Positions 1 through 64,000 of a stretch of DNA of 64,000 bases are shown piece by piece. Each line of letters starts with the position of its first letter. Within the stretch, counting starts at the first letter, position 1. Origin of the DNA: Pseudoxanthobacter soli DSM 19599 (GTDB lineage: Bacteria; Pseudomonadota; Alphaproteobacteria; Rhizobiales; Segnochrobactraceae); NCBI RefSeq assembly GCF_900148505.1, contig NZ_FRXO01000003.1:372001-436000 (forward strand), read 5' to 3'. The position numbers and the translations under genes are program-made. Under the pieces are notes generated by a model. That model saw only the letters and a program-made list of their open reading frames with translations, ran no database searches and was not told the DNA's origin.

Positions 1-54
1 ATGCCGATGCGCGGCTCCTCCCGGCGCGAGACGCACGCGGCCTTCGCGGACTGA
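1..54 (+). CDS. Possible 3' tail of a gene entering from the left
   Basis: The first forward frame is open from the window edge to a TGA at 52-54 and would give a short basic tail ending in THAAFAD. It may be the end of a gene that starts outside the window. It is too short to identify and could equally be chance. The 42 bases between it and the L,D-transpeptidase stop codon show nothing recognisable. Confidence 0.2.
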   Translation: MPMRGSSRRETHAAFAD

Positions 55-96
55 GACGGCGCGACCGGGGCCGCGAAGGCGCCGGCCGCCGAAGGC

Positions 97-837
97 TTAT
101 TCGAGCACCACGACCTTGGTGCCCACCGGAACGCGATTGTAGAGATCGATCACGTCCTGGTTGATCATGCGGATGCAGCCGGAGGAAACGGCGTGGCCGA
201 TGGTCCAGGGCTCGTTGGTGCCATGGATGCGGTAGTTGGTCTCCCGGCCACCCCGGGCGAGATAGAGCGCGCGGGCGCCGAGCGGATTGCCGAGACCGGG
301 TCCCATGCCGCCGGCATAGGCGCGAAGGTCCGGGTTCAGGGCCATCATGTTGCGGGTCGGCGTCCAGTTCGGCCATTCGGCCTTGCGGCCGATCACGGCA
401 CGGCCGCGGAACGCCATGCCCTCCTTGCCGACGCCGATGCCGTAGCGCAGCGCCTTGCCCGGCTCCAGCACCAGATAGAGGAAGCGGTGCTCGGTCTCGA
501 TCACGATGGTGCCGGGCGCTTCGTCGCCGGTGAAGTCCACCACGCGGCGCAGGAATTGCGGCTCGATCCGGGCGATGTTGACGGCCGGGATCGGGAAGCG
601 CTCGTTCGGCATCGGTCCGTAAGCCGCGATATAGCGCGGATCCGTGCGGATGTCGTAGCTCGCAGGTCGGCTGATGCAGGCGGCTGCCAGCAGCGGGAGG
701 CCGGCGACGAACGCGCGTCGGCTGAAGGCCACCAGGGCAGTGCGGCCGGGCGTCTGGGACGCGGCCTCTGCGCCGGCTTCCGCTGGCTGCGAGGGAACGC
801 GGGTGGGCATGTCGGCAGGGTCGCGGTCGCTTTTCAT
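97..837 (-). CDS. L,D-transpeptidase (YkuD family), probable Tat-exported lipoprotein
   Basis: Likely cross-links peptidoglycan or attaches protein to it in the periplasm by forming L,D peptide bonds. The C-terminal half carries the YkuD signature: HGTNEPWTIG, then SSGCIRM holding the catalytic cysteine. The N-terminus has a twin-arginine stretch (SRRAFVAGLPLLAAAC) whose LAAAC end looks like a lipobox, so export as a lipoprotein is inferred. About 35 residues precede the twin arginine; a start at the internal Met (810) is possible. At 246 residues the length is ordinary for small YkuD proteins. Alphaproteobacteria often carry many paralogues, so no individual symbol is given. The gene stands alone, followed upstream by the fix genes on the same strand. 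Confidence 0.85.
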   Translation of the reverse strand: MKSDRDPADMPTRVPSQPAEAGAEAASQTPGRTALVAFSRRAFVAGLPLLAAACISRPASYDIRTDPRYIAAYGPMPNERFPIPAVNIARIEPQFLRRVVDFTGDEAPGTIVIETEHRFLYLVLEPGKALRYGIGVGKEGMAFRGRAVIGRKAEWPNWTPTRNMMALNPDLRAYAGGMGPGLGNPLGARALYLARGGRETNYRIHGTNEPWTIGHAVSSGCIRMINQDVIDLYNRVPVGTKVVVLE

Positions 838-968
838 GCCCGCACGCTAGCATGCCGGCGGCAATTGCCAACCTTTCGGCAGGCGCCCTCCCCGAGCGGA
901 CACGGCCGGAGCCGCCGCGATCTGTTGCGTTGGTTAACCGGCCGTTTCACCGCCGGCGCGGCGGATCC

Positions 969-1388
969 TCAGGCGCCGAGGGGCGGTGGCATGGCCGGAA
1001 ACGAGCGCCGGATAGCCTCGGCGAGCGTATTGCCGAACAACGGCTTCTCCACGATCGGCACGCCGGCCGCTACGGCCTGGGCCCGGACGCGGCTGGTCGG
1101 TTCGGTCGTGATCAGGATGGCGCAGACGTCCGGCTGGATCGCCCGGGCGTGAGCGACGAGGTCGAGGCCGTTCATGCCGGGAAGGTGATAATCGATCACC
1201 AGACAGCCGTCGCCGGGGCGGGGGTGCTCCGCGAGAAAGGCGTCGGCGTCGTTGTAGAGCCGCACCTCGTAGCCTTCGATCTCGAGCGCGAACCGCAGCG
1301 AGTGACAGACGGCGGGATCGTCGTCGACGATGACGACCAGGCGCCGTTCGTGCCCCCCCGCGATATCGGCCTCGATGCCGGCGCTCAT
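969..1388 (-). CDS. FixT-like single-domain response regulator
   Basis: A 139-residue receiver domain with no output domain. The pocket is complete: acidic DDD at 22-24, phospho-acceptor Asp66 in VIDYHLPGMNG, Thr94 and Lys115 in EKP. It sits directly downstream of fixJ on the same strand. In Sinorhizobium and Caulobacter, FixT is a single-domain receiver-like protein, switched on through FixK, that inhibits the FixL kinase. A FixK/FNR-type box about 100 bases upstream and the position beside fixLJ make a FixT role plausible here. Caulobacter FixT is reported to bind an iron-sulfur cluster; this protein has Cys28, Cys62 and Cys89, but whether they correspond is unknown. It could instead be an unrelated phosphate sink. 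ATG at 1388 was chosen because the domain begins soon after; an in-frame GTG at 1406 has a better purine-rich stretch upstream. Confidence 0.75.
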   Translation of the reverse strand: MSAGIEADIAGGHERRLVVIVDDDPAVCHSLRFALEIEGYEVRLYNDADAFLAEHPRPGDGCLVIDYHLPGMNGLDLVAHARAIQPDVCAILITTEPTSRVRAQAVAAGVPIVEKPLFGNTLAEAIRRSFPAMPPPLGA

Positions 1389-1488
1389 GGCCGTCCACTC
1401 ATGCACGCCTCGATCCCCTTCACCGCCTGCCGATGCCCCCCCGGCTCGCAAGTCGCCTTCAGCACATCCCAAGGGGAATTGTACCGCC

Positions 1489-1502
1489 TTGATCTAACTC
1501 AA
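1489..1502 (-). promoter_or_regulatory. Candidate FixK/FNR box (TTGAG-N4-ATCAA)
   Basis: TTGATCTAACTCAA matches the FNR/FixK consensus TTGAT-N4-ATCAA at 9 of 10 defined positions. It lies in the 179-base gap between fixJ and the FixT-like gene and reads towards the latter on the minus strand. A TACAAT hexamer follows five bases downstream (1479-1484 on the plus map), close enough that the exact promoter geometry is unclear. Confidence 0.5.
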
Positions 1503-1567
1503 CAGCACAGGGAGCGAAGGTCGATTCCAGGAGAGCGACGTCCGCGGGCGAGAGGGCCGGACCCGCA

Positions 1568-2251
1568 TCAGCTCCGCGAGAGATCGTCGGTCGGGATGAT
1601 CGAGGCGGTCAGCGCCATGCGCACCAGATCCGACAGGCTGGCCGCCTGCATCTTGGTCATGACGTTGGCGCGGTAGATCTCGACGGTTCGCGGCGAGATG
1701 CCGAGATCGAAGGCGATGGTCTTGTTGACCTGCCCGACGACGAGCCCTTCCAGGACCTGGCGCTCGCGGGTGGTCAGCGCGGACAGCCGCACCTCGATTT
1801 CCGCCTGCTCGACGCGCCGGCGGCTGTTGCGCTCGTTGAGATCGAGCGCCGCTTCCACCGCCGACAGGAGGATGTCGTCGTCGAACGGCTTCTCGAAGAA
1901 GTCGAACGCCCCGCTTTTCATGGCTTCGACCGCGAGCGGCACGTCGCCGTGGCCGGTGACGACAATGACCGGGATGGTGAGGCCGACGTCCTTCAGGCGC
2001 TGCAGGAGGTCGAGGCCGCTGAGGCCGGGCATGCGCACGTCGGTGATGATGCAGCCGCTGTCCGCCGGCAGGCGCGGCAGCACATCGAGGAAGGCGGTCG
2101 CCGATTCGTGGGCGGAAACGGCGAAACCGGCGCTCGCGAGCAGGAAGGACAGCGAATCGCGCACCGCATCGTCGTCGTCGATGACATGAACGAGCGGGGA
2201 ATGCCCCGCCCCGGGCCTGTGGCCGTCGCGGCCCTGCGCATCAAGACTCAT
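1568..2251 (-). CDS. fixJ: Response regulator FixJ
   Basis: Transcription factor of the oxygen-responsive FixL-FixJ pair; phosphorylated FixJ activates fixK and, where present, nitrogen-fixation or microaerobic respiration genes. The N-terminal receiver (about residues 18-130) shows DDDD, the phospho-acceptor in [11 protein letters not shown], and EKPF. A LuxR-type helix-turn-helix follows, starting LTTREREVLEG-like (here [11 protein letters not shown]) and including [18 protein letters not shown]. Length is 227 residues, normal for FixJ. The ATG at 2251 lies inside the last codons of fixL, so the two are translationally coupled; an upstream TTG at 2257 is less likely. FixJ can resemble other NarL/FixJ regulators such as DctR-type TodT proteins, but the coupled haem-PAS kinase supports FixJ. 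Confidence 0.85.
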
Positions 2252-3767
2252 CGGCAAGATCCTCGGCCGTCACGGATCGCAGAGTGAAGCTGAAGACCGT
2301 TCCCCCGCCCGGATTTGGTTCCGTCCATATCCGGCCGCCATGGGCTTCGATGATCGTTCGCGAGATCGAAAGACCGACACCCATGCCGTGGCGCTTGGTG
2401 GTGACGAACGGCTGGAACAACTGCTCTCTGACCTCCTCCGCAAGGCCGGGACCGGTGTCCGCGACCTTGACGGCGATCATATCCTCCTCCGCCGGAGCGG
2501 TGTAGACGACAAGATCGCGCTTCTCGCTGTCCGCCATTGCTTCCACCGCATTGCGGATCAGGTTGAGGAGTACCTGCTGGATCTGTACCTTGTCGACCAT
2601 GACGAGGTCGCTCGCCGGGTTGAAGACGAACCGCACGCGGATTCCGAGTTCCTTGGCGCCGACGAGGGCGAGCGCGCTCGCCTCCTCGATCAGCTTGCCG
2701 AGCGCTTCCACCCGGCGCTCGCTCTCGCCGCGCGTGACGAATTCTCGCAGGCGGCGGATGATCTGACCGGCGCGCAGCGCCTGTTCCGCGGCCTTCTCCA
2801 GCGCGTCGCGCAGCATCGGGGCGTGACTGTCTGGGCTCTTCTCCAGGATCCGGCGGGAGCCCTTGAGATAGTTGGCGATCGCCGACAGCGGCTGGTTGAG
2901 TTCGTGGGCGAGGGTGGAGGCCATCTCGCCCATCGCCGTCAGCCGCGACATGTGGACGAGTTCGGTCTGGAGTTCCTGCAGCCGCGCCTCGGTTTCCTGG
3001 CGCTCCGTCAGATCGCGGACGAAGCCGGTGAAGAACCGGCCGTCCGGCGAGCGCATCTCGCCGACGGTGAGTTCCATCGGGAAGGTGCTGCCGTCCTTGC
3101 GCTCGCCGGCGACCACGCGGCCGATGCCGATGATGCGGCGTTCGCCGGTCGCAAGATAGCGGCTGAGATAATTGTCGTGGTTCTCCCGGTTCGGCGTCGG
3201 CATCAGCAGGCTGACATTGCGGCCGACCGCCTCCTCCGGCGTGTAGCCGAACAGCCGCACCGCGGCGGGCGAGAACGAGCGCATCGTGCCCTTGGCGTCG
3301 ATCACGATCGTGGCCTCGGGCACGGTGTCGAGGATCGACTGCAGATGGGCCTCGCGTGCCAGCAGCGTGCGTGTGCGCGCCGCCGCGATGCGGCGCTCGC
3401 CTTCGAGCCGCAGCGCGATCCTGAGCGCGGCGGCACAGCCGATCACGAACGCGGTGACGACGGCGGTGTCGGCGCCGGTGAACCCCACGCCGTGGTAGAG
3501 CCAGGCCGGCCCGGCGACGAGGCTGGCGGCGATGGCCACGATCCCCGGTCCGACGCCACGCCCCGCCGCGATCACCACGGCGACGCCCAGGAACAGGAAG
3601 ACTGCACCGCCGACGGCCGCGGCACCGAGGACGCTCGAAGCCGCGATCGCCACCGCCGGGCCGGCGATCGCGACGGCATAATCCGCCACCCGCCGGCGCA
3701 TCGCCGTTTTGGGATCGTCGAGGACCGGCGCGGAAGCCTCCGGGGCCAGATTCAGACCGTTCACCAT
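2241..3767 (-). CDS. fixL: Oxygen-sensor histidine kinase FixL
   Basis: Membrane-bound, haem-containing kinase that phosphorylates FixJ when oxygen is low. The N-terminal 130 residues are hydrophobic with several membrane segments. A PAS domain follows and keeps the FixL haem signature: the proximal histidine in [11 protein letters not shown] (about residue 197) and the distal-side arginine in IIGIGRVV. The H-box is [10 protein letters not shown] (His about 286), then an N-box [10 protein letters not shown] and ATP-lid motifs DTGPGL and [10 protein letters not shown]. At 508 residues it matches FixL. ATG at 3767 was chosen; a GTG fifteen bases upstream is an alternative. The gene overlaps fixJ and starts about 160 bases from an intergenic repeat behind ppc. 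No nif or fixNOQP genes are in the window. Confidence 0.88.
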
Positions 3768-3925
3768 CGCTTCTCGCACCACCGGTCGGCACGCCCACGC
3801 GGGCGCCCGGCCTCGCCCGTCACAGCCGCCCGGTAGGGTCGCGGCGCTGCGACGCCTGCCCGCGCTAACGGAAAGACGCCGGGCTTCACGGGCGGGCGCT
3901 TTCCTCCCGATCGGAAAGCGCTTTA

Positions 3926-4037
3926 GAGCATATCCCGTTCAGATCGGAGCGATCTGAACGACAAGGATATGCTCAAGCTTTTGAATCTGGAGCGATTTCT
4001 GGTCGATCTGATGATTCCATCAGATCGGAAAGCGCTC
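3926..4037 (+). repeat. 112-bp dispersed palindromic repeat, copy 1
   Basis: One of three full copies (others at 33916-34027 and 63352-63463), about 90% identical to each. It folds into two hairpins joined by a short AAGCTTTTGA-type linker. The first pairs GAGCATATCC with GGATATGCTC around an inner GTTCAGATC/GATCTGAAC stem; the second pairs GATCTGATG with CATCAGATC. The right edge touches the ppc stop codon (4038-4040). Just to the left, GCGCTTTCC (3896-3904) and GGAAAGCGC (3913-3921) form a further small hairpin resembling the right end of the element. It probably shapes the 3' end of ppc mRNA and separates it from fixL. Confidence 0.85.
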
Positions 4038-6851
<2,814 letters not shown>

Positions 6852-7382
6852 CGTCGAATCACTCCTGGATGAAGAAGCCGGCCTTCTCCGCAGCCCGCGC
6901 AAACGCAGGTCGCGAGCAAGCCGGGGCCGGCATGGTCCATTCAAGTTTCTTGCCGCTTTCGTGTCGCGGCGGGGAAGGCTGCGGTGCGGACGGCAATCGG
7001 GAGGCGCCGCCGCTGCGACGGCGGGACGTGCCATCGAACGTTGCAAACATTTTAATCACGTCGCGCGACGATGCACGCGGGAAGCGCGGCGATCGCCGGC
7101 CCGCGGGCGCGGCATTTCGCTGCCGCCCTGCGGGCGCCGAAGGACTTGCGACATATGCAAACTTGTGCCGGATGGCGGCGCTGCCATGCAGCGCCCAATC
7201 TTGCGGTGGAACGCGGCCGGCGCGATAACGCCCGTGGCCTGCCGGCAAAGGACGTATCTGCCGCGCCAGCCCTGTTGTTCCGCTTCCTCTTCCCCCGCGT
7301 CGTGCCCGCCCGAAGCCGACAGCACACCGCGGCCCCCTGCGCCGGCCAATGCCGCGCGGGCGTATGAAGGCGCGTTGCCGCG
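6852..7382. other. Divergent intergenic region ppc / MFS exporter
   Basis: 531 bases without a convincing gene. It must hold the ppc promoter and that of the exporter. An AT-rich patch (around 7035-7058, with ATTTTAATCACG) is the most promoter-like part, but I could not fit a convincing -35/-10 pair. No hairpin followed by a T-run was seen. Confidence 0.5.
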
Positions 7383-8840
7383 ATGGTCGACCATTCCGCA
7401 GACGGGTTTTCCCACGGCGCCGGCAGACGCCCCAGCTACCGCATCACGGCGGTCATCATTGCCGGCGCTCTGTTCATGGAGCATCTGGACGCGACGATCC
7501 TGACCACCGCGCTACCGAGCATGGCGCAGGATTTCGGCGTCTCTGTCCTGCACATGAGCGTGGCGCTGACGTCCTATCTGATCGCGCTCGCGGTGTTCAT
7601 TCCGGCAAGCGGCTTCGTGGCCGACCGGTTCGGCTCGCGCAATGTGTTCGCGACCGCGATGGGCCTGTTCGCCCTCGGCTCGCTGATGTGCGCGTGGTCG
7701 GGCAATCTCGGGGTCCTGGTGTTCGCCCGGCTCGTTCAGGGCATTGGCGGGGCCATGATGATGCCCGTCGGCCGGCTCGTGCTGCTGCAGAGCGTCCACA
7801 AGCGCGACTTCGTCGCCGCCATGGCCTGGATGACGGTGCCGGGACTGGTCGGCCCGATGGTCGGCCCGGTCGTCGGCGGCTTCTTCGCCACCTATCTCTC
7901 CTGGCACTGGGCGTTCTACGCCAACCTGCCGCTGGCGATCATCGGCATCCTCTGCGCGTTCTCGTTCATCGAGGACGTGAGGGGGCCCGCGCCCGGCCGG
8001 TTCGACAGCTTCGGCTTCGTCCTGTCCGGCCTGTCGCTGGCCTCGCTGGTGTTCGGGCTGGAAACCCTGAGCCGGCGCGCCGGTTCTGACGAGGTCGCGT
8101 TCTGCCTGATCGGCGTCGCGGTGATCTTCGCGATCCTCTACGTGATGCACGCCCGCCGCCATCCCCATCCCATCCTCGACCTCCGGCTGATGAAGGTGAA
8201 CACCTTCGCGGCCTCGGTCTATGGCGGTTCCCTCACCCGCATTTCGGGGGGCGCCCTGCCCTTCCTGCTGCCGCTGATGATGCAGATCGGCTTCGGCATG
8301 AGCGCGGTCGAAAGCGGCCTCGTCACGCTGGCGAGTTCGGCCGGTGCGCTGTCGATGAAGATCGTCGCCCGGCCGATCCTGCGGAAGTGGGGTTTCCGCC
8401 AGTCCATGATCTGGAACGCGGTGTTCTCGAGCGCCGCCATCGCCCTCATCGGCGCCTTCCGGCCGGACTGGCCGCTTGCCGCGATCTACGCGGTGCTGGT
8501 GATCGCCGGCTTCCTGCAGTCGCTGATCTTCACCGCCTGCAACACGGTGGCCTATGCCGACCTGCCCTCGGACAGGATGAGCGCCGCCACCAGCCTCTAC
8601 ACCACCGTGCAGCAGATCATGCTGTCGCTCGGCGTCTGCACCGCCACGGCCGCGCTCGCCGGCTCGGTGGCGCTCGGCGGCCGCACCGCAGAGCAACTCG
8701 CCCTGCCGGATTTCTCGGTCGCCTTCGTCGTCATCGCCGCGATCTCGATGCTGGCGCCGCTGTTCTACGCGCGGATGCCGGCCGATGCCGGGTCCGACAT
8801 GAGCGGCCATACGCCGAAGGCCGCCCGACGGCGGCCTTGA
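7383..8840 (+). CDS. MFS drug-export permease, DHA2 (14-helix) type
   Basis: Inner-membrane proton-driven exporter of the EmrB/QacA-like DHA2 family, probably for drugs or other small hydrophobic compounds. The 485-residue protein is hydrophobic throughout, with 13-14 membrane segments. The N-terminal motif LDATILTTALPSMA (family motif D1) and GFVADRFGSR (MFS motif A) are visible, with a motif-C-like run VPGLVGPMVGPVVGG in the fifth segment. No membrane-fusion partner (EmrA type) or outer-membrane channel is adjacent and no local regulator is seen, so the substrate is unknown. A short purine stretch (GAAGG) precedes the ATG. Confidence 0.88.
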   Translation: MVDHSADGFSHGAGRRPSYRITAVIIAGALFMEHLDATILTTALPSMAQDFGVSVLHMSVALTSYLIALAVFIPASGFVADRFGSRNVFATAMGLFALGSLMCAWSGNLGVLVFARLVQGIGGAMMMPVGRLVLLQSVHKRDFVAAMAWMTVPGLVGPMVGPVVGGFFATYLSWHWAFYANLPLAIIGILCAFSFIEDVRGPAPGRFDSFGFVLSGLSLASLVFGLETLSRRAGSDEVAFCLIGVAVIFAILYVMHARRHPHPILDLRLMKVNTFAASVYGGSLTRISGGALPFLLPLMMQIGFGMSAVESGLVTLASSAGALSMKIVARPILRKWGFRQSMIWNAVFSSAAIALIGAFRPDWPLAAIYAVLVIAGFLQSLIFTACNTVAYADLPSDRMSAATSLYTTVQQIMLSLGVCTATAALAGSVALGGRTAEQLALPDFSVAFVVIAAISMLAPLFYARMPADAGSDMSGHTPKAARRRP

Positions 8841-8935
8841 CCCGTATCGCAGGCGCCCCGAAAACGAACCTCATTGAACCGGGTTCTCCGGCGGCGCGGC
8901 CGTTCGGTCTGCCGGACATGCGAAGCGAGGCAGAC

Positions 8936-9877
8936 ATGAAGGTTTTCGATGCTGAAGCAGTCAGGAACGGCCTGCCGTGGCCCGCGCTCGTCGCGGCGCT
9001 GCGCGAGATGTTCGTGACCGGCTGCGAAAGCCCGCCGCGCCCGCACTACACCATCGAGACCGCTGACGGCCCGCCGGCGACACTCCTGCTGATGCCGGCA
9101 TGGCGTCCAGGCGGTCCGATCGGCGTCAAGTTCGTCAACGTCTTTCCCGGCAACGCCGCTCGCGGGCTCAGCGCGATCTCCGCCGCCTACATTCTCAGCG
9201 ACGGCACGACCGGGGCGATGCTGGCGCAGATCGACGGCGGCGAACTCACGCCGCGGCGCACCGCGGCCGCCTCGGTGCTGGCGGCGACCTTTCTCGCCCG
9301 TCCCGATTCCGCGACGCTCACCGTGTTCGGCACCGGCAACGTCGCCGCGAATCTGATCGAAGCCTACGCGGCGCTGTTCCCGATCGAGGCGGTGCGCGTG
9401 GTCGGGCGCGATCCCGAGCGCACCCGGCGGTTCGTCCAGCGCTTCGCGCACCTTCCGCTCTGCGTGGAAGTCGGCGCCGATCCCGAGCGCGCGGTCGCCG
9501 GCGCCGACATCGTCACCGCCGCGACGCTCGCCACCGCGCCCATCATTCCCGGCGCGGCGCTGTCGCCCGGCACCCACGTCGATCTCGTCGGCGGCTTCCG
9601 GCCGGATATGCGCGAGGCTGATGATGCCGTGTTCGAGCGCGCCACCTTCGTGGCCGTCGACACCCGCGAGGGCGCACTGAGCGAGGCCGGCGACCTGATC
9701 CAGCCGCTCGCCTCCGGCGTGCTGGACATGGCCCGCATCAAGGTCGACCTGTTCGAACTCTGCCGCGGCACCCGGGCCGGCCGGACCGACCCCGCGGAGA
9801 TCACGGTGTTCAAATCGGTCGGCGCCTCGCTCGAAGACCTCGCCGCGGCGAGCCTGCTGGTGCAGCAGAACGCCTGA
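8936..9877 (+). CDS. Ornithine cyclodeaminase / mu-crystallin family enzyme
   Basis: A 313-residue NAD(P)-dependent enzyme of the family that contains ornithine cyclodeaminase, alanine dehydrogenase (archaeal type) and ketimine reductases. The Rossmann motif is VFGTGNVAANLIEA (about residue 125), followed by VVGRDPERTRRF and the substrate-side DLVGGFRPDMREAD. The N-terminal half supplies IGVKFVNVFPGN, typical of the family. Substrate cannot be told from sequence; the lack of ornithine or arginine genes nearby argues against assuming the ornithine reaction. ATG at 8936 follows GCGAGG six bases upstream; an ATG at 8918 is possible. The gap of 95 bases behind the exporter leaves co-transcription open. 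Confidence 0.8.
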   Translation: MKVFDAEAVRNGLPWPALVAALREMFVTGCESPPRPHYTIETADGPPATLLLMPAWRPGGPIGVKFVNVFPGNAARGLSAISAAYILSDGTTGAMLAQIDGGELTPRRTAAASVLAATFLARPDSATLTVFGTGNVAANLIEAYAALFPIEAVRVVGRDPERTRRFVQRFAHLPLCVEVGADPERAVAGADIVTAATLATAPIIPGAALSPGTHVDLVGGFRPDMREADDAVFERATFVAVDTREGALSEAGDLIQPLASGVLDMARIKVDLFELCRGTRAGRTDPAEITVFKSVGASLEDLAAASLLVQQNA

Positions 9878-10197
9878 TCGCCCCAGGGCGCCTAATAGAA
9901 ACGGAACGCCTGCTCGCAACAGGGCGCCGGGACGCGGCAGCGCTGGCCGTTCTTGCCGCCACGGCAAAGGTGTAACGACGGCGAGGGGGCTGGCCGCGCG
10001 GACCGGCTTTCGCCATTGTGGCTCACGGACGCCCGGACAGCGACGACGGCCCGATCGGGCGGACAGAAAACAACGACAGGGCAGGCACGCATCGCCGCAC
10101 GGCGCCGCGACGAAGCTGCCCGGAATGATCGCGCCGGCACTCGCCGGCATCAGCCACGGTGCGACGCGACCTCGCGCGCCGGGCGGGAGGAAAGCCG
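9878..10197. other. Intergenic region upstream of glcD
   Basis: 320 bases, GC-rich, with no supported gene. It should carry the glcDEF promoter; a regulator gene such as glcC is not next to it. No strong -35/-10 pair, inverted repeat or terminator could be recognised. The last bases give a strong ribosome site (GGGAGG) for glcD. Confidence 0.45.
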
Positions 10198-11652
10198 ATG
10201 ACCGCCATAGCCTTTCCGGTGCCCGATTCCGCGATTCTCGCCCGCCGCGACGAGATCGTCGCCGGCCTATCCCGGCTGGTGCCTCCGGAGTGCCTCGTCA
10301 CCACCGAAAACGAGCGCCGCGCCTTCGAAACGGACGCTCTGACCGCCTACCGCCGCATGCCGCTCGCCGTCGTCCTGCCGCGCTCCACCGCCGAGGTCAG
10401 CGCGGTGCTGGCCTTCTGCCACCGGGAAGGAATCAAGGTCGTGCCGCGCGGAGCCGGAACCTCGCTCGCCGGCGGTGCGATCCCCCAGGAAGACGCCGTC
10501 GTGATCGGCGTCGCCAAGCTCAACCGCATCCTCGACGTCGATTTTCCCAACCGCACCATGCGGGTCGAAGCGGGCGTCACCAACCTCGCCATCACCGGCG
10601 CGGTGGCCCCGGACGGGTTCTTCTACGCGCCGGACCCGTCGTCCCAGCTCGCCTGCACCATCGCCGGCAATATCGGCATGAACTCCGGCGGCGCCCATTG
10701 CCTGAAATACGGCGTCACCACCAACAACGTTCTCGGCGTCACCATGGTGCTCGTCGACGGCACGGTGGTGGAGATCGGCGGGCCGGCGATGGACGCGCCC
10801 GGCCTCGACCTGCTCGGCCTCGTCATCGGCTCCGAAGGCCAGCTCGGTATCGTCACGGAGGCGACCGTGCGCATCCTGCCGGCGCCGGAGGGGGCGCGGC
10901 CGGTGCTGTTCGGCTTCCGGACCAGCGAGGAGGCCGGGGCCTGCGTTGCCGCCATCATCGGCGCCGGCATCATTCCCGTCGCCATGGAATTCATGGACAA
11001 GCTCGCCATCGAGATCTGCGAGGCCTTCGCCAACGCCGGCTACCCCCTCGATGCCGGCGCCCTCCTCATCATCGAGGTGGAGGGATCCGAGGCGGAGATG
11101 GATGCGACGCTGGCCCGCATCGTCGAAATCGCCCGCGCCCATGGCGTCGAGACCATCCGCGAATCGAAGTCCGCGATGGAGACGGCGGCGATCTGGAAGG
11201 GGCGCAAATCCGCCTTCGGCGCGACCGGGCGCATCGCCGACTATATCTGCATGGACGGCACCATCCCGACCGGACAGCTGCCGCTGGTGCTGGAGCGGAT
11301 GAGCGAGATCGTCGCCTCCCACGGGCTGCGCGTTGCCAACGTGTTCCATGCCGGCGACGGCAACCTCCACCCCCTGATCCTGTTCAACTGCAACGATCCG
11401 GTGGAGCAGGAAAAGGCCGAGCGCGCCGGCGAGGACATCCTCAAGCTCTGCGTCGAGGTCGGCGGCTGCCTCACCGGCGAGCACGGCGTCGGCATCGAGA
11501 AGCGCGATCTGATGACGGTCCAGTTCAACCCCACGGACCTCGCCCAGCAGATGCGGGTGCGCGCCGTGTTCGACGAGGACTGGCTGCTCAATCCGGCCAA
11601 GGTCTTCCCGCTTGAAGGGCGGTTGCCCATCGAACGCCGACCGCACGCCTGA
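10198..11652 (+). CDS. glcD: Glycolate oxidase subunit GlcD (FAD-linked)
   Basis: FAD-bearing catalytic subunit of the membrane-associated glycolate (or D-lactate) oxidase, which feeds electrons from glycolate oxidation to glyoxylate into the respiratory chain. The FAD_binding_4 domain shows PRGAGTSLAGGAIPQ and SSQLACTIAGNIGMNSGG; the C-terminal FAD-oxidase domain has NVFHAGDGNLHPLILF and GCLTGEHGVGIEKRD. Length is 484 residues, as in other GlcD proteins. Start at 10198 has GGGAGG eight to thirteen bases upstream; a more upstream ATG would add 13 basic residues. First gene of a three-gene operon with glcE and glcF. Confidence 0.93.
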   Translation: MTAIAFPVPDSAILARRDEIVAGLSRLVPPECLVTTENERRAFETDALTAYRRMPLAVVLPRSTAEVSAVLAFCHREGIKVVPRGAGTSLAGGAIPQEDAVVIGVAKLNRILDVDFPNRTMRVEAGVTNLAITGAVAPDGFFYAPDPSSQLACTIAGNIGMNSGGAHCLKYGVTTNNVLGVTMVLVDGTVVEIGGPAMDAPGLDLLGLVIGSEGQLGIVTEATVRILPAPEGARPVLFGFRTSEEAGACVAAIIGAGIIPVAMEFMDKLAIEICEAFANAGYPLDAGALLIIEVEGSEAEMDATLARIVEIARAHGVETIRESKSAMETAAIWKGRKSAFGATGRIADYICMDGTIPTGQLPLVLERMSEIVASHGLRVANVFHAGDGNLHPLILFNCNDPVEQEKAERAGEDILKLCVEVGGCLTGEHGVGIEKRDLMTVQFNPTDLAQQMRVRAVFDEDWLLNPAKVFPLEGRLPIERRPHA

Positions 11653-11699
11653 TCGTCCAGACAAGCCGTCGCGACAAGGAATTCCGAAGCAAGGCCGCC

Positions 11700-12890
11700 A
11701 TGACGCTGTTCACGCCCGCCACCGAAGACGAGGCCGCGGCCATCATCCGCGACGCCATGGGCGACAGGCGCCCGCTGGCGCTTGCCGGCGGCGGAACGCG
11801 CGCCGGGCTCGGCCGTCCCGTCCAGGCCGCCGACACGCTCGCCACGACCGCGCTCGCGGGCATCACGCTCTACGAGCCGGCCGAACTGGTGATCGGCGCC
11901 CGCGCCGGCACGCCGCTCGCCGAAATCGAGGCCGCCCTCGCCGAACGTGGCCAGATGCTGCCGTTCGAGCCGATGGACCATCGCGCGCTTTACGGCACCG
12001 CGGGCGAACCCACCATCGGCGCCGTCGCCGCCGGCAACGTCTCCGGCCCGCGCCGGGTGCAGGCCGGCGCCGCGCGCGACCATCTGATCGGCGTGCGCTT
12101 CGTCAACGGCCGCGGCGAGGTGGTGAAATCCGGCGGGCGGGTGATGAAGAACGTCACCGGGCTCGATCTCGTCAAGCTCTCCGCCGGGGCGCTCGGCACC
12201 CTCGGGCTCCTGACCGAGGTGGTGTTCAAGGTGCTGCCGCGGCCGGAGGCGCGCCTGACGCTCGGCTGGCACGGCCTCGACGATGAAGCCGCCGTGGCGC
12301 TGATGAGCGCGGCGCTCGGCTCGCCGTTCGAGATATCGGCCGCCGCCCATCTGCCGGCCCCGGTCAACGGCGGCCGCGCGCTGACGCTGCTGCGGATCGA
12401 GGCGGTCTCCTATTCCGTGGAACACCGCGCGAAGGGCCTCGCCGCGCTGCTGGCAGGCCACGGCCAACCCGACCGGCTGCCGGTGGAGACGGCCGATCCC
12501 CTGTGGCGCGCGATCCGCGACGGCGAGCCGGTCGCGGCGGACGCGGCCCATGCGGTGTGGCGGCTGTCGCTGCCGGCGACGCGTTCCCCGGCCGCCCTCG
12601 CCGCCATCCGCGACGGGATCGACGGCGCGACCTGGTTCTACGACTGGGGCGGTGGCCTGGCCTGGCTTGCCGTGCCGTCACAGGGCGATGCGGGCGCGGC
12701 AATCGTCCGCGCCGCCATCCGCGGCTTCGGCGGCCACGCCACGCTGGTGCGGGCGCCCGACGCGGTGCGGACGTCGGTCGACGTGTTCGAACCCCTGTCC
12801 GAGCCGCTGATGGCGATCACACGCGGGCTGAAGGCGAGCTTCGATCCGGCCGGAATTCTCAATCCCGGCCGGATGTACAGCGGTTCATAA
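11700..12890 (+). CDS. glcE: Glycolate oxidase subunit GlcE (FAD-binding)
   Basis: Second FAD-binding subunit of glycolate oxidase, needed for activity together with GlcD and GlcF. The 396-residue protein has a shorter FAD_binding_4 domain with LALAGGGTRAGLG near the N-terminus, GTAGEPTIGAVAAGN, and GGRVMKNVTGLDLVKLSAGA, which is a highly characteristic GlcE block. It ends in the common FDPAGILNPGRMY. It lies 47 bases behind glcD and 64 before glcF, which supports one transcript. Confidence 0.93.
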   Translation: MTLFTPATEDEAAAIIRDAMGDRRPLALAGGGTRAGLGRPVQAADTLATTALAGITLYEPAELVIGARAGTPLAEIEAALAERGQMLPFEPMDHRALYGTAGEPTIGAVAAGNVSGPRRVQAGAARDHLIGVRFVNGRGEVVKSGGRVMKNVTGLDLVKLSAGALGTLGLLTEVVFKVLPRPEARLTLGWHGLDDEAAVALMSAALGSPFEISAAAHLPAPVNGGRALTLLRIEAVSYSVEHRAKGLAALLAGHGQPDRLPVETADPLWRAIRDGEPVAADAAHAVWRLSLPATRSPAALAAIRDGIDGATWFYDWGGGLAWLAVPSQGDAGAAIVRAAIRGFGGHATLVRAPDAVRTSVDVFEPLSEPLMAITRGLKASFDPAGILNPGRMYSGS

Positions 12891-12954
12891 GCCGGCAAAT
12901 TATAGCCGTGAATTTTGGTGTGGGCGACAGCCTCGCGCCGCCGGAGACGGAACG

Positions 12955-14262
12955 ATGCAGACCAACTTCACCGCGGACCAGCTGGCCGACCCGCAGACGG
13001 CGGCGTCCGAGCGCATCCTCAGGGCCTGCGTTCATTGCGGCTTCTGCACGGCGACCTGCCCGACCTATCTCCTGCTCGGCGACGAGCTCGACTCGCCGCG
13101 CGGCCGCATCTACCTCATCAAGGACATGCTGGAATCCGGCCGGCCGGCGACGGAGGAGGTGGTGCGCCACGTCGACCGCTGCCTCTCGTGCCTGTCCTGC
13201 ATGACGACGTGCCCCTCGGGCGTGCATTACACGCACCTCGTCGATCACGCCCGTGCCCATATCGAGAACACCTACGAGCGGCCGTTCACCGACCGTCTGC
13301 TGCGGGCGACGCTCGCGAAGATCCTGCCCTATCCCGGCCGGTTCCGCCTCGCGCTCATGGCCGCGCGGCTCGCCCGCCCGCTCTCGGGCCTCGCCGCCGC
13401 CGTGCCCGCGGTCGGCACGCGGCTCTCGGCCATGCTGGCGCTCGCGCCGAAGCGGCTGCCCCGGCCGCAGCCACGCGGACCGGCGCGCCCGGCAACAGGT
13501 GCGAAGGGTCGCGTCGCCATTCTGGAGGGCTGTGCCCAGCCGGTGCTGAACCCCGGCATCAACGCCGCGGCGCGACGCGTGCTGGTGCGCCACGGCATCG
13601 AGATCGTCACCCCCCGCGGCGAAGGCTGCTGCGGCGCGCTCGTGCACCACATGGGCCGCGAGCACGATGGCCTGGCGTTCGCCCGCCGCAACATCGATGC
13701 CTGGTCGGCCGAGATCGAGGCCGGCGGGCTGGACGCCATCCTGATCACCGCGTCGGGCTGCGGCACCACCATCAAGGACTACGGCTTCATGCTGCGCGAG
13801 GACCCGGCCTATGCGGCGAAGGCGGCCCGTGTCTCGGCGCTGGCGAAGGACGTGACGGAATATCTGGCGACGCTCGACCTCGCCGTCGCCCCGCGCGCGA
13901 CGAACCCCGTGGTCGCCTATCACTCCGCCTGCTCGATGCAGCATGGCCAGAAGATCACGGACCTGCCGAAGACCCTGCTGCGCAAGGCCGGGTTCACGGT
14001 GAAGGACGTGCCGGAATCCCACATCTGCTGCGGCTCGGCCGGCACCTACAACCTGCTCCAGCCGGAAATCTCCGGCCGGCTGCGCGAGCGCAAGGTGAAG
14101 AACATCGCCCGCACCGGGGCCGACGTCATCGCCGCCGGCAATATCGGCTGCATGGTGCAGATCGGCCTCGGCACCGGCACGCCCATCGTCCACACGATCG
14201 AGCTGATCGACTGGGCGACCGGCGGCCCGATGCCGGAAGCGCTCGCCGCCCGCGCCGCCTGA
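12955..14262 (+). CDS. glcF: Glycolate oxidase iron-sulfur subunit GlcF
   Basis: Electron-transfer subunit of glycolate oxidase. Two ferredoxin-type [4Fe-4S] motifs lie in the N-terminal 100 residues: CVHCGFCTATCPTY and CLSCLSCMTTCPSG. Two CCG-type cysteine-rich domains follow, with GEGCCGALVHHMG and SHICCGSAGTYNLLQP. The 435-residue length is normal. It ends the glcDEF operon and its stop lies only 17 bases from the convergent recR stop, so transcripts of the two units probably overlap. Confidence 0.93.
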   Translation: MQTNFTADQLADPQTAASERILRACVHCGFCTATCPTYLLLGDELDSPRGRIYLIKDMLESGRPATEEVVRHVDRCLSCLSCMTTCPSGVHYTHLVDHARAHIENTYERPFTDRLLRATLAKILPYPGRFRLALMAARLARPLSGLAAAVPAVGTRLSAMLALAPKRLPRPQPRGPARPATGAKGRVAILEGCAQPVLNPGINAAARRVLVRHGIEIVTPRGEGCCGALVHHMGREHDGLAFARRNIDAWSAEIEAGGLDAILITASGCGTTIKDYGFMLREDPAYAAKAARVSALAKDVTEYLATLDLAVAPRATNPVVAYHSACSMQHGQKITDLPKTLLRKAGFTVKDVPESHICCGSAGTYNLLQPEISGRLRERKVKNIARTGADVIAAGNIGCMVQIGLGTGTPIVHTIELIDWATGGPMPEALAARAA

Positions 14263-14279
14263 ACGGCGCCGTCCCGCTG

Positions 14280-14888
14280 TCAGAACGGCCGGCGCTGGCG
14301 GATCGCCGCGGAAAGCGTGCCCTCGTCGAGATAGTCGAGTTCGCCGCCGACAGGCACGCCATGGGCGAGGCGCGACACGGCGACGCCCGCGTCGCGAAGC
14401 TGATCGGTCAGATAGTGCGCCGTGGTCTGGCCCTCGACGGTCGCGTTCACCGCGATGATGACCTCCGTGACCAGCGGATCGCAGGCCCGGCGGACGAGGC
14501 CGTCGATGTTGAGCTCCTCCGGACCGATGCCGTCGAGCGCCGAAAGCGTGCCGCCGAGCACATGGTAGCGCGCATTGACCGCCTCCGCCCGCTCCAGCGC
14601 CCAGAGGTCGGACACATCCTCGACCACCACGATCACCGAGGCGTCGCGCTTCGAATCGGTGCAGATGGTGCAGGGATCGCAGCTGTCGACATTGCCGCAT
14701 TCCGAGCAGACGCGCACCGTCTCGACCGCCCTCGCGAGCGCGGCCGATAGGGGCTCCATCAGCTGCTCGCGGCGCTTGACGAGCGCGAGCGCCGCCCGGC
14801 GCGCCGAACGCGGCCCGAGCCCCGGCAGCTTCGCCAGAAGCTGGATCAGGCGCTCGATTTCCGGACCGGCGACGGCGCGAGGGGCCAT
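14280..14888 (-). CDS. recR: Recombination mediator RecR
   Basis: Works with RecO (and RecF) to load RecA on single-stranded gaps. The protein has 202 residues, the standard size. It shows an N-terminal helix-hairpin-helix region ([16 protein letters not shown]), a four-cysteine zinc finger ([16 protein letters not shown]) and a Toprim domain ([15 protein letters not shown] through [14 protein letters not shown]). Last gene of the ffs-dnaX-ybaB-recR cluster, 76 bases behind ybaB. Confidence 0.96.
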
Positions 14889-14964
14889 GAGACACTCATG
14901 TTGAGAGCGGCACGCCCTCGAAATCTAGAGCGACATGCGTGCGGAAAGGACGAGATAAGCCGGC

Positions 14965-15285
14965 TCAGAACGGCAGCTTGAAACCGGGCGGCAGGCCGAT
15001 ATCGCCCATCAGCGCCTGGGTGCGCTCGGTCAGCAGCAGTTCGGCCTTGGTCTTGGCCTCTGTGTGGGCGGCGACGATCAGGTCCTCGAGGATCTCCGTC
15101 TCCTCGGCCTTCATCAGCGACGGGTCGATCGAGATGCTCTTGAGCCCGCCCTTGCCGGTGAGCGTCACCCTGACGAGCCCGCCGCCGGACGCTCCCTCGA
15201 CCTCGACCGAGGCGACCTCGTCCTGGAGCGACGCCATGCGCTCCTGAAGCTGCTTCGCCTTCGTCATCATCTTCAGGAAGTCCAT
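14965..15285 (-). CDS. Nucleoid-associated protein, YbaB/EbfC family
   Basis: Small (106-residue) dimeric DNA-binding protein thought to organise the nucleoid. The N-terminus MDFLKMMTKAKQLQERM is a charged helix, followed by VEVEGASGGGLVRVTLTGKG and the IDPSLM...EILEDLIVAAHTEA block, all typical of the family. The start at 15285 matches family N-termini; the frame is open 24 codons further upstream but that part has no family resemblance. Located between dnaX and recR, the near-universal order for this gene. Confidence 0.93.
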   Translation of the reverse strand: MDFLKMMTKAKQLQERMASLQDEVASVEVEGASGGGLVRVTLTGKGGLKSISIDPSLMKAEETEILEDLIVAAHTEAKTKAELLLTERTQALMGDIGLPPGFKLPF

Positions 15286-15465
15286 GGCCGTCTCGGTCCT
15301 CTCGATGGGATTTGGGGGCCCGGCAAGGTCGGCGCGACCGGCGGGCACAAGGCTCAAGCCGCAGATATCGTCCGCCGGGGGCTCCGGCGCAACCCTCGCG
15401 GCGCGTTTCCTTGCGGATGCGGCGCCCGTCGGGTGCGGCGGGTTCGCCGGCCCGGGGAGCGGGGG

Positions 15466-17556
15466 CTACAGGCTGTCGAAGTCGAAATCGTCGTCGAACG
15501 CCCGGTCGTCCGCGCCGCCGGGATCGGCCAGCACCGGATCGTCCTCGAACCCGTCGGTGTCTTCCACCGGTGCGGGGGTGAACCCGCCCGCCGCATCCTC
15601 GCCATTGCGGATGCTGACATTGACGATCTTCGCGCCCGGGAACCGCGCCATCACCGCCAGCACCAGCGGATCGGTCTCGGCATCGGAGCGCCGCTGCGCG
15701 TCGGCCTGCTGGCGTTCCTCGTACAGCGTGCGCGCGCCGCCGCCGCGCGTGACCGTCACCACCCAGCGCGTGCCGGTCCAGTCGGTCAGCTTGCGGCCGA
15801 GATCGCCGGCGAGATCGGGCGCGGCGTCCGGCGTCGGCTCGAACTCGATCCGGCCCGGCTCCAGCCGCACCAGCCGCATCTGCCGCTCGACGGCGAACTT
15901 GAGGCGGATGTCGCGCCGCTCGGCACAGGCGGCGGCGATGTCTTCCAGCGACCGGAACGGGCCTGCTTCGGGCGCGGCCGGCTTCGGCGCGGGTTCGGCA
16001 ACGGGGCTCGGCACGGCGGGAGCGGCCGCGCCATGGGACGGCGCCGCGATACGCAGGGCAGGACGGCCGCCGGCATCGCCGCTGGCCGCGAGCGACCGGC
16101 CGCCGACCGCGTCCGCGGGCGCCGGCCCGCCGCCGCCGCCAGCGGTCGCGGATGAACCGCCGGACGGACCCGGCCGTGAGGGCGACGGCGAACCCGCTGC
16201 CGTGGTTCCAGCCCCGCCGCCGTCGCGGAAAGCGCGGATCGCTTCCTCCGGCGTCGGCAGGTCGGCGACATAGGCGAGCCGCACCAGCACCATCTCGGCC
16301 GCCGCAAGCGGACGGGGCGAACCCTGCACCTCGGGGATGCCCTTCAGGAGAAGCTGCCACGCCCGCGTCAGCACCGCCACCGAAAGCTGCGCGGCGAACG
16401 CGGTGCCGCGCTTGCGCTCGATCTCGGTGAGCGTGGCGTCGTTCGCCGCCTCGGGCACGATCTTGAGCCGGGTAACGAGATGGACGAAGGCCGCAAGGTC
16501 CGACAGCACCACAGAAGGATCGGCGCCGATCTCGTATTGCGCGGCGAGTTCCTTCAGCGCCGCGGCGGCGTCGCCCCGCAGCACATGCTCGAACAGGTCG
16601 ACGACGCGGGCGCGGTCGGCAAGGCCGAGCATCGCGCGGACTTCCTCGACATTCACCCGTCCGGCGCCGTGGGCGATGGCCTGGTCCAGCAGGGACAGGC
16701 TGTCGCGCACCGAACCCTCGGCCGCGCGCGCAATCAGCGCCAGCGCCTCGCCCTCGACCTCGACGCCTTCCTTGGCGGAGATGCCGGCGAGATGGCGCAC
16801 CAGCACGTCGGCCTCGACGCGGCGCAGGTCGAACCGCTGGCAGCGCGACAGCACGGTGACCGGCACCTTGCGGATCTCGGTGGTCGCGAACACGAACTTC
16901 ACGTGCTCGGGCGGTTCTTCCAGCGTCTTCAGCAGGCCGTTGAACGCCGCCGTCGAGAGCATGTGCACCTCGTCGACGATATAGACCTTGTAGCGCGCGG
17001 AAACCGGCTTGTAGCGGGATGCCTCGGTGATCTCGCGGATGTCGTTGATCGAGGTGTGGGACGCCGCGTCCATCTCGATGACGTCGACGTCGCGGCCCTC
17101 CATGATCGCGTCGCAGTGCAGCCCCGGCACCTTCATGTCGACCGTGGGGCGGTCGATGGCGCCGGGCACGACATAGTTGAGGGCGCGGGCGAGAATGCGG
17201 GCGGTCGTGGTTTTGCCCACGCCGCGCACGCCGGTCAGCATCCAGGCCTGCGGAATGCGGCCGGATTCGAACGCGTTCGAGAGCGTGCGCACCATCGGCT
17301 CCTGGCCGATGAGGTCGTCGAACGAGCGCGGGCGATATTTACGGGCGAGAACGCGGTAGGGGGCGGCGGCGGTCGCGGAGGGGGGCGGCGGCATGCCGTC
17401 CTCGTCGACGAACAGGCCGGCGGCATCGAGCGCGGGGTACGCGGCTTCGTCCTTCGCGGCGGCTTGGTCCTTCGCAGAGGCTTGCGACCCTTCCCGGGCA
17501 GGTGACCTGCCGGCACCCGCATCGCCAAGAAGGTTCGAGCCGTCTCCGTCCATCAA
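15466..17556 (-). CDS. dnaX: DNA polymerase III subunits gamma and tau
   Basis: Clamp-loader ATPase that opens the sliding clamp and links polymerase cores at the fork. An N-terminal acidic, alanine-rich extension of about 65 residues precedes the AAA+ module, which shows GVGKTTTARILARA (Walker A), DEVHMLS (Walker B) and LSRCQRFDLRR (sensor 1/SRC arginine finger). The usual four-cysteine zinc insert is degenerate: only the cysteine in GLHCDAIMEG remains. Domain III is followed by a proline/glycine-rich linker and a tau-like C-terminal domain, total 696 residues. I saw no obvious slippery A- or T-run that would produce a short gamma form. The SRP RNA gene lies 35 bases upstream in the same orientation. 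Confidence 0.95.
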   Translation of the reverse strand: MMDGDGSNLLGDAGAGRSPAREGSQASAKDQAAAKDEAAYPALDAAGLFVDEDGMPPPPSATAAAPYRVLARKYRPRSFDDLIGQEPMVRTLSNAFESGRIPQAWMLTGVRGVGKTTTARILARALNYVVPGAIDRPTVDMKVPGLHCDAIMEGRDVDVIEMDAASHTSINDIREITEASRYKPVSARYKVYIVDEVHMLSTAAFNGLLKTLEEPPEHVKFVFATTEIRKVPVTVLSRCQRFDLRRVEADVLVRHLAGISAKEGVEVEGEALALIARAAEGSVRDSLSLLDQAIAHGAGRVNVEEVRAMLGLADRARVVDLFEHVLRGDAAAALKELAAQYEIGADPSVVLSDLAAFVHLVTRLKIVPEAANDATLTEIERKRGTAFAAQLSVAVLTRAWQLLLKGIPEVQGSPRPLAAAEMVLVRLAYVADLPTPEEAIRAFRDGGGAGTTAAGSPSPSRPGPSGGSSATAGGGGGPAPADAVGGRSLAASGDAGGRPALRIAAPSHGAAAPAVPSPVAEPAPKPAAPEAGPFRSLEDIAAACAERRDIRLKFAVERQMRLVRLEPGRIEFEPTPDAAPDLAGDLGRKLTDWTGTRWVVTVTRGGGARTLYEERQQADAQRRSDAETDPLVLAVMARFPGAKIVNVSIRNGEDAAGGFTPAPVEDTDGFEDDPVLADPGGADDRAFDDDFDFDSL

Positions 17557-17590
17557 CCGAGCCCGGTCAGCGTTTCAGACATGAATCGAA

Positions 17591-17691
17591 GGGTGGGAGG
17601 CTGGCACGATGACCCGTGCCGCATCTCGTTGGGGCTGCTTCCTTCCGGACCTGACCCGGTTGGCGAGTGGCTCGTCCACCACCAACCTCCC
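17591..17691 (-). ncRNA. ffs: Signal recognition particle RNA (4.5S type)
   Basis: On the minus strand the conserved apical domain reads GGTCAGGTCCGGAAGGAAGC, the Ffh-binding hairpin with its GGAA tetraloop. The ends pair as expected: GGGAGGTTGG at the 5' side with CCAGCCTCCC at the 3' side. The about 100-nt span fits the small bacterial form lacking an Alu domain. It targets nascent membrane proteins with Ffh and FtsY. Placement just upstream of dnaX is common in alphaproteobacteria. The exact 3' end is not certain to a few bases. Confidence 0.95.
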
Positions 17692-17697
17692 GTCCTC

Positions 17698-17726
17698 TAT
17701 ATCGTCGAGGCGGACGCCGTTGGCAA
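17698..17726 (-). promoter_or_regulatory. Promoter of the SRP RNA gene
   Basis: Reading on the minus strand: -35 TTGCCA (17721-17726), a 17-base spacer and -10 GATATA (17698-17703). The predicted RNA 5' end at 17691 begins six bases after the -10 box. The good spacing and the independently folded RNA start agree. The same promoter may also feed dnaX. Confidence 0.7.
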
Positions 17727-18081
17727 GACGGGGTTTGCCATCCGGCCGCAACATTTGCCGTCACGGCCGATCGGGCGCGGCCCGGTGCACCGTCAGGACG
17801 AAGGCCGGCCGCGGCGCCGGCAGCGGGCGGCATTCGGCGAGCATCCGGCGCTGGCGCGCCTCTCCGCCCGCGTCACGATGCCGTCGCCGCCGATGACCGG
17901 CGTGTCGAAACCACCACGATCTCGACGCCTCGCGCGCACTTGCCATCGTGCCTTCCCGCCGGTCGCGAGCGCGGAAGGGACAGGGCGCCTCTTCAAAGCG
18001 GGTTCGGTTCGATGCTATGGCAGGCGCCGTCTGCCCAATTTTTCATCGCGTGGGGCGGAACCGAACGGATCATCCGCCATC
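17727..18081. other. Intergenic region ffs promoter / EamA transporter
   Basis: 355 bases between the divergent SRP RNA gene and the transporter. A frame is open on the plus strand in phase with the transporter, but its translation is arginine- and proline-rich and lacks family features, so it was not included. No clear promoter was recognised apart from a modestly AT-rich stretch near 18030-18060. Confidence 0.4.
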
Positions 18082-18969
18082 ATGTCGCGCCTTTCCGCCA
18101 ATGCCCTGCTTCTCCTGGCCGCCGCCATCTGGGGTGGCGCCTTCGTCGCCCAGGCCAATGCCATGGCCCATGTCGGGCCGGCCTGGTTCACGGGGCTGCG
18201 CTTCATTCCCGCCTTCCTGGTGGTGCTGCCGCTCGGCCTCATCGAAAGCCGGCGGGCGGCGCGGCCGCTGACGCGGCGGAACTGGCTCTCGCTCATTCCG
18301 CTCGGCCTGTCGTTCACCGCGGGCACGCTCCTGCAGCAGATCGCCGTCGTCACGACGAGCGTCACGCATGTCGGCTTTCTCACCGGGCTTTACGTGCTGT
18401 TCGTGCCGGTCCTCGAACTCGTGGTGTTCCGCCGCCCGCCGCATTTTCTGGTGATCCCGGCCGCCCTCTCGGCACTCGCCGGCACCTGGCTGCTGGGCGG
18501 CGGGCTCGACGGACTGATGCTCGGCGACATCCTCACCATCGTCGCCGCGCTCTGCTTCGCGGTCCAGATCATCCTGATGGACCGCTATGTGCGGGCGACG
18601 GGCCGGCCGGTGGCCGCCGCGCTCGGGCAGTCGCTCGTCTGCGTGGCGATCGGGCTCGGCGCGGGCGCGGTGTTCGAGCCGATCGATTGGAACGCCGTGA
18701 TGGCGATCCTGCCGGAACTCGCCTATGCGGGCATCCTGTCCGGTGGCGTCGCGTTCCTGCTTCAGGCGATCGGCCAGCAATATACGCCGGCACCGGATGC
18801 CGCGGTGCTCCTGATGGCGGAATCGCTGTTCGCGGCGCTGTTCGCCGCCCTCCTGCTCGGCGAGCGGCTCACAACGGCAGGCTGGGCGGGATGCACGCTC
18901 CTGTTCCTGGCCCTGGTGACTGTCCAGCTCGGCCCCCTCGTGCGGCTGCCGCGCTTCCGCGCGCGCTGA
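18082..18969 (+). CDS. DMT superfamily transporter, EamA family
   Basis: Inner-membrane permease with ten predicted membrane segments in two EamA repeats (about residues 3-135 and 150-288). The first helix reads ALLLLAAAIWGGAFVAQ, typical of EamA proteins, and the second repeat contains VLLMAESLFAALFAALLLGE, the conserved glutamate motif near the end. Family members export amino acids, metabolites or drugs; substrate cannot be predicted. The ATG at 18082 places the first helix right at the N-terminus at a length of 295 residues, as usual. Stands alone, with a partial intergenic repeat behind it. Confidence 0.87.
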   Translation: MSRLSANALLLLAAAIWGGAFVAQANAMAHVGPAWFTGLRFIPAFLVVLPLGLIESRRAARPLTRRNWLSLIPLGLSFTAGTLLQQIAVVTTSVTHVGFLTGLYVLFVPVLELVVFRRPPHFLVIPAALSALAGTWLLGGGLDGLMLGDILTIVAALCFAVQIILMDRYVRATGRPVAAALGQSLVCVAIGLGAGAVFEPIDWNAVMAILPELAYAGILSGGVAFLLQAIGQQYTPAPDAAVLLMAESLFAALFAALLLGERLTTAGWAGCTLLFLALVTVQLGPLVRLPRFRAR

Positions 18970-19070
18970 GGCCGCCGATCCGGGCCTTTCGGCCCTTTCC
19001 GGCGGCATGGCGTTGCGCGCGGGGCTGGAACCCGCCGGCAGGCGGTTCCGCCGGCGCCCGAAATCGTCTA

Positions 19071-19133
19071 GAGCATGTCCCGCCCGGATCGCCCGATGCG
19101 GGCTGCAACGTCATGCTCCAAAGCGCTTTCCGG
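19071..19133 (+). repeat. Degenerate left-half copy of the dispersed palindromic repeat
   Basis: Begins CTAGAGCATGTCCCG and closes with CATGCTCCAAAGCGCTTTCC, so the GAGCATG/CATGCTC outer stem and the AAGCGCTTTCC block of the 112-bp family are retained, while the inner hairpin has diverged to a GC-rich one. It lies between the EamA transporter and zapE. Confidence 0.55.
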
Positions 19134-19237
19134 ATGGCCGGGGATTTCCGTCCGGCCGGAAACCCGCCGGAGCTTGAGCCTCACGTCCGCATCGTCCCCG
19201 GCGCCTCTCCGGCGCTGCCATCCGAACAGGTTTCCCC

Positions 19238-20404
19238 GTGACCGAGCGGCTCATCCGCAAGCCCGGCGTCAAGGACCGCTACATGGCGAAGGTCGCGTCC
19301 GGCGAGATCGCCAGCGACCCGGCCCAGCTCGCCGTGGCGGAAAAGCTCGACGCCCTGATCGACCGCCTCGGCGAGGCGAGGCTCGCCACCAAGAAAAGCG
19401 CGCTCGGCTGGCTGTTCGGCCGCAACCGGGCCGGCGCTGGCGCCGAGCCGGTGAAAGGGCTCTATGTCTGGGGCGAGGTCGGCCGCGGCAAGACCATGCT
19501 GATGGACCTGTTCCACGACGCCCTGCCGATCGCCGCCAAGCGGCGCATCCACTTCCACGGCTTCATGGCCGACGTCCACGCCCGCATCTACAAGGTGCGA
19601 ACCGCCATCGCCGAGGGCACGCTCAAGGGCGACGACCCGGTTCCCCCGGTAGCGGAGGAACTCGCCGCCGAAGCCCGGGTACTGTGCTTCGACGAGTTCG
19701 CCGTCACCGACATCGCCGACGCCATGATCCTCGGCCGGCTGTTCACCGAGCTGTTCGCCCGCGGCGTCGTCCTGGTCGCGACCTCCAATGTCGCCCCCGA
19801 CGATCTCTATCGCGACGGCATCAACCGCGGCCATTTCATGGGCTTCGTCGCCCTTTTGAAGCGCCATGTCGATGTCTGCCGTCTGGACGCCCGGGAAGAC
19901 TACCGGCTTGAGAAGCTGGCGGGCCGGCCGCTCTATTTCACCCCGCTCGATTCCACCGCCGAGGTCGCGCTCGACCGCCTGTTCCTCGCCCTCACCGGCA
20001 AGGCGCGCGGCGCGCCGGAAACCCTCGACGTCGACGGCCGCAAGCTCGTCGTGCCGGAGGCGGTCGGCGGCGTCGCCCGGTTCCATTTCCGCGATCTCTG
20101 CGTCGCCGCCCTCGGCGCCCACGATTATCTCGCCATCGCCCGGCGGTTCCACACCGTGGTGCTCTCCGGCGTGCCGGTGATGAGCCCCGACACCCGCAAC
20201 GAGGCCAAGCGCTTCATCATCCTGATCGATGCGCTCTATGACGGCCACGTGCGTCTCGTGCTCTCGGCCGCGGCCGAGCCCCAGGCCCTGTTCGCGGGCT
20301 CGGATTCGACCGAGGCGTTCGAGTTCCAGCGCACCGCTTCGCGGCTGATCGAGATGCGCTCGGCCGCCTATGTCGCGAGCGTCGAAGGACCGCCGATGAC
20401 ATGA
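19238..20404 (+). CDS. zapE: Cell division protein ZapE (AFG1-like ATPase)
   Basis: ATPase of the AFG1/ZapE family. ZapE acts at the division septum and on Z-ring dynamics in E. coli; the mitochondrial relatives handle respiratory-complex turnover. Walker A is YVWGEVGRGKTMLMDLF (about residue 75), Walker B is LCFDEFAVTDIADAMIL, and ARGVVLVATSNVAPDDLYRDG is the sensor region. Length 388 residues is usual for alphaproteobacteria. The start is a GTG at 19238, since the family N-terminus RYMAKVASGE begins soon after; the ribosome site is weak. It often precedes mdh in this group of bacteria, as here. Confidence 0.92.
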   Translation: MTERLIRKPGVKDRYMAKVASGEIASDPAQLAVAEKLDALIDRLGEARLATKKSALGWLFGRNRAGAGAEPVKGLYVWGEVGRGKTMLMDLFHDALPIAAKRRIHFHGFMADVHARIYKVRTAIAEGTLKGDDPVPPVAEELAAEARVLCFDEFAVTDIADAMILGRLFTELFARGVVLVATSNVAPDDLYRDGINRGHFMGFVALLKRHVDVCRLDAREDYRLEKLAGRPLYFTPLDSTAEVALDRLFLALTGKARGAPETLDVDGRKLVVPEAVGGVARFHFRDLCVAALGAHDYLAIARRFHTVVLSGVPVMSPDTRNEAKRFIILIDALYDGHVRLVLSAAAEPQALFAGSDSTEAFEFQRTASRLIEMRSAAYVASVEGPPMT

Positions 20405-21689
<1,285 letters not shown>

Positions 21690-21775
21690 GCACCCGGAGC
21701 CTCCCCGTTGCCGGAGCACGGCCTTCGAAAGAGGCCCTGCTCCGAAGCGCCCGGACATGAAATCGGAGACGCTCG

Positions 21776-22975
21776 ATGAACATTCATGAATACCAGGCCA
21801 AGGCGATCCTGAAGGAATTCGGCGCGCCGGTCTCGCGCGGCGTCGCCGTGTTCTCGGTCGACGAGGCCGAAGCCGCCGCCACCAGCCTCGGCGGCCCGCT
21901 TTGGGTCGTGAAGTCGCAGATCCACGCCGGTGGCCGCGGCAAGGGCAAGTTCAAGGAAGCCAGCGCCGGCGAGAAGGGCGGCGTCCGCCTCGCCAAGTCG
22001 ATCGACGAGGTCAAGACCTTCGTCGGCCAGATGCTCGGCGCCACCCTCGTGACCGTGCAGACCGGCCCCGCCGGCAAGCAGGTCAACCGCCTCTATATCG
22101 AGGACGGCTCCGACATCGAGAAGGAGTTCTACCTCTCGATGCTAGTCGACCGCGCCACCGGACGCGTTGCCTTCGTCGTCTCGACGGAAGGCGGCATGGA
22201 CATCGAGACCGTCGCCCACGACACGCCCGAGAAGATCGTGACCTTCTCGGTCGACCCGGCGACCGGCCTGATGCCCCATCACGGCCGCACCATCGCGAAG
22301 GCCCTCGGCCTGACCGGCGACCTCGCCAAGCAGGCCGGCACCCTCGCCGCCCAGCTCTACGCCGCCTTCACCGGCAAGGACATGGCGATGCTGGAGATCA
22401 ATCCGCTGATCGTCACCACCGACGGCCAGCTCAAGTGCCTCGACGCCAAGGTGTCGTTCGACTCCAACGCGCTCTACCGCCACCCGGACATGGTCGCGCT
22501 GCGCGACCTGACCGAGGAGGACTCCAAGGAGATCGAGGCCTCCAAGTACGACCTCTCCTATATCGCGCTCGACGGCACAATCGGCTGCATGGTCAACGGC
22601 GCCGGCCTCGCGATGGCCACCATGGACATCATCAAGCTCTACGGCGAGGAGCCGGCGAACTTCCTCGATGTCGGCGGCGGCGCCAGCAAGGAGAAGGTGA
22701 CGGCGGCGTTCAAGATCATCACCGCCGATCCGAACGTGAAGGGCATCCTGGTCAACATCTTCGGCGGCATCATGCGCTGCGACATCATCGCGGAAGGCGT
22801 GATCGCGGCGGTGAAGGACGTCGGCCTGCAGGTTCCCCTCGTGGTGCGCCTCGAGGGCACCAATGTCGAACTCGGCAAGAAGATCATTTCCGAATCCGGG
22901 CTCAACGTCATCGCCGCCGACGATCTCGACGACGCCGCGGCCAAGATCGTGAAGGCCGTGAAGGGGAACGCCTGA
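21776..22975 (+). CDS. sucC: Succinyl-CoA synthetase beta subunit (ADP-forming)
   Basis: ATP-grasp subunit that phosphorylates ADP at the expense of succinyl-CoA. It starts [16 protein letters not shown], the signature N-terminus, and includes [17 protein letters not shown] in the nucleotide site, EINPLIVT and [15 protein letters not shown] at the contact with SucD. Length 399 residues. Its TGA overlaps the sucD ATG by one base, indicating translational coupling. Confidence 0.97.
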
Positions 22976-23859
22976 TGTCCATTCTGATCGACAGCAACAC
23001 CCGGGTCATCACCCAGGGTTTCACCGGCAAGACCGGTACGTTCCACTCCGAGCAGGCGCTCGCCTACGGCACCAAGATGGTCGGCGGCACGTCGCCGGGC
23101 AAGGGCGGTTCCACCCACCTCGGCCTGCCGGTGTTCGACACCGTCGCCGAGGCCAAGGAGGCGACCGGCGCCGACGCCAGCGTGATCTACGTGCCGCCTC
23201 CGGGCGCGGCCGATGCCATCTGCGAGGCGATCGCGGCTGAGATCCCGCTGATCGTCTGCATCACCGAGGGCATTCCGGTGCTCGACATGGTGAAGGTGAA
23301 GCGCGCCCTCGTCGGCTCCAAGTCGCGCCTGATCGGGCCGAACTGCCCGGGCGTGATGACGGCGGGCGAGTGCAAGATCGGCATCATGCCGGGCTCGATC
23401 TTCCGCCAGGGCTCGGTCGGCATCGTGTCGCGCTCCGGCACGCTGACCTACGAGGCGGTGTTCCAGACCTCGCAGGAAGGCCTCGGCCAGACCTCGGCGG
23501 TCGGCATCGGCGGCGACCCGGTGAAGGGCACCGAGTTCATCGACATCCTCGAGCTGTTCCTCGCCGACGACAAGACCGAGTCGATCGTGATGATCGGCGA
23601 GATCGGCGGCGACGCCGAGGAGCAGGCGGCGCAGTTCATCGCCGACGAGGCCAAGCGCGGCCGCAAGAAGCCGATGGTCGGCTTCATCGCCGGCCGTACC
23701 GCCCCTCCCGGCCGCCGCATGGGCCATGCCGGCGCCATCATCTCCGGCGGTTCGGGCGGTTCCGAATCCAAGATCGCCGCGATGGAAGCCGCGGGCATCC
23801 GCGTCTCGCCCTCGCCGGCGCGCCTCGGCAAGACCCTCGTCGAAGTCCTGAAGGGCTGA
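22975..23859 (+). CDS. sucD: Succinyl-CoA synthetase alpha subunit
   Basis: CoA-binding, phosphohistidine-bearing partner of SucC. The N-terminal CoA-binding part has [20 protein letters not shown] and GTSPGKGG; the ligase part has [10 protein letters not shown] and the catalytic histidine in [15 protein letters not shown]. Length 294 residues is standard. ATG at 22975 overlaps the sucC stop. A strong terminator follows within ten bases of the stop codon. Confidence 0.97.
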
Positions 23860-23867
23860 GATTTCCG

Positions 23868-23908
23868 GCTCGCGGGGATGGAAACATCCTCGCGAGCTGT
23901 TCGTTTCA
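23868..23908 (+). terminator. Terminator behind mdh-sucCD
   Basis: GCTCGCGGGGATG pairs with CATCCTCGCGAGC over 13 base pairs (one G-T) around a GAAA loop, followed by TGTTCGTTTC. The T-run is imperfect but the stem is strong. It separates mdh-sucCD from sucAB. Confidence 0.75.
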
Positions 23909-24145
23909 AGCATGGCTGACTTGAACGGGTCTTGAAGAAGACACGGGCAACAAGGCGGCGCCATGTTGGAATTTGTCCTATATAGATGCACGTGCGGCCC
24001 GCGCCGCCCGGAAGCCGCCCCGCGGTTTCCCGGTGCGGGAGCCCTCTAACGGGGGGAGCGGAGCGGCGGCGCGGCTAACCGCGGTCGGCAATCCGTCAGT
24101 CAATCAACCAGCAGGGAGGCCGGCGCCCGACGCCGGTCGAAACCG

Positions 24146-27121
24146 ATGGCACGGCAGGATTCAAACGAGGCGTTCGCTCTGACCTCGTTCCTCTATGGCG
24201 GCAACGCGGCCTATATCGAGGACCTTTACGGGCGTTACGAGACCGACCCCGCCTCTGTCGATCCGGAATGGCGTGATTTCTTCTCGTCCCTGAAAGAAGA
24301 CCCCGCGGTGGTCAAGCGCGAGGCGCAGGGCGCGCCTTGGAAGCGCGAGGACTGGCCGGTCGTGGCCAACGGCGAGATGGTCGCCGTCCTCGACGGCAAC
24401 TGGGCCTATCTCGAGAAGTCGCTCGGCGACAAGATCAAGGCCAAGGCCGAGAAGACGGTCAAGGAGAGCAAGGGCGCGGTTCCCGCCCCCTCCGAGGCGG
24501 ATATCCTGCGCTCGACCCGTGATTCCGTCCGCGCGATCATGATGATCCGCGCGTATCGGATGCGCGGCCACCTGTTTGCCGACCTCGATCCGCTCGGCTT
24601 CGACACCGGCGACCACGAGGAGCTGCATCCCTCGTCCTACGGCTTCTCCGAGGCCGATTACGACCGCAAGATCTTCATCGACAACGTGCTCGGCCTCGAG
24701 TTCGCGACCGTGCGCGAAATGCTCGACATCCTGAAGCGCACCTATTGCTCGACCATCGGCGTCGAGTTCATGCACATCTCCGATCCGGCCGAGAAGGCGT
24801 GGATCCAGTCGCGCATCGAGGGACCGGACAAGCAGGTTTCCTTCACGCCCGAGGGCAAGAAGGCGATCCTGAACAAGCTGATCGAGGCGGAAGGCTTCGA
24901 GCGCTTCCTCGATCTCAAGTTCACCGGCACCAAGCGGTTCGGCCTCGACGGCGGCGAATCCGTCGTCCCGGCGCTCGAGCAGATCATCAAGCGCGGCGGT
25001 CAGCTCGGCCTGAAGCAGATCGTGCTCGGCATGGCCCATCGCGGCCGCCTCAACATCCTCACCAACGTGATGGCCAAGCCCCATCGCGCGGTGTTCCACG
25101 AGTTCAAGGGCGGCTCCTACGCCCCCGACGACGTGGCCGGCTCCGGCGACGTGAAGTACCATCTCGGTGCCTCGTCTGACCGCGAGTTCGATGCCAACAA
25201 GGTCCACCTGTCGCTCACCGCGAACCCGTCGCATCTCGAGATCGTCGATCCCGTCGTGCTCGGCAAGGCGCGCGCCAAGCAGGACCAGCTCCAGGATCAC
25301 TCGCGCACGGCCGTCCTGCCGCTCCTGATCCACGGCGACGCCGCGTTCGCCGGCCAGGGCGTCGTGGCCGAGTGCCTCGGGCTGTCCGGCCTGAAGGGCC
25401 ACCGCACCGGCGGCTCGATCCACGTCATCATCAACAACCAGATCGGCTTCACCACCAACCCGCGCTATTCGCGGTCCTCGCCCTATCCGTCGGACGTCGC
25501 CAAGATGATCGAGGCGCCGATCTTCCACGTGAACGGCGACGATCCGGAAGCGGTGGTCTATGTCGCCAAGATCGCGACGGAGTTCCGGCAGGCCTTCCAC
25601 AAGCCCGTCGTGATCGACATGTTCTGCTATCGCCGCTTCGGTCACAACGAGGGCGACGAGCCGGGCTTCACCCAGCCGCTGATGTACAAGAAGATCCGCA
25701 GCCATCCGACCACGCTGCAGATCTACGCCGACAAGCTCGTCGCCGAGGGCCTGATGACGGCTGCGGAGATCGACGAGGCCAAGGCGGCGTGGAAGGCGAA
25801 GCTGGAAGAGGAGTTCGCCGCCGGCCAGCACTATGCGCCGAACAAGGCGGACTGGCTCGACGGTCGCTGGCAGGGCATGCGCCAGGCCGAAACCGGCGAC
25901 GATCCGCGCCGCGGCCGCACCGGCGTCGCCATGGACGAACTGAAGCGCATCGGCCTGTCGCTGACGCAGGTGCCGGAAGGCTTCAACATCCACAAGACCA
26001 TCGGCCGCTTCCTCGACAATCGTCGCAAGATGATCGAGACCGGCGAGGGCATCGACTGGGCGACCGGCGAGGCGCTGGCGTTCGGCGCGCTGCTGACCGA
26101 GAGCAATCCCGTCCGCCTCGTCGGCCAGGACGTGGAGCGCGGCACCTTCTCCCAGCGCCATTCGGTGCTGTTCGATCAGGAGACCGAGGAGCGCTACATC
26201 CCGCTGAACAATATCCAGCCGGGCCAGGAGCGCTACGAGGTCATCAACTCGATGCTGTCCGAAGAGGCCGTGCTCGGGTTCGAATACGGCTACTCGCTCG
26301 CCGAGCCGAAGGCGCTGACGCTCTGGGAAGCCCAGTTCGGCGACTTCGCGAACGGCGCGCAGGTGGTGTTCGACCAGTTCATCTCCTCGGGCGAGCGCAA
26401 GTGGCTGCGCATGTCCGGCCTCGTGGTGCTGCTGCCCCACGGCTATGAAGGCCAGGGGCCGGAGCATTCCTCCGCCCGTCTGGAGCGCTATCTGCAGATG
26501 TGCGCCGAGGACAACATGCAGGTCGCCAACTGCACGACGCCGGCGAACTACTTCCACATCCTGCGCCGGCAGCTGCGCCGCGAGTTCCGCAAGCCCTTGG
26601 TGCTGATGACGCCGAAGTCGCTGCTGCGCCACAAGCGGGCGGTTTCCAGGTTGGAGGAGTTCGGGCCGGACTCGAGCTTCCACCGCCTGCTGCCGGACGA
26701 TGCCGAGAACGGCAGCGGCCTGACGACCGTCAAGCTGGTGCCGAACGAGAAGATCCGCCGCGTCGTGCTGTGCTCCGGCAAGGTCTATTACGACCTTCTG
26801 GAGGAGCGCGAGAAGCGGGGCATCGACGACGTGTTCCTGCTGCGCGTCGAGCAGATCTATCCGTTCCCGAGCAAGTCGGTGGTCGGCTATCTGCAGCGCT
26901 TCCCGAACGCCGACGTCGTTTGGTGCCAGGAAGAGCCGAAGAACATGGGCTCGTGGAGCTTCGTCCAGACCTATCTGGAATGGGCGGTCGAGCAGGCCGG
27001 CCTCAAGTCCGGCCGGCCGAGCTATGCGGGCCGTCCCGCGTCGGCGGCGACCGCCACCGGCCTGATGTCCACCCACCTCGCCCAGCTCAAGGCGTTCCTC
27101 GACGAGGCGCTGCGGGTCTGA
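24146..27121 (+). CDS. sucA: 2-oxoglutarate dehydrogenase E1 component
   Basis: Thiamine-diphosphate decarboxylase of the 2-oxoglutarate dehydrogenase complex. The N-terminal E2-binding segment reads [20 protein letters not shown]. The TPP domain has [30 protein letters not shown] and [16 protein letters not shown]; the pyrimidine-binding domain has [15 protein letters not shown] and [19 protein letters not shown]. Length 991 residues agrees with rhizobial SucA. It follows sucD after 286 bases containing a terminator and leader, so it likely has its own promoter; an AT-rich CCTATATAGATG around 23977 lies in that gap but lacks a convincing -35. sucB follows after 151 bases. Confidence 0.96.
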
Positions 27122-27137
27122 GCACCGACATGGAAAG

Positions 27138-27171
27138 GCCGCCGTCCCCGGTCCCCGCGGCCGGCGGCTTT
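27138..27171 (+). terminator. Possible attenuating hairpin between sucA and sucB
   Basis: GCCGCCG (27138-27144) pairs with CGGCGGC (27162-27168), followed by only three T residues; the loop is 17 bases. It could reduce read-through into sucB or serve as an mRNA end stabiliser. Weak T-run, so only tentative. Confidence 0.35.
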
Positions 27172-27272
27172 CAAGTCAAACGCAAGCCAGCCAAACGCAA
27201 GCACGAACAAGACCCTGCGCGCGACTGAGGCCGGAGACGGCCCACGCGGGCCAATCGGAGAAAGAGGCCACC

Positions 27273-28532
<1,260 letters not shown>

Positions 28533-28539
28533 GCGTTGC

Positions 28540-28564
28540 AGGGGCCGGCATTCCGGCCCTTGTT
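28540..28564 (+). terminator. Terminator behind sucB
   Basis: GGGCCGG and CCGGCCC pair across a CATT loop, followed by TTGTTG. It starts eight bases after the sucB stop codon. Stem strong, T-run short. Confidence 0.65.
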
Positions 28565-28791
28565 GCCGCCGCGACACGGCTTCGCGTCCATCTGTGACGG
28601 CATGGCTCAACCCCGGTTTCCGGGGTTGATCTGTTTTCGGGCCGCTGGCACAAGCTCGCGCCGTCAACGATGTTTCAACTCTCCTGTGGCCGAATGGGAT
28701 CGCGGGATTGTTGGAGTGCTTATGAACGGGCACGCACCCGCCCGGCCATAATGTCACCAGGATTTGGGTGCTTGAGAGCCGGCCGGGGAGA

Positions 28792-28807
28792 TTGACCCCC
28801 AGGTCAA
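28792..28807 (+). promoter_or_regulatory. Palindrome TTGACC-CCCA-GGTCAA before the DUF2442 gene
   Basis: Perfect six-base arms around a four-base centre, ending 12 bases before the start codon at 28820. Its left arm resembles a -35 box, but the position is too close to the start for that role. It may be an operator or a small mRNA hairpin next to the ribosome site GGTAGAG. The remainder of the 255-base gap behind the sucB terminator shows nothing else. Confidence 0.4.
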
Positions 28808-28819
28808 AGGTAGAGTTCC

Positions 28820-29098
28820 ATGACTGAAGGTCTTCGTATTGCGTCGGCTGACGTGGTGCGTCACGGTGTGCTTCAGGTGCGTTGGGCCGATGGCACCAGC
28901 GGCCTCGTCGATCTGAAGGGCATCATCGCCCGCGGCGGCGTGTTCGCCTTCCTCTCGCGGGAGACCGCCTTCGCGAAGGTCTCCGTCTCGGCCGACGGCC
29001 GCGGCGTGCAGTGGACCGATCCCGACGGCGACATCATCTCGATCGCCTCCGATGCGCTGGCCGCCCGGCTGAACGTCGTGACCGATCTCGCCGCCTGA
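28820..29098 (+). CDS. DUF2442 domain protein
   Basis: A 92-residue protein resembling DUF2442: an N-terminal strand pair (ADVVRHGVLQVRWADGTSG), VDLKGIIARGGVFAFL, and a WTDPDGDIISIASDAL end. DUF2442 proteins often accompany DUF4160 proteins and some pairs have been suggested to act as toxin-antitoxin modules, but no DUF4160 partner is present here. Function therefore unknown. A 16-base palindrome sits just upstream. The HIT-family gene follows after 103 bases on the same strand, with a 9-bp GC hairpin (29133-29153) between them that lacks a T-run. Confidence 0.7.
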   Translation: MTEGLRIASADVVRHGVLQVRWADGTSGLVDLKGIIARGGVFAFLSRETAFAKVSVSADGRGVQWTDPDGDIISIASDALAARLNVVTDLAA

Positions 29099-29201
29099 CG
29101 GCGCGACCGACACCGACACTACACCGACAGACGCGGCCGCAGCGTGCGGCCGCTCCCGTCCCGAACGCGGCGCCATCGCCCGTTCCGCCGAAAGCCGGGC
29201 C

Positions 29202-29627
29202 ATGCCGGACCCCTCGTTCCAGCTCGATCCGCGCCTCGCGGCCGATACCGTCTTCGTGATCGACCTCGTGCTCTGCCGGGTCCTGCTCTCGCGCGACGGC
29301 AACTATCCCTGGACCATTCTCGTGCCGATGAGGCCGGGCGCCGTCGAGATCGTCGATCTCGACCGGGACGACCGGCTCGCGCTGATGGACGAGATCGCCG
29401 CCGTCTCCGCCGCCCTGCGCGACGCTACCCGCTGCCACAAGCTCAATGTCGGCGCGCTCGGCAACGTCGTGGCGCAGCTTCACGTCCATGTCGTCGCCCG
29501 GTTCGAGGGTGATCCCGCGTGGCCGGGGCCGATCTGGGGCCGTCACCCCGCCGCCCCCTGGGACACGGCGAAGCGCGATGCGCTGGTCGAAACCCTGCGC
29601 GCGGCCCTCGGATCCGCCGCGGCGTGA
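29202..29627 (+). CDS. HIT-family (histidine triad) nucleotide-binding protein
   Basis: A 141-residue HIT-fold protein, probably hydrolysing or transferring nucleotidyl groups; the substrate is unknown. The core is LNVGALGNVVAQLHVHVVAR: the triad reads Q-L-H-V-H-V-V, so the first histidine of the usual H-x-H-x-H motif is glutamine while the putative nucleophile (middle His) and third His remain. This is accepted in several bacterial HIT subfamilies. The conserved tail AWPGPIWG follows. It has no neighbour that suggests a pathway. The start at 29202 is the only well-placed ATG. Confidence 0.8.
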   Translation: MPDPSFQLDPRLAADTVFVIDLVLCRVLLSRDGNYPWTILVPMRPGAVEIVDLDRDDRLALMDEIAAVSAALRDATRCHKLNVGALGNVVAQLHVHVVARFEGDPAWPGPIWGRHPAAPWDTAKRDALVETLRAALGSAAA

Positions 29628-29743
29628 CCGCTCGGCCCACGTGCCGGATGAGCCCCGTTTCCCGCGTCCGCCCGAATCCGGAATGCCGTTCGCGTGCCGC
29701 CCGCCGCGCGCGGAATGCAGTCGCAACAGCAAGCCGGCGCATC

Positions 29744-29763
29744 ATATAAAGAAATCCTTATAT
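29744..29763 (+). promoter_or_regulatory. Candidate SahR-type operator upstream of ahcY
   Basis: ATATAAAGAAATCCTTATAT is a near-perfect palindrome (8 of 10 symmetric pairs) in an otherwise GC-rich region. It lies five bases upstream of the candidate ahcY -35 box. SahR, an S-adenosylhomocysteine-responsive ArsR-family repressor, controls ahcY in many proteobacteria at AT-rich palindromes of this general kind; assignment to SahR is by recollection of that family, not by alignment. Confidence 0.5.
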
Positions 29764-29768
29764 CCTTA

Positions 29769-29797
29769 TTGATCGGTCGCGGCCGTCGCCCTATAAG
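29769..29797 (+). promoter_or_regulatory. Promoter of ahcY
   Basis: -35 TTGATC (29769-29774), 17-base spacer, -10 TATAAG (29792-29797; CTATAA if read with a 16-base spacer). Transcription would start near 29804 and give a leader of about 80 bases. Confidence 0.65.
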
Positions 29798-29885
29798 GGG
29801 CGCAGACTGGGCTGTGCCCGGCCGGGCCGCTGGTGCCCCGTCGGGCTCGCCGCCTTCGACTTTCCGCGATCCGGGAGCTTTCCGC

Positions 29886-31286
<1,401 letters not shown>

Positions 31287-31317
31287 TCCGGTCCGCCGGA
31301 TCCTGTCGGCCTGCTTT

Positions 31318-31354
31318 CGGCCGGGGCGCTTCCGCGCTCCGGCCGTTTGCGTTT
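31318..31354 (+). terminator. Terminator behind ahcY
   Basis: A 12-bp stem, CGGCCGGGGCGC with GCGCTCCGGCCG, closes on a TTCC loop and is followed by TTTGCGTTT. A smaller hairpin, GATCCGG/CCGGATC (31285-31302), overlaps the stop codon region. It may also end the convergent AraC-family transcript. Confidence 0.7.
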
Positions 31355-31367
31355 CCGGCGCCGGGCG

Positions 31368-32459
31368 TCACCCCGCCGGCGCCCCGCGCCGCGCCGCGCG
31401 ATAGGCGGTCGGGCTCATGCCGTGGCGCTCCTGGAAGGCGCGGTTGAAGTTCGATTTCGTGCGGAAGCCGGCCTCCGCCATGATGTCCCCCACCGCGCGG
31501 TCGCTGCCGGCGAGCGCCTCTGCGGCCTCCTCCACCCTGAGCGCGTTCACATAGAGCGAGACGCTCATGCCGTGGCGGCGGTTGATGGCCGTGGAAAGCC
31601 GGCGGGCGGGAACGCCGAGCCGGCGTGCCAGCCGGGCGAGGGTGAGATCCGCGTCGCGATAGAGCCGCCGTTCCCGCATCACGGCGTCGAGCGCCGCGAG
31701 AAGCGCCGTCTCCTCGGCATCGGGCGGCGACGGCGCGTCCGATGACGGCTCAGCCACGTCCTCAGGGGCCGGCCTGTCGCCGGGCGCATCGGCGGGAACG
31801 GCCGCGACGGGCCGGCCGCCCGAGCGCGGAAACAGCATCGCCGCGACCAGCAGCAACCCGACCGCGCCGAGGCTGATCACACCGATGATCGACGCCGCGT
31901 GACGGCCGCCATAGACCGTGAAATCCGCCGCGATCGCCACATCGGTGATCCCGACCACTGCCATCGCCGCGATCACCGCCGCCAGCCAGTTTCGCGCCTC
32001 GCCTTCGGAGCCGAACGGAACGGCCTCGAACGCCGCCGGCCCGCGCCGCCACAGCCGGGCGAGCAGCGCGATATAGAACGCGAAGCTCGCCGCGATCAGG
32101 ATGTCGACCGCGGGATAGGGCGGCGGGATCGCGAAGCCCGCCGCTGCGGCGACGAGCGCCGGGCCGAGATGGCGAACGGCCTCCCGCGACCCACCGCCGC
32201 CGCCCTCCGCGACGAGCGAACGGAAGGCGAGATAGGCGAGCGGACCGACCGAAAGCGGCAGCACCCGCTGGACCAGGATCGCCCCGTCGAAGCCGTATCC
32301 GAACCGCAGGCCGACCAGCGTCGCCTGCAGCATGATCGCGGCGAACAGCAGCGCGAGCCAGAACCGGAACCGGCCATTGCCGACCGAGGCGGCAGAAATC
32401 CGCACCAGCATCACGGCGGACAGGGCGGCGGTCAGGAAGGGGATCGGGAGCGAAAACAA
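31368..32459 (-). CDS. Membrane-anchored AraC-family transcriptional regulator
   Basis: A 363-residue protein with about seven hydrophobic segments in the first 215 residues and an AraC/XylS helix-turn-helix domain at the C-terminus. The DNA-binding part reads LTLARLARRLGVPARRLSTAI and VGDIMAEAGFRTKSNFNRAFQ, then HGMSPTAYR. The membrane part would sense a signal in or across the inner membrane. A Pro/Asp/Glu-rich linker (about 220-255) joins the two. The target and signal are unknown. It lies divergently from a secreted hydrolase gene, which is an obvious candidate target but not a proven one. Confidence 0.85.
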   Translation of the reverse strand: MFSLPIPFLTAALSAVMLVRISAASVGNGRFRFWLALLFAAIMLQATLVGLRFGYGFDGAILVQRVLPLSVGPLAYLAFRSLVAEGGGGGSREAVRHLGPALVAAAAGFAIPPPYPAVDILIAASFAFYIALLARLWRRGPAAFEAVPFGSEGEARNWLAAVIAAMAVVGITDVAIAADFTVYGGRHAASIIGVISLGAVGLLLVAAMLFPRSGGRPVAAVPADAPGDRPAPEDVAEPSSDAPSPPDAEETALLAALDAVMRERRLYRDADLTLARLARRLGVPARRLSTAINRRHGMSVSLYVNALRVEEAAEALAGSDRAVGDIMAEAGFRTKSNFNRAFQERHGMSPTAYRAARRGAPAG

Positions 32460-32709
32460 CGGTGGTTCCCGGCTGAAGCATTCCGTTCAGATCGACGCGA
32501 CCCCGCGGGCAGACATGGGCTCACGTCCCCGGCTCGCACCCGCGCCCTGCCGTCAGGGGGCATCGCCCGATCCCACGGCCACCCGGATTCCAGAGCCGGC
32601 CGCGAACCCGAAGACGATCCGGAGGGACCTGGCCTTGATCGCGATCGAGGACCGCCCCGGGGCCCCGGCCGGATGGGCAGGCGATAGCGGCCTCCTTATA
32701 GCAGCCGGC

Positions 32710-32783
32710 AAGCCTTCAACCATCAAGCCTTCGACCAGCAAGACGTCAACCATCAGACTTCGACCATCATGGCTTCCACCATC
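32710..32783 (+). repeat. 15-bp minisatellite, five units
   Basis: Five tandem units of the type AAGCCTTCAACCATC occur at 32710, 32725, 32740, 32755 (14 bases) and 32769. The last unit contains an ATG in frame with the downstream hydrolase. The rest of the 342-base gap (32460-32801) between the AraC-family gene and the hydrolase shows no other recognisable element. Confidence 0.7.
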
Positions 32784-32801
32784 ATCGCCCCCGGATTTCC
32801 C

Positions 32802-33908
32802 ATGCCGCTTTCCTCCTCCCGCTCCGGCCGGCGCGGGTGTCGCCGCCCGTCCCCGCTGCCCGCGCTCGCAGCCGCTGCCGCCATCGCCATCGCGCTCTGT
32901 TCCGGTGCCAAGGCGGTGCCGGCGGAACCGCCGCCGGGTCTCGCCACCCTGTCCGTCCCCGATTCCGGCGGGCGCCCCCTCACCGTCCATGTGTGGTATC
33001 CGGCCGTGCCCGGGCCGCAACCCGCTCTCATCGCCGACAATGCCGCCCTCGTCGGCTTCAGCGCCGTCGAGAATGCGACGCCGGAACCCGGCCGCCATCC
33101 CGTGGTGATGCTGTCCCACGGCTTCGGCGGCAACTGGACGAACCAGGCGTGGCTCGCGGTGCGGCTCGTGGCGGCCGGCGCCATCGTGGCGGCGCCCGAC
33201 CATCCCGGCACCACGACGCGGGACATGGACGAGGCCAAGGGCCGCAAGCTGTGGCAACGGCCGCAGGACATCTCGCGCGCGATCGACGCGCTTCTGGCCG
33301 ACCCGCGCTTCAGCCCGCACGTCGATCCCGCGCGGATCGCCGTCGTCGGCCATTCCCTCGGTGGCTGGACCGCCCTCAGCCTCGCCGGCGCCCGTCTGGA
33401 TCCGGAGCGGCTGGATGCCGATTGCACCGGACACCCCGAACTCGCCGCCTGCCGGGTCTACGCCTCGCTCGGCGCGGGGCGCGACCCGGCCGAGCGCGCG
33501 GCCCTCGCCGTTTCCCGGGCCGATGCCAGACTCAAGGCCGCCGTCTCGCTCGATGTCGGCCTCGCGCGCGGGTTCGATCCGGCGAGCCTCGCCGCGATCC
33601 GCATTCCGGTTCTGGTGCTCGCCGCCGGCAACGACACCGACGGCATCCCGGCCCAGCTCGAATCCGGCTTCCTCGCCGCTCACCTGCCGTCGGTGACGAC
33701 GACCCATGCGGCGATCGAGGGCGCCGCGCACTTCAGCTTCCTGCGGGAATGCAAGCCGGGCGGCGGCGCCCTCATCGCGGCGGACAATCCCGACGATGCC
33801 GTGATCTGCATCGACGGCGGCAGCCGGTCACGGGCGGAGCTTCACGCGGAGATCGCGGACAGGATCGTCGATTTCCTGCGCGGCGCCGGCATCCTGCCGG
33901 GCTCCTGA
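32802..33908 (+). CDS. Secreted alpha/beta hydrolase (dienelactone hydrolase-like)
   Basis: A probable exported esterase or lipase-like hydrolase of the predicted dienelactone hydrolase/PAF-acetylhydrolase group. The N-terminus has a signal peptide (LPALAAAAAIAIALCSGAKA). The oxyanion region is VVMLSHGFGGNWTNQAW, the nucleophile serine is in VVGHSLGGWTALSLA, and a candidate catalytic histidine is in EGAAHFSFLRE. Length is 368 residues from the ATG at 32802; an ATG at 32769 would add eleven residues but lies inside a minisatellite. The substrate is not evident. It is followed seven bases after the stop by a palindromic repeat. Confidence 0.82.
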   Translation: MPLSSSRSGRRGCRRPSPLPALAAAAAIAIALCSGAKAVPAEPPPGLATLSVPDSGGRPLTVHVWYPAVPGPQPALIADNAALVGFSAVENATPEPGRHPVVMLSHGFGGNWTNQAWLAVRLVAAGAIVAAPDHPGTTTRDMDEAKGRKLWQRPQDISRAIDALLADPRFSPHVDPARIAVVGHSLGGWTALSLAGARLDPERLDADCTGHPELAACRVYASLGAGRDPAERAALAVSRADARLKAAVSLDVGLARGFDPASLAAIRIPVLVLAAGNDTDGIPAQLESGFLAAHLPSVTTTHAAIEGAAHFSFLRECKPGGGALIAADNPDDAVICIDGGSRSRAELHAEIADRIVDFLRGAGILPGS

Positions 33909-33915
33909 TCCGCTT

Positions 33916-34027
33916 GAGCATATAGAGTTCAGATCGGATCGATCTGAACGATAAGGATATGCTCAAGCTTTTGACTCTGAAGCGATTTCCTGTCGATCTG
34001 ATGAGTCCATCAGATCGGAAAGCGCTC
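33916..34027 (+). repeat. 112-bp dispersed palindromic repeat, copy 2
   Basis: Same length and orientation as copies at 3926-4037 and 63352-63463, differing from copy 1 at about ten positions. The outer left stem is weakened (CATATAGA against TATG), but the GTTCAGATC/GATCTGAAC and GATCTGATG/CATCAGATC stems are intact. It fills the gap between the convergent hydrolase and DUF1989 genes and may serve as a bidirectional 3' end. Confidence 0.85.
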
Positions 34028-34033
34028 CAGGCC

Positions 34034-34882
34034 TCACTTCGCCCACGGCGGCGTCTCCAGCCGCATGCCGTGGGCGCCGCCATAGCGGGCGACCTCCGGC
34101 GGCGACCAGCCTTCGAGCAGGTCCGGATCGACCGCGTAGACCTCGATGCCGAGCGGGCGGCAGACCTCCAGCGGATCACGCGCCTCCGGGCCCCAAAGCG
34201 GCACGGAGAGGTCGCCCCCGGGACACGTCGAAAGCGCGCACAGAAGGTCGATCTCGGCGAAGAACTCCAGGTGATCGCCCGGCTTCGCCGGGCAGTCGCG
34301 CATGAAGTACTTGTCTTCGGAATTGAGGCCCGTGCACTGGAACACGTTCAGCACGTCGTGCACGTCGAGTTCGGTCAGCCCGTGCGGCGCCACCGCCCGC
34401 GTCAGGTTCGAGTGGCAGCAGAAATCGAAGTCCTCGCCGGTCAGCATGCGGTTCACGTAGGGATCGCAGCGCGTGCCGAGCAGGTCGTGGACGCGCCCGC
34501 CATAGGCGTCGATGCCGTAATCCGCGAGACTGTCGGCGATGATCGTCACCAGCGGCCTCAGATAGGGCAGGTTCGACCACAGCCGGTCGAAGGTGGTGAC
34601 GTGGGCCGCCTGGAGCTGCCGGGTGCGCGAGGCCCAAAGCCGCTCGCGGGGATTGTGCAGGTTCCAGATATTGAGGTCCCCGACCTGCGGCCCCTCCTGG
34701 GTCACGATGCGGAACACATTCCCGGCCGGCACCGTCCAGGCCCGGCCGGTCCGGATCGGGATGGTGAAGCTTTCGACGAGGCGCCGTGTCCCGGTCTCTT
34801 CCGCCAGCCGGCCGTAGAACGCCCGGTCGACATTCAGCGGCGAGCCTTCGGTGGCCTGATAGGCGGCGGGGAAATCCGGCAT
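34034..34882 (-). CDS. DUF1989 (urea carboxylase-associated) family protein
   Basis: A 282-residue DUF1989 protein. Typical blocks are visible: FTIPIRTGRAWTVPAGNVFR, VGDLNIWN, GTRCDPYVNRML and DFCCHSNLTRAV, followed by DVLNVFQCTGL; the cysteines and histidine there are probable metal ligands. Pairs of DUF1989 proteins form carboxyguanidine deiminase in guanidine-degrading bacteria, but here there is one gene and no urea or guanidine carboxylase nearby, so the reaction is unknown. It lies 162 bases behind the Cache/MCP-tip protein on the same strand, which makes co-expression possible. Its stop codon sits six bases from a palindromic repeat. Confidence 0.82.
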   Translation of the reverse strand: MPDFPAAYQATEGSPLNVDRAFYGRLAEETGTRRLVESFTIPIRTGRAWTVPAGNVFRIVTQEGPQVGDLNIWNLHNPRERLWASRTRQLQAAHVTTFDRLWSNLPYLRPLVTIIADSLADYGIDAYGGRVHDLLGTRCDPYVNRMLTGEDFDFCCHSNLTRAVAPHGLTELDVHDVLNVFQCTGLNSEDKYFMRDCPAKPGDHLEFFAEIDLLCALSTCPGGDLSVPLWGPEARDPLEVCRPLGIEVYAVDPDLLEGWSPPEVARYGGAHGMRLETPPWAK

Positions 34883-35044
34883 GACAGCGCGCTCCGGCTT
34901 TGATGGGTCTCGGCAGGAGGCGACAATGCCACAACGCCACGGGCGGCGCAGTCGCCGCCTGCTCGTCGAAGGGGTCCGGTGGCGTGATGCCGCCGTCCTC
35001 GTGGAAGATGGGCGCGGCGCGGCCGGAGCGGCGCCGCAGCCCGA

Positions 35045-36100
35045 TCAGGTCGCCGGATCGGCGTCGCGGACCACGCAGCCGAACCAGCCGAGGCCGCGAT
35101 AGGTCTCGTAGCCGGGCGTGCGCGCATAGCCGATGATGCGGCCCTTGTCGGCGTAGCTGCCCATGCTCTGCGTCTTGTCGACGTTCAGCGGGAAGCGGTC
35201 GCTCAGCACCCCCCGGTCGGTCGAGTCGGCCAGAATCTGGAAATTCTGGTCGAGCAGCATCACCCGGGCGGACTTGCGCTCCTCCGCCGTGAGGCGCACC
35301 CCTTCCACCACCGTCCTTGCCTGCGGCCCCCAGTCGAAATGAATGCCGAGCACGCCGGTGATCGGCGCGTTGTGGGTACCGTCCTTGGTGATCGGCGCCG
35401 CGTAGGTGGCGACCGGCGCGCCTTCGAGCTGCGGCAGGCGCTGGATGTCGGCGACGCTGTAGCCGTCGGGACCGCCTCCGGAGAGCGCCTCGCGGAACCA
35501 CGACTGCCCGGCCACGGAATGGCCGATCACGCCGGGATAGCGGCCCGGCCGGCCGTTGGCGACGACACGTCCGCTGGAATCGCAGATCCAGAGATCCAGA
35601 TAGACCGTGTAGGCATCGAGGATGATGCCGAGCCGCTCCTGCGCGTAGCGGCAGGCATCCGGCGTCGGGCTTGCGGAGCACTGCACCACCGCCGAATCCG
35701 TCGCCCACCAGCGCACGTCGCAGGTGCGCTCGTAGAGATTGCGGTCGATGATTTCAATCGCGTTCAGCGACAGGTCCGCCAGCCGCTGCCCGTTGATGAG
35801 GTCGATGATGACGCTGCCGACGCGCTCCAGTTCGGTCAGGTCGGCCTGCACCTCGCCCTGCAGCGCCCCGGTGATCGCGGTCACCCTCTCCGAAACCGCC
35901 TTCACCTCGCCGGCGACGACAGAGAAGCCGCGCCCGGAATCGCCGGCGCGAGCAGCCTCGATCAGCGCGTTGAGCGCCAGCAGCTTCGTCTGGCTCGCCA
36001 CCGTCGCAATATCGGAAATCTTCTCCTTCGCCGTCCGGCTTATCCGTTCCGTGAGTTCAAGAATCCGCTCCGGTTGATAGGTCACCTCAGCCATGTTCAC
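35045..36100 (-). CDS. Soluble MCP-tip protein with C-terminal Cache domain
   Basis: A 351-residue protein with no membrane segment and a reversed layout. Residues about 20-105 match the chemoreceptor hairpin tip ([20 protein letters not shown], then [18 protein letters not shown]), but the long methylation helices of a full receptor are missing. Residues about 130-345 look like a Cache/PDC sensor ([46 protein letters not shown], ending in [15 protein letters not shown]). Cache domains are usually periplasmic; here sensing would be cytoplasmic. It may plug into a CheA/CheW array or act without chemotaxis. It precedes the DUF1989 gene on the same strand, so an amine- or urea-like ligand could be guessed but is not supported. 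Confidence 0.75.
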
Positions 36101-36234
36101 CCCGCCTCCGATGAAGGTATTGTTTTTCTCTCCTCTCCTCCCGGTCTTTCTCTTTTTAGCACGGCGAAAAACGGCGACGAATACAGGCCGCTCCGTCGTA
36201 TGCCCGTCATGTCGCGGGCTTAGAAAGTCATCAT

Positions 36235-36255
36235 TTGGTCATGTCCAATGACTAA
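36235..36255. promoter_or_regulatory. Imperfect inverted repeat TTGGTCAT-N5-ATGACTAA
   Basis: Eight-base arms with one G-T mismatch around GTCCA, 135 bases upstream of the Cache/MCP-protein start. Operator-like; no known family was matched. Confidence 0.35.
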
Positions 36256-36341
36256 TCAGACATCACAAAGGCACGGTGGCCAGGAATCCGGTTTGGGAAA
36301 AGCGATCAGCGCCGTCGATTGCATACATTTCGCAGGCGCAT

Positions 36342-36364
36342 CATATTGAATGCTATTCAATATG
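36342..36364. promoter_or_regulatory. Perfect 10-bp inverted repeat (CATATTGAAT-GCT-ATTCAATATG)
   Basis: A 23-base perfect palindrome with a three-base centre, roughly midway between the divergent starts (242 and 283 bases away). The length and perfection favour a transcription-factor operator. It does not fit the Fur/Mur, RirA, Irr, LexA or FNR consensus sequences I know. Confidence 0.6.
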
Positions 36365-36646
36365 CCTACCTTATGCTTGCCGGGACCTAACTTCTCAGTA
36401 TCTGCCCAGCTTCTCGACACTGTCAATGGTACGCTTTCGCACCTGCGAGAAATGAGCCGTCGCAGTTTGCCGCTGCCGCCTTCGACGCCTCCGCCGGTTA
36501 CGGTAAACCGTTCGTAAACCCTTCCTGCACACGATTGCACGGTGCTTCCCCTTCTGGCGCGGTCACCGGCCGGGCTATGGTGATGGTGCTGATTCGATGA
36601 GCAGGACGCGACGCCGCCACGGCTCGCTCCTGTCCCGACGGGAGAC

Positions 36647-39358
36647 ATGCGCGCGATGCGGTCAGGTCCGCAGATGAGGCGGCCGGGCTTCGGCCGGCAT
36701 GCCTTGAGCCAGCATGCCTTGAGTCTGTATGCCTTGCGCCTGCGTGATTGGGCGCGACCGGGCGCCGCCGGCCTCGCGCTGGCCGGAACGCTGTCGGCCG
36801 GCGGCCGCGCCGTCGCGGCGGAAGTCGGTTCCGCGATCGGACCCGGTGCGCTGCCTGCATTCGACCCCGCCTCCGCTCTGTCGCCCCAGACCGTGATCGC
36901 GGCCGCCACCATGGTCGGCTCGCTGGCGTTCGCGGTCACGGCGGCCGTCGCCTATGCCCGTCATCGCACCGCGTCGGCCGCCCGTCTGGGTGCGCTCGAA
37001 GACGCGCTTCATGCCGCGACGCAACAGGGCGCGCCGGCGGCAACCGCCCTCGGCATCGACGACCAGCGGCTCGTGCTCTATCGGCCCGGCGCGGCACCCA
37101 GCGTGCTCGGCCGCCTGCCGCCGGGGACCGGCGCGCCGGATGGCGCCGACGCCTTCCTCGACTTTGCCGGCTGGCTCGGGCGGGAGGCCGCCGACCGCCT
37201 CGAAGCCGGCGTCGTCGAGTTGCGCCGCAACCACGGGCGGTTCGACCTGACGCTCGTCACCCTCATCGGCAGCGTCGTCGAGGCCGCCGGCCGCGCCGGT
37301 CCGGACGGCGTCCTCGTGCGCTTCCGCGACGGGGCGGACGAGCGACGGCGCCTCGACGATCTCGCCGTCCGCAACGACCGGCTCGAGGAGGAGACGGCCG
37401 CGCTGCGGACGCTGGTGGAAAGCCTGCCGCATCCGATGTGGGTGCGCGACGGCAACGGCCGGCTGACGTGGGTCAACACCGCCTACGCCCGGGCGGTGGA
37501 AAGCCCCGATCCGGCGGCCGCGGTCGCCGCCGGTGCCGAACTGCTCGATACCCAGGGCCGCCACGCCGTCGCGACCGCCCGCGCCCATGCCGAGGGAGAG
37601 GAGGCGCGCGTGCGGCTCGCCGCCATCAGTGCGGGCGAGCGGCGGATGTTCGACGTCGTGGAGATCGGCGCCGGCCGCTCGAACGGGACCGTCGGCCACG
37701 AGCCAGAGGGCGATGGCCGAACTGGACCCGCCGCGAGGACCGGCGGGCTCGAAGGCGGCGGGCTCGAAGGTGGCGGGCGCGGGTCCGGCGGCATCGCCGT
37801 CGACGTCAGCGAACTCGAACGCACCCACGGCGCGCTGAAGCGCACGCTCGACTTCCACACCCGCACCCTCGACGGCCTCGCCACCGCCGTCGCGATCTTC
37901 GGCGCCGACCGGCGCCTGACCTTCTACAACGCCGCCTACCGCTCCCTTTGGGGCCTCGATACCGCCTTCCTCGAAAGCGGGCCGGAAGACGGCGCCGTGC
38001 TCGATGCGCTGCGCGCGGCCCGGCGGCTACCCGAGCAGGCGAATTTCCGCGCCTGGAAGACCGAGATCCAGGCGGTCTATCGCGCCGTCGAGGCTCACGA
38101 GCACTGGTGGCACCTGCCGGACGGCCAGACGCTGCGCGTCATCGCCAATCCCCATCCCCAGGGCGGCGTCACCTATATCTACGAGAACGTGACCGAGCGG
38201 CTCGATCTCGAAAGCCGCTACAACAATCTCATCCGCGTGCAGGGCGAGACCCTCGACCATCTCGCCGAGGGCGTGGTGGTGTTCGGCTCCGATGGCCGTC
38301 TGCGGCTGTGGAACCCGTCGTTCGCCTCGATCTGGGGGCTCGCGCTGTCGTCGCTCGCCGACAAGCCCCACGTCGCCGATGTCGCGCGCTCGTGCGGCCG
38401 GCTCGATCCCGGCGCGCGCGCGTGGCCGGCGATCGCCGCCGCCGTCACCGGCCTCGCCGACAGCCGCACCCGCGTCTCCGGCCGGCTCGAACGGCCGGAC
38501 GGGCTCGTCGTCGACTACGCCACCGTGCCGCTGCCGGACGGGGCGACGCTCGCCACCTTCGTCAACGTCACCGATTCCGTGAAGGTCGAGCGCGCGCTGA
38601 TGGAGCGCAACGAGGCGCTGGTCGAGGCAGACCGGCTGAAGGACACCTTCATCCAGCACGTCTCCTACGAGCTGCGCTCGCCGCTGACCAACGTCATCGG
38701 CTTCGCCCAGATGCTCGCCGAGGTGCGCATTGGCGACCTCAACGAGAAGCAGCGCGAATACACCGAATACATCCAGTCCTCGGCCGCCTCGCTGCTCGCG
38801 ATCATCGACCATATCCTCGATCTCGCCACCATCGATGCCGGCGTGATGGAACTGGATCTCGGCCCTGTCGACGTCGCGCGCACCATCGAGGCGGCGGTGG
38901 AAGGCTTGCGCGACCGGCTGCGCGAGGCGAAGCTCTCGCTTGAGATCCGCGTGCCGCCGGATGTCGGCACCTTCGTCGGCGACGAGAAGCGCGTCCGGCA
39001 GGTGCTGTTCAATCTGGTGTCCAACGCCATCAGCCATTCCCGCGGCGGCGGGCGCATCGAGATCGCCTGCGCGCGGGAAGGCGAAGGCGTGCGCATCGCG
39101 GTGAAGGACACCGGCACCGGCATTCCGGCGGACCGGCTGGACCAGGTGTTCGAGCGGTTCGTCTCCGACGGGCGCGGCAATGCCGGGCTCGGGCTTTCGA
39201 TCGTCAAGAGCTTCGTGGAACTGCACGGCGGCAGCGTGCGCATCGATTCCAAGGAAGGCGTCGGCACCACGGTGATCTGCCGCTTCCCGGCCCGGCCCGA
39301 TCCCGCCGCCGTCGCCCGCAGCGGCGACCACGGACCCCATCGCCGCGCCGGCACCTGA
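36647..39358 (+). CDS. divL: DivL-type PAS kinase with Tyr in the H-box
   Basis: Membrane-anchored multi-PAS kinase homologue; in Caulobacter, DivL controls the CckA-CtrA cell-cycle pathway. Two hydrophobic segments (about residues 43-60 and 84-106) precede a poorly conserved region, then PAS-like domains (around 250-330, 400-510 and 520-640). The dimerisation/H-box reads FIQHVSYELRSPLTN: Tyr674 stands where kinases have the phospho-accepting His, the hallmark of DivL. The ATPase domain is complete: FNLVSNAISHS, KDTGTGIPAD, GLGLSIVKSF. A glycine-rich insertion near 365-385 is absent from relatives I recall. Length 903 residues from the first ATG; an ATG at 36656 is also possible. It heads a run with tsaE-amgK, murU and addBA. 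Confidence 0.85.
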   Translation: MRAMRSGPQMRRPGFGRHALSQHALSLYALRLRDWARPGAAGLALAGTLSAGGRAVAAEVGSAIGPGALPAFDPASALSPQTVIAAATMVGSLAFAVTAAVAYARHRTASAARLGALEDALHAATQQGAPAATALGIDDQRLVLYRPGAAPSVLGRLPPGTGAPDGADAFLDFAGWLGREAADRLEAGVVELRRNHGRFDLTLVTLIGSVVEAAGRAGPDGVLVRFRDGADERRRLDDLAVRNDRLEEETAALRTLVESLPHPMWVRDGNGRLTWVNTAYARAVESPDPAAAVAAGAELLDTQGRHAVATARAHAEGEEARVRLAAISAGERRMFDVVEIGAGRSNGTVGHEPEGDGRTGPAARTGGLEGGGLEGGGRGSGGIAVDVSELERTHGALKRTLDFHTRTLDGLATAVAIFGADRRLTFYNAAYRSLWGLDTAFLESGPEDGAVLDALRAARRLPEQANFRAWKTEIQAVYRAVEAHEHWWHLPDGQTLRVIANPHPQGGVTYIYENVTERLDLESRYNNLIRVQGETLDHLAEGVVVFGSDGRLRLWNPSFASIWGLALSSLADKPHVADVARSCGRLDPGARAWPAIAAAVTGLADSRTRVSGRLERPDGLVVDYATVPLPDGATLATFVNVTDSVKVERALMERNEALVEADRLKDTFIQHVSYELRSPLTNVIGFAQMLAEVRIGDLNEKQREYTEYIQSSAASLLAIIDHILDLATIDAGVMELDLGPVDVARTIEAAVEGLRDRLREAKLSLEIRVPPDVGTFVGDEKRVRQVLFNLVSNAISHSRGGGRIEIACAREGEGVRIAVKDTGTGIPADRLDQVFERFVSDGRGNAGLGLSIVKSFVELHGGSVRIDSKEGVGTTVICRFPARPDPAAVARSGDHGPHRRAGT
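36697..36741 (+). repeat. 15-bp tandem repeat, three units, in the divL N-terminus
   Basis: Units GCATGCCTTGAGCCA, GCATGCCTTGAGTCT and GTATGCCTTGCGCCT follow each other in frame and encode HALSQHALSLYALRL. It keeps the frame because the unit is a multiple of three. It could shift the effective start region of DivL between strains. Confidence 0.75.
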
Positions 39359-39410
39359 ACAAGCTGGACACAACAGGCTCAACACACGTGAATCCGGAAT
39401 ACGGCAGGCC

Positions 39411-40988
39411 ATGACCGCAGGCGAACCCACCGACGCGAACGCCGTCGCCCCGGCCGGGGCACCGCGCCTGACGCTGGCGCTGCCGGACGAGGCCGCGACC
39501 GTGGCCCTCGCCGAGGACATCGCCGCGATCCTGAAGCCCGGCGATGTCATCGCGCTCCATGGCGATCTCGGCGCCGGCAAGACCACCTTCGCCCGCGCGC
39601 TGCTTCGCGCGCTCGCCGACGATCCGGCGCTGGAGGTTCCGAGCCCGACCTACACGCTGGTGCAGCCCTACGAGCTGCCCCGCCTCGCCGTCGCCCATCT
39701 CGATCTCTACCGCATCGGCGATCCGTCCGAACTCGACGAGCTCGGCTTCGACGAGTTCGTCGCCACCGGCGCGGCGCTGGTGGAGTGGCCCGAGCGCGCC
39801 GGCGACCGGCTGCCGGACACCACCCTGTCGCTCGAACTCGCCCCCGGGCCGGATGAGGACAGCCGCGTCGCCGTCCTCACGGTGGACGCCGGGAGCTGGG
39901 CGAGCCGGCTCGCGCGCACGCTCGGCCTGCGCGGCTTTCTCGACCAGTCCGGCTTTGCCGGCGCCACGCGTCGGCATCTGGCGGGCGATGCCTCCGCGCG
40001 CACCTTCGAGCGGGTGGCGAGCGGCGAACGTGCCGCCGTCCTGATGAACTGGCCGCTGCGGCGCGACGAAACCGTGGTACGCGACGGCCGGAGCTACCGC
40101 CAGATCGCCCGGATCGCCGAGCGGGCGGAGCCGTTCGTCGCGGTCGCCGCCGCGTTGAAGGCGCACGGCTATTCCGCGCCGGACATCCACGCCGCCGACT
40201 TCGAAAGCGGCTTCCTCCTCGTCGAGGATCTCGGCCGGGACGGCGTGGTGCGGACCGGTGCGGACGGCGAGCCGGAGCCAATCCCAGAGCGCTACGAGGC
40301 CGCCATCGACCTCCTGGCGGACTTTCATTCCGACGCGATGCCGCCCCCCGTCCCGGTCGGCGAGGCCGGCGAACTCTACGTGCCGCCGCCCTACGACACC
40401 GACGCGCTCGCCATCGAAGTCGATCTTTTGCCGGCTTGGTATCTTCCTTCGCTCGGCACGGAAGCGATGGCCGCCGCCGATATCGACCGCTTCCAGGCGC
40501 TTTGGCTCGTCCGTTTCGCCGCGCTGGAAGGCCGTCCCGTCCACTGGGTGCTGCGCGATTTCCACTCGCCGAACCTGATCTGGATGGCCGATCGCGAGGG
40601 TGTCGCCCGCATCGGGCTGATCGACCTGCAGGACACCGTGGTGGGATCGCCCGCCTACGACGTCGCCTCGCTGGTGCAGGATGCCCGCGTCACGGTGCCC
40701 GACGATCTGCACGACGCGCTCGTCGCGCGCTATGTCGCGGCCCGGCGAGAGGCCGATCCCGCCTTCGACGAAGACGGCTTCCGCGCCGACCTCGCGGTGA
40801 TGGAGGCGCAGCGCGCCACCAAGATCCTCGGCGTGTTCGTTCGCCTCGACCGCCGCGACGGCAAACCCCACTATCTGCGGCATCTGGGGCGGATTCGCCA
40901 CTATCTGCGGAAAGCGGTGTCGCACCCTGTTCTGTCCGACCTTCGGGTCTGGTATGAGACCGCCGGCATTTTCCGGACGGACGACTGA
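39411..40988 (+). CDS. tsaE-amgK: TsaE-AmgK fusion: tRNA t6A ATPase and sugar kinase
   Basis: Two enzymes in one chain of 525 residues. Residues about 15-150 are TsaE, the ATPase needed for N6-threonylcarbamoyl-adenosine on tRNA; the P-loop is GDLGAGKTTFARALL and the conserved PSPTYTLVQPYE and EWPERAGDRLP follow. Residues about 175-520 are an aminoglycoside-phosphotransferase-like kinase matching AmgK, which phosphorylates the anomeric carbon of N-acetylmuramate and N-acetylglucosamine during peptidoglycan recycling: GDASARTFERV, LRDFHSPNLIWM and GLIDLQDTVVG. The fusion is known in Rhizobiales. The partner MurU is encoded next. It starts 52 bases behind divL. Confidence 0.9.
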   Translation: MTAGEPTDANAVAPAGAPRLTLALPDEAATVALAEDIAAILKPGDVIALHGDLGAGKTTFARALLRALADDPALEVPSPTYTLVQPYELPRLAVAHLDLYRIGDPSELDELGFDEFVATGAALVEWPERAGDRLPDTTLSLELAPGPDEDSRVAVLTVDAGSWASRLARTLGLRGFLDQSGFAGATRRHLAGDASARTFERVASGERAAVLMNWPLRRDETVVRDGRSYRQIARIAERAEPFVAVAAALKAHGYSAPDIHAADFESGFLLVEDLGRDGVVRTGADGEPEPIPERYEAAIDLLADFHSDAMPPPVPVGEAGELYVPPPYDTDALAIEVDLLPAWYLPSLGTEAMAAADIDRFQALWLVRFAALEGRPVHWVLRDFHSPNLIWMADREGVARIGLIDLQDTVVGSPAYDVASLVQDARVTVPDDLHDALVARYVAARREADPAFDEDGFRADLAVMEAQRATKILGVFVRLDRRDGKPHYLRHLGRIRHYLRKAVSHPVLSDLRVWYETAGIFRTDD

Positions 40989-41059
40989 GCGCGCCGCCTC
41001 CCTTCGCGCGCGGCTCCGACGGATGACAGCGGCTGCAATGGACGGGCGGACAGGGTCAG

Positions 41060-41791
41060 ATGGCAGAAGGCGCGTTTAGACCGACGCGGGCAATGGTGCT
41101 CGCGGCCGGGCTCGGCAAACGGATGCGGCCGCTGACGGCGACCACGCCGAAGCCGCTGATCGAGGTCGCGCGGCGGTCGCTGATCGACTACGGCCTCGAC
41201 CGGCTCGCCGCCGCCGGCGTCACCGACGTCGTCGTCAACGTCCACTATCTGGCCGATCTCGTCGAAGTTCACGTCCACCGCCGCAAGGACATGGCCATCG
41301 CCATCTCCGACGAGCGCAAGGAGCTGCTGGATACCGGCGGCGGCATCGTCAAGGCCCTCCCGCTGCTCGGTCCCGACCCGTTCGTGCTCTTAAACGCCGA
41401 CAGCTTCTGGATCGAGGGCGTGCGTCCCAATCTCGACCTGATGATCGAGACCTTCGACGACGCCCGCATGGACGGCCTCCTGCTGCTCGCCCCCACCGTC
41501 GGCTCGTCCGGCTACGAAGGCCGCGGCGACTTCTCCGCCGACAGCGTCGGGCTCCTGAAGCGCCGGCCGCCGAAGGGGATCGTGCCGTTCGCCTATGCCG
41601 GCGCCGCGATCCTGCATCCGCGCCTGTTCGAAGGCGCGCCGCAAGGCGCGTTCTCGCTCAACAGGCTGTTCGACCGGGCGCTGGAAGCCGGCCGGCTCTT
41701 CGGCGTCAGGATGGAAGGCACGTGGCTGCACGTCGGCACGCCGTCCGCCATCCGCGACGCGGAGCGCGCCTTCTTCTATAGTGCGGCCTGA
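41060..41791 (+). CDS. murU: N-acetylmuramate alpha-1-phosphate uridylyltransferase MurU
   Basis: Nucleotidyltransferase that turns MurNAc-1-phosphate into UDP-MurNAc, the step after AmgK in the recycling route that bypasses de novo MurA. The N-terminal signature is MVLAAGLGKRMRPLT with TPKPLIEV, then VVNVHYLADLVEVHV and LLDTGGGIVKALPLLG, and LNADSFW with the metal-binding aspartate. Length 243 residues agrees with MurU. It lies 71 bases behind the AmgK fusion and 18 before addB; the direct kinase neighbour makes MurU much more likely than a general mannose-1-phosphate guanylyltransferase. Confidence 0.9.
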   Translation: MAEGAFRPTRAMVLAAGLGKRMRPLTATTPKPLIEVARRSLIDYGLDRLAAAGVTDVVVNVHYLADLVEVHVHRRKDMAIAISDERKELLDTGGGIVKALPLLGPDPFVLLNADSFWIEGVRPNLDLMIETFDDARMDGLLLLAPTVGSSGYEGRGDFSADSVGLLKRRPPKGIVPFAYAGAAILHPRLFEGAPQGAFSLNRLFDRALEAGRLFGVRMEGTWLHVGTPSAIRDAERAFFYSAA

Positions 41792-41809
41792 CAATCCGGA
41801 CGGCCCGGC

Positions 41810-44800
41810 ATGGATCCGCCTGGCATGGGTCCGCCGGACGGGCCCATCCGGCCGGCGATGGCCGCGGCCCCGCGTGACGGAGGAAGCGCCATCCCGCCAT
41901 CCGACAATCCGGCCCCCGCCTTCCTGTCCCGGCCCGCGCGCGTCTTCACCATTCCCCCGGCCCGGCCGTTCGTGGAAACGCTGGCCGATGCCCTGATCGA
42001 TGGCACGCTGGCCGGCCCCGCGACGGACCCGCTGGCGCTCGCGGATGCCACGGTCTACGTCCCGACCCGCCGCGCCGCCCGTGCGCTCGGTCAGGCGCTC
42101 GTCGACCGGCTGGGCGGCGAGGCCGCGATCCTGCCGGCGATCCGTCCCCTGGGCGATGTCGAGGAAGACCTGATCGCGCTCGACGGGCCCGCGGACGGCC
42201 GGCATCCGTCCACGCCGGCCGCGGATGCTCTGGGCCGCCGCCTCGCAATGACGGAACTCGTCCTCGGCTGGTCGCGGGCGCTGTCGGACCGCTCGCGGGC
42301 GTTCTTCCGCGGCGAGACCATCGCCGTGCCGACCTCGGCCGCCGACGCCGCCCGCCTCGCCGACGATCTGCTGCGGCTGATGGATCAGGTCACCACGGAG
42401 GAAGCCTCCTGGGACGGCCTCGCCGATCTCGTGCCGGAAGACCTCGCCGATTACTGGCAGATCACCACCGCCTTCCTGTCGGTCGCGACGCGGGCGTGGC
42501 CCGATATCCTCGCCGAGCGCGGGCTTGCCGATCCCGTCGCCCGCCGCATCGCCCTTCTCAAGGCCGAGGCGGCGCGGCTGGAACGCACGCCGCCGCAGGC
42601 GCCGGTCATCGCCGCCGGCTCGACGGGCTCCGTCCCGGCGACGGCCGCCCTGCTCGCGCTGATCGCCCGCCTGCCGCGCGGCGCCGTGGTGCTGCCGGGC
42701 CTCGACCAGGGCCTCGACGAAACGTCGTGGCGCAGGATCACCGAGGGCGACGGCGCGCCGAGCCACCCGCAATTCGGCCTCGCCCGGCTGATCGACCGCA
42801 TCGGCATCCCGCGCGAGACGGTGGCCGTGCTCGGCGCGTCCGCCGAAGATCTTGCCAAGGAACCGTCCTCGGACGCCGCCCGGCCGTCCGCCATCGCGAT
42901 CCGGGGCCGGCTCGTGTCGGAGGCCTTCCGGCCGGCGGAAACCACCGACGGCTGGGCCGGCGTCACGGACCGGCTCGGCGGTCCTGCGGCGGTCGAGGCC
43001 GCGCTCGACGGCATTTCGCTGATCGAAGCCGCCAACGACCGCGAGGAAGCGCTCGCGGTCGCCATCGCCATGCGCGAGGCGGTGGAGCGTGGCGAGACGG
43101 TCGCCCTCGTCGCGCCGGATCGCGCCATCGCCCGTCGCGTCCAGAGCGAGCTCGCGCGCTGGTCGCTGAAGGTGGACGATTCCGCCGGCATCCCCCTCAG
43201 CCAGACGCCCGCGGGCATTCTCGCCCGTCTCGTCGCCGAGGTCGGCGTGGTGGCCGAAGACCCGCACGCCATTCTGGCGCTTCTGAAGCACCCGCTCACC
43301 GGGCTGGGGCTCGGTCCCGGCGCGGCGCGCGCCGCTGCCGAGCGGCTGGAACTCGCCGTCATGCGCGGCCCCCGGCTCGCGCCCGGCTTCGAACCGGTCA
43401 TCGCGGCCGCGGCGGGAAAGGATGCCGGCGCGGCCGCCATCGCCCGGCGGGCCGCCGAGGCGCTGGAGCCGCTGGCGGCGCTCGCCCGCGAGGGAAGCGC
43501 CACGGCCGCCGCCTTCGCCGCGGCCCACCTTCTGGCGCTGCAGGCCGTCGTCGGTGGCGAGCCGGCGCCGTCGACCGCCGCAGGGGAATCAGCCGCCACA
43601 GATCCCGCCGCCGCCGTTCCTCCGGCGCTTGCCGCCGACCGCGCGTGGCGAACGCTCGTCGCCGCGCTCGAACGCATCGCGGCGGAAGAAGCGGGCGGCC
43701 CGCAACTGCGGTCCGACGAATGGCCCGCGCTGTTCACGGCGCTCGTGGGCGACGCGGCGGTGCGGCCGGCAGGCGCCGGCGACCCCCGCATCCACATCTG
43801 GGGCGCGCTGGAAGCACGCCTGCAGCGGGCCGATCTCGTCATCCTCTCCGGCCTCAATGAAGGCGTCTGGCCGCGCCTCGCCGAAGCCGACCCGTGGCTC
43901 ACCCGCTCGATGCGCACCCGGCTCGGCCTGGAGCCGCCGGAGCGGCGCATCGGCCTGTCGGCCCACGACGTCACCCAGTCGTTCGGCGCCGCCCGCGTCG
44001 TCATCGCCCGCGCCGAGCGGATCGGCACCACGCCCACGGTCGCCTCGCGCTGGCTGCTGCGGCTGAAGGCGGTCGCGGGCGAGGGGCCGTGGCAGACAGC
44101 GCGGGCGCGGGGCGCGCGCTGGCTCGACCTCGCCCGTGCGCTCGACCGGCCTGCCGGTCCGCCCGTTCCGGCGGAGCGTCCGAACCCGGTGCCGCCTCTG
44201 GAAGCGCGGCCGGCGCGCCTCAGCGTCACCGAGATCGAGACGCTGATCCGCGATCCCTACGCGATCTATGCCAGGCGCATCCTGAATCTGAAGCCGCTCG
44301 AACCCGTCGCCGACGATCCCGGCGGCGCCGAGCGCGGCACGATGATCCACGAGGCCGTCGCGGCCTTCTTCGAAACCGCCCCCGACCGGTTCGACGAGGC
44401 CGCGGTTGCGCGTCTGGTGGAGGCCGGCCGGACGGCCTTCCGCGCCATAGAGGCCTATCCGGAAGTCGTCGCGTTGTGGTGGCCGCGCTTCGAGCGGGTG
44501 GCCGCGGCGCTGGTGGCGGAAGAGGCGAAGCGGCCCCGCCCGCTCCGCCGCCACAACGAGCGCAAGGGCGAACTGTCGATCCCGGTCAGCGGGGCCGGGT
44601 TCACTCTCACCGGTCGCGCCGACCGCATCGACGAATTCCCCGGCGGCGCGTTGTCCGTGCTCGACTACAAGACCGGCTACGCCCCGACGGCCAAGCAGGT
44701 CGCCTCGCTGCTCGCGCCCCAGCTGCCGCTTGAGGCGGCGATGGCGAAGCGCGGCGCGTTCGAGGGCGTGGCGGCGGGCGGAAGCGTGGAGGAACTCGCC

Positions 44801-45046
44801 TATGTCGGCCTCCGCGGCGGCACGCCGCCGGTGACCGTGACACCGGTCGCGCCGAAGGAAGGCACCATCGACGAACTCGCCGGGCGGGCGTTCGAGCGGC
44901 TCGTGGCGCTTCTCGGCCGCTACCGCTCCCCCGGCAGCGGCTATCCCTCGCGCACCGCCATCGCGTTCGAGCGCGAGTTCGCCGGTGATTACGATCACCT
45001 CGCCAGGGTGCGCGAGTGGTCGCTCGGCGGAGGAGAGGATTCATGA
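41810..45046 (+). CDS. addB: Double-strand break repair protein AddB (alphaproteobacterial type)
   Basis: Second nuclease/helicase-like subunit of the AddAB complex that resects DNA ends for RecA. The inactivated UvrD-like core spans the first about 800 residues (e.g. ATVYVPTRRAARALGQ, LSGLNEGVWPRLAEADPWL). The C-terminal RecB-like nuclease is intact with ERGTMIHEAV and VLDYKTGYAPTAKQV (about residue 950). Length is 1078 residues. I could find no cysteine in the entire sequence, so the [4Fe-4S] cluster of Bacillus AddB is absent, as is usual in this subfamily. Its stop overlaps the addA ATG. The first 20 residues are Pro/Gly-rich and a later start is possible. Confidence 0.93.
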   Translation: MDPPGMGPPDGPIRPAMAAAPRDGGSAIPPSDNPAPAFLSRPARVFTIPPARPFVETLADALIDGTLAGPATDPLALADATVYVPTRRAARALGQALVDRLGGEAAILPAIRPLGDVEEDLIALDGPADGRHPSTPAADALGRRLAMTELVLGWSRALSDRSRAFFRGETIAVPTSAADAARLADDLLRLMDQVTTEEASWDGLADLVPEDLADYWQITTAFLSVATRAWPDILAERGLADPVARRIALLKAEAARLERTPPQAPVIAAGSTGSVPATAALLALIARLPRGAVVLPGLDQGLDETSWRRITEGDGAPSHPQFGLARLIDRIGIPRETVAVLGASAEDLAKEPSSDAARPSAIAIRGRLVSEAFRPAETTDGWAGVTDRLGGPAAVEAALDGISLIEAANDREEALAVAIAMREAVERGETVALVAPDRAIARRVQSELARWSLKVDDSAGIPLSQTPAGILARLVAEVGVVAEDPHAILALLKHPLTGLGLGPGAARAAAERLELAVMRGPRLAPGFEPVIAAAAGKDAGAAAIARRAAEALEPLAALAREGSATAAAFAAAHLLALQAVVGGEPAPSTAAGESAATDPAAAVPPALAADRAWRTLVAALERIAAEEAGGPQLRSDEWPALFTALVGDAAVRPAGAGDPRIHIWGALEARLQRADLVILSGLNEGVWPRLAEADPWLTRSMRTRLGLEPPERRIGLSAHDVTQSFGAARVVIARAERIGTTPTVASRWLLRLKAVAGEGPWQTARARGARWLDLARALDRPAGPPVPAERPNPVPPLEARPARLSVTEIETLIRDPYAIYARRILNLKPLEPVADDPGGAERGTMIHEAVAAFFETAPDRFDEAAVARLVEAGRTAFRAIEAYPEVVALWWPRFERVAAALVAEEAKRPRPLRRHNERKGELSIPVSGAGFTLTGRADRIDEFPGGALSVLDYKTGYAPTAKQVASLLAPQLPLEAAMAKRGAFEGVAAGGSVEELAYVGLRGGTPPVTVTPVAPKEGTIDELAGRAFERLVALLGRYRSPGSGYPSRTAIAFEREFAGDYDHLARVREWSLGGGEDS

Positions 45047-48000
45047 GCGCGCCCGCCTCGCCCTCCCCGGCACCGGATATTCCGCCCCACACCCGCGCGG
45101 CGCAGGCCAATGCCACCGATCCCCTGGCCTCCGCCTGGGTGTCGGCCAATGCCGGCTCGGGCAAGACCTACGTCCTGGTCGGCCGCGTGGTGCGCCTGCT
45201 GCTGGCCGGCACCGACCCCGGGCGCATCCTCTGCCTCACCTACACCACCGCCGCCGCCGCCAACATGGCGCAGCGCGTGTTCGACCAGCTGGCGAAGTTC
45301 GCGGTGCTCGGCGACGCGGACCTCGCCCTCGCGCTGGAGAAGATCGAGGGCCGGGTACCGGACGCCAACGGGCTCGCCAGCGCGCGCCGGCTGTTCGCCC
45401 GCGCGCTGGAGACGCCGGGCGGCCTGAAGATCCAGACCATCCACGCCTTCTGCGCCTCGCTGCTGGCCCAGTTTCCGCTGGAGGCCAACGTCGCCGGCCG
45501 CTTCACCGTGATCGACGACCAGATGGCGGCCGAACTGGTGGAAGCCGGCCTCGCGGTCGTGCTGCGCCGGGTTGCCGCCGAGCCGGAAGGCGACCTCGGC
45601 CGGATGCTGAATCTCCTCGTCGGCCGCCTCACCGACGGCAGCCTGCGCGAGATGGTGGGCGAACTCGTCGCCCGCCGCGAGATCCTGCGGGCGTGGCTCA
45701 GGGAGAGCGGCGGCGTCGAAGGCGCGGTCGGAGCGCTGGCGCCGGCGCTGGGGCTTCGGCCGGGCGACAGCCTCGACAGCCTCGTCCGGGCGTTCTGCGA
45801 CGGCTGCGCGATCCCCTTCGAGGCGCTGACCCGCCTCGGCGAGGCGCTCGCCTCCGGTGGCAAGCGCGCAGGCGACCGGCTCGCCGACCTCACGCTCTAT
45901 CGCGATCCGGCGGTGGAGGCCGGCGCGCGGCAGACGGCATGGATGCGGATGCTGTTCGATTCCAAGGGCCTGCCCCGCGGCTTCGAGGCGGCCCTGACGA
46001 AGCCGGTCGCCGCGAAGGTCGCCGATCTCGCTCCGGCCTTCGAGGCCGAACAGGCCCGCGTCACCGACCTTCTGGACCGGCTCACCGCCGCGCGGGCGAT
46101 GGAGTCCACCCGCGCGCTGGTGACGCTGGCGGATGCCGTGCTCGACCATGTCGAGGGCGAGAAGCGCCGCCGCGGCCTGATCGACTATTCCGACCAGGTG
46201 GCGCGGGCGGCGGACCTTCTGACCCGCACGGATGCCGCCGCCTGGGTGCGCTACAAGCTCGACCGCGGCGTCGAGCACATCCTCGTCGACGAGGCGCAGG
46301 ATACCAGCCCGCTGCAATGGCGCGTGGTGCGCAGCCTCGCCGAGGAATTCTTCGCCGGCGAAAGCGCGTTCGGCGGCCGTCGCACCATGTTCGCGGTCGG
46401 CGACGAGAAGCAGTCGATCTACGGCTTCCAGGGCGCGGCGCCCGAGGAATTCGCGCGGATGCGGCGCGATTTCCGTGCCCGTTCGGAAGGCGCGGCGCTG
46501 CCCTTCCACAATGTCGAGCTGCACCTCTCCTTCCGCTCGACGCCCGACGTGCTCGCCGCCGTCGATGCCGTGTTCGCCGACCCCGCAGCCCATGCCGGCC
46601 TGACCTCGCCGTCCCTGCCCCCCGTCCACGAGGCGATCCGCCGGGCGGAACCGGGCCTTGTCGAGATCTGGCCGCCGGTGGCGCCAGCGGAGCGGGAGGC
46701 GGACGACGACTGGCTCGCGGCGCTCGACCGGCTCTCCCCGGCGAGCCCCCAGGCCATCGTCGCCGAGCGCATCGCCGATACAATCGCCCGCTGGATGGAA
46801 CGCGGCGAACGGCTTTCGAACGGCCGGCGGATCGCACCGGGCGACATCCTCGTGCTCGTGCGCAAGCGCGGGCCGTTCGTGGAGGCGGTGAGCCGCGCCC
46901 TGAAGCGCCGCGGCGTGCCGGTCGCCGGCGCCGACCAGATCGTGCTCTCCGACCATATCGCGGTGATGGATCTCGTCGCCCTCGGCCGGGTGCTGCTGCT
47001 GCCGGCCGACGATCTCAACCTCGCCGCGGTGCTGAAGGGTCCACTGTTCGGCGTCGACGAAACCACCCTGTTCGAACTGGCCCATGGCCGGACCGGCACG
47101 CTGTGGGCCGCGCTCGCGGCGCGCGCCGCGAATGATGCCGCGGCCGCCGCGATCCTGGAACGGCTCGAAGGCTGGCGCGCCCGGCTCGACCGGATACGGC
47201 CGTTCGAACTCTATGCCGGCGTGCTCGGCCGGGACGGCGGCCGGGCTGCGTTCCTCGCCCGCCTCGGTCCGGAGGCGGACGACGTGCTCGACGCCTTCCT
47301 GTCCGCCGCGCTGTCTCACGAGTCCACGGAACCGCCGACGCTGGAGGGCTTCCTCGCCTGGTTCACCGCGCGGCCCTTCCGGGTGCGGCGCGAGACCGAG
47401 ACCAACCCGCGCGAGGTCCGGGTGATGACGGTGCACGGTTCCAAGGGGCTGGAAGCGCCCGTCGTGTTCCTGGTCGATGGTGGCGGCCCGCCGGTTCACG
47501 CCCAGCACGATCCGAAGATCGTCGCCGTTCCGCTGGCGCCCCCTGAGGCCGAGGCCGCGCCCGGTCTCGTCTGGGCGCCGTCGAAGGCGCTGCGGCCCGC
47601 GGCGGTCGAACGGCGCATCGTCGAGGAGCGGGAGCGCGCGGCAGCCGAATATCGCCGCCTGCTCTATGTCGCGATGACCCGCGCGGCCGACCGGCTCTAT
47701 GTCTGCGGCTGGTCGCCGAAGAACGGCCCGGCCGAGCAGTCGTGGACGGCGATGGTCGCGCGCGGGCTGGCACCCGCCGCCGTGGCCGCCACCGATCACG
47801 CCGGACGCCAGGTGCTGCGCTGGCGCAAGCCAGATGGCGCGGATGAAGACGGGTGGATGCGAGGCGAAGGAAATGCCGGTCCGGGACAGGCCGGTCCGGA
47901 GCCGATCACCGGGCGGCGTGAACATGGTCCAGTGGACGCGATCCCGCCGGCAGAAGACGTCGCAGCCGACGGCGCCACCCCTGCACCGGCCGCGCTGCCG

Positions 48001-48690
48001 CCATGGCTTCTCGCCGCCCCCCCGCCTGTTCCGCCGGCGCCGCGCGCCGTGACACCGTCATCGGCCCTTTCGCTCGCCGATGCCGAGGACGGCGAGGACA
48101 CGCCCTTCCCCACGGTCGCGGTGCCCGGCGCCGGTGAGACCGCGGCGCTCGCCCGGGGCCGTCTGATCCACCGCGCGATGGAGCTGATCGCAGCCGGTGG
48201 CATCTCCGGCGGGGACGCCATGCGCGCGGCGATCGACCGGCTCGCGGAAGCGGACCCGGCGCTTGCCGGCGACGCCCCGGAGGCCGTCGAACACCGCCGT
48301 CGCATCGCCGACGAGATCCTGGCCGTGACGGCGGACCCGGCGTTCGCCCCGCTGTTCTCCGCCGCCGGGCGCTCGGAAGTGACGCTCGCCGGCCGCCTCA
48401 CCGCCCGGTCCGGCGAGCCGATCGAGGTGTCGGCGCGCATCGACCGGCTGGTGGTGGAGGACGGCCGCGTCGTCGTCGTCGACTTCAAGACCGACCGGCG
48501 CGTGCCGGACGGCGCGTCGGACGTGCCGGAAACGCACCTCGCCCAGGTCGCGCTCTATCGCGCGCTGGTGCGCCGGCTGTTTCCCGGCCGGGCGGTCGAG
48601 GCCGCGCTGCTCTATACCGCCGGCCCGCGCCTGATCGTGCTGCCGCCGGGTGCCATCGACGCCGCCGCCGCCCGCCTCATCCGCGACTGA
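45043..48690 (+). CDS. addA: Double-strand break repair helicase AddA
   Basis: UvrD-family helicase with a C-terminal RecB-like nuclease, the motor subunit of AddAB. Walker A is SANAGSGKTYVLVGRVV near residue 37, motif Ia follows in LCLTYTTAAAANMAQRV, motif II is ILVDEAQDTSPLQW (about 414), motif III AVGDEKQSIYGFQGA, motif V VMTVHGSKGLEAPVV, motif VI YVAMTRAADRLYVCG. The nuclease signature is VVVVDFKTDRR (about 1146). Length 1215 residues. ATG at 45043 overlaps addB (ATGA) and has AGGAGAGG upstream. It ends the divL-addA run; trxA, which often follows in relatives, is not here. Confidence 0.95.
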   Translation: MSAPASPSPAPDIPPHTRAAQANATDPLASAWVSANAGSGKTYVLVGRVVRLLLAGTDPGRILCLTYTTAAAANMAQRVFDQLAKFAVLGDADLALALEKIEGRVPDANGLASARRLFARALETPGGLKIQTIHAFCASLLAQFPLEANVAGRFTVIDDQMAAELVEAGLAVVLRRVAAEPEGDLGRMLNLLVGRLTDGSLREMVGELVARREILRAWLRESGGVEGAVGALAPALGLRPGDSLDSLVRAFCDGCAIPFEALTRLGEALASGGKRAGDRLADLTLYRDPAVEAGARQTAWMRMLFDSKGLPRGFEAALTKPVAAKVADLAPAFEAEQARVTDLLDRLTAARAMESTRALVTLADAVLDHVEGEKRRRGLIDYSDQVARAADLLTRTDAAAWVRYKLDRGVEHILVDEAQDTSPLQWRVVRSLAEEFFAGESAFGGRRTMFAVGDEKQSIYGFQGAAPEEFARMRRDFRARSEGAALPFHNVELHLSFRSTPDVLAAVDAVFADPAAHAGLTSPSLPPVHEAIRRAEPGLVEIWPPVAPAEREADDDWLAALDRLSPASPQAIVAERIADTIARWMERGERLSNGRRIAPGDILVLVRKRGPFVEAVSRALKRRGVPVAGADQIVLSDHIAVMDLVALGRVLLLPADDLNLAAVLKGPLFGVDETTLFELAHGRTGTLWAALAARAANDAAAAAILERLEGWRARLDRIRPFELYAGVLGRDGGRAAFLARLGPEADDVLDAFLSAALSHESTEPPTLEGFLAWFTARPFRVRRETETNPREVRVMTVHGSKGLEAPVVFLVDGGGPPVHAQHDPKIVAVPLAPPEAEAAPGLVWAPSKALRPAAVERRIVEERERAAAEYRRLLYVAMTRAADRLYVCGWSPKNGPAEQSWTAMVARGLAPAAVAATDHAGRQVLRWRKPDGADEDGWMRGEGNAGPGQAGPEPITGRREHGPVDAIPPAEDVAADGATPAPAALPPWLLAAPPPVPPAPRAVTPSSALSLADAEDGEDTPFPTVAVPGAGETAALARGRLIHRAMELIAAGGISGGDAMRAAIDRLAEADPALAGDAPEAVEHRRRIADEILAVTADPAFAPLFSAAGRSEVTLAGRLTARSGEPIEVSARIDRLVVEDGRVVVVDFKTDRRVPDGASDVPETHLAQVALYRALVRRLFPGRAVEAALLYTAGPRLIVLPPGAIDAAAARLIRD

Positions 48691-48747
48691 CCTCCGGCCG
48701 GCCCGCCGTCGCGGCCCGGCCGGTACGGAACGCCTGTCGCCGGAGCA

Positions 48748-48780
48748 AGAAAAAGCCCGGCATCCGTCTGGATGCCGGGC
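48748..48780 (-). terminator. Terminator behind the first chemoreceptor gene
   Basis: GCCCGGCATCC and GGATGCCGGGC form an 11-bp stem around a four-base loop (48755-48780), followed on the minus strand by TTTTTCTT. It also faces the end of addA. The stem sequence is identical to that of the terminator at 51035-51064. Confidence 0.9.
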
Positions 48781-48832
48781 GATAAGGCCGTTTGCGGTCC
48801 GCCGGGCGCAGGGCCCGGCCCGCGGCTCCGGT

Positions 48833-49883
48833 TCAGGCGGCGCGCACCGTCGTCAGGAAGTTCTCCACCTCCAGCCGGAGATTCGAGGCCTGACGGTTCA
48901 GCTTGCCCGCCGACGACAGCACCTGCACCGAGGCCGACGACGACGCCTGCGCCGCCTGCGTCACGCCGGTGATGTTGCGCGTCACCTCCTGCGTTCCCTG
49001 CGCGGCCTGCTGAACGTTGCGCGCGATTTCCGCCGTCGTCGCGTTCTGCTGCTCCACCGCGGCCCCGATCGCCGCCGCCACCTGGTTGATCTCCGAGATC
49101 GTCCGGCCAACGCTCGTGATCGCCGTCACCGCCTCGCCGGTCGAACCCTGGATGCCGCTGATCTGCCCGGAAATCTGCGACGTCGCCTTCGACGTCTGTT
49201 CCGCCAGGCTCTTCACCTCCTGCGCGACCACCGCGAACCCGCGGCCCGCTTCGCCCGCACGCGCGGATTCGATCGTCGCGTTCAGCGCCAGCAGGTTCGT
49301 CTGCGCCGCGATGTCGCCGATCATCCCGACGATCGCCCCCACCTGCTCCGCCGCCGATTTCAGCCCGCCCATCCGCGAGTTCGTGCTGTCCGCCTCCGAA
49401 ACCGCCTGCGCCGTCACCGAGGTCGAATACGAGACCTGGTTGCCGATCTCCGCCGACGACGAGGCAAGTTCCTCCACCGCCGCCGCCACCGTCTGCACGT
49501 TGGTCGCCGCCTGCTCGGCCGCCGCCGCGACCGCCGCCGCCTGCGCGGTCGTCTCCTCCGCCGTCGCCGTCAGGGTCTGCGCCGCGGCTTCCAGTTCCGC
49601 CGCAGCCGACGACACCATCTCCACGATCTCGCCCACCGCGCCCTCGAACCGGTTCGCAAGCTCGTGCATGTCCCGCTTGCGCTGTTCGGCCATCTCCGCC
49701 TCGAGCCGCGCCTGCTCCTCGCGCATCCGCTCCGTCTCCGCCAGATCGTCGCGGAAGATCGCCAGCACGTGCGCCTGTTCGCCCAGCTCGTCCGACCGCT
49801 TCTCATAAGGAATCGGCGTCGCGAGATCGCCCTTCGCGATCTTCTCCATCGCCTTGGTGATCAGCGCGATCGGACGCGCGATC
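48833..49883. repeat. Near-identical 1.05-kb segment, copy A
   Basis: The HAMP-to-stop part of the first chemoreceptor gene, repeated in direct orientation at 51128-52178. The few differences are scattered and mostly synonymous. Homology continues, with more changes, through the 3' flank into matching terminators. Confidence 0.92.
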
Positions 49884-50842
49884 CAGAACGCCGCATACAG
49901 CGCGGACCCCAGCAGAACCAGGATAAGGCCGCCGGTCAGCGCCAGCAGTAGCGAGGTCGAGCGCGCAATGGCCGCATCCGCCGCCTTTGTGGCGGTGACC
50001 GACCGCTCCCTGGCGACGGAGACGGCAGCCTCGGCGAGGCCGAGCGCCGCGGCGGCGGCCGGCTCGGCCTGCTCGCGCGCGATCTTGGTCTTGGCGTCCT
50101 GATGCACGATCAGCTCGCGCAGCACCTTGTCGTAGTCGTCGAAGATCTTCTCGAACTCGGTGATGCGGTCGGCGGCCTTCGTGGCGGAGACCGCACTGCG
50201 CACGTTCGACAGCGTGACGCGATTGCCCTTGACCGCGAAATCAACGCTGGCGAGCGATCCCTTGTCGCCGGTCGCCACGAAGCGCCACACCGCGCCGCTC
50301 GACCCGCGGAAATAGCCGTCGACGGTGCGAATGGCGCCGACGGCGGCCTCACCGCCGGTGGCGAGATCCGGCTTGGCACTGCGGTAGAGCTTGTCCCAGG
50401 CCGCCGACAGGTCGCTGAGCTCCTTCAGTTTGACGACCGCCGCCATGTGTTCGGTCGCGATCTCCTCCGCCGCCGTGCCGTAGCGCGTGATGTCGTCGGA
50501 GAGATCCCGCAGGCGCTTGGCGTTCTCCGGCAGCTGCGTGAGCTTCACCGCCCTCGACAGGTCGATCTTCGCCGCGCCGACATCGATCGGAATCGTGCCG
50601 GACAGGTCGTTGATGTCGGAAAGCTTGTAGGACAAGAGCATGTCCTTGGTGTTGGATTCGAGCTTGCGCACTGCCGTGGTCGCCCGCAGGGCGAGCGTCA
50701 GGATCTCGCTTTGCGCCCGCGCCGCCTCGCTCGCCGCCTCCACGTCCTGCCCCGCCTTGATCTGAGCGGCGATCAGGCCGCCGGCGAGCAGCACCCCGAC
50801 GGCCGCGCTCAGCCCGAGTTTAACGCCGATATTGAAGCGCAT
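48833..50842 (-). CDS. Methyl-accepting chemotaxis protein, tandem copy 1
   Basis: Transmembrane chemoreceptor of 669 residues. Membrane segments lie at about 8-28 and 300-322. The periplasmic part between them is helical, with [15 protein letters not shown] and [13 protein letters not shown]-like stretches (here [15 protein letters not shown]), resembling helical-bundle sensor domains; its ligand is unknown. HAMP ([20 protein letters not shown]) follows, then the signalling hairpin with tip [20 protein letters not shown]. No CheR-binding pentapeptide at the C-terminus. From HAMP to the end it differs from the neighbour receptor by only four residues. Start at 50842 is supported by GGAGGGGGCT upstream. 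No che genes are in the window. Confidence 0.93.
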
Positions 50843-51034
50843 CGTAGCCAGCCCCCTCCCCTTAATGGGATTTGCGCGTTTCTTCCCATTGTCGGGATAG
50901 GAGATGAGGCTTGCACGAAGATTGCGTGCCTTTCGTACTGCAACGCAATATTCGTACAGAGCACATGCAAAACAGGCGGCATGGCGGCGTGAGGGCACCG
51001 ACGCCGAGGGGGCGGATCGGCAGGGCCCAAACAG

Positions 51035-51064
51035 AAAAGCCCGGCATCCTGCGGGATGCCGGGC
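51035..51064 (-). terminator. Terminator behind the second chemoreceptor gene
   Basis: GCCCGGCATCC (51039-51049) pairs with GGATGCCGGGC (51054-51064) around TGCG; TTTTCTG follows on the minus strand. Same stem as the terminator at 48755-48780. Confidence 0.88.
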
Positions 51065-51127
51065 TCGATGCCGGGACGGCGCGGTCCGGTCCGCCGGGCG
51101 AGCACGCCCACCCGGCTCGGCTCCGGT

Positions 51128-52178
51128 TCAGGCGGCGCGCACCGTCGTCAGGAAGTTCTCCACCTCCAGCCGGAGATTCGAGGCCTGACGGTTCAGCTTG
51201 CCCGCCGACGACAGCACCTGCACCGAGGCCGACGACGACGCCTGCGCCGCGTGCGTCACGCCGGTGATGTTGCGCGTCACCTCCTGCGTTCCCTGCGCCG
51301 CCTGCTGAACGTTGCGCGCGATCTCCGCCGTCGTCGCGTTCTGCTGCTCCACCGCGGCCCCGATCGCCGCCGCCACCTGGTTGATCTCCGAGATCGTCCG
51401 GCCGACGCTCGTGATCGCCGTCACCGCATCGCCCGTCGAACCCTGGATGCCGCTGATCTGCCCCGAAATCTGCGACGTCGCCTTCGACGTCTGCTCCGCC
51501 AGGCTCTTCACCTCCTGCGCCACCACCGCGAACCCGCGGCCCGCTTCGCCCGCACGCGCGGATTCGATCGTCGCGTTCAGCGCCAGCAGGTTCGTCTGCG
51601 CCGCGATATCGCCGATCATCCCGACGATGGCGCCAACCTGCTCCGCAGCCGATTTCAGCCCGCCCATCCGCGAGTTCGTGCTGTCCGCCTCCGAAACCGC
51701 CTGCGCCGTCACCGACGTAGAATACGAGACCTGGTTGCCGATCTCCGCCGACGACGAGGCAAGCTCCTCAACCGCCGCCGCCACCGTCTGCACATTGGTC
51801 GCCGCCTGCTCCGCCGCCGCCGCCACCGCCGCCGCCTGCGCGGTCGTCTCCTCCGCCGTCGCCGTCAGCGTCTGCGCCGCCGCTTCCAGTTCCGCCGCAG
51901 CCGACGACACCATCTCCACGATCTCGCCCACCGCGCCCTCGAACCGGTTCGCAAGCTCGTGCATGTCCCGCTTGCGCTGTTCGGCCATCTCCGCCTCGAG
52001 CCGGGCCTGCTCCTCGCGCATCCGCTCCGTCTCCGCCAGATCGTCGCGGAAAATCGCCAGAACGTGCGCCTGTTCGCCCAGCTCGTCCGACCGCTTCTCA
52101 TAAGGAATCGGCGTCTCGAGATCGCCCTTCGCGATCTTCTCCATCGCCTTGGTGACCAGCGCGATCGGACGCGCGACA
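51128..52178. repeat. Near-identical 1.05-kb segment, copy B
   Basis: Direct repeat of 48833-49883, 2295 bases apart, covering HAMP to stop of the second chemoreceptor gene. Similarity ends abruptly around the second membrane segment. Confidence 0.92.
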
Positions 52179-53137
52179 CCGAAGGCCGCGTACACCGCGG
52201 ATCCCAGCAGAACCAGCACAAGCCCGCCGAGCATCGAGAGCATCAGCGTCTCGCCGTTCGAGATCGCCACCCCGGTCGTCTGTGCGGCCTCGGCGGTCCG
52301 CTTCCGGACGTCGGCGACGAGCGTGTCCGACAGCGCCAGGGCTGCCGCTGCGGCGGACGCGGCGTCGGTATTGGCGATCTCGGCCTTCGAAACCGTGCGC
52401 GCGACCACGAAATTGACGATGCCGGTGTACTGCTTGAACAGATCCTCCAGCGGCTTCAGCTGTTCCAGAACCGGGTTGTCGGCGAGATTGCGGTGGATCG
52501 ACTTGAAATCGTCCCGGGTCGCCATCAGCTTGGCGTCGAGGGTCGACGACGCCGTCGCGTTTCCGGTGGCGACGAGGGTCCACAGGACGATTGACGTCTC
52601 CTGGATGCGGGCGTTCACCCCTGCGAGCACGTTGGCGTAGTTGCCGCCGACCGCGGAAAAATCGGATCGGGCGAACTGGTACTGGGCGGCCCAGTCCTTG
52701 GTGAATTTTTCCAGCTTCGCGGTGGCCTCGACCAGACCCTTCTGCTTGTCGCCGATCGCCGTCGCCGCCCCGACATAGCGCGTCGTCTGCAAGGCCAGAT
52801 CTTTCAGGCGCTGGCGGTTCTCCGGCGATTGCGCCATTTGTCCCGCTCGGGCGAGGTCGGCCGAAGTCGACTTGAGCGAGGCCTGCATCCCGGCGACCAG
52901 TTGGTCGATCTCGCCGGCATTGAAGCTCGCCCGGATATCGCGCTCGTCGGCCCGCAGCTTCTGGAGATTGCTGGCCGCCCGCATGGAGATCTCGAGAATC
53001 TCGGCCTGAGCCGCGTTCTCGTCGACGGCCTGCCCGATCTCCGCGTCGACGTTCAACTGCACCGCAGCAGTTCCAATGGCCAGCAGCAATCCGATCGCCG
53101 CGCTCAGCCCGAGCTTGGCACCAATATTCAGCCGCAT
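51128..53137 (-). CDS. Methyl-accepting chemotaxis protein, tandem copy 2
   Basis: A second 669-residue chemoreceptor upstream of the first on the same strand. It shares the start context ([16 protein letters not shown] against [16 protein letters not shown]), the two membrane segments, HAMP ([20 protein letters not shown]) and an almost identical signalling domain. The periplasmic part differs widely ([35 protein letters not shown]), implying a different ligand. ATG at 53137 was chosen by alignment with copy 1; an ATG at 53152 is in frame. It is separated from copy 1 by 285 bases with its own terminator, so the two are separately transcribed. Confidence 0.93.
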
Positions 53138-53341
53138 GAAAAATCCGCCCATATATCCGTGAAACCGCGCCCCTGAGGGGCGGCAATATTGTCCAGCGGA
53201 TAGCTTGTCTGGGGATTGTGGGCGGGGCCGAAAATGCTGCGGCGCGACAGTAAATCTGAGGATTTCGCCCAGATCACGCCGCGCCGCAACGCCATGGACG
53301 AGGCAACGACCGGGGCGGTTCCCGGCCTGCTGGCGTCGGCT

Positions 53342-56300
53342 TCAGTGCGCCTCGTCCCAGTTGTGGGCGGCGCGCGCATCGACTTTCAACGGCACTGAAA
53401 GGTCGACCGCCGGCTTCGGCGCGACCTCCATGACATCCACAACCAGCTTCGCGGTGGCGTCCACCTCGGCCTCCGGCACCTCGAACACCAGTTCGTCGTG
53501 GACCTGCAGCAGCATCCGCGCGGAAAGTCCGGCAGCCGCAAGCGCGGGTTCCATGCGGATCATGGCCCGGCGGATGATGTCGGCGGCGGAACCCTGGATG
53601 CGGGCGTTGATGGCGGCGCGCTCCATGAAGGCGCGCATGGAGGGATTGGAGGACGTGATCTCGGGATAGTGCGCCCGCCGCCCGAACAGGGTCTCGACAT
53701 AGCCGTGGGCGCGCGCGAACGCCTTGGTCTCGTCCATGTAGTCGCGGATGCCGGGGAAGCGCTCGAAATAGCGGCGGATATAGGCGCCGGCTTCCTCACG
53801 GGGAATGCCGAGCTGGTTGGCGAGGCCGAAGGCGGAAATGCCGTAGATGATGCCGAAATTGATCGCCTTGGCCCGCCGCCGCACCGCCGGGTCCATCCCC
53901 TCGACCGGCACGCCGAACATCTCGGATGCCGTCAGGGCGTGAATGTCGATGCCCTTCTCGAACGCCGTTTTGAGCTGGGGAATGTCCGCAATTTCCGCCA
54001 GCACCCGCAGCTCGATCTGCGAATAGTCGGCCGAAAGCAGCAGGTGGCCCGGCTCGGCGATGAAGGCCGAGCGGATCTTGCGGCCCTCCTCGTTGCGGAC
54101 CGGGATGTTCTGGATGTTCGGCTCCGACGAGGACAGGCGGCCCGTGGTGGTGGACGCCAGCGAGAACGAGGTGTGGACCCGCCCGGTCTCCGGGTTCACA
54201 TAGCCCGGCAGCGCGTCGGTATAGGTCGATTTCAGCTTGGCGAGCTGGCGCCATTCGAGAATCTTGGCCGGCAGGGCGTAGCCCTGTGCCGCCAGTTCCT
54301 CCAGCACGTCGGCGCCGGTCGCCCACGCCCCGGTCTTGGTCTTCTTGGCGCCCGGCAGGCCCATCTTGCCGAACAGGATGTCGCCGAGCTGCTTCGGCGA
54401 GGCGACGTTGAACGGCTCGCCGGCAAGGTCGGCGATCTCCGCCTCGGCCCGCGCCATGCCCTGGGCGAACTCGCCGGAAAGCCGCGACAGGATCTGGCGG
54501 TCGATTGCCACGCCGCGCCGCTCCATGCGCGCCAGCACCGGAAGCAGCGGACGCTCCAGCCGCTCGTAGACGGTCGTCATGGATTCCGCCGCGAGCCGGG
54601 GCTTCAGCACCCGCCAAAGCCGCAGCGTCACGTCCGCGTCCTCGGCGGCGTAGGCGGTCGCCTTGTCGAGCGGAACCCGGTCGAACGTCACCGCGTTCTT
54701 GCCGGACCCGGCCACCTCCTTGAAAGGGATCGGCGTATGGCCGAGATGGCGCACCGAAAGATCGTCCATGCCGTGGCTGCGGTCGCCCGCGTCCAGCGCG
54801 TAGGAGATCAGCATGGTGTCGTCGAACGGCGCGACCTCGATGCCGTAGCGCACCAGCACCAGCCAGTCATATTTCAGGTTCTGGCCGATCTTGAGCACCG
54901 TGCGGTCCTCGGCCAGGGTCTTGAGCCGGGCGATCGCCTCGCCAAGCGGGATCTGGCCGGCCACCGGCCCGCCGCCGAACAGGCCCTCGTCGGCGCTGCG
55001 GTGGGCGAGCGGAACGTAGCAGGCCCGGCCCGGTGCAGTGGCAAGGCTGAAGCCGACGAGATCGGCCTGCATGGCATCGAGCGCGTTGGTCTCGGTGTCG
55101 AGCGCCACCAGCCCCTGCTCCCGCGCCTCGTCGATCCAGCGGTCCAGCGCGTCGATGGTCGTCACGGTCTCGTAGGCATCGCGGTCGAAGGGCGTCGTCG
55201 TCGCCTCCGTCGCCCGGACGGCGGCGAGGGACGCCGGTGTTCCGGCGGCGGCCGGCGCGGGCACCGCGGGCACCGCACCGGCGGCGACCGGCACGGGGAG
55301 CGCGGCCTCGCCGGTGTCGGCCATGTTGTCGGCCATCGGGCCGGCGCCGCCGTCCGCCGCGGCCGTCACCGAGGGGCCGTAACGGCCGATGGCGAAGGCC
55401 GGGTCCGGGTCGACCTGCGAAACGTCGACGCCGCCCATGTCGGCGACGCGGCGCGTCAGCGTCGTGAACTCGAGCGCCTTCAGGAAGGCCGTCACCGCCT
55501 TGGCGTCGGGTTCCACCAGGCCGAGATCGGCCAGCGGAACCTCGACGGCGACGTCGTCGACGAGCTTCACGAGCTGCTTGGAGACGAGCGCGAGTTCGCG
55601 GGCGTTCTGCAGGTTCTCCCGCCGCTTGGGCTGCTTGATCTCGCCGGCGCGCTCCAGCAGGGTTTCGAGATCGCCATATTCGAGGATCAGCCCGGCGGCG
55701 GTCTTGATGCCGATGCCCGGCACCCCCGGAACGTTGTCGGTGGAATCGCCGGCGAGCGCCTGCACGTCCACCACCTTGTCCGGCGGCACGCCGAAATAGT
55801 CCACAACCTCCTCGTAGCCGATGCGCCGCTCGGCGCGGAACGAACCGCGCTTGGCCTCGCCGGACGCCGGATCGTACATGGCGACGCCGGGGCGGATGAG
55901 CTGCATCAGGTCCTTGTCGGCCGAGATGATCAGGACGTCCGCCCCGGCCGCGTTCGCCTGCCGCGCATAGGTCGCGATCAGGTCGTCGGCCTCATAGACG
56001 TCCTGCTCGACCGGAATCATCCCGAAGGCGCGAACCGCCGCCCGCATCAGCGGGAATTGCGGGATGAGATCGGCTGGCGGCTCCGGCCGGTTCGCCTTGT
56101 AGGGCGGATAGATCGCCTTGCGGAACGAATTCTCCGATTTGTCGAAGATGATCGCGAGGTGGGTGGGACGGATGCCGACGGCCCCCTCGCGGACGAATTG
56201 CAGAAGCTTGGTGCAGAACAGCCGGACAGCGCCGGTGGGCAGCCCGTCGGAGCGATAGTTGTATTTCCGGTCCTGATTCATGGACTGGAAATAGGCGCGG

Positions 56301-56404
56301 AATACGAATGATGAGCCGTCGACCAGAAAGACGTGGTCGCCCGGGCCGATGGGGGCCGGGTGACGGGTGGCGGCGGGCGGAGCGGATTGCGGCTGTTCTG
56401 ACAT
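53342..56404 (-). CDS. polA: DNA polymerase I
   Basis: Repairs DNA and removes Okazaki primers. Three domains occur in order: 5'-3' exonuclease (about residues 20-315; FLVDGSSFVFRAYF, VYEADDLIATYA, ISADKDLMQLI), an Ala/Gly/Pro-rich linker (about 330-395), an intact proofreading exonuclease (VALDTETNALDAM, LKIGQNLKYDWLVL, YAAEDADVTLRLW) and the polymerase (LLSADYSQIELRVLAEIA, RRRAKAINFGIIYG, LLQVHDELVFEVPE). Length 1020 residues. Start at 56404 was chosen because the family N-terminus follows; the frame stays open far upstream without resemblance, and ATG at 56416 is possible. Divergent from the PBP1A gene. Confidence 0.96.
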   Translation of the reverse strand: MSEQPQSAPPAATRHPAPIGPGDHVFLVDGSSFVFRAYFQSMNQDRKYNYRSDGLPTGAVRLFCTKLLQFVREGAVGIRPTHLAIIFDKSENSFRKAIYPPYKANRPEPPADLIPQFPLMRAAVRAFGMIPVEQDVYEADDLIATYARQANAAGADVLIISADKDLMQLIRPGVAMYDPASGEAKRGSFRAERRIGYEEVVDYFGVPPDKVVDVQALAGDSTDNVPGVPGIGIKTAAGLILEYGDLETLLERAGEIKQPKRRENLQNARELALVSKQLVKLVDDVAVEVPLADLGLVEPDAKAVTAFLKALEFTTLTRRVADMGGVDVSQVDPDPAFAIGRYGPSVTAAADGGAGPMADNMADTGEAALPVPVAAGAVPAVPAPAAAGTPASLAAVRATEATTTPFDRDAYETVTTIDALDRWIDEAREQGLVALDTETNALDAMQADLVGFSLATAPGRACYVPLAHRSADEGLFGGGPVAGQIPLGEAIARLKTLAEDRTVLKIGQNLKYDWLVLVRYGIEVAPFDDTMLISYALDAGDRSHGMDDLSVRHLGHTPIPFKEVAGSGKNAVTFDRVPLDKATAYAAEDADVTLRLWRVLKPRLAAESMTTVYERLERPLLPVLARMERRGVAIDRQILSRLSGEFAQGMARAEAEIADLAGEPFNVASPKQLGDILFGKMGLPGAKKTKTGAWATGADVLEELAAQGYALPAKILEWRQLAKLKSTYTDALPGYVNPETGRVHTSFSLASTTTGRLSSSEPNIQNIPVRNEEGRKIRSAFIAEPGHLLLSADYSQIELRVLAEIADIPQLKTAFEKGIDIHALTASEMFGVPVEGMDPAVRRRAKAINFGIIYGISAFGLANQLGIPREEAGAYIRRYFERFPGIRDYMDETKAFARAHGYVETLFGRRAHYPEITSSNPSMRAFMERAAINARIQGSAADIIRRAMIRMEPALAAAGLSARMLLQVHDELVFEVPEAEVDATAKLVVDVMEVAPKPAVDLSVPLKVDARAAHNWDEAH

Positions 56405-56636
56405 GGCCGCGACCATGCCACCGCCGCACGGCGGAGAAAAGCGGGCATCGGCGATTGCCGCCGCTCGGTCGTCTTTCCACCCCGCCGGCCGCGCGGCGAC
56501 GGGGCGGGCGGGTCGCCCGCTCTCCGTGACCGGGGCGGTGCAGGCAGTCCGGGCGAGGGACCCGGGCCACCCCTCAAATTCGCCACATCGACGGTCCATC
56601 GGGCACTGTCGAGACGGAACGGGAGACGAACGGATC

Positions 56637-58829
56637 ATGGCGCGCAGGCCGAGCGAACGCAGGGAGCCGAGCTTCCACGGGGGAGGTTCGGATGTGGACG
56701 GCGGCGGCTTCCGCGCCGATCCCCGCGACCGCCCGGTTCCCGTCGCGGCCAAGGCGAAGCCCGAGAAGGGCTGGTCCGAAAAGCCGAAGGCATCCGGCAA
56801 GGCCGCGGCCAAATCCGCGGGCGGCGGCAGGGGTAGGGCTGCGCGGCGCAAGCGCGGCTCGTTCCTCGGCCGGCTCGTCCGCCGCGTCATCGTGTGGTGC
56901 CTCGTCATCGGCTTCTGGGGCGCGGTCGCCGGCGCGGGCGTCATCGGCTACTACGCCGCGACCATGCCGCCGATCGACGAGTGGGCGGTGCCGAAGCGCC
57001 CGCCGAACGTCCGCATCGTCTCCGAGACCGGCGACATCATCGCCAATCGCGGCGATACCGGCGGCGAGCGCGTGCCGCTCGCCGAAATGCCGAAGGTGAT
57101 GCCGGAAGCCGTGGTCGCGATCGAGGACCGGCGGTTCTACGACCACTGGGGCATCGACCCGATCGGCCTCGCCCGCGCCTTCGTCACCAATCTAACCGCT
57201 GGCGGCCTCGTCCAGGGCGGCTCGACGCTCACCCAGCAGCTCGCCAAGAACCTGTTCCTGGAGCCCGACCGCACCCTCCAGCGCAAGATCCAGGAAGCCA
57301 TCCTCTCGTTCCGGCTGGAGGCGAAGTACTCCAAGGACGAGATCCTCGACATGTACCTGAACCGGGTCTATCTCGGCGCCGGCGCCTATGGCGTCGATGC
57401 CGCGGCCCGGCGCTATTTCGGCGTGTCGGCCCGCGACCTGACCCTGCCGCAGGCGGCGATGATCGCCGGCCTCCTCAAGGCGCCCTCGAAATTCGCGCCG
57501 ACGCGCGACCTCGCGCTGTCGCAGAACCGCGCCGCCGTGGTGCTCGGCGCCATGCGCGAGGAAGGCTACATCACGGACGCCCAGCTCAAGGACGCGCTCG
57601 CCAATCCGGCCAAGCCCGTGGCGCGCGACCTCGTCGCCAGCGGCGGCTACGTCGCCGACTGGGTGATGGACCAGCTTCCCGGCTATGTCGGCGCGATCGA
57701 TACCGACGTGGTCGTCGAGACCACCATCGATTCCGCGCTCCAGCGCACCGCCGAGGTGACGCTGAAGAAGGGTCTCGACACCGACGGCAAGAAATATGGC
57801 GTCAGCCAGGGCGCGGTGGTCATCCTCGACGCCGGCGGCGCGGTGAAGGCCCTCGTCGGCGGACGCGATTATACGGAGAGCCAGTTCGACCGCGCCGTGA
57901 ACGCCAAACGCCAGCCGGGCTCGTCGTTCAAGCCGTTCGTCTATCTCACCGCGCTCGAGCACGGCATGACGCCGAGTTCTGTCGTCGTCGACCAGCCCGT
58001 GAGCATCGGCAGCTGGAACCCGGAAAACTACGGTCACAAGTACCGCGGCGCGGTGACGCTGACCCAGGCGATCGCCAACTCGCTCAACACCATCTCGGTG
58101 CAGCTCGTGCTGAAGTTCGGCCCGGAGGCCGTGATCGACACCGCCCACCGGCTCGGCATCACCTCGGCGCTCACGCCCAACGCCTCGATCGCGCTCGGCA
58201 CCTCGGAAGTCTCGCTGCTGGAGCTGACCTCCGCCTATGTGCCGTTCTCCAACGGCGGCATCGGCGTCGTGCCCCACGTCATCCGCCGCATCACCACGCC
58301 GGACGGCAAGGTGCTCTACGAGCGCCGCAGCGGCGGCGCCCGCCAGGTGGTGGCGCCGCAATATGTGGGCGAGATGAACGCCATGATGTCCGAGGTCATC
58401 CTCTCGGGCACGGGCCAGCGCGCCCGCATCAAGGGATGGCCGGCGGCCGGCAAGAGCGGCACCAGCCAGAGCTACCGCGACGCCTGGTTCATGGGCTACA
58501 CCGGCTACTTCACCACCGGCGTCTGGCTCGGCAACGACGACGGCAAGCCGACCAAGAACATGACCGGCGGCACGCTGCCGGCCAAGATCTGGGGCGAGCT
58601 GATGACCGGCATCCACAAGGGCATGCAGGTGGCCGAGCTTCCGGGGGCGCGCGCCGCGGCCGAGGCGGCGGCGGCCTCCACGGCGGCGATCCCGGATGAC
58701 GGTCCGATCGCACCGAACCCGCAGCAGGCCCAGCCGCAATATGCGCCGGCCCAGCAACAGACCGGCAGCGGGCTCGTCCGCCCGCAAGCCGGCAAGAAGG
58801 ACTTCTTCCAGCAATTGTTCGGCGGCTGA
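56637..58829 (+). CDS. Penicillin-binding protein 1A (bifunctional)
   Basis: Class A PBP that polymerises and cross-links peptidoglycan. A basic, glycine-rich cytoplasmic tail of about 80 residues precedes one membrane anchor (VRRVIVWCLVIGFWGAVAGA). The glycosyltransferase (GT51) domain has the catalytic glutamate in VVAIEDRRFYDHWGID and GGSTLTQQLAKNLFL. The transpeptidase has SxxK in QPGSSFKPFVYL (about residue 428), SxN in NSLNTISVQ and KSGTSQSYRDAWF. A Gln/Pro-rich tail ends in GKKDFFQQLFGG. Length 730 residues. ATG at 56637 follows GGGAGACGAACGGATC. It is divergent from polA with a 232-base gap. Confidence 0.93.
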   Translation: MARRPSERREPSFHGGGSDVDGGGFRADPRDRPVPVAAKAKPEKGWSEKPKASGKAAAKSAGGGRGRAARRKRGSFLGRLVRRVIVWCLVIGFWGAVAGAGVIGYYAATMPPIDEWAVPKRPPNVRIVSETGDIIANRGDTGGERVPLAEMPKVMPEAVVAIEDRRFYDHWGIDPIGLARAFVTNLTAGGLVQGGSTLTQQLAKNLFLEPDRTLQRKIQEAILSFRLEAKYSKDEILDMYLNRVYLGAGAYGVDAAARRYFGVSARDLTLPQAAMIAGLLKAPSKFAPTRDLALSQNRAAVVLGAMREEGYITDAQLKDALANPAKPVARDLVASGGYVADWVMDQLPGYVGAIDTDVVVETTIDSALQRTAEVTLKKGLDTDGKKYGVSQGAVVILDAGGAVKALVGGRDYTESQFDRAVNAKRQPGSSFKPFVYLTALEHGMTPSSVVVDQPVSIGSWNPENYGHKYRGAVTLTQAIANSLNTISVQLVLKFGPEAVIDTAHRLGITSALTPNASIALGTSEVSLLELTSAYVPFSNGGIGVVPHVIRRITTPDGKVLYERRSGGARQVVAPQYVGEMNAMMSEVILSGTGQRARIKGWPAAGKSGTSQSYRDAWFMGYTGYFTTGVWLGNDDGKPTKNMTGGTLPAKIWGELMTGIHKGMQVAELPGARAAAEAAAASTAAIPDDGPIAPNPQQAQPQYAPAQQQTGSGLVRPQAGKKDFFQQLFGG

Positions 58830-59023
58830 CGGTCGCGGCGGCGGCGCCCGCGCGCCGTTGCCGAAAGCCCTTGGCGTCGGGCAATCTGGTTGCCCGTATC
58901 TTCGTCGTCGATGCCGTCCCGTGCCATCGCCACGGCGCGCCTGCGCCGCGGTGCCCGCGTTCCGCGTGTTCTCCCGCCGTCCTCGGTCTCCTGATCTTCC
59001 TTGCCACCGCGAGGTCCGCCGCC

Positions 59024-60712
59024 GTGAACCCCTACGACATCGCCGGAGAAGCCACCGATGTGCTCGTCGTCGGCGCCGGGCCGGCCGGGCTCAGCCTCGC
59101 CATCAACTGCCGGCGCTTCGGGCTGTCGGTCCGGGTGATCGACCGCCATCCGGAGCCGGACCGGACCTCGCGCGCGCTCGCGGTGTGGAGCGGCAGCCTG
59201 GAGGCGCTGTCGGCCGTCGGCGTCGCCGAGGACATCCGCGCGGAAGGCCTCACCATCGGCCGCGTCACGGTCGGCGACGGCGCGCGCGTGCTGCTCGACG
59301 AGGAAACCGGCGTGGACCATGCCGGCCCGTTCCCCCAGCCGGTGATCCTGCCTCAATGGCGCACCGAGCAGATCCTCGCAGACCGCCTCGCGGCGCTCGG
59401 CGTCCGGGTCGAGCGCGGCGTGGCGCTCGTCGCCATCGACCAGGAGCGCGACCGGGTGTTCGCCACGCTCCATCACGGCGAGGACACGCCCGAACGGGCG
59501 GTCGCCGGGTTCGTGGTCGGCTGCGACGGCGGCGCCAGCGCGGTGCGCCACCTGCTCGAGATCGAGGCCGAGGATTTTTCCGACCCGGAAACCCACGTGT
59601 TCTGCGACGGCCGGATCGAGGGTCCGCTGCAGCCCGGCACGCTCTATCTCTGGTCCGGCGAAGGCGGCAGCATCGCGCTGTCGCCCATCGACGGCGAGAC
59701 GTGGCGGATGACGGCGCGGCGCCAGGCCGCGCCCCCACCGGCACCGTCCGGAAGCCACCCCGGCCCGGATGCGGACGGCGCGGCCACTGGCGAACCGCCG
59801 CCCGAACCGCCGCCGACGCGCGAGGAAATGCAGCATTACCTCACCTTGAGCGGCCCGCCGGGCCTCTCGATCGCATCGGTCTCGTGGCTCGCCGCCTATC
59901 GCGCCGGCGAGTTCGTCGCCGAGCGATATCGCGACGGCCGCTGCTATCTCGTCGGCGACGCGGCGCACGTGCTGTCGCCGACCGGCGGGCAGGGGCTGAA
60001 CATGGGTATCATGGATGCCGCCAACCTCGCGTGGAAGCTCGCCCAGATCGCGCGCGGGCGGGGCGACGTCCAGGCGCTCGCCGACAGCTACGAGGCCGAG
60101 CGGCGGCCGATCGCGAAGGCGGTGATCGAAAGCTCGCTCGTCCGGCTGCTCGCGGGTTTCGCCGGCGGCATCGTCGCCCGCACCACGCGGGACGTCGCGG
60201 TCAAGGCGCTGTCCCGGCTGGCGCCGCTGCGGCGGCGGATGCTGGCGGATCTCGCCGACAGCGCGGCGAGCTACCGCGAGGGCGCGCTCGCCGGCCTGCG
60301 GCGCATGGTGACGGCGGGAACGCCGACGGTGGGCGAGCGGGCGCTCGATGCCCCCTATCACGACCCGGAGACGGGCAAGGCCGGCTCGCTCTGGCCGCTG
60401 CTCTGCGGCCTCGACGCCCGCGAGACCGGCAAGAGCGACGGTCCCGTGCACACGCTTCTCCTGTTCGGCGACGCCACGGCGACGCGGGCGATCGCGCTGT
60501 CCGTCGAGGAATTCGGCCCCGCGGTGCGCATCGTCCAGCTCGATGCCGTCACCGATCCCGATGGCGAGGCGGCGCGGCGCTACACTGTCGATCCGGGCGG
60601 CTGGGTGCTCGTGCGGCCCGATCAGGTGGTGGGCACGCGCGGCGGCCCGCTCGATGTGGGGCTGATCGATTCCTATGCGGAACTCGCGCTGCGCCTGCCC
60701 GAAGCGCGCTGA
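59024..60712 (+). CDS. FAD-dependent aromatic monooxygenase (PheA/TfdB-like)
   Basis: Flavin hydroxylase of the phenol hydroxylase/TfdB group. The dinucleotide motif is VLVVGAGPAGLSLAINC, the middle DG motif is VVGCDGGASAVRH, and the GD motif is YLVGDAAHVLSPTGGQGLNMG. A thioredoxin-like C-terminal domain, typical of the group, ends with VLVRPDQVVGTRGG. A proline-rich stretch of about 40 residues (around 230-275) is inserted before the substrate domain continues. Substrate is unknown and no catabolic genes are nearby. GTG at 59024 was chosen because it lies just before the FAD motif and after GCGAGG; the frame is open a further 51 codons. 562 residues. Confidence 0.85.
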   Translation: MNPYDIAGEATDVLVVGAGPAGLSLAINCRRFGLSVRVIDRHPEPDRTSRALAVWSGSLEALSAVGVAEDIRAEGLTIGRVTVGDGARVLLDEETGVDHAGPFPQPVILPQWRTEQILADRLAALGVRVERGVALVAIDQERDRVFATLHHGEDTPERAVAGFVVGCDGGASAVRHLLEIEAEDFSDPETHVFCDGRIEGPLQPGTLYLWSGEGGSIALSPIDGETWRMTARRQAAPPPAPSGSHPGPDADGAATGEPPPEPPPTREEMQHYLTLSGPPGLSIASVSWLAAYRAGEFVAERYRDGRCYLVGDAAHVLSPTGGQGLNMGIMDAANLAWKLAQIARGRGDVQALADSYEAERRPIAKAVIESSLVRLLAGFAGGIVARTTRDVAVKALSRLAPLRRRMLADLADSAASYREGALAGLRRMVTAGTPTVGERALDAPYHDPETGKAGSLWPLLCGLDARETGKSDGPVHTLLLFGDATATRAIALSVEEFGPAVRIVQLDAVTDPDGEAARRYTVDPGGWVLVRPDQVVGTRGGPLDVGLIDSYAELALRLPEAR

Positions 60713-61154
60713 CACGGCCGCGCGAAACTGATTTGCCGGCAAAGTCCGGCAATTTTTCGTGTTCCGCCGCGCGCCTGCGGTCGCGCCTGCGCAACCCCGC
60801 GCCATCGCGACAGCCGGCGGCCTGTGGCCCGCATCCGCTGAAGGACCGGCGGAATCCCATGCCCGTTCAGCCTCTTGCAGGCGACCCGGCCTTCGGGCCG
60901 GACGCCCTCGGTGCCATGCGAACGTCATTCGGCCGCGGCGCCGGGCGACAGCAGGGCCTTCCGCGCCCCGTCGCCGCCGCAGGGCGGGGGTGTCCGCAAA
61001 CATTGTCACATTACCGTCGGGCAACTATGTTTCTGATGGCGGTTAACGGTTCGCAGGCGCCCGACGAAAAGGGTGTTGTGAGCGCGGGGCCGGAACGGCC
61101 GGCGCCGGGTTGGCTGCCGGGCCACCAGTGAAGCCCGCCGCCATCGGAGGAAGC
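60713..61154. other. Intergenic region upstream of olsB
   Basis: 442 bases between the monooxygenase and olsB. Apart from the promoter candidate at 61003-61031 there is no supported feature; a frame continuing from the left in phase with nothing recognisable was discounted. Confidence 0.5.
61003..61031 (+). promoter_or_regulatory. Candidate olsB promoter
   Basis: TTGTCA (61003-61008), 17-base spacer, TATGTT (61026-61031), about 124 bases before the olsB start codon. It lies in a locally AT-rich patch. Confidence 0.45.
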
Positions 61155-62195
61155 ATGAGACGATCGACGCCGCCGTCTTCCGATGTCCTTGCCGAAGCGT
61201 TCCCGAGCCGCCGGGCCGGCGCGCTCGGCCTCGTCGATGCCGGTGCCGGCGTCGCGCGCACGGCGATGACCGCCCTGATGTCCGCCAACCCCCGGTTCGG
61301 CGAGGCCGCGCTTCCCTTCAGGCCGTTGGCGCCCGCGGGCATCCGCATTCCCGGCGGCCGCCGCGAGCCGCTCGATCCGAACGCCCCGACGCTCGGCCGC
61401 CTGGGTCCGCTGGAGGTGCGCCTCGCCCGCACCCGGCAGGAGATCAAGCGCTCCCAGTCGATCCGCTACAAGGTGTTCTACGAGGAGATGTCGGCCATCG
61501 CCGACGCGATGGCGATGATGAGCCGGCGCGACGTCGATGCCTTCGACGACATCTGCGACCACATGCTGGTGATCGATCACGAGGCGCCGGCCAAGCGCTT
61601 CCAGCGGCGCAAGCCGAAGGTGGTCGGCACCTACCGGCTGCTGCGCCGGGATATCGCCGACCGCTACGACGGCTTCTATTCCACCTCGGAGTTCGACCTC
61701 TCGCCCCTGCTCGACGCGCGGCCCTACCGCCGCATTCTGGAGCTCGGCCGGTCGTGCGTGCTGGAGCCCTACCGCTCCAAGCGCACGCTGGAACTGCTTT
61801 GGCACGGGGTATGGACCTACACGCTGGAGCACGGCTGCGACCTGATGATCGGCTGCGCCAGCCTCGAGGGCACCGACCCGGATCTCCTGGCGATGCCGCT
61901 GTCGTTCCTGCACCATTTCTGCCGCGCGCCAGACGGCCTGCGGCCTTCGGCCCTGCCCGACCGCTTCGTGGAAATGAACCGGATGCCGAAGGAGGCGATC
62001 AACGCCAAGGCGGCGCTCCATGCGCTGCCGCCGCTGATCAAGGGCTATCTGCGGCTCGGCGCCAAGATCGGCGACGGCGCGGTGATCGACCACCAGTTCG
62101 GCACGACGGACGTGCTGATCGTGCTGCCGGTCGACGAGATCAACACGCGCTACATCAACTATTACGGCGCCGACGCCAGCCGCCACGCCGGCTAG
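61155..62195 (+). CDS. olsB: L-ornithine N-alpha-acyltransferase OlsB
   Basis: Transfers a 3-hydroxyacyl group from acyl carrier protein to ornithine, the first step of ornithine-lipid synthesis at the inner membrane. Family blocks are present: GPLEVRLARTRQEIKRSQSI then RYKVFYEEM, DHMLVIDHE, VVGTYRLLR, LELGRSCVLEPYRSKR, and GCASLEGTDPD. Length is 346 residues; an N-terminal extension of about 85 residues with little complexity precedes the domain. ATG at 61155 follows GGAGG at four to eight bases. olsA, which would complete the lipid and is adjacent in some relatives, is not here. The TAG stop overlaps the edge of a palindromic repeat. Confidence 0.88.
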   Translation: MRRSTPPSSDVLAEAFPSRRAGALGLVDAGAGVARTAMTALMSANPRFGEAALPFRPLAPAGIRIPGGRREPLDPNAPTLGRLGPLEVRLARTRQEIKRSQSIRYKVFYEEMSAIADAMAMMSRRDVDAFDDICDHMLVIDHEAPAKRFQRRKPKVVGTYRLLRRDIADRYDGFYSTSEFDLSPLLDARPYRRILELGRSCVLEPYRSKRTLELLWHGVWTYTLEHGCDLMIGCASLEGTDPDLLAMPLSFLHHFCRAPDGLRPSALPDRFVEMNRMPKEAINAKAALHALPPLIKGYLRLGAKIGDGAVIDHQFGTTDVLIVLPVDEINTRYINYYGADASRHAG

Positions 62196-62258
62196 AGCGC
62201 TTTCCGATCGGATGGCAACATCCGACCGACATGAAAACGCTCCAGACTCAAAAGCTCG
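62195..62258 (-). repeat. Right-half copy of the dispersed repeat, inverted
   Basis: On the minus strand it reads CGAGCTTTTGAGTCTGGAGCG ending in GGAAAGCGCTC, matching the right hairpin and linker of the 112-bp family; the stem is CATCCGACCG-type with a GCAA loop. The left half is missing. The remaining 311 bases to the cytochrome gene hold no other recognisable feature. Confidence 0.75.
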
Positions 62259-62569
62259 AAAATAGTCCGCCGGACCGGCTCTCCGGACGACGGGGCTTGA
62301 TGGCGGGGCTGTGTCCGGCGCCGGGCTTCCGTGCGCATGCCGTTCCGGCCGTCGCCGTCCCGCGCGTACCGGCCGATCGCCCGGAGGATCTTCGGGATGC
62401 CGCGCCTGTCGATCGCCGGGACGCAGAACGGCCATTCCCAACCGTGCGCGTGCTTTGTAGTCTGAAACGGTTCCAAAATGCTTCTCGGCCGGCCCGACGT
62501 GTCGGGGCGACCTGAAGGCATCCCCGCTGCAACGACCGGAGCATGTTCCGGGCTCAGAACGTGGCATCC

Positions 62570-63118
62570 ATGGCTCATTCCCCGACCGCCCAGCGCTACA
62601 ATCCCGCCATCGTCGCCCTGCACTGGCTCATCGCCATCCTCGTGGCGGTGGTCTACGGGCTGACCTACGTCTGGGACGGTGTCCCGGACGAGGATGTTCC
62701 GTTCGTCAAGGACCTGCACATGGGCCTCGGCTTCACCGTGCTGGTGCTGGTGATCGCGCGCATCGTCATCCGGCTGTCCACCGCCTCGCCGCCGGCGGCG
62801 CAGAGCGGCTGGCCGTTCCTCGACAGGATCGGCAGCCTCGCCCACGTCCTGCTCTATTTCCTGCTCCTGGCCGTCACCATCCTCGGCGTGACCTACGTGC
62901 AGTCGCGGGCGCGCGGCATTCCCCTCGGCTTCATGGAAATCCCGGCACTGTTGACGGACCCGGTCGCCCGCGACACCTCACGCTCGATCCGCGAGGTTCA
63001 CGAACTCGCCGCCAACGCCCTGATCGCGCTCGCCATCGTCCATGCGCTGGCGGCGCTGTTCCATCAGTTCGTCCTGCGGGACCGCCTGCTGCGGCGGATG
63101 ACGTTCGGCGGGCGGTAA
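62570..63118 (+). CDS. Cytochrome b561 family protein
   Basis: A 182-residue, four-helix, haem-b membrane protein of the prokaryotic CybB type, passing electrons at the inner membrane. Likely haem-ligand histidines are in IVALHWLIAI, VKDLHMGLGF and AIVHALAALFHQ, with a further one in GSLAHVLLYF. It starts MAHSPTAQRYNPA, as many relatives do; an ATG at 62543 would add nine residues. The electron partners are unknown; no superoxide-related or YceI gene is adjacent. It converges on pnp. Confidence 0.88.
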   Translation: MAHSPTAQRYNPAIVALHWLIAILVAVVYGLTYVWDGVPDEDVPFVKDLHMGLGFTVLVLVIARIVIRLSTASPPAAQSGWPFLDRIGSLAHVLLYFLLLAVTILGVTYVQSRARGIPLGFMEIPALLTDPVARDTSRSIREVHELAANALIALAIVHALAALFHQFVLRDRLLRRMTFGGR

Positions 63119-63293
63119 GCCGGTCCTCGCGATCGGATGGCCTGATCCGGTCTCACGGCCTCGCACCAGATTCGACAGGCCCCGGCATGATCCGGCGGAC
63201 GGGGCCGGCCCGGGCCTTGCGCCTGAACACCGGGGCATCCTTCGCCATCGCCGACCGCACCCTCCACAAACCGCACCCTTCACCAACCACAGA

Positions 63294-63327
63294 CGAAAAC
63301 GGCCGGAGAGGTTCCCCTCTCCGGCCG
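63294..63327 (-). terminator. Terminator of pnp
   Basis: A perfect 12-bp stem, CGGCCGGAGAGG with CCTCTCCGGCCG around TTCC, is followed on the minus strand by GTTTTCG. It lies 165 bases beyond the pnp stop, past the third repeat copy, and may also act on the plus strand for the cytochrome gene. Confidence 0.75.
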
Positions 63328-63351
63328 TCGGTATTTCAGGGCGGGCGCCTG

Positions 63352-63463
63352 GAGCATATCCCGTTCAGATCGAACCGATCTGAACGACACGGATATGCTC
63401 AAGCTTTTGAAGCCGGGGGGATTTCTTGTCGATCGGATGAGTCCATCCGATCGGAAAGCGCTC
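63352..63463 (+). repeat. 112-bp dispersed palindromic repeat, copy 3
   Basis: Full-length copy in the same orientation as copies 1 and 2. In its second stem GATCGGATG pairs with CATCCGATC, where copies 1 and 2 have GATCTGATG and CATCAGATC: both sides changed together, which keeps the pairing. It lies in the 3' region of pnp. Confidence 0.85.
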
Positions 63464-63491
63464 TAGCCCCCCATGGATGTCGGATTGGCGC

Positions 63492-64000
63492 TTACGCGGC
63501 CTCGCCCGAGATCTCCTGCCCGGTCTCCTGGTCCACGACCTTCATGGACAGGCGCACCTTGCCGCGCTCGTCGAAGCCGAGCAGCTTCACCCACACCTTG
63601 TCGCCTTCCTTCACCACGTCGGTGACCTTCTGGGGCCGGCCGTTGGTGAGCTGCGAAATGTGGACGAGGCCGTCGCGCGAACCGAAGAAGTTCACGAAGG
63701 CGCCGAACTCGACGCACTTCACGACCGTGCCCTCGTAGATCGCACCCATTTCCGGCTCGGCGGCGATGCCCTTGATCCAGTTCATCGCGGCCTTGATGGC
63801 CTTGCCGTCGGACGATGCGATCTTGATGGTGCCGTCGTCGGCGATGTCGATCTTGGCGCCGGTCTTCTCCACGATCTCGCGGATCACCTTGCCGCCCGAA
63901 CCGATGACTTCTCGGATCTTGTCGACCGGGATCTTCATCACCTCGATGCGCGGCGCGTACTCGCCGAGCTCCGGACGGGCCTCGGTCAGCGCCTTCGACA
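63492..64000 (-). CDS. pnp: Polyribonucleotide nucleotidyltransferase, C-terminal part
   Basis: The last about 169 residues of polynucleotide phosphorylase; the gene runs past the right edge. This 3'-5' exoribonuclease forms part of the RNA degradosome. Visible parts are the end of the second catalytic core helix ([16 protein letters not shown]), the KH domain ([20 protein letters not shown]) and the S1 domain ([45 protein letters not shown]). It stops soon after S1 with EISGEAA, without a long tail. A palindromic repeat and a terminator follow. Confidence 0.96.

Follow-up and report, generated by a model that had tools for sequence, protein, structure and literature searches.

A 112-bp palindromic repeat with two bulged hairpins occurs in the window, the 64-kb stretch of DNA analyzed here (C3:372001-436000 of the source genome, G000, a 5.16-Mb draft in 27 contigs), and belongs to a family that is patchy across genomes and strongly amplified in this one. 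The element is probably a non-autonomous, MITE-like unit of the CIR/Bru-RS/RIME kind, which would duplicate TA on insertion at YTAR and keep its arms complementary through template switching.

Architecture, copies and spread of the element

The element consists of two inverted, homologous hairpins joined by a 15-nt linker, each hairpin carrying a 4-nt bulge that faces the linker. The first follows the design GAGC-N6-CG-arm-CG-ACAA-N6-GCTC, and the second is its inverted version. Specifically, hairpin 1 (element positions 1–49) reads GAGCATATCC-CGTTCAGATCG-AAC-CGATCTGAACG-ACAA-GGATATGCTC, while hairpin 2 (positions 65–112) shows an equal plan on the opposite strand, GAGCGCTTTC-CGATCTGATG-loop-CATCAGATCG-ACAA-GAAATCGCTC. 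The terminal inverted repeat of the whole element comprises GAGC/GCTC and otherwise imperfect matches only, its ends being the homologous hairpins, and the element resembles a back-to-back pair of transposon ends. A short recombinant at G000:C3:301330-301393 (in L063) combines hairpin-1 arms with a hairpin-2 foot, both ends thereby contributing to a single-hairpin element.

Three full copies lie on the plus strand of the window. Copy 1 (3926..4037) comprises hairpin 1 at 3926–3974, the linker at 3975–3989 and hairpin 2 at 3990–4037, and immediately 5′ of it, at 3901..3922 (+), lies the leftover right end (element positions 90–111) of a further copy, which is visible in the sequence and weak when scored alone (E 3.3). 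Copy 2 (33916..34027) occupies a convergent gap with an ORF about 6–7 bp off on each side, and copy 3 (63352..63463) is flanked by CTG and TAG. Two partial copies accompany them: a half copy on the minus strand at 62195..62264, covering model positions 43–112 (linker and hairpin 2) and extended to 62283 by the covariance model, and a degenerate copy at 19071..19167 (+), which nhmmer missed at E up to 1. With filters off, the family covariance model regains the full copies at E 3e-27 to 4e-22, the half copy at 9e-11 and the degenerate copy at 1e-5, the best further place in the window having E 0.056; the full copies were among the sequences used to build the model, which leaves the two partial matches as the independent ones. 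On either strand, folding is much stronger in the full copies than in 200 shuffled sequences, none of which does as well (z −4.7 to −7.2). The sole Rfam match in the window is a small SRP RNA (RF00169, 58 bits) at 17593–17690 (−). This RNA is overlapped by an EamA-like ORF listed from 17581 (+), whose real start is therefore probably further on.

These results agree with the preliminary description, which had listed three 112-bp copies at 3926, 33916 and 63352 of about 90% identity, with partial copies at 19071 and 62195: the lengths are exact, the pairwise identities of the full copies are 91.1, 90.2 and 85.7%, and both partial copies are regained at those positions. It had also called all copies intergenic, which holds for 35/35 full and 17/17 partial copies (52/52) across 656 kb, as judged by a crude codon-usage gene finder (82–84% coding, overlap tolerance 25 bp). 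Neither of the two results that it had named as refuting it, a lack of further copies in the genome and copies without stem covariation, occurs. The covariance model built from 32 copies of this genome (A2, R1) gives at least 150 copies, all 150 scored candidates matching with a worst E of 5e-10 (the best 150 of 3597). BLAST gives at least 95 matching pieces with 40 of 256 candidates scored, many of the pieces being reverse-strand shadows of the palindrome.

In the unselected stretch C3:1-456000, which includes the window, nhmmer finds 25 full and 14 partial copies, and in C2:1-200000 it finds 10 full and 3 partial copies; extrapolation from 25 per 456 kb suggests a total of about 280 full copies. 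The set of 151 full copies used below mixes unselected stretches with places picked for matching and is thereby skewed to well-preserved copies, and 44 partial copies are excluded from its pair counts. Of the full copies in the 656 kb, 19 lie in tandem gaps (of 315 such gaps overall), 12 in convergent gaps (of 84) and 4 in divergent gaps (of 81), and at least one gene end adjoins 31 of the 35. The element's first base after the TA is G, and a TA-containing stop codon hit by an insertion is therefore restored as TAG; at the half copy, the border TA and the element's first G form the TAG stop of a GNAT ORF at 61110–62195.

At least 7 of 41 genomes, the source genome included, match at E 0.01 under stricter filters with 92 candidates scored per genome: G012 has 12 rows and G002 has 4, reverse-strand shadows counted, and four others have 1–2. 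An equal frame with other arms is found in Stappia sediminis, S. albiluteola, Hongsoonwoonella zoysiae and Breoghania corrubedonensis, by a pattern that required the last AA of the bulge, and also in G012, G002 and G043, with remoter forms in G031 and G004. G043 joins one hairpin-2 frame to two alternative arms, and hairpin 2 of Breoghania holds a GTTCAGA arm resembling hairpin 1 of the source genome. Across the order, an ACAA-bulge pattern matches 20 of 297 genomes, 15 of them with palindromic arms by eye; the matches in G018, G035, G211, G238 and G255, whose arms are not palindromic by eye, are set aside as chance. Since a reversed control pattern also gave one or two matches in each of 25 genomes, isolated pattern matches carry little weight. 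Among 72,556 plasmid records searched with blastn, the element itself matches 3, all from Methylosinus, and the G004 and G031 forms give 310 and 320 matches, mostly in Rhizobium and mostly to part of the query. Eight such plasmid places were read, and by eye Ochrobactrum and Rhizobium sp. BT04 have two hairpins. The Rhizobium leguminosarum plasmid NZ_CP016289.1 (L243) carries a single-hairpin form between CTA and TAA, which suggests that a single hairpin alone may be a unit. The phage records hold no match to the element.

Landing site and candidate mobilizing enzymes

The flanks were tabulated for the 97 of 151 full copies that score above 110 bits with nhmmer ("young" copies). On the left, 95 have Y at −3, 81 have T at −2 and 75 have A at −1; on the right, 78 have T at +1, 74 have A at +2 and 92 have R at +3, and beyond ±3 the composition is that of the background. 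A complete border TA is present on the left in 66 and on the right in 61. For the 46 young copies that keep TA on both sides, the reconstructed targets are CTAG (19), TTAG (12), CTAA (9), TTAA (2) and others (4), so that YTAR accounts for 42/46, against 181/1319 intergenic NTAN words (14% background). Since Y and R are two-fold degenerate, the bases at −3 and +3 are suggested to derive from the target. Tandem copies are separated by a 2-bp spacer, TA or TG. In the Stappia group, YTA precedes 12 of 15 copies by eye, the search pattern having fixed only A at −1.

The Y-TA/element/TA-R arrangement thus appears to be the signature of a TA target duplication. This reading is drawn from the flanks, because no empty site was found: the flanks of copy 2 could not be aligned in two same-family genomes. 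The YTAR/TA signature bears on the target duplication of CIR, left unknown in a 2007 review, and restricts where to look for the enzyme that disperses such repeats. In the source genome, the IS630-type DDE_3 domain (PF13358) has 0 matches, and no transposon ends matching the element occur at its PF13340/PF01609 loci or at 29 PF13340 loci of relatives. IS5-type elements, flanked by CTA/TAG or CTA/TAA, have the same target signature but were rejected as the autonomous partner, since AGGCTTGTGGGGATT and GGAGGTGTGG, the ends they carry, are unlike GAGC-N4-TCC.

The IS5-type element with AGGCTTGTGGGGATT ends lies at several contig ends (L004, L199, L200, L205 and L206; C10, C15 and C16 of G000) and probably breaks the assembly. 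The second IS5-type element, CTA/GGAGGTGTGG../TAA (L201/L207; G000:C1:787182-787897), has a TGA stop inside its transposase frame. At L004, an end of the AGGCTTGTGGGGATT-type IS and a repeat copy meet at a TA common to both. Likewise, in G043 (Stappia sediminis), the IS-like ends at L091 and L110 (GG....GGACTCAT) abut the repeat border with TA shared. These three contacts parallel Brucella IS711 at Bru-RS: in the accessible portions of two reports (PMC2266754, PMC3163539), IS711 duplicates the TA of YTAR and is described as preferring Bru-RS repeats.

Covariation and apparent correction of the hairpin arms

The stems covary strongly. In the 40 pairs of the 151 copies, both sides are changed in 123 cells, compared with 36 expected under independence and 35–52 when partners are slid. 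Of these, 101 are Watson-Crick, against 7–15 with partners slid by 1–4, and 66 remain without the commonest pair, against 7–13 slid; they comprise 32 kinds at 25 pairs, 15 of which occur once. The cross-genus alignment (A3; 22 sequences, excluding L097, L182, the other sister hits of L187 and the shorter G031/G004 forms) has 93.1% of cells paired and 21 of 40 pairs changed on both sides. Its covariation score is 0.447, against 0.172 in shuffles that ignore relatedness (0/500 as high) and at most 0.122 with slid partners. One of the five measures, the number of further pair types, shows no excess across genera (43 versus 44.5 shuffled).

The preliminary description had read a paired change in the second stem of copy 3 as evidence that the folded form is under selection or is copied as a hairpin. 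The change, T-A to G-C at pair 84–97, is real. It is not a fresh change of copy 3, because G-C occurs in 30 of the 151 copies (T-A in 99) and also in the L040 copy of the same-family genome G002; as evidence for selection on the fold this single change therefore falls away, and the idea of hairpin copying is directly supported by the copies described below, whose arms look corrected in one step. Copies with G-C are on average older, differing from the consensus at a mean of 13.6 positions against 6.8 in the 99 T-A copies. On a weak tree the pair needs 21 changes, and its state is recurrent or poorly resolved and marks no clean single subfamily.

Apparent arm correction takes the form of changes in hairpin length. 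Four copies carry a complement of the bulge in the opposite arm, all four being 53-nt perfect palindromes, and in one of them TTGC faces a mutated GCAA. Thirteen others have a 45-nt, bulge-less hairpin 1; five of these are perfect, two of the five with private two-sided changes. Among copies with A at base 8, T stands opposite in 3/3 bulge-less and 1/26 canonical ones (p 0.001), two of the three bulge-less copies being probable siblings. Of the 17 length-corrected copies, 16 have a nearest neighbour of neither corrected length. On a tree built without the length-correction columns, 16 corrected copies need 15 changes, with c147 (12 mismatches) excluded from the 17; the 21 changes at 84–97 mark this tree as weak, so the figure of 15 events is uncertain. 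The copy c127 (54 nt, TTGT in the first arm, not a perfect match) was not scored as corrected. Length-corrected and canonical copies show no difference in mean arm mismatch (p 0.14). Length corrections affect hairpin 1 in 16–17 of 151 copies and hairpin 2 in at most 2 of 151, the scarcity in hairpin 2 presumably reflecting its interrupted foot. The bulge is retained in other genera, so something besides correction is required.

Sixteen copies thus look as if one arm had been rewritten from the other in one step, with the bulge duplicated or erased. Template switching makes quasipalindromes more perfect, and an E. coli reporter loses a 4-bp insert in this way, according to the available text of PMC7202029. 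Hairpin-templated mutation, and not selection on RNA, may accordingly account for much of the compensatory change in the family.

The structured-RNA explanation, in which the repeat acts in 3′ end processing, as an mRNA stabilizer, a terminator or a small RNA and its covariation comes from a folded transcript, is unlikely. It draws on the strong covariation within and between genera and on the gene 3′ ends beside 31 of 35 full copies, whereas one-sided changes comprise 142 G-T and 139 A-C cells, an equality that gives no hint of one RNA strand being under selection. Moreover, the opposite strand folds equally well, a terminator scan at copy 1 finds one site, outside the element, presence is patchy (7 of 41 genomes), and mutation accounts for the arm corrections. 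More doubtful still is a CcrM-related element, whose GANTC sites would serve cell-cycle methylation control and whose copies would be kept for that purpose. GANTC is present in the linker of 119 and the hairpin-2 loop of 100 of the 151 copies, and in 73 and 74 of 83 young copies, with more than one letter at the N position, and the accessible text of PMC2229807 gives published CIRs a terminal-loop GANTC. Against this, column counts show the fixed letters of both sites to be no better conserved than adjacent columns, and the linker site is absent by eye from 8 of 15 Stappia-group copies.

Marginally less probable again is a REP/BIME-type element moved by a RAYT, the two inverted bulged hairpins forming a BIME. 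The preliminary description had likened the repeat to REP and RIME and proposed a check for a RAYT gene. The dispersed, intergenic, RIME-like palindromic family stands; the REP/RAYT system is not supported, as PF01797 (RAYT/Y1 transposase) has 0 matches in the source genome under a search that does detect it in 5 of 14 named genomes (E. coli among them). The ends are GAGC/GCTC, neither GTAG nor CGTC, and the flanks carry the TA/YTAR signature, for which we know of no counterpart among RAYTs. What speaks for a RAYT is the form itself, two inverted, imperfect, bulged hairpins between genes in hundreds of copies, together with the cutting of single-stranded tagged hairpins by RAYTs as described in the accessible part of PMC3733652.

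The preferred account, a TA-duplicating element with arms kept by template switching, would run as follows. A transposase acting in trans, absent from or unrecognised in the source genome, would insert the element at YTAR and duplicate TA. Copies lie between genes, where the border TA and the first G can re-form a TAG stop. At replication, as the variants suggest, the imperfect palindrome would fold and the nascent strand copy the opposite arm (quasipalindrome template switching), matching both arms in one step. Template switching would explain much of the compensatory change without selection on RNA, and it helps explain arms that differ between genera yet stay complementary. A more tentative extension, which we regard as a possibility with the odds against it, combines these parts: the asymmetric 4-nt bulge, present in both inverted hairpins and again in other genera, would mark the ends for a TA-target transposase that reads folded ends, replication would keep erasing the bulge by template switching, and CIR, RIME and Bru-RS would evolve by hairpin-templated turnover of the arms, in which nothing but the bulge and the GAGC feet stays fixed. 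If so, the few hundred copies would form a natural genome-wide reporter of template-switch mutagenesis. One genome supplies at least 150 copies of a natural imperfect palindrome whose 4-nt bulge is well defined. The usual reading of covariation in repeats is selection on structure; several copies here suggest that a two-sided change can come about in a single templated step, which calls for caution with covariation arguments for repeat-derived RNAs.

Relation to known palindromic repeats

A literature search recognised no description of this family or of CIR-type arm correction, most subscription papers, including the 1995 and 2003 originals, lying outside its range. CIR elements (CcrM-associated intergenic repeats) reach up to 21 copies in Caulobacter, and the copy number here is far above that figure. 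In the accessible text of the 2007 review (PMC2229807), CIRs of Caulobacter and Brucella are about 110 bp long, with two inverted repeats and a linker, GANTC in a terminal loop of one stem, TA termini and a target duplication entered as "?", and a 2024 review (PMC10969869), as far as accessible, calls them strictly intergenic. The length (112 bp), the two inverted repeats with linker, the TA termini and the intergenic placement are all found here, as is the loop GANTC at the frequencies given above, without extra conservation; the YTAR/TA signature seen here differs from the "?" of that review. The likeness extends, in the descriptions available, to Bru-RS1 and Bru-RS2 of Brucella, related palindromic repeats of 103–106 bp in or beside which YTAR-targeting ISs land, as such ISs do here at L004 and in G043; this likeness is drawn by description rather than by sequence. 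A related form occurs in Ochrobactrum (L237).

RIME (Rhizobium-specific intergenic mosaic element) comprises two large palindromes within 108 bp. It shares with the element, in the accessible accounts, the character of an intergenic rhizobial palindromic repeat; in contrast, the element itself matches only the 3 Methylosinus plasmid records, the G004/G031 forms being those found mostly in Rhizobium. REP/BIME sequences with a RAYT are likewise inverted, imperfect, bulged hairpins that lie between genes in many copies, whereas the element has no GTAG/CGTC tag, no Y1 transposase and flanks of TA/YTAR. The MITEs RUP, Correia/NEMIS and ERIC resemble it, in the accessible text of PMC2229807, in being non-coding, about 100–150 bp long, with TA ends and presumed mobilisation in trans, and they have the target duplication that the flanks suggest for the element; they differ in that the element has two separate end hairpins rather than one end-joining fold, and no DDE_3 match in its genome. 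Collectively, its features place the element, by comparison with the accessible descriptions rather than by sequence comparison, as a lineage-specific, highly amplified member of the CIR/Bru-RS/RIME kind.
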